NCBI GenBank assembly: GCA_028875335.1
Contig: JAPPEF010000377.1
Span: forward strand, 1-13,603
Origin: Gemmatimonadota bacterium
GTDB lineage: Bacteria > Latescibacterota > UBA2968 > UBA8231
DNA length: 13,603 nt
Reading direction: 5' to 3'
A model generated the notes under the pieces. The model did no database searches, had not been told where the DNA came from, and saw only the letters and a program-made list of their open reading frames with translations. Shown piece by piece: positions 1 to 13,603 of this stretch. How positions within the stretch are numbered: position 1 is the first letter of the stretch; each line of letters starts with the position of its first letter. Made by a program: the position numbers and the translations under genes.

Positions 1-995
1 GCTTCGAGCCCGGCGACGAAATCGTAGTCAGCTCGGTCAGCGACTACGGCACCGTGCAGGGCCTGATCAGTGCCGGCTACATCCCCGTGTTCGCCGACGC
101 CGCACCCGGCACCATCAACGTCAGTGCCGAGACCATTGAGGCGTGCATTTCTGAACGCACACGGGCGATCCTCGTCGTGCATCTGACCGGCCTGATCTGC
201 GACATGGACGCCATCAACGAAGTCGCCGAGCGCCACGGCCTAGTGGTCTACGAAGACGCCTGTCAGGCGGTCTTTGGTCGTTACAAGGGCCGCTACGCCG
301 GAACCCTATCGACAGCGGGTGCCTTTTCCTTCGACTCGGAGAAAACCATGGGCTCCGACGTGGGCGGCTGCATCCTCACCAACGACGACGAGCTAGCCGA
401 ACGGGCGCGCTTCGTCGGCCAAAGTCGCGGCGGGGAGATGGTCGAGCACTTCGGGCGCGTGCATACGGTCAACGGCTTCGCCCACCGCATGACCCAATCG
501 ACCGCAGCGATCTGTCTAGCCCAGTTAGAGATCATCCAGCCGCAGGTAGAGAAACGCGATCGCATGATCCGTCTGTTGAGCGCACTCCTCGATGAAATCC
601 CCGGCGTCTCGGCATTGCCGATCCCACCGGAAACCGAGGTCTATTCCTGCTGGATGGCTGGGTTCACCATCGACCTAGAGCAGTTCCGATGCGACGCCGA
701 GGAGTTCGGCGCACAGGTAGCCGCCGCTGGCATCCCAGGAGCGAGCCAAGCGCGCTACTATTTGCTGCCAGCGGCCCTGCCCTACCTCACGGAAACAGCC
801 GAGCGACAGCGTTTCCCGTACTCACAGCCGCCATCGTCGTGCACCTACCGCTACGACGCAACGTGCTGTCCGAACGCACACGAGTTGCTGGAACGCTTCA
901 TCCGCTGGAGCACGTTCTGCGATAAGTACGAACCCCACCACTGCGAACAGGCGGCCACGATCGTGCGCCGCGTTGCCAACGAGTACCGGCTATGA
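1..995 (+). CDS. DegT/DnrJ/EryC1/StrS family PLP-dependent aminotransferase, 5' end outside window
   Basis: The frame is open from base 3 to the stop at 993-995, so the gene begins before the window; the GTG at 54 is internal. The visible part reads like the core of the DegT fold: a GDEIVVSS strand, an AGYIPVFAD segment, then VVHLTG, the PLP-phenol-binding VYEDACQA (family VIEDAAQA), and FSFDSEKTMG followed by GG. The lysine in SEKTMG (codon 342-344) sits where the family forms the Schiff base with PLP. Members transaminate nucleotide-linked keto-sugars or related substrates, in sugar and antibiotic biosynthesis; some are dehydratases. The substrate cannot be read here. The stop overlaps the next start (ATGA, 992-995), so the gene is translationally coupled to the hydrolase and deacetylase that follow. 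Family assignment is firm; the role is open. Confidence 0.9.
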   Translation, partial: FEPGDEIVVSSVSDYGTVQGLISAGYIPVFADAAPGTINVSAETIEACISERTRAILVVHLTGLICDMDAINEVAERHGLVVYEDACQAVFGRYKGRYAGTLSTAGAFSFDSEKTMGSDVGGCILTNDDELAERARFVGQSRGGEMVEHFGRVHTVNGFAHRMTQSTAAICLAQLEIIQPQVEKRDRMIRLLSALLDEIPGVSALPIPPETEVYSCWMAGFTIDLEQFRCDAEEFGAQVAAAGIPGASQARYYLLPAALPYLTETAERQRFPYSQPPSSCTYRYDATCCPNAHELLERFIRWSTFCDKYEPHHCEQAATIVRRVANEYRL

Positions 996-1768
996 CAGAG
1001 AACGCGCTACAACTCGACGCCCGTTACTACCGGGCCTTGCCGATTGACTGCCCTGGATACGAACAGGTCACCCTGTCGTTGCCAGTGGACAAGACAGCCT
1101 TAGTGGGCATGCACTGCTGGAACATCGGCTGCCCCGACGGTCCGCCCGTGGACGTCAACTACTGCGTCGGCATGGGTTGGCCCCAGTCAACGGAAGAGGC
1201 CGGGCGCATCATGGCCGAGGTCATCTGCCCGGCCATGGACGCGGCCCGCGCCATTGGGATGCCGGTCTGCCACGTCGAGACGGACTGGATGGACCACCAG
1301 TATCCCCACATCGAGTCGCGGCGCTCGGGGGAGTCGGAATCCGTGCACCCATACCAACAGGAGATGCTCGAACGGGCCCACGGCATCGGCTACATGGAGC
1401 GCTCGCCGCTAGCGCAGATGCGGCGCGCCGAAATTGTCTCCCCGGTCGGAGACGAACCTCTCTTTTTCTACTCCGACGTGCTAGACGAATACCTGCGCAA
1501 TCGCGGCGTGGATACGCTCATTTACATGGGATTCGCAGCCGACATGTGCCTGCTCGGTGCCGAAGGAGGAGCGCGGCCCATGCTGGCTCGCGGCTATCGC
1601 TGCGTGGTAATGCGCGATGCGACCGTCGGGGTGGAGACGCCAGAATCGTTCCCCCAACGGCTATCGACCAACTACGCCCTCCACATCTTCGAGTGGAGCC
1701 TGGGCTTCGGCTGCACCTTCGCGCAATTCCAACAGGCCATCGATCAGATGAAAGGTGAGCAGCCATGA
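992..1768 (+). CDS. Isochorismatase-like (cysteine hydrolase) family protein
   Basis: A 258-residue protein with the isochorismatase-like alpha/beta fold: a first strand TALVGMHCWN (residues 35-44), a helix leading to GMPVCHVET (89-97), then YMGFAADMCLLG (178-189), whose C186 aligns with the nucleophilic cysteine of the family, and GYRCVVMRDAT near the end. The usual catalytic Asp of the first strand (VDMQ-type) appears to be Gly (VGMH), and no obvious catalytic Lys precedes the LFFYSDVLDEYL segment. Two of the three triad positions therefore look changed. It may use other residues or act on an unusual amide or ester; a binding role is possible. The start overlaps the upstream stop by 4 bp (ATGA), and its own stop overlaps the deacetylase start in the same way, so the three genes form one operon. 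Substrate unknown. Confidence 0.82.
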   Translation: MTENALQLDARYYRALPIDCPGYEQVTLSLPVDKTALVGMHCWNIGCPDGPPVDVNYCVGMGWPQSTEEAGRIMAEVICPAMDAARAIGMPVCHVETDWMDHQYPHIESRRSGESESVHPYQQEMLERAHGIGYMERSPLAQMRRAEIVSPVGDEPLFFYSDVLDEYLRNRGVDTLIYMGFAADMCLLGAEGGARPMLARGYRCVVMRDATVGVETPESFPQRLSTNYALHIFEWSLGFGCTFAQFQQAIDQMKGEQP

Positions 1769-2769
1769 GCTTGAGCATCTGTCCGTGGAAGTACGGCAAG
1801 CGTTGGGTTTACTCAATCACTTACGACGAGGCCCTAGCCGACCTGCACCGCTTCGCCATCCCCATGCACGAGGAGTACGCCATCCCCGGCCACGTGGAAC
1901 TGCTCGTCGGCCAAATGGGCGAGATCCGCAAAGCCGGCAACTCCAGCTACAACGGCTACCGCCACATGAACGCGGCCGAGTTGCGCGACCTGCTCGCCCG
2001 CGGCTGGGGCGTGGGCAACCACTCGTGGACTCACGAAATCATCACGCCAGAGACGGTGGACCAAGAAATCGGCCACGCCAAGCAAGTGCTGGAGGAAGCC
2101 CTCGGCGAGCCGATAATCCTCTACTGCTCGCCCGGCAACAACACCAACATGGCCAACCACGTCCTCGAAGCCTGCCGCCGCTACGGCTACCTAGGCGCTA
2201 TGAGCCTGACGGACGCGCTCAACCTACCCGAGGACGAGCTGTTCTGGATCAACCGCACAGCGCTGCACGACCACTACTACGAGCCGTTCTACAGCGCCTA
2301 CGACCCGTACCGCAACATCCGCCAAGCCCAGGCCGTGCAAGGCTGGCTCATCGACTATTGCCACTGTCCGCTGGAAATAGCCGTGCATCCCAACAAGGAT
2401 TGTTCCGAGGCCCAGCTACGGCAGCGCTTTGAGACGGTGCTATCCGAGGGGGGCGATGCAGTCTGGTGCGCAGTACCCGAAGAGGCACTCAGCTACCATC
2501 TAATGCGGCATCACGCTCAGATCGAAGCCGTGGACGGCAATGACGAAGCACACTGCTTTCGCATCGGCCTGCCGGGGCTGCCCGAGCAGGTGCCGTACCG
2601 CAACCTGACGCTAGAGGCCAACGTGCCAGCGGCTTGGTGCCGCGATCCCCGCGTGGTGGTGGACGGGCGGGAGCTAGCGGCGGAGGTCGTGCGACCCAGC
2701 GTGCTGCGGGTGACGACACCAGTGTGCGACGGGACCCAAGTCGAGGTTCGGGCCACGCCGCGGCCTTGA
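1765..2769 (+). CDS. Polysaccharide deacetylase (NodB homology) family protein with C-terminal extension
   Basis: A 334-residue protein. Residues 15-120 carry NodB-type motifs: VYSITYDE (15-22), where D21 corresponds to the motif-1 aspartate of the TFDD type, NHSWTH (85-90) with metal-ligand histidines H86 and H90, and a YCSPGNN segment in the place of motif 3. H-P-N near residue 210 may be the late active-site histidine. Enzymes of this class (CE4) remove acetyl groups from N-acetylated sugars, or act as formamidases and imidases on non-sugar substrates. No signal peptide is seen, which favours a cytoplasmic substrate. The last 70 residues (about 265-334) look like a small beta domain. A Shine-Dalgarno sequence, AAAGGTGAG at 1751-1759, precedes the start, which overlaps the hydrolase stop by 4 bp. 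Family call is good; the substrate may be a product of the two upstream enzymes. Confidence 0.85.
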   Translation: MSLSICPWKYGKRWVYSITYDEALADLHRFAIPMHEEYAIPGHVELLVGQMGEIRKAGNSSYNGYRHMNAAELRDLLARGWGVGNHSWTHEIITPETVDQEIGHAKQVLEEALGEPIILYCSPGNNTNMANHVLEACRRYGYLGAMSLTDALNLPEDELFWINRTALHDHYYEPFYSAYDPYRNIRQAQAVQGWLIDYCHCPLEIAVHPNKDCSEAQLRQRFETVLSEGGDAVWCAVPEEALSYHLMRHHAQIEAVDGNDEAHCFRIGLPGLPEQVPYRNLTLEANVPAAWCRDPRVVVDGRELAAEVVRPSVLRVTTPVCDGTQVEVRATPRP

Positions 2770-2936
2770 TAGATTTCTCTACATATAAGGATCTGACCGC
2801 TCGTTGCAATTGCGACTATGCTACCAAGAGACGTACCTTCATTTCGTATAAATAACATCTGACGCGGCCGCTATCCGAACTAATTGTTCGGATATAAGCA
2901 GTTAACTGAACGCAGCAAAAAAGAAAGGGATTCAGA
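2770..2936. other. Intergenic region between the deacetylase operon and the thioredoxin-like gene
   Basis: 167 bases richer in A+T than the operon to the left. It holds a perfect inverted repeat (2872-2894), listed separately. A TATAAAT at 2847-2853 could be a -10 element, but I see no matching -35 hexamer at the right distance. A Shine-Dalgarno sequence, AAAGGGA (2924-2930), lies six bases before the ATG at 2937. No T-run that would mark an intrinsic terminator is seen. Confidence 0.5.
2872..2894. promoter_or_regulatory. Perfect 9-bp inverted repeat, candidate operator
   Basis: TATCCGAAC (2872-2880), five spacer bases, then GTTCGGATA (2886-2894) form exact 9-bp arms, 42 bases before the thioredoxin-like start codon. 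The position and the short A+T-rich spacer suit a dimeric repressor operator. It could also form a small hairpin in the leader. No poly-T follows, so a terminator is less likely. Confidence 0.45.
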
Positions 2937-4070
2937 ATGGGTTACCCCGCAATTGGCCAATCGGCCCCCGCGATCGAGGTCAGTGAATGGATTAGCGGTA
3001 AGCCAGAAGAGGAAAATGGATTTTCTGGCAAGAATGTAATCCTTGAGTTCTGGGGCACTCATTGTGGACCGTGTATTGCCGCCATTCCCCATCTCAATGA
3101 ACTCGTCGCCACGTATGGCAGTAAGGACACCCTTTTCGTCTCGTTGACCCGTGAAGAACCCCACATCATAGAACGCTTCCTAAAAAAAAGGCCGATAAAG
3201 GGCGGAGTCGCCACAGACCGAGAGGATGCAACGTTCAATGCCTATGGCATACAAAGTATCCCTCATACCTTTCTCATAGACTCACAAGGCCTACTTCGTT
3301 GGCACGGTCATCCAGCTTTTTTTACCGCGGAATTGTTAGAGGAGTTTCTCCAGACGGACAACGTGCCCAAAGTATCTGAACCAACCACCTCTTCAGAAAC
3401 CGTACCGGCGGTCACTCCCGATACCCTGTTTTTTCTAAAAATTGATCGAAATGCGTCCGATCGTAGAGAGGCCAGTTTGGGTATTGGCGACGAGCAATTC
3501 GAGGCAGAATTTTACGGGCATCGAGTGATCGATGTGATTCGCTGGCTATTGGATCGTCCCCTCTCCCGGATGCGGATTGAAGGGGAAGAGCCAGAAGAGC
3601 TGTTGGACGTTGAGTTGCGTTCTTTCCATCCCCTGAAAGTAAAGGCGGCAAGAGAAAGAGCGGTAGACGTGCTGTGCGATATGTTTGGCATCGCGATTTG
3701 TCGTGTTGTGGAACAACAGGAAGGATGGGCGCTAACCTGTTCTAACCCTCAATTGACGGATATGTCTGACTTGGGCGGCGGCATGTCCACGGGCGGGTTC
3801 AATAATAAGTTTACCGGCTCCAATCTCACGATAGATCAGCTTACCGATTACCTTGAGAATTCGATGAAGTGCATATTTTTCAACGAAACACATTTGGCAG
3901 GGAAATATGACTTTGTATTGCCGGTTAAAACCTTTGATCAGACACGGCGAGCTTTAGAAGAAGAGTACGGCATCAAAGTCGAGTCGGCGGTACGCGAAGT
4001 AGAAATAGTGATTCTGCGCATGACGGATGCCGCAATCGGATGCACCGGGGACTCGCCACCACGTCCCTGA
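2937..4070 (+). CDS. Thioredoxin-like (TlpA/ResA-type) domain fused to a DUF3738-like (TIGR03435) domain
   Basis: A 377-residue two-domain protein. Residues 5-145 form a TlpA/AhpC-TSA thioredoxin-like domain: FWGTHCGPC with the CxxC pair at C43 and C46, the SIPHTFLID segment with the likely cis-proline P109, and a YGI element before it. Residues about 165-370 resemble the DUF3738/TIGR03435 domain known mostly from Acidobacteria and Planctomycetes: an FTGSNLTIDQLTDYLE segment, an LAGKYDFVLPV segment (family TGLxGxYDFxL) and a closing EEYGIKVESAVREVEIVIL segment. TlpA-like proteins usually work outside the membrane as thiol-disulfide oxidoreductases, but no signal peptide or membrane segment is visible at this start, so it would be cytoplasmic unless exported another way. 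The start has a good Shine-Dalgarno sequence. The methyltransferase follows after three bases. The function of DUF3738 is unknown. Confidence 0.82.
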   Translation: MGYPAIGQSAPAIEVSEWISGKPEEENGFSGKNVILEFWGTHCGPCIAAIPHLNELVATYGSKDTLFVSLTREEPHIIERFLKKRPIKGGVATDREDATFNAYGIQSIPHTFLIDSQGLLRWHGHPAFFTAELLEEFLQTDNVPKVSEPTTSSETVPAVTPDTLFFLKIDRNASDRREASLGIGDEQFEAEFYGHRVIDVIRWLLDRPLSRMRIEGEEPEELLDVELRSFHPLKVKAARERAVDVLCDMFGIAICRVVEQQEGWALTCSNPQLTDMSDLGGGMSTGGFNNKFTGSNLTIDQLTDYLENSMKCIFFNETHLAGKYDFVLPVKTFDQTRRALEEEYGIKVESAVREVEIVILRMTDAAIGCTGDSPPRP

Positions 4071-4073
4071 CAG

Positions 4074-4760
4074 ATGTCAAACGATTTTGATTTTGGCGGA
4101 GCCGTCCCTCCGTGGGGCCGTAGCGCCGCCGAATACGAGGCGTTCTTCGCCTTATCTGACGTTCCGCCATCTGCGCGCATATTGGACTGCGGGGGTGGAC
4201 CGTCGTCGTTCGCTGCGGAATGGAGTAGAAATGGACGATACGTCGTCGCCGCTGATCCCATGTATAGATTTTCCGCCAGAGATTTTCTAGCCGACTTCGA
4301 TCTCACAGCAGCACAGATGCTCGCGGGAATGCAGAAGGCGCGGGATAGGTTCAAATGGGATTACTACGGCAGCCCGAAAGATGTCGTCCAACGCCGGCGC
4401 GACGTCCTCACATCCTTCATTGCCGATTTTCAGTCGGCGACGCGGAGTGGTCGCTACGTATCTGCTTGCCTACCGGAATTGCCTTTCCTGTCGGAATCAT
4501 TCGATCTCGTACTGTGTTCCCATCTACTATTTCTCTACTCTGCCGAATTCGACGCAGAAATGCACATCTCCTTCCTGCGGGAACTGCTTCGCGTAGGTCG
4601 AGAGGTTCGCGTATTTCCATTGCTCGACATGGACGGTAATCCTTCCGCGCATTTGGAAGACATCATTCAGACACTGCAAATATCAACACACGTTGAGCTT
4701 GTTCCACTGTCCTTCGAATTTCGGTCTGGCGATTCGAAAATGCTGCGTTTGACGCATTAG
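4074..4760 (+). CDS. Class I SAM-dependent methyltransferase-like protein
   Basis: A 228-residue protein with a Rossmann methyltransferase core. Motif I is RILDCGGGPSSFAAEW (residues 35-50), and the acidic end of the second strand is VVAADPMY with D61. The C-terminal half has a post-I region with FDLVLCSHLLFLY, then a strand rich in charged residues, REVRVFPLLDMDG. From memory, this pattern (LDC-GGP at motif I, DLVLCSHLLFLY, EVRVFPLL and a closing E-F-R-GD-ML stretch) matches a conserved uncharacterised family common in cyanobacteria and other bacteria, about 230 residues long, so the gene looks full length. The acceptor is unknown. It lies three bases after the thioredoxin-like gene, suggesting co-transcription and coupling, and converges on the heparinase gene with only 11 bases between stops. 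Confidence 0.82.
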   Translation: MSNDFDFGGAVPPWGRSAAEYEAFFALSDVPPSARILDCGGGPSSFAAEWSRNGRYVVAADPMYRFSARDFLADFDLTAAQMLAGMQKARDRFKWDYYGSPKDVVQRRRDVLTSFIADFQSATRSGRYVSACLPELPFLSESFDLVLCSHLLFLYSAEFDAEMHISFLRELLRVGREVRVFPLLDMDGNPSAHLEDIIQTLQISTHVELVPLSFEFRSGDSKMLRLTH

Positions 4761-4771
4761 CGGAACAACAG

Positions 4772-7267
4772 TTACGTGGGGCGCAGGATGGCACCGCCCC
4801 GCCGGACCACGTCGAAGGCAAACTCCCGGTCACCAGCGCGCAGCCGGAACCTATCGCCTTCCTGTGCGACCCGAGCCTTCGCCGAACGGGTGCAAAAGGC
4901 AAGGACGAGAACATCGTCATCCGTGCCCGCCACTATACGCGTTGACGCCTCAGCGGCACCCGGCAGAAAGCTGACGAGGCTACCGGCAGCCAACCCAGAA
5001 GGCGCGAAGGGCACCTCCTCCGTCCGCAGTCGAAGGTCCTTTCCAAACACCGTCATCACCTCCACCACGCGTGGTCCAGCACCAAGACGGGCGCGACTCC
5101 TACTCAGACCCCGCAGGTCCACCGGATTCAGCTTATAGGCCAACTCACCACCACCCATCTCCGGTCCCAAATCCCTAGCCGAATCCACAGTCAGCCGCCG
5201 ACGGCCCGGACAGCGCAGGTCAATGAGAGCTATATCGCAGTCCGCGGAGACGCCGGATGTCTGCACGGCACCGCCGAAGGTGAGGGTGGAGTGAGGCCAC
5301 ACGTAAAAGGTGCGCGGTTCCTCCCGCGAGGCGAGTCCCTGAGAGTCGCGGCCCACCTCGCCGAAGGTAGCCGGATCGTCGAGACGCTTCGCCTCGCCAT
5401 CGACAGCAATCTCCATCCACGGCCTGCCCGCGCGCCGATTGAAGCCACCCCACCCGATCTCAACCTCATGCCAAACTCCAGCGTCCACTCTGCCCGGCGC
5501 ACACAAGGTCACCTCGTGGCCATTCTGACTCTGCACACTGAATCGCATCCTACCGTCCGCTTCAGCAACGAGAGCAAAGGTGTTAACTCTCGTCCCACCG
5601 ATCCCACCGACGCCGTTCCCCGTGTTGAACAACACCCGAGGACCGTCCTCGTCCCCCCGCAATCGTAAGCGCAAGCGCAGACGGCCTCCATTGGGACAGA
5701 ACCAAGGCCGGGCCTCATACTGCAAGGCGTCGCCCCCACTCAGCCGGACGATGCCATCGACGAACCGGAGCCCGCGCGGCCGACGCCGCAGCGCCACGAG
5801 AACAACCGGGTGCTCCCCGGTCAGCAGCCAGTATTCCTGCTCGGTGCGCCAAGCGGAGACGCGCAACCGCTGCCAATCCTGCGTACTCTCCAGACCGCCT
5901 GGCACGGCGACAGTCTCGTTCTGGCCGCCCACGCAGGGCAAGCTGCCGCAACTCACCGGCTGAGCCTCGGCAGCACTGATCGCGCGTAGCACAGGATGCC
6001 CCGCCCACTGCACGTGCAAGTTCATAAAGCCGTGGGCCACATCGCCGTCGTACCCACTGACCCAGAGGATCGCCGCGTCGGGTCCGTGGCCGCTGCGCAT
6101 CACGGCAGAGCGGCCGCCACGCGCTGCAAAACGACGCGCCAGCGGAGCCGGGCGGCGTTGCTTGGCCGCCCGGAAGTCGGGATCGTAAAAGCAGTAGGCG
6201 TAGGGCCCGTAGGAGATCATGCACTCCGCGGTCGAGCCTTTGACGCCACCACCGAAGCGGTAGATCCGGCCTAGGCGCGGGTCGGCGAGAGCAGCGTCGC
6301 GCAGCATCTCGTCGCCAGCCTCTTGGGCCAGCCGCAGGAGCGCGGGAGAGCAGGCGTTGAGCTGGGTGCCGAGCACGTTGGCGTTGGCGGGATAGTAGAG
6401 CTGGTCGGGAATCTTGCGCGGTGCTGCCCAATGAGCGCGGAACCAAGTCAGCGGTCGCCGCAGCCGGGCCGGAACCTCGCGGCCAAGATCAATACCAGTG
6501 ACATTGCGCAGCGCGTCGGCAAACTGCAGGAGCCAGAGGTTCTCCCAAGGCCAAAAGGAAGGGCCGTCCACCGGCTCACCAGCGGGGCCGCAGCCGTGGG
6601 GCAGAATGGCGGCGCGGAAGCGATCAATGACCGCCTGTACCCACGCCTCCGCCTTGGGGTGCTCACCTAGCAGATGCAGAGCGGCCACGCCAAAGTGCCC
6701 ATTGTCCACGACGGCGTGGTGCCCACCTTCCTCCGAGTGGCGTTGCTCCTCCACATCCGGCCACCAGCGCTCCAACTGTCGCACGAGACAGGCGCGGACC
6801 TGACGCTTCTCAGTGGTCGATAACTCCCCGTCCAGCAGGTCAAGGGCCAAGGCAAAAGCCTGCATGTAGCGATTGGCCGTGTAGAAATGTTCCTCCACCC
6901 GGTCGTCGTGGTCCCAACCAGCAGTCGCCCGTAGCCAAGCGCGGGTCCGGTCGAGCCAGCGCCGGTCACCGGTCAACCGCCAAGCAAAGGCGTAGTTCTC
7001 GATCAAAGCCGTGGCCTGCATGGCCGTGTAGAAGGTCAGATAAAGCTGGTGGTACGGGTGAGGACTGTCCGGCCGTCGCGGAATCCGCGGCCACGGCCGC
7101 TGTCCAGCATACAGCTCACAGTCGTCTAGAAGATTGGAGAGAATACGCCGACGCACGGGGTCAGTCGGCGGCTCGAAGCAGAAGTGGAGATCGTCGTAGG
7201 GCCGCAGCAGCCGGGGCCGCTCTTGGCGGATGACCGGGAGTAGGTCCTGTTTCGGAGAGTTGGGCAT
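4772..7267 (-). CDS. Heparinase II/III-like polysaccharide lyase with an inserted LamG-like domain
   Basis: An 831-residue protein from the ATG at 7267. The open frame continues upstream to 7819, but that part runs antisense to the DNA methyltransferase and is not credible. Residues about 40-390 look like an alpha-helical toroid: YTANRYMQA, the GGHHAVVDNGHFG region near residue 190 and GPSFWPWENLW near 240. From about 395 comes a beta-sandwich start resembling the heparinase II/III C-terminal domain (GYDGDVAHGFMNLHVQWAG). Residues about 530-680 resemble a LamG/concanavalin-A-like module (alternating LRLRLRLRGD, WHEVEIGWGG, WMEIAVDG). Such enzymes cleave uronic-acid polysaccharides by beta-elimination. 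No signal peptide is clear, so it may act on imported oligosaccharide. The start overlaps, as TGATG, the stop of a decayed GNAT reading frame, with no clear Shine-Dalgarno sequence. Substrate unknown. Confidence 0.75.
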   Translation of the reverse strand: MPNSPKQDLLPVIRQERPRLLRPYDDLHFCFEPPTDPVRRRILSNLLDDCELYAGQRPWPRIPRRPDSPHPYHQLYLTFYTAMQATALIENYAFAWRLTGDRRWLDRTRAWLRATAGWDHDDRVEEHFYTANRYMQAFALALDLLDGELSTTEKRQVRACLVRQLERWWPDVEEQRHSEEGGHHAVVDNGHFGVAALHLLGEHPKAEAWVQAVIDRFRAAILPHGCGPAGEPVDGPSFWPWENLWLLQFADALRNVTGIDLGREVPARLRRPLTWFRAHWAAPRKIPDQLYYPANANVLGTQLNACSPALLRLAQEAGDEMLRDAALADPRLGRIYRFGGGVKGSTAECMISYGPYAYCFYDPDFRAAKQRRPAPLARRFAARGGRSAVMRSGHGPDAAILWVSGYDGDVAHGFMNLHVQWAGHPVLRAISAAEAQPVSCGSLPCVGGQNETVAVPGGLESTQDWQRLRVSAWRTEQEYWLLTGEHPVVLVALRRRPRGLRFVDGIVRLSGGDALQYEARPWFCPNGGRLRLRLRLRGDEDGPRVLFNTGNGVGGIGGTRVNTFALVAEADGRMRFSVQSQNGHEVTLCAPGRVDAGVWHEVEIGWGGFNRRAGRPWMEIAVDGEAKRLDDPATFGEVGRDSQGLASREEPRTFYVWPHSTLTFGGAVQTSGVSADCDIALIDLRCPGRRRLTVDSARDLGPEMGGGELAYKLNPVDLRGLSRSRARLGAGPRVVEVMTVFGKDLRLRTEEVPFAPSGLAAGSLVSFLPGAAEASTRIVAGTDDDVLVLAFCTRSAKARVAQEGDRFRLRAGDREFAFDVVRRGGAILRPT

Positions 7268-7314
7268 CAGGGGCGGATGGGACGGATGGTATCCTCGAAA
7301 AATCAACGAATCAG
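7267..7314 (-). pseudogene. Ghost of a GNAT gene 5' end (codons 2-8) and leader, upstream of the heparinase
   Basis: Read on the minus strand from 7293, codons give D-T-I-R-P-I-R, then P and TGA, with the TGA (7269-7267) overlapping the heparinase ATG. The same seven residues begin the intact GNAT gene at 11193. Bases 7273-7294 match 11170-11191 at 20 of 22 positions, and both mismatches are third-position synonymous changes in the GNAT frame. The ATG is missing; the intact copy has a GGATAC-TAT-GGATAC direct repeat across its start whose collapse would remove it. Leader similarity continues patchily to about 7314. The whole middle of the gene is absent. Confidence 0.6.
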
Positions 7315-7347
7315 CGCAACGCGTTTTACACGCTAAATAATCGCCGC

Positions 7348-7380
7348 CCGTCAAGCAACGGCGAGGAGAGTGCTTGACGG
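7348..7380. promoter_or_regulatory. Perfect 10-bp inverted repeat upstream of the methyltransferase
   Basis: CCGTCAAGCA (7348-7357) and TGCTTGACGG (7371-7380) are exact reverse complements separated by 13 bases. The right arm contains TTGACG (7374-7379), a plausible -35 hexamer, so a protein bound here would sit on the promoter. A hairpin in RNA reading left, a role in ending leftward transcription or a recombination site are alternatives. Confidence 0.4.
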
Positions 7381-7402
7381 AGTTCGGCGGTTCGTATTCA
7401 AT
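7374..7402 (+). promoter_or_regulatory. Candidate sigma-70-type promoter for the R-M operon
   Basis: TTGACG (7374-7379) and TTCAAT (7397-7402) are 17 bases apart and 115 bases before the chosen methyltransferase start. The -35 lies in the 10-bp repeat and the -10 in the 9-bp repeat. The -10 is a weak match. Inferred from sequence only. Confidence 0.3.
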
Positions 7403-7417
7403 ATATTTATATTGAAT
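7396..7417. promoter_or_regulatory. Perfect 9-bp inverted repeat overlapping the candidate promoter
   Basis: ATTCAATAT (7396-7404), four bases, ATATTGAAT (7409-7417). The A+T-rich palindrome lies on the presumed -10 region of the methyltransferase promoter and looks like an operator. Control of R-M genes by such operators is usual (C proteins, or the methyltransferase itself), but no C-protein gene is present here. Confidence 0.4.
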
Positions 7418-7516
7418 AGTGTATCCACTGTCCCGAATGGTCTGTTCCTTCCATTCCGACGACTCCGCCGCAGCAAAGGCGGGCACGGAAAGCAATCCAG
7501 AGAGGTTTCCATTACC

Positions 7517-8695
7517 ATGCCGCCCATTGCGAATAAATCCGCTGGCACATCGCAAAGAGATCAAACCGCGTCTCGGCTGAGCTCGACGAAATCCTTGTCG
7601 CTTGAGCCAAGAAACCCAAGCGATCCGGCCTTTAGATTTATCGACTTGTTCGCCGGTATTGGCGGGATGCGCCGAGGCTTTGAACCGTTGGGCGGAAAGT
7701 GCGTGTTCACCAGTGAGTGGAACAAGCATGCCCAACTCACCTACGAAGCTAACTACGACTGCGATCACGAGATTGCCGGGGACATTACGCAGATTCCAGC
7801 AGATGAAATTCCGCCACACGACCTGTTACTGGCGGGCTTTCCGTGCCAGCCATTTTCGATCGCGGGCGTGTCAAAGAAGAATGCGCTCAAGCAGCCGCAC
7901 GGGTTCCGTTGTGAAGCACAGGGAACCCTGTTTTTCGATGTGGCGCGGATCATTGAGGCGCATCGGCCTCGTGCTTTTTTTCTCGAAAACGTCAAAAACC
8001 TAGCCAATCACGACAAGGGCCGAACATTTCGCATAATCCACCGGACACTAACCGAGGAACTGGGCTATCAGGTTCACTCAAAAGTAGTGGATGCCCGTTC
8101 GTGGTTGCCACAACACCGCGAGCGGATTTTTATTGTCGGCTTCCGCGAGCCCAACTGGTTCACTTTTGACGATTTTGTTGTTCCCGATCCGCTCAAGGGG
8201 CCACGGCTCAAGGCGATCCTGCACCCTGAAGACGGCAGCGAACCGGCTGAAAGCCCATACACGCTAGGACCAAAAGCAAAGATTGCCGACAAGTACACGC
8301 TCTCCAACCACCTGTGGGACTATCTTCAGCGGTATGCTAAAAAGCACCGGGCCGCCGGCAACGGTTTCGGTTTTGGGCTTGTTGGCCCAGAGGATAGCTC
8401 GCGCACCCTCTCGGCCCGCTACTACAAAGATGGATCCGAAATTCTCGTAAAACGCGGACGGCAAAACCCTCGCCGCCTGACGCCTCGGGAATGTGCTAGG
8501 CTCATGGGTTTCGACAAACCGGGTGAAAGCCGATTTGTGATTCCGGTTTCCGATACGCAAGCCTATAAGCAATTCGGAAATGCGGTAGCCGTCCCATGCG
8601 TCGAGGCCCTAGCGCATCACATTGCGCATTGGCTAGGCATCGAAGAAGACGGCGACAGAGCGTTGCCCCCAATGCGGTTGCCTCTTTTTGGCTGA
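7517..8695 (+). CDS. DNA (cytosine-5) methyltransferase, Dcm/M.EcoRII-like, presumed CCWGG
   Basis: 392 residues from the ATG at 7517, preceded by AGAGG 11 bases upstream; the open frame also allows a GTG at 7370. All the key C5-methyltransferase motifs are present: motif [18 protein letters not shown], motif [13 protein letters not shown] with the catalytic cysteine C110, motif VI ENVKNL, motif [15 protein letters not shown], motif [16 protein letters not shown] and motif [12 protein letters not shown]. Wording outside the motifs ([40 protein letters not shown]) is that of Dcm and M.EcoRII, which methylate the inner cytosine of CCWGG. Compared with those it lacks the roughly 85-residue N-terminal region (motif I starts at residue 37 here) and a short insertion before motif IV. 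It methylates host DNA against the partner endonuclease encoded 53 bases downstream. No vsr gene is adjacent. Specificity is inferred by similarity. Confidence 0.93.
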
Positions 8696-8748
8696 CAGCT
8701 TTTATACGGGCGTTCAAGCAACGATGTGGTGGGATACGGCAAAATAAA

Positions 8749-10056
8749 ATGGCCCCGACGGATCTGAAAAATTGGCTCGACAAGCACTCTAATCCCAACT
8801 CCATCTGGTACGCAAAACGTCTGTCGGGAAACGACACGCTAGCCAACGGAACCCATCAAGCTGGCCCATACATTCCAAGGAATTTTCTATTTAGTGTTTT
8901 GCCGATGCTTGACAGTCCGCAAACCCTAAATCCAGACGTTCGGTTCGACCTCTATATTGATTCGCACGCTGATCACAGGCGTGTTCGGGCTATTTGGTAC
9001 AACAACAAATTCCACAATGGTACGCGCAATGAGACTCGCCTAACTAATTTCGGCGGTTCCCAATCGGCCCTGCTTGATCCAAGTAACACGGGCGCGTTGA
9101 GCATATTCGCGTTCTCCTTGGATGACCAAGGTACGGCGACTGAGTGCCACGTGTGGGTCTGCCGTTGCGAAACCGAAGAAGAGTTGGTTGAAGAGCGCAT
9201 TGGCCCAGTAGAACCCGGCAAGTGGACGATCTGGCCGCCACATTATTCGATGTATCCAAATCTCTTCGGGTCCACCACGCAAACGCAAGTAGATTGCTGG
9301 CTAGCTCCCAGAGAAATCCCTCCAGAGTGGCTAACGACGTTCCCGACTGGAATAGAGCTCATTGATAAGACGATCGAGTTGCGGCCAGACTTATCCCTCG
9401 GTCCTGACGACCGGTTGCTAAGCCGTCGAGACTGTGAGTTTGAGTTGTTCCGCAGTGTTGAGGAAGCAGTAGAGCTCCCGGCAATTAAGGACGGGTTCGA
9501 CAGCATGGATGAGTTCATAGCCCAAGCACAGACCATCCTCCAGCGCCGTAAGTCGCGTTCGGGACGGTCTCTCGAACTTCATGTACACAAAATTTTCACA
9601 GAGGAAGGGCTTCGCGAAAACCAAGATTTCGCGCACCAGCAAGAGGCTGAACCGGGCCGCCGTCCCGACTTTCTATTTCCTTCGGCGGACACCTACAAGG
9701 ACATGGCATTTCCGGAAGAACGGCTGCGAATGCTTGCGGTCAAAACCACTTGCAAAGACCGTTGGCGTCAGATTCTCAACGAAGCGGATCGCATAAAGCG
9801 CAAGCACCTTTTGACTCTACAAGAGGGAGTTTCGGAAGAACAGTTTCGAGAGATGAAAGACGCTGGAGTGCAACTCGTCATTCCGACTCCTCTGATCGCT
9901 AAATTTCCAACGTCAGTCCGGCCGCATCTCGAAACGTTAGACCGCTTTATCGCCGAAGTGCAGGGCCTCAACCTAGGCACTAGTAGCGCAGAGTGCGGTC
10001 TGCCGGGGACTGGGAGCGGAAGTAGGGATCGTCGAGGGGCCGCTCGTGGCGGATGA
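8749..10056 (+). CDS. EcoRII-like type II restriction endonuclease, presumed CCWGG, with aberrant C-terminus
   Basis: 435 residues from the ATG at 8749, where the product matches the EcoRII N-terminus (W-A-KRLSGNDT, HQAGPYIP); the longer frame from 8596 overlaps the methyltransferase. Both EcoRII domains are present: an N-terminal effector-DNA-binding domain (about 1-170; TRNETR, DPSNTGAL, VWVC) and a C-terminal PD-(D/E)xK nuclease domain (about 270-408; RRKSRSGRSLELH, RPDFLFPSA with D307, LAVKTTCKDRWRQIL with K332 and K336). Wild-type EcoRII is about 404 residues and ends soon after FIAEL-GL. Here homology stops at FIAEVQGLN (codons to 9972), and about 27 extra residues follow, encoded antisense to a heparinase-gene remnant, before a chance stop at 10054-10056. 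The nuclease core is intact, so activity is possible. Gene order is M then R in one direction, unlike the convergent plasmid EcoRII genes I recall. Confidence 0.92.
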   Translation: MAPTDLKNWLDKHSNPNSIWYAKRLSGNDTLANGTHQAGPYIPRNFLFSVLPMLDSPQTLNPDVRFDLYIDSHADHRRVRAIWYNNKFHNGTRNETRLTNFGGSQSALLDPSNTGALSIFAFSLDDQGTATECHVWVCRCETEEELVEERIGPVEPGKWTIWPPHYSMYPNLFGSTTQTQVDCWLAPREIPPEWLTTFPTGIELIDKTIELRPDLSLGPDDRLLSRRDCEFELFRSVEEAVELPAIKDGFDSMDEFIAQAQTILQRRKSRSGRSLELHVHKIFTEEGLRENQDFAHQQEAEPGRRPDFLFPSADTYKDMAFPEERLRMLAVKTTCKDRWRQILNEADRIKRKHLLTLQEGVSEEQFREMKDAGVQLVIPTPLIAKFPTSVRPHLETLDRFIAEVQGLNLGTSSAECGLPGTGSGSRDRRGAARGG

Positions 10057-10102
10057 CTCGAATCGGAACCTGTTTCGGCGAGCTGGACAGACGCACAGGC
10101 AT
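9980..10102 (-). pseudogene. Truncated 5' end of a second heparinase-like gene
   Basis: An ATG at 10102 overlaps the stop of the Eis-like GNAT gene as TGATG and opens a 40-codon frame ending in TAG at 9980-9982. Its product, with SSPKQ, VIRHERP, then LDDPYF and P-D-R, aligns with the start of the complete heparinase at 7267 (NSPKQ, VIRQERP, YDDLHF, P-D-R) over its whole length, with in-frame length differences. Nothing more of the gene remains; beyond about 9985 the sequence is the endonuclease gene. It is most simply the 5' stub of a heparinase gene cut off by the R-M cassette. Confidence 0.7.
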
Positions 10103-11193
10103 CAGAAGTGGTCGGGCTCCCAGAAGATGACCTCGCGGCGCGGAAACCACTCCTTAAGTTGGCGAACTTCCCCAGCCTCCAGCGAGATCCCACGAGCGCG
10201 AAGGATAGGGTCTATATCGCGGCCGGAGGACTCGCCGAACAAGAGCCGACACATCAGATCAACCGGCAGCCCGCGAACCGATCCTGCCGCTTCGGGCACG
10301 GCCTTGGCAACCAGCGCGCCGAGGTCGAAAGGGAGGGCCATCATCGAACTGTCGCCCGTGATCCCCAAATCGGCGTCAGCAGTAGCGACTAGGGCATCGA
10401 CAAAAGGGTGGCTGTGTGGAATCCCGCCTTCGATCTGCGTCACTCCAGCCGCCGCGCACTCGTCGAGCAGGTGCTGCACGAGGGCATCGAGAGCCGGGCC
10501 GCTCTCGTAAGCAACTTCATACACCTCAACGCCGTCGTCGTCGCTCTCCCAGTTGATGTACCCGCTGAGTCCCGCCGAATCACGGACGACGGCGGTGGGC
10601 AGGACCCCCCGCACGCGGGAGGGAGCGTAGTCCCAGTACGGACGCGGACGCAAAAGACTGCCGCTGCGGCCGGCATTGTAGCGTTGGTAAAGCGCTACCG
10701 TCTCCTCCAAGTCGCGGCTCTCGTCAAACGGCAGCACCTCAAGTGCGGACTGCCCCGGCTGCGGAGGGCGGTGCAGCTTGGCGTGAAATCCCATGAGCGG
10801 AACACAGCTCCAGCCGAGACGCCGGTAGAAGCGCGCCGGAATCATCGTGAACAGCAAACCCAGATCGTAGCCATCGTCGCGCATGTACTCAGCCGCATGC
10901 TCCATGAGCCGCGTAGCTATGCCGCGTTGCCGGTAGTCGGGATGTGTGGTGACGCCGCCGATGCCGCCCATGCGGACGGGCGTGGTGCCGAGGTGGACCC
11001 AGCGGTCCCAGATGCGCAGCGTCGATACAATGCGGCCTCCAACGACGATGACCGGCGTCTGCGACGGGCACCAAGTCGGATCGCCTTCCATGTAGCCTCG
11101 GTAGCGCTCGTGGCCCTCGGGGTTGTGCACGGCGCAGAGCAGGTCGATGAGTTCGTCGAGTTCCGACTCGCGGATGGGGCGAATGGTATCCAT
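10102..11193 (-). CDS. Eis-like GNAT family N-acetyltransferase
   Basis: A 363-residue protein. Residues 1-130 form a GNAT domain: the acetyl-CoA-binding motif A is GGVTTHPDYRQRGIATRLM, with RxxGxA at 88-93, and FYRRLGW follows near residue 125. The length, a second less obvious domain and a C-terminal part with little similarity to single-domain acetyltransferases fit the Eis-like group (tandem GNAT plus a sterol-carrier-like C-terminal domain). Members transfer acetyl groups to amines or lysines; the acceptor here is unknown. The start codon follows AGGGA five bases upstream. The gene starts 23 bases after the ceramidase-like gene ends, and its stop overlaps the ATG of the truncated heparinase, so the original order was ceramidase-like, acetyltransferase, heparinase. 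Its first eight codons recur as a ghost at 7273-7293. Confidence 0.82.
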   Translation of the reverse strand: MDTIRPIRESELDELIDLLCAVHNPEGHERYRGYMEGDPTWCPSQTPVIVVGGRIVSTLRIWDRWVHLGTTPVRMGGIGGVTTHPDYRQRGIATRLMEHAAEYMRDDGYDLGLLFTMIPARFYRRLGWSCVPLMGFHAKLHRPPQPGQSALEVLPFDESRDLEETVALYQRYNAGRSGSLLRPRPYWDYAPSRVRGVLPTAVVRDSAGLSGYINWESDDDGVEVYEVAYESGPALDALVQHLLDECAAAGVTQIEGGIPHSHPFVDALVATADADLGITGDSSMMALPFDLGALVAKAVPEAAGSVRGLPVDLMCRLLFGESSGRDIDPILRARGISLEAGEVRQLKEWFPRREVIFWEPDHF

Positions 11194-11216
11194 AGTATCC
11201 CTGACAAACTAATCAA

Positions 11217-11990
11217 TCAGTTCAGTCGCCGCAGCCGGATCATCCGCAACACCCAATAAGCTCCCAAGGCAGCGAACAAATGCTTGCATGTATGACCGCT
11301 GACCAAGCCTCCGGCCGCGTACAAGGCTTGGTCAAATACCTCGGCGGCCTTTGCAAGCAGATAACACAGACCGGCAATGTAGAGGTCAGACCCACGCGTG
11401 TACGGCGACGGCAGTAGGCGCACCATGAGGGGCACGAACAGAATCGGATAGGCTTGGGCGACGATGTAATAACGGAGATCGCCGGCTCCCGCCTGCTCAG
11501 TATAATGCCAGTACAACACGCTAAAAAGACCAAAGGCAATCAGCGGCAGTAAGGTGATAATGCCAGCGCGCCGGTCCAAGCGCTCGGTAATCGCAGTAGC
11601 GAGAAACGCCATAAAGGCAATGCTCATCGGCAGGCGATCCCACAAGAGCGTTCTGTTGCTGGGGGCTAGGTGGTAGTAGGTGGAGCCGAGGCCAACCAGC
11701 GCCACCGCGAGGAAGAGAATCTGATACGCCAGCGAATCGACCGGGCGCACAAACGCCTGCTGCTCGGGATCTGTGGCAAGGCGGAACACGACGCTGAATC
11801 CCCATAGCCCCACCAACAGAAAGGGCAGATTGGAGATCACGTTCAAGCAATGGGGGATGCCCAACACAGTGCGCTGATCGGCGAACTGGTGATAGGCGGG
11901 GTCTTGCGGAATGGGTGCCTGCAGGAAAATGACCGCCCAAAAGGTGATCGTCAGATAGGCGAGAATCCGGAGACGGTAATTGCGTTTCAT
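11217..11990 (-). CDS. Alkaline-ceramidase-like (CREST superfamily) membrane protein
   Basis: 257 residues from the ATG at 11990, chosen because AAGGTGA lies just before it and it clears the upstream gene by 7 bp; an ATG at 12038 would add 16 residues and overlap that gene. About seven hydrophobic segments are visible. Residues 28-60 (PQDPAYHQFADQR, NVISNLPFLLVG), GSTYYHLAP (102-110), WDRLPM with D118, and SGHTCKHLF with H233 and H237 match the metal-site pattern of alkaline ceramidases and the wider CREST superfamily: a serine-x-x-x-His pair, an aspartate, and HxxxH. Members hydrolyse amide bonds in ceramides or related lipids inside the membrane. Whether this bacterial homologue acts on ceramide is not known. 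It is the third gene of a tightly packed minus-strand chain. Confidence 0.82.
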   Translation of the reverse strand: MKRNYRLRILAYLTITFWAVIFLQAPIPQDPAYHQFADQRTVLGIPHCLNVISNLPFLLVGLWGFSVVFRLATDPEQQAFVRPVDSLAYQILFLAVALVGLGSTYYHLAPSNRTLLWDRLPMSIAFMAFLATAITERLDRRAGIITLLPLIAFGLFSVLYWHYTEQAGAGDLRYYIVAQAYPILFVPLMVRLLPSPYTRGSDLYIAGLCYLLAKAAEVFDQALYAAGGLVSGHTCKHLFAALGAYWVLRMIRLRRLN

Positions 11991-11997
11991 AATCACC

Positions 11998-12546
11998 TTA
12001 ACATCGGGCTGGTTCGTTTCTACTGCTTTCCCACTCATGCCTCAAGATAGCCATAATATAGGAACTCCAATATCCATCGTCGGCCTTTCGGCATTCTCTG
12101 AGATGTCCTTCCTTCACAAACCCGACCTTCTCGTAGCATCGTATGGCACTTGTGTTGAAGTCGAACACGGCTAGCTCAATGCGATGAAGACCAAGCTGAC
12201 AAAAGCCGATCTCAATGATCTTCTCCATCATAACCGTTCCTATGCCCTTCCCTCTGTAAGAAGGGTCGCCAACGAGCACCCGACACACACGGGCACCTCC
12301 GTTGCGACGATCAATCGCCGCTAGCTCAATGTGCCCAATTACCGTTCCGTCCTCACTATCCACGACCTTGTAGATCAGCTTACTTGGCAAGTAGCCCTGA
12401 GTACCCGTCAGATGTTCGCTTAGCCGTTCGCGAGTGAGCGGATACTCAAAGTCCGGCCCCGCCCATTGCAAAAGAAATTCACTGGATGGAATCCAAGCAA
12501 TCAACCTATCGAAGTCTGCTTCAGTGAATGGCTCTAGGACTACCAT
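11998..12546 (-). CDS. GNAT family N-acetyltransferase, RimJ/RimL-like
   Basis: A 182-residue single-domain acetyltransferase, full length for the family. Strand 4 and motif A read VCRVLVGDPSYRGKGIGTVMM, with the acetyl-CoA pyrophosphate-binding RxxGxG at residues 98-103. Motif B follows as LHRIELAVFDFNTSAIRCYEKVGF, a pattern typical of RimJ/RimL-type enzymes that acetylate protein N-termini, amino acids or small amines. The acceptor is unknown. The upstream ribosome-binding region is weak. The gene lies 25 bases after the NIPSNAP gene and 7 bases before the ceramidase-like gene, consistent with one transcript. Its base composition is more A+T-rich than the genes downstream of it. Confidence 0.88.
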   Translation of the reverse strand: MVVLEPFTEADFDRLIAWIPSSEFLLQWAGPDFEYPLTRERLSEHLTGTQGYLPSKLIYKVVDSEDGTVIGHIELAAIDRRNGGARVCRVLVGDPSYRGKGIGTVMMEKIIEIGFCQLGLHRIELAVFDFNTSAIRCYEKVGFVKEGHLRECRKADDGYWSSYIMAILRHEWESSRNEPARC

Positions 12547-12571
12547 TTTCTTTTCATGTCTTGAGATACGT

Positions 12572-12913
12572 TCACGCTTCCAAATGAGAAAGTTCCGTCA
12601 ATGCCATCGGCACCGTTGAAGTCATAAAAGACTCATCCGTCTCCGTGAAGAGCGGATCCAACACCTGTCGTCGATACTCTTGAGCCGCAATCGAATCGGC
12701 ATCCTCGGCGACCAAGCCCTGCACTTCCTTGTAATGGTCGAAGCTCCGGTAAACCCACACAGCGACGATCTGGAGCCCATCGTCTGTCTGAAAACGACCG
12801 ACGAGACGGGCTCCGTACCTCTTCTGAACGGGAAACAGTCTCGTTAAGAAGAAGTCGTTGAACGCTTCCGTCTTGCCGGGGACGACCTGATACCTTCGAA
12901 TCCTAAATATCAT
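12572..12913 (-). CDS. NIPSNAP family protein
   Basis: A 113-residue protein with the dimeric alpha/beta-barrel pattern of the NIPSNAP family: an opening strand FRIRRYQVVPGK, then a helix to LFPVQKRYGARLVGRFQT, the strand LQIVAVWVYRSFDHY, and a closing FMTSTVPM segment. Bacterial members are small, of unknown function, and often lie beside acetyltransferases or methyltransferases as occasional accessory genes. An AGGAGAGGA stretch lies about 10 bases before the ATG at 12913. It begins the minus-strand chain that leads into the acetyltransferase and ceramidase-like genes. An attC-like element lies upstream of it. Confidence 0.82.
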   Translation of the reverse strand: MIFRIRRYQVVPGKTEAFNDFFLTRLFPVQKRYGARLVGRFQTDDGLQIVAVWVYRSFDHYKEVQGLVAEDADSIAAQEYRRQVLDPLFTETDESFMTSTVPMALTELSHLEA

Positions 12914-12947
12914 CTCGACAAAGTCCTCTCCTCTTCATTGCTGTTGC

Positions 12948-13028
12948 TGATAACGCTTCTGTGTCCCCGAACTGCTCAGCGGTTGCACAAAGAGCGGACA
13001 CCCCAAAACCGGGGTTACGTTGTTAGAG
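12948..13028 (-). repeat. attC-like imperfect inverted repeat (candidate integron cassette recombination site)
   Basis: Read on the minus strand downstream of the helix-turn-helix gene, CTCTAAC (13028-13022) begins and GTTATCA (12954-12948) ends an 81-base element. Inside are partly complementary boxes (ACCCCG near the left, CGGGGA near the right), a GTGTCC/GGACAC pair and a less ordered middle. This is the R''-L''-spacer-L'-R' plan of integron attC sites, and the place, just after a short gene, is right. The core sites fit GTTRRRY and RYYYAAC only partly, so this is a tentative call. Confidence 0.35.
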
Positions 13029-13056
13029 GGTTGTGCCAGGGACGGAGTTGAGTCTC

Positions 13057-13070
13057 AGTGCTTAAGCACT
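13057..13070. repeat. Perfect 14-bp palindrome across the stop of the helix-turn-helix gene
   Basis: AGTGCTTAAGCACT is its own reverse complement and contains the TAA stop (13064-13062). It could be an operator-like site or part of a leader hairpin. No T-run follows, so it is not a standard terminator. Confidence 0.4.
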
Positions 13071-13352
13071 TAACGATTGCGCCACTGTCTCGGGATTTTC
13101 CGACGCAATCTTCAGCAGGGCCCGAGCAGGCCCTTCAGGTCGGCGGCGTCCCTGCTCCCAATTCTGCAAAGTAGAGACGCTCACACCAATCATCAGGGCG
13201 AATTCAGATTGCGATTTATTCAGTTTCTTGCGAATCATCCTGATATCGGCGGGATCCATCTGGATTCTGCGTCCTGGCTTCAGCTTGCCGCGCTTGATCG
13301 CCCCGGCTTGCTTGACGCTGGATACAAGTTGGTCAAAGTCGCGCTCATTCAT
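13062..13352 (-). CDS. NadS/HigA-like helix-turn-helix protein (antitoxin-type)
   Basis: 96 residues from the ATG at 13352, chosen over an ATG at 13376 because AAAGGAG lies eight bases before it and family members begin MN-x-x-F. The N-terminal DFDQLVSSVKQAGAIKRG segment and the GR-I-M stretch lead into an XRE-type helix-turn-helix at residues 37-70 (IRMIRKKL, SQSEFALMIGVS, TLQNWEQGRRRPEG). This is the layout of NadS and HigA-type antitoxins, which bind their own promoter and neutralise a RelE/HigB-like toxin usually encoded just upstream. No such toxin is seen: upstream is the end of an acetyltransferase gene, 48 bases away. It may be an orphan antitoxin, or paired with that gene. A candidate attC-like element lies downstream. 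Confidence 0.85.
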   Translation of the reverse strand: MNERDFDQLVSSVKQAGAIKRGKLKPGRRIQMDPADIRMIRKKLNKSQSEFALMIGVSVSTLQNWEQGRRRPEGPARALLKIASENPETVAQSLSA

Positions 13353-13400
13353 GCCAGATACTCCTTTACGAGTCAAGGTCTTGTACTAATTAGGCACCAG

Positions 13401-13603
13401 TCACAGATTCTTTACCATGATGTGCCTAGCGATCTCGAATCCTTCGCGCTCAAAGAAGGCGGTCGCATCTGCATTGAACGACCAGACATCTAACCCCAAT
13501 CGTCGAATACCAACATCCTTCGCCAGCACTGTAACCGCAGAAAACAGTGCTGTAGCAACTCCCTTTCTCTGATGCGAGCGGTTGACCGACACGTGGAGAA
13601 TGT
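13401..13603 (-). CDS. GNAT family N-acetyltransferase, C-terminal part (gene continues beyond window)
   Basis: The frame is open from the right edge of the window to the TGA at 13401-13403, about 66 residues. It contains HVSVNRSHQRKGVATALF, with the acetyl-CoA-binding Q/RxxGxA motif, and a C-terminal NADATAFFEREGFEIARH segment, both typical of GNAT acetyltransferases. The internal GTG at 13592 is not the start, as the reading frame continues through it. It is transcribed toward the helix-turn-helix gene, 48 bases away. GNAT enzymes are common both as integron cassette genes and as tRNA-acetylating toxins; only the missing N-terminus and the upstream context could tell which. Confidence 0.8.
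   Translation of the reverse strand, partial: ILHVSVNRSHQRKGVATALFSAVTVLAKDVGIRRLGLDVWSFNADATAFFEREGFEIARHIMVKNL

Follow-up and report, generated by a model that had tools for sequence, protein, structure and literature searches.

An EcoRII-type restriction-modification pair between two unequal copies of a GNAT-"heparinase" operon start, with a short segment resembling an isomerase promoter region at its side

Results

Genes and features of the locus

The window, by which we mean the whole stretch of 13,603 nucleotides analysed here (contig JAPPEF010000377.1), holds a restriction-modification (R-M) gene pair on the plus strand, and parts of an operon encoding a GNAT acetyltransferase and a "heparinase"-like protein (hep) lie on both sides of it (Table 1). 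Read along the minus strand, the order is an intact GNAT gene, a TGATG junction and a stub ORF, then, past the R-M pair, the ghost of a GNAT gene, a second TGATG and the full hep gene. The first-pass annotation of this DNA had claimed that a GNAT-heparinase start segment occurs in one orientation on both flanks, with GNAT reduced to a ghost on the left, hep reduced to a stub on the right and the TGATG stop/start kept in both copies, and the repeat search and BLASTN bore all of this out. The direct repeat 7213-7266/10036-10089 is identical at 42 of 54 positions (E 2e-8), the ghost matches the other flank at 20 of 22 (E 1e-4) and a third block at 29 of 38 (E 0.002). These resemblances exceed chance, as the left segment reached a local alignment score of 52 against a maximum of 41 in 1000 triplet shuffles, and the ghost alone scored 34 against a shuffle maximum of 28.

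Table 1. Positions of the features around the R-M pair in the window
Feature	Position	Strand	Basis or remark
"Heparinase"-like gene, intact, 831 aa from the TGATG start	4772..7267	-	Its 5' end forms the shared segment on the left
Left copy of hep 5' end, beta-like leader MPNSPKQDLLPVIRQERPRLL; ATG at 7267	7190..7267	-	Alignment of hep starts
GNAT ghost: operon leader and about six first codons, without ATG, fused to TGATG	7270..7317	-	Flank alignment, shuffles
Piece of about 30 nt between ghost and scar	7318..7348		No match longer than 13 nt among the loci compared
Putative isomerase promoter-region scar (GAACCGCCGAAC..CCGTCAAGC..GCTTGACG), cut just past its -35	7349..7398		Matches in G012, G004 and G003
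C5-cytosine DNA methyltransferase (M), 392 aa	7517..8695	+	PF00145
EcoRII-type restriction endonuclease (R), 435 aa	8749..10056	+	PF09217, PF09019, 1na6
Hep stub, 40-codon ORF, alpha-type leader MPVRLSSSPKQVPIRVIRHERP	9980..10102	-	Hep similarity stops near 10010
GNAT acetyltransferase, intact, 363 aa	10102..11193	-	PF13527
Leader of the right GNAT copy, intact	11194..11245	-	Leaders of relatives

The name "heparinase", also taken from the first-pass annotation, is a loose one that rests on a sub-cut-off match to Pfam DUF4962 (22.1 bits, cut-off 28.7); the 831-aa protein is 92-95% identical to its best relatives among the matches listed (P0002-P0014). The intact GNAT on the right is 92-95% identical to its counterparts at loci L001-L004 and 86% identical to that of L005. 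Its leader agrees with that of six of seven relatives at 45 to 51 of 52-53 positions, and with that of L005 at 44 of 53 with 8 additional gap columns. No recombinase (IS, transposase or integrase) was detected among the 14 window proteins scanned with Pfam, and no tRNA that could have served as a target was found beside the pair.

The restriction-modification pair

The methyltransferase matches PF00145 over profile positions 1-323 of 324 (E 1.8e-79, computed on the longer frame from 7370) and carries GFPCQPFS and FLENV, which we take to be C5-methyltransferase motifs. In the endonuclease, PF09217 (1.2e-54) and PF09019 (3.1e-63), the EcoRII-N effector and EcoRII-C catalytic domains, are combined in one protein that aligns with the EcoRII structure 1na6 over residues 6-407 (E 3.2e-104), with conservation of PDFLFPS..LAVKTTCKDRW, presumably the catalytic region. 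Both frames are open, and judged by these domains the pair is an EcoRII-type (Type IIE-like) R-M system, as it had been labelled from the first; it would be expected to cleave and methylate an EcoRII-like site, with CCWGG as the predicted sequence. Only about 40 aa precede motif I in M, residue 29 of which pairs with residue 79 of the 3me5 chain, and the fused N-terminal repressor domain of M.EcoRII, described in PMC12707154, is absent from it. Such a domain is a regulatory trait, and membership of the nuclease family does not need it.

The last 15 or so residues of R arise by read-through, being encoded on the strand opposite the hep-like part of the stub. Among the 10 relatives of R listed at 82% identity or more, this tail is common only to P0121 and P0122, the other eight being 412-424 aa long with different ends. 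Since the same tail occurs in two further protein clusters, the right join is probably no chimeric artefact of this contig; for the left join the window is the only instance seen. As to the provenance of R, a phage origin was rejected (best phage record 33.7% over 89% of R), as was a plasmid origin (best plasmid record 61.2% over 93%), and one viral contig of 5.6 kb holds a match at 66%.

Empty and tandem sites in relatives

A GNAT search of genome contigs returned six loci with GNAT 86-97% identical, five of them complete and one (L006) ending inside GNAT. The source MAGs are titled Latescibacterota/Latescibacteria or Gemmatimonadetes and are presumably those of sponge symbionts. The related empty site that the first-pass annotation had recommended looking for does exist, as four of the five complete loci (L001, L002, L004 and L005) have a single GNAT followed by hep and no R-M pair. 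The fifth, L003 in genome G003, is a tandem, likewise without R-M, in which GNAT and about 44 nt of hep start are followed by the tail of the ceramidase-like gene that lies upstream, a second GNAT and hep. The distant genome G023 also has a single GNAT-TGATG-hep, and a single operon is therefore probably the ancestral state. The hep stub of the window measures about 90 nt or more vs about 44 nt in G003, and with stub lengths and end points differing in this way the two tandems may be independent events.

No homologue of R was found in the six genomes G001-G006 by a search that does find the one of G012. Among the 64 genomes searched in the phylum there were three with homologues, namely G012 (83%) and two with partial matches of 42-43%. 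G012 has the GNAT gene and, of hep, about 30 nt of the start; its genome gave no hep match.

Age of the two flanking copies

Alignment of the hep starts separates two leader classes, alpha (L001 and the L003 stub) and beta (L002, L004, L005 and the second copy of L003), which differ at 17 diagnostic columns among the first 75, 9 of the 17 being one indel. At these columns the right stub of the window agrees with alpha at 11 and with beta at 1, while the left hep start agrees with alpha at 1 and with beta at 14. Over columns 3-72 the right stub matches L001 at 58 of 70 positions without gaps, vs 46 of 58 with 12 gap columns for the left copy of the window itself; over all aligned columns it is about equidistant from the two (87/116 and 77/104), and we think that the end of the stub has decayed or is part of the R-M side. 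For the ghost leader, the GNAT leader of G012 is a closer match (48 nt at 85%; 40/51 when aligned) than the right copy of the window (33/51).

The two GNAT copies of L003 differ by a dS of 0.319, and the GNAT of the window differs from the single or first copies of five relatives by 0.25-0.38; the divergence within G003 resembles that between species.

These observations bear on a reading in which the R-M pair, on insertion, duplicated about 1.2 kb of target (leader, GNAT and hep 5' end), and in which the left GNAT was subsequently lost by deletion. The geometry fits, relatives with one copy and no insert exist (four of five complete loci), and inserts in G001 and G004 have a similar geometry. 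The two copies of the window are not, however, each other's nearest relatives, and instead of deriving from one target sequence they differ in leader class, with the ghost nearer to G012; nor is duplication confined to the site with the insert, as the L003 tandem stands without R-M, although this may be a separate event, with other end points. Because of the allele classes, the affinity of the ghost and the R-M-free tandem of G003, a simple long target duplication by this insertion appears unlikely, and would become possible if one copy was later replaced; we rate this reading as improbable. The flanks look older than a simple duplication by this insertion, or drawn from different strains, given that the different allele classes are shared with other species and that the dS in L003 is species-like. 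The first-pass annotation had offered both a long target duplication and insertion between tandem paralogous operons, suspecting older paralogues; it is the latter alternative, insertion at or between older tandem units, that we favour, and the suspicion of age agrees with our findings.

A difference in class could also arise if the R-M pair and one flank had arrived jointly from another strain, by homologous recombination on one side and illegitimate recombination on the other, so that the two copies would be donor and recipient alleles. Such an arrival would explain the difference in allele class with no need of old paralogues. It also agrees with the ghost leader, whose closest match is in G012, the lineage in which the nearest locatable R-M pair occurs, and the duplicate copies in G001 and G004 have likewise diverged. 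Yet the pair of G012 sits elsewhere in a genome from which hep is missing, no donor with R-M beside GNAT-hep was seen, and the R-M-free tandem of G003 has the same alpha-then-beta order as the window, which makes joint arrival a doubtful explanation. Leader length, mapped on the poorly resolved hep tree, requires 7 changes for 7 short rows in a scattered pattern. Recombination among hep alleles is therefore likely as well, and allele exchange of this kind could imitate old paralogy.

A putative isomerase promoter segment next to the methylase gene

What appears to be new at this locus is that about 50 nt beside the methylase gene seem to stem from elsewhere, namely from the region that holds the promoter of a xylose-isomerase-like gene. 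The R-M pair of G012 aligns with the window over 7349-10006 only (87.4%), and is flanked there by an AAA ATPase/DUF4276 gene pair, which adjoins a long uvrA-like gene (named by eye), and on the other side by the xylose-isomerase-like gene (PF01261). The scar in the window matches G012 at 92% over 50 nt and, over 48 nt, G004 at 90% and G003 at 87.5%, with weaker 47-nt matches in G001 and G002 (79-90% overall in G001-G004) and none in G005. In all four of these genomes, which are without an EcoRII-type R, the segment lies upstream of the isomerase gene. As a pattern allowing up to 3 mismatches, it has a single occurrence in each of five genomes out of the six relatives searched, invariably at the isomerase gene, and a control pattern occurs in none of the six; a dispersed repeat as its source was rejected on the ground of one site per genome. 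The promoter of the isomerase gene in G012 reads TTGACG-17-TATACT, and the segment in the window is cut just after TTGACGG, about 30 nt ahead of the ghost. As the scar is single-copy at the isomerase gene in relatives, and the pair of G012 is located there, the pair of the window most likely once stood at the isomerase site and moved.

The 50-nt segment might conversely be part of the R-M module itself, the isomerase promoters of G001-G004 then holding the remnant of a lost R-M pair. In keeping with this, the upstream 38 nt are unmatched at the isomerase gene both in G005 and in the outgroup G008. The -35 end (TTGCTTGACG) is nevertheless present at the isomerase gene of G005 too, and the segment runs straight into the isomerase promoter, so that we hold this alternative to be unlikely; under it the pair would still have sat at the isomerase site.

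Between the window and G012, dS is 0.21 for M and 0.32 for R, vs 0.45 for GNAT and 0.38 for the ceramidase-like gene. The values are of similar size, and the pair may have descended with the lineage; with M and R below the two other genes, lateral exchange after the split is also possible.

Direct repeats around methylase genes

In G001 two copies of the isomerase 3' end, 137 nt long (127/137), enclose an insert with an HsdM-like gene (PF02384) and an HsdS-like gene (recognised by eye), and in G004 a Gp49-like plus HNH insert is accompanied by a duplicate of the isomerase 5' end measuring 139 nt (130/139). These two cases, met with by chance, and that of the window were found before the survey and are excluded from its counts. 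Direct repeats spanning the gene occurred at 4 of 58 methylase loci from six genomes and at 3 of 60 controls from five genomes (p 0.71), which also tells against a long target duplication; other settings gave 3/58 v 3/60, 1/58 v 3/60 and 7/58 v 5/60. One surveyed case does resemble such a duplication, a C5-methylase island in G002 with a 49-nt duplicate at 92%.

The first survey took in every match of three families with E below 1e-20 in G002 and G012, 38 in total, and found spanning repeats at 3 of 38 methylase loci and 2 of 40 controls; under looser settings there were 5/38 vs 5/40 at any distance, and 2 vs 3 within 6.5 kb. To these were added 14 C5 and 6 N6 loci from G001, G003, G004 and G005, with other N6 and N6/N4 matches of these four genomes omitted; of the 23 C5 loci 20 entered the survey, three of G005 being left aside as partial or weak. 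Five surveyed stretches were shortened by a contig end (L162, L171-L174), and three pairs overlap (L081/L113, L091/L112 and L077/L101). The C5 subset, chosen post hoc, had spanning repeats at 4 of 20 loci (p 0.06). The survey thus shows no significant enrichment, and no general association, of spanning direct repeats with methylase genes. Among stretches of 18 kb, direct repeats of at least 50 nt were present in 12 of 38 with a methylase gene and in 13 of 40 controls; since they occur with or without R-M, direct copies around an R-M pair need not stem from its insertion.

Discussion

R-M genes are thought to move often, and to our knowledge the site that a moved pair has left is usually unknown. 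At the present locus, members of one bacterial family provide a site resembling the donor, targets that are empty, one with the tandem alone and one that is filled; comparing them makes the order and direction of the R-M move testable.

The best explanation overall, to which we assign a probability of about 0.6, is that the pair moved from the isomerase site into the join of two older, unequal GNAT-hep copies. An open EcoRII-type pair would, in this lineage, have left a defence-gene site upstream of the xylose-isomerase-like gene and landed where a copy consisting of GNAT and the hep 5' end met a downstream copy with GNAT and full hep. Some 50 nt of the isomerase promoter region would have been carried along beside the methylase gene, and the pair's own 3' end would have been cut, as a result of which the nuclease frame continues into the hep stub in antisense. 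The downstream GNAT would later have been deleted to the present ghost. The layout of the locus, the empty sites and the R-M-free tandem, the separate allele classes of the two copies, the single-copy location of the scar in relatives and the right join in two further protein clusters are direct observations; we infer the direction and the order of these events, and illegitimate recombination as their means.

The position of the cut allows a further, tentative suggestion, that the pair once stood divergently upstream of the isomerase gene, shared its promoter region and on leaving carried off the outward half together with the -35, which may now face hep as part of a hybrid promoter. This arrangement was seen by eye, and a promoter scan gave no promoter over the left join. 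If the suggestion is true, the jump would have replaced the lost operon start of hep with a hybrid promoter, so that relocation of an R-M pair would rewire a neighbouring gene, and the donor site would have left a readable barcode with which the movements of R-M genes could be traced in genomes.

Long target duplication and the movement of R-M genes are already known from earlier work (PMC3031569), and an enrichment of R-M genes in the symbionts of sponges, as well as their presence in sponge Latescibacterota, has been reported (PMC8163846, PMC12993501). Among the papers listed by a literature search, none describes this locus or a donor-site scar in its title or the opening of its abstract. 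The locus is a well-documented case of a known kind.

Like EcoRII, the pair has both domains in R and, immediately upstream of R in the same orientation, a C5 methyltransferase gene; it differs in the read-through tail of R and in having just about 40 residues before motif I of M. Insertion of R-M genes with long target duplication (Nobusato et al. 2000, as cited by PMC3031569) is alike in placing R-M between long direct target copies and in the existence of empty sites, whereas the copies in the window are of different allele class, a tandem exists without R-M, and the unit appears to carry DNA of its previous site. The integration of R-M plasmids by illegitimate recombination at 1-3 bp of identity, as PMC3031569 presents it, shares with the window the ragged joins and, among the 14 window proteins, the lack of an IS or integrase; it differs in being laboratory recombination between plasmid and chromosome, while the joins in the window are old and their exact bases can no longer be read.

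Inserts between direct copies in related genomes

Two different inserts lie between direct copies of parts of the xylose-isomerase-like gene. In the related genome G001, the 3' end of this gene is present as 137-nt direct copies (127/137 identical) on both sides of an insert composed of an HsdM-like gene, a gene that by eye is HsdS-like and a third gene, while in G004 it is the isomerase promoter and 5' end that occur in two copies (130/139), flanking a Gp49-like gene, its HTH partner (by eye) and an HNH gene. Pieces of a uvrA-like gene are also present at the latter insert. This gene, 1902-1966 aa long in G012, G001 and G004, apparently contains an internal duplication, since some of its parts match one another at about 64-78%. 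A C5-methylase island of G002 is flanked by 49-nt copies (92%) of the 3' end of a neighbouring gene, and one such copy is found in G004, 13 nt from a downstream gene.

Features in the window and in stretches of related genomes
Feature	Location	Strand	Remark
AhpC/TSA-redoxin and DUF3738 domains	window 2937-4070		fused in one protein
HTH/MqsA-antitoxin-like gene	window 13062-13601
C5-methylase island	L102 (G002), 4497-10026
HsdM-like insert	L067 (G001:C105:48000-66000), 8476-14047	reverse	3 genes; PF02384 for HsdM-like
Gp49-like and HNH insert	L066 (G004:C49:120000-136500), 9685-11813
uvrA-like gene, very long	L044:1081-6789 (G012); also L067 (G001), L066 (G004)		by eye

The heparinase-like reading frame

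In the window, the frame of the heparinase-like gene is open upstream of its start at 7267 (7267-7819, reverse strand), across the GNAT remnant, the isomerase promoter segment and the antisense of the C5 methylase, so gene callers may predict longer products; versions of 904 aa and of 1015 aa were obtained. The heparinase-like gene proper was not found in the G012 genome; about 30 nt of its start are found at the GNAT end in L043, a stretch of that genome. The end of the window cuts a further GNAT gene, which adjoins the HTH/MqsA-antitoxin-like gene.
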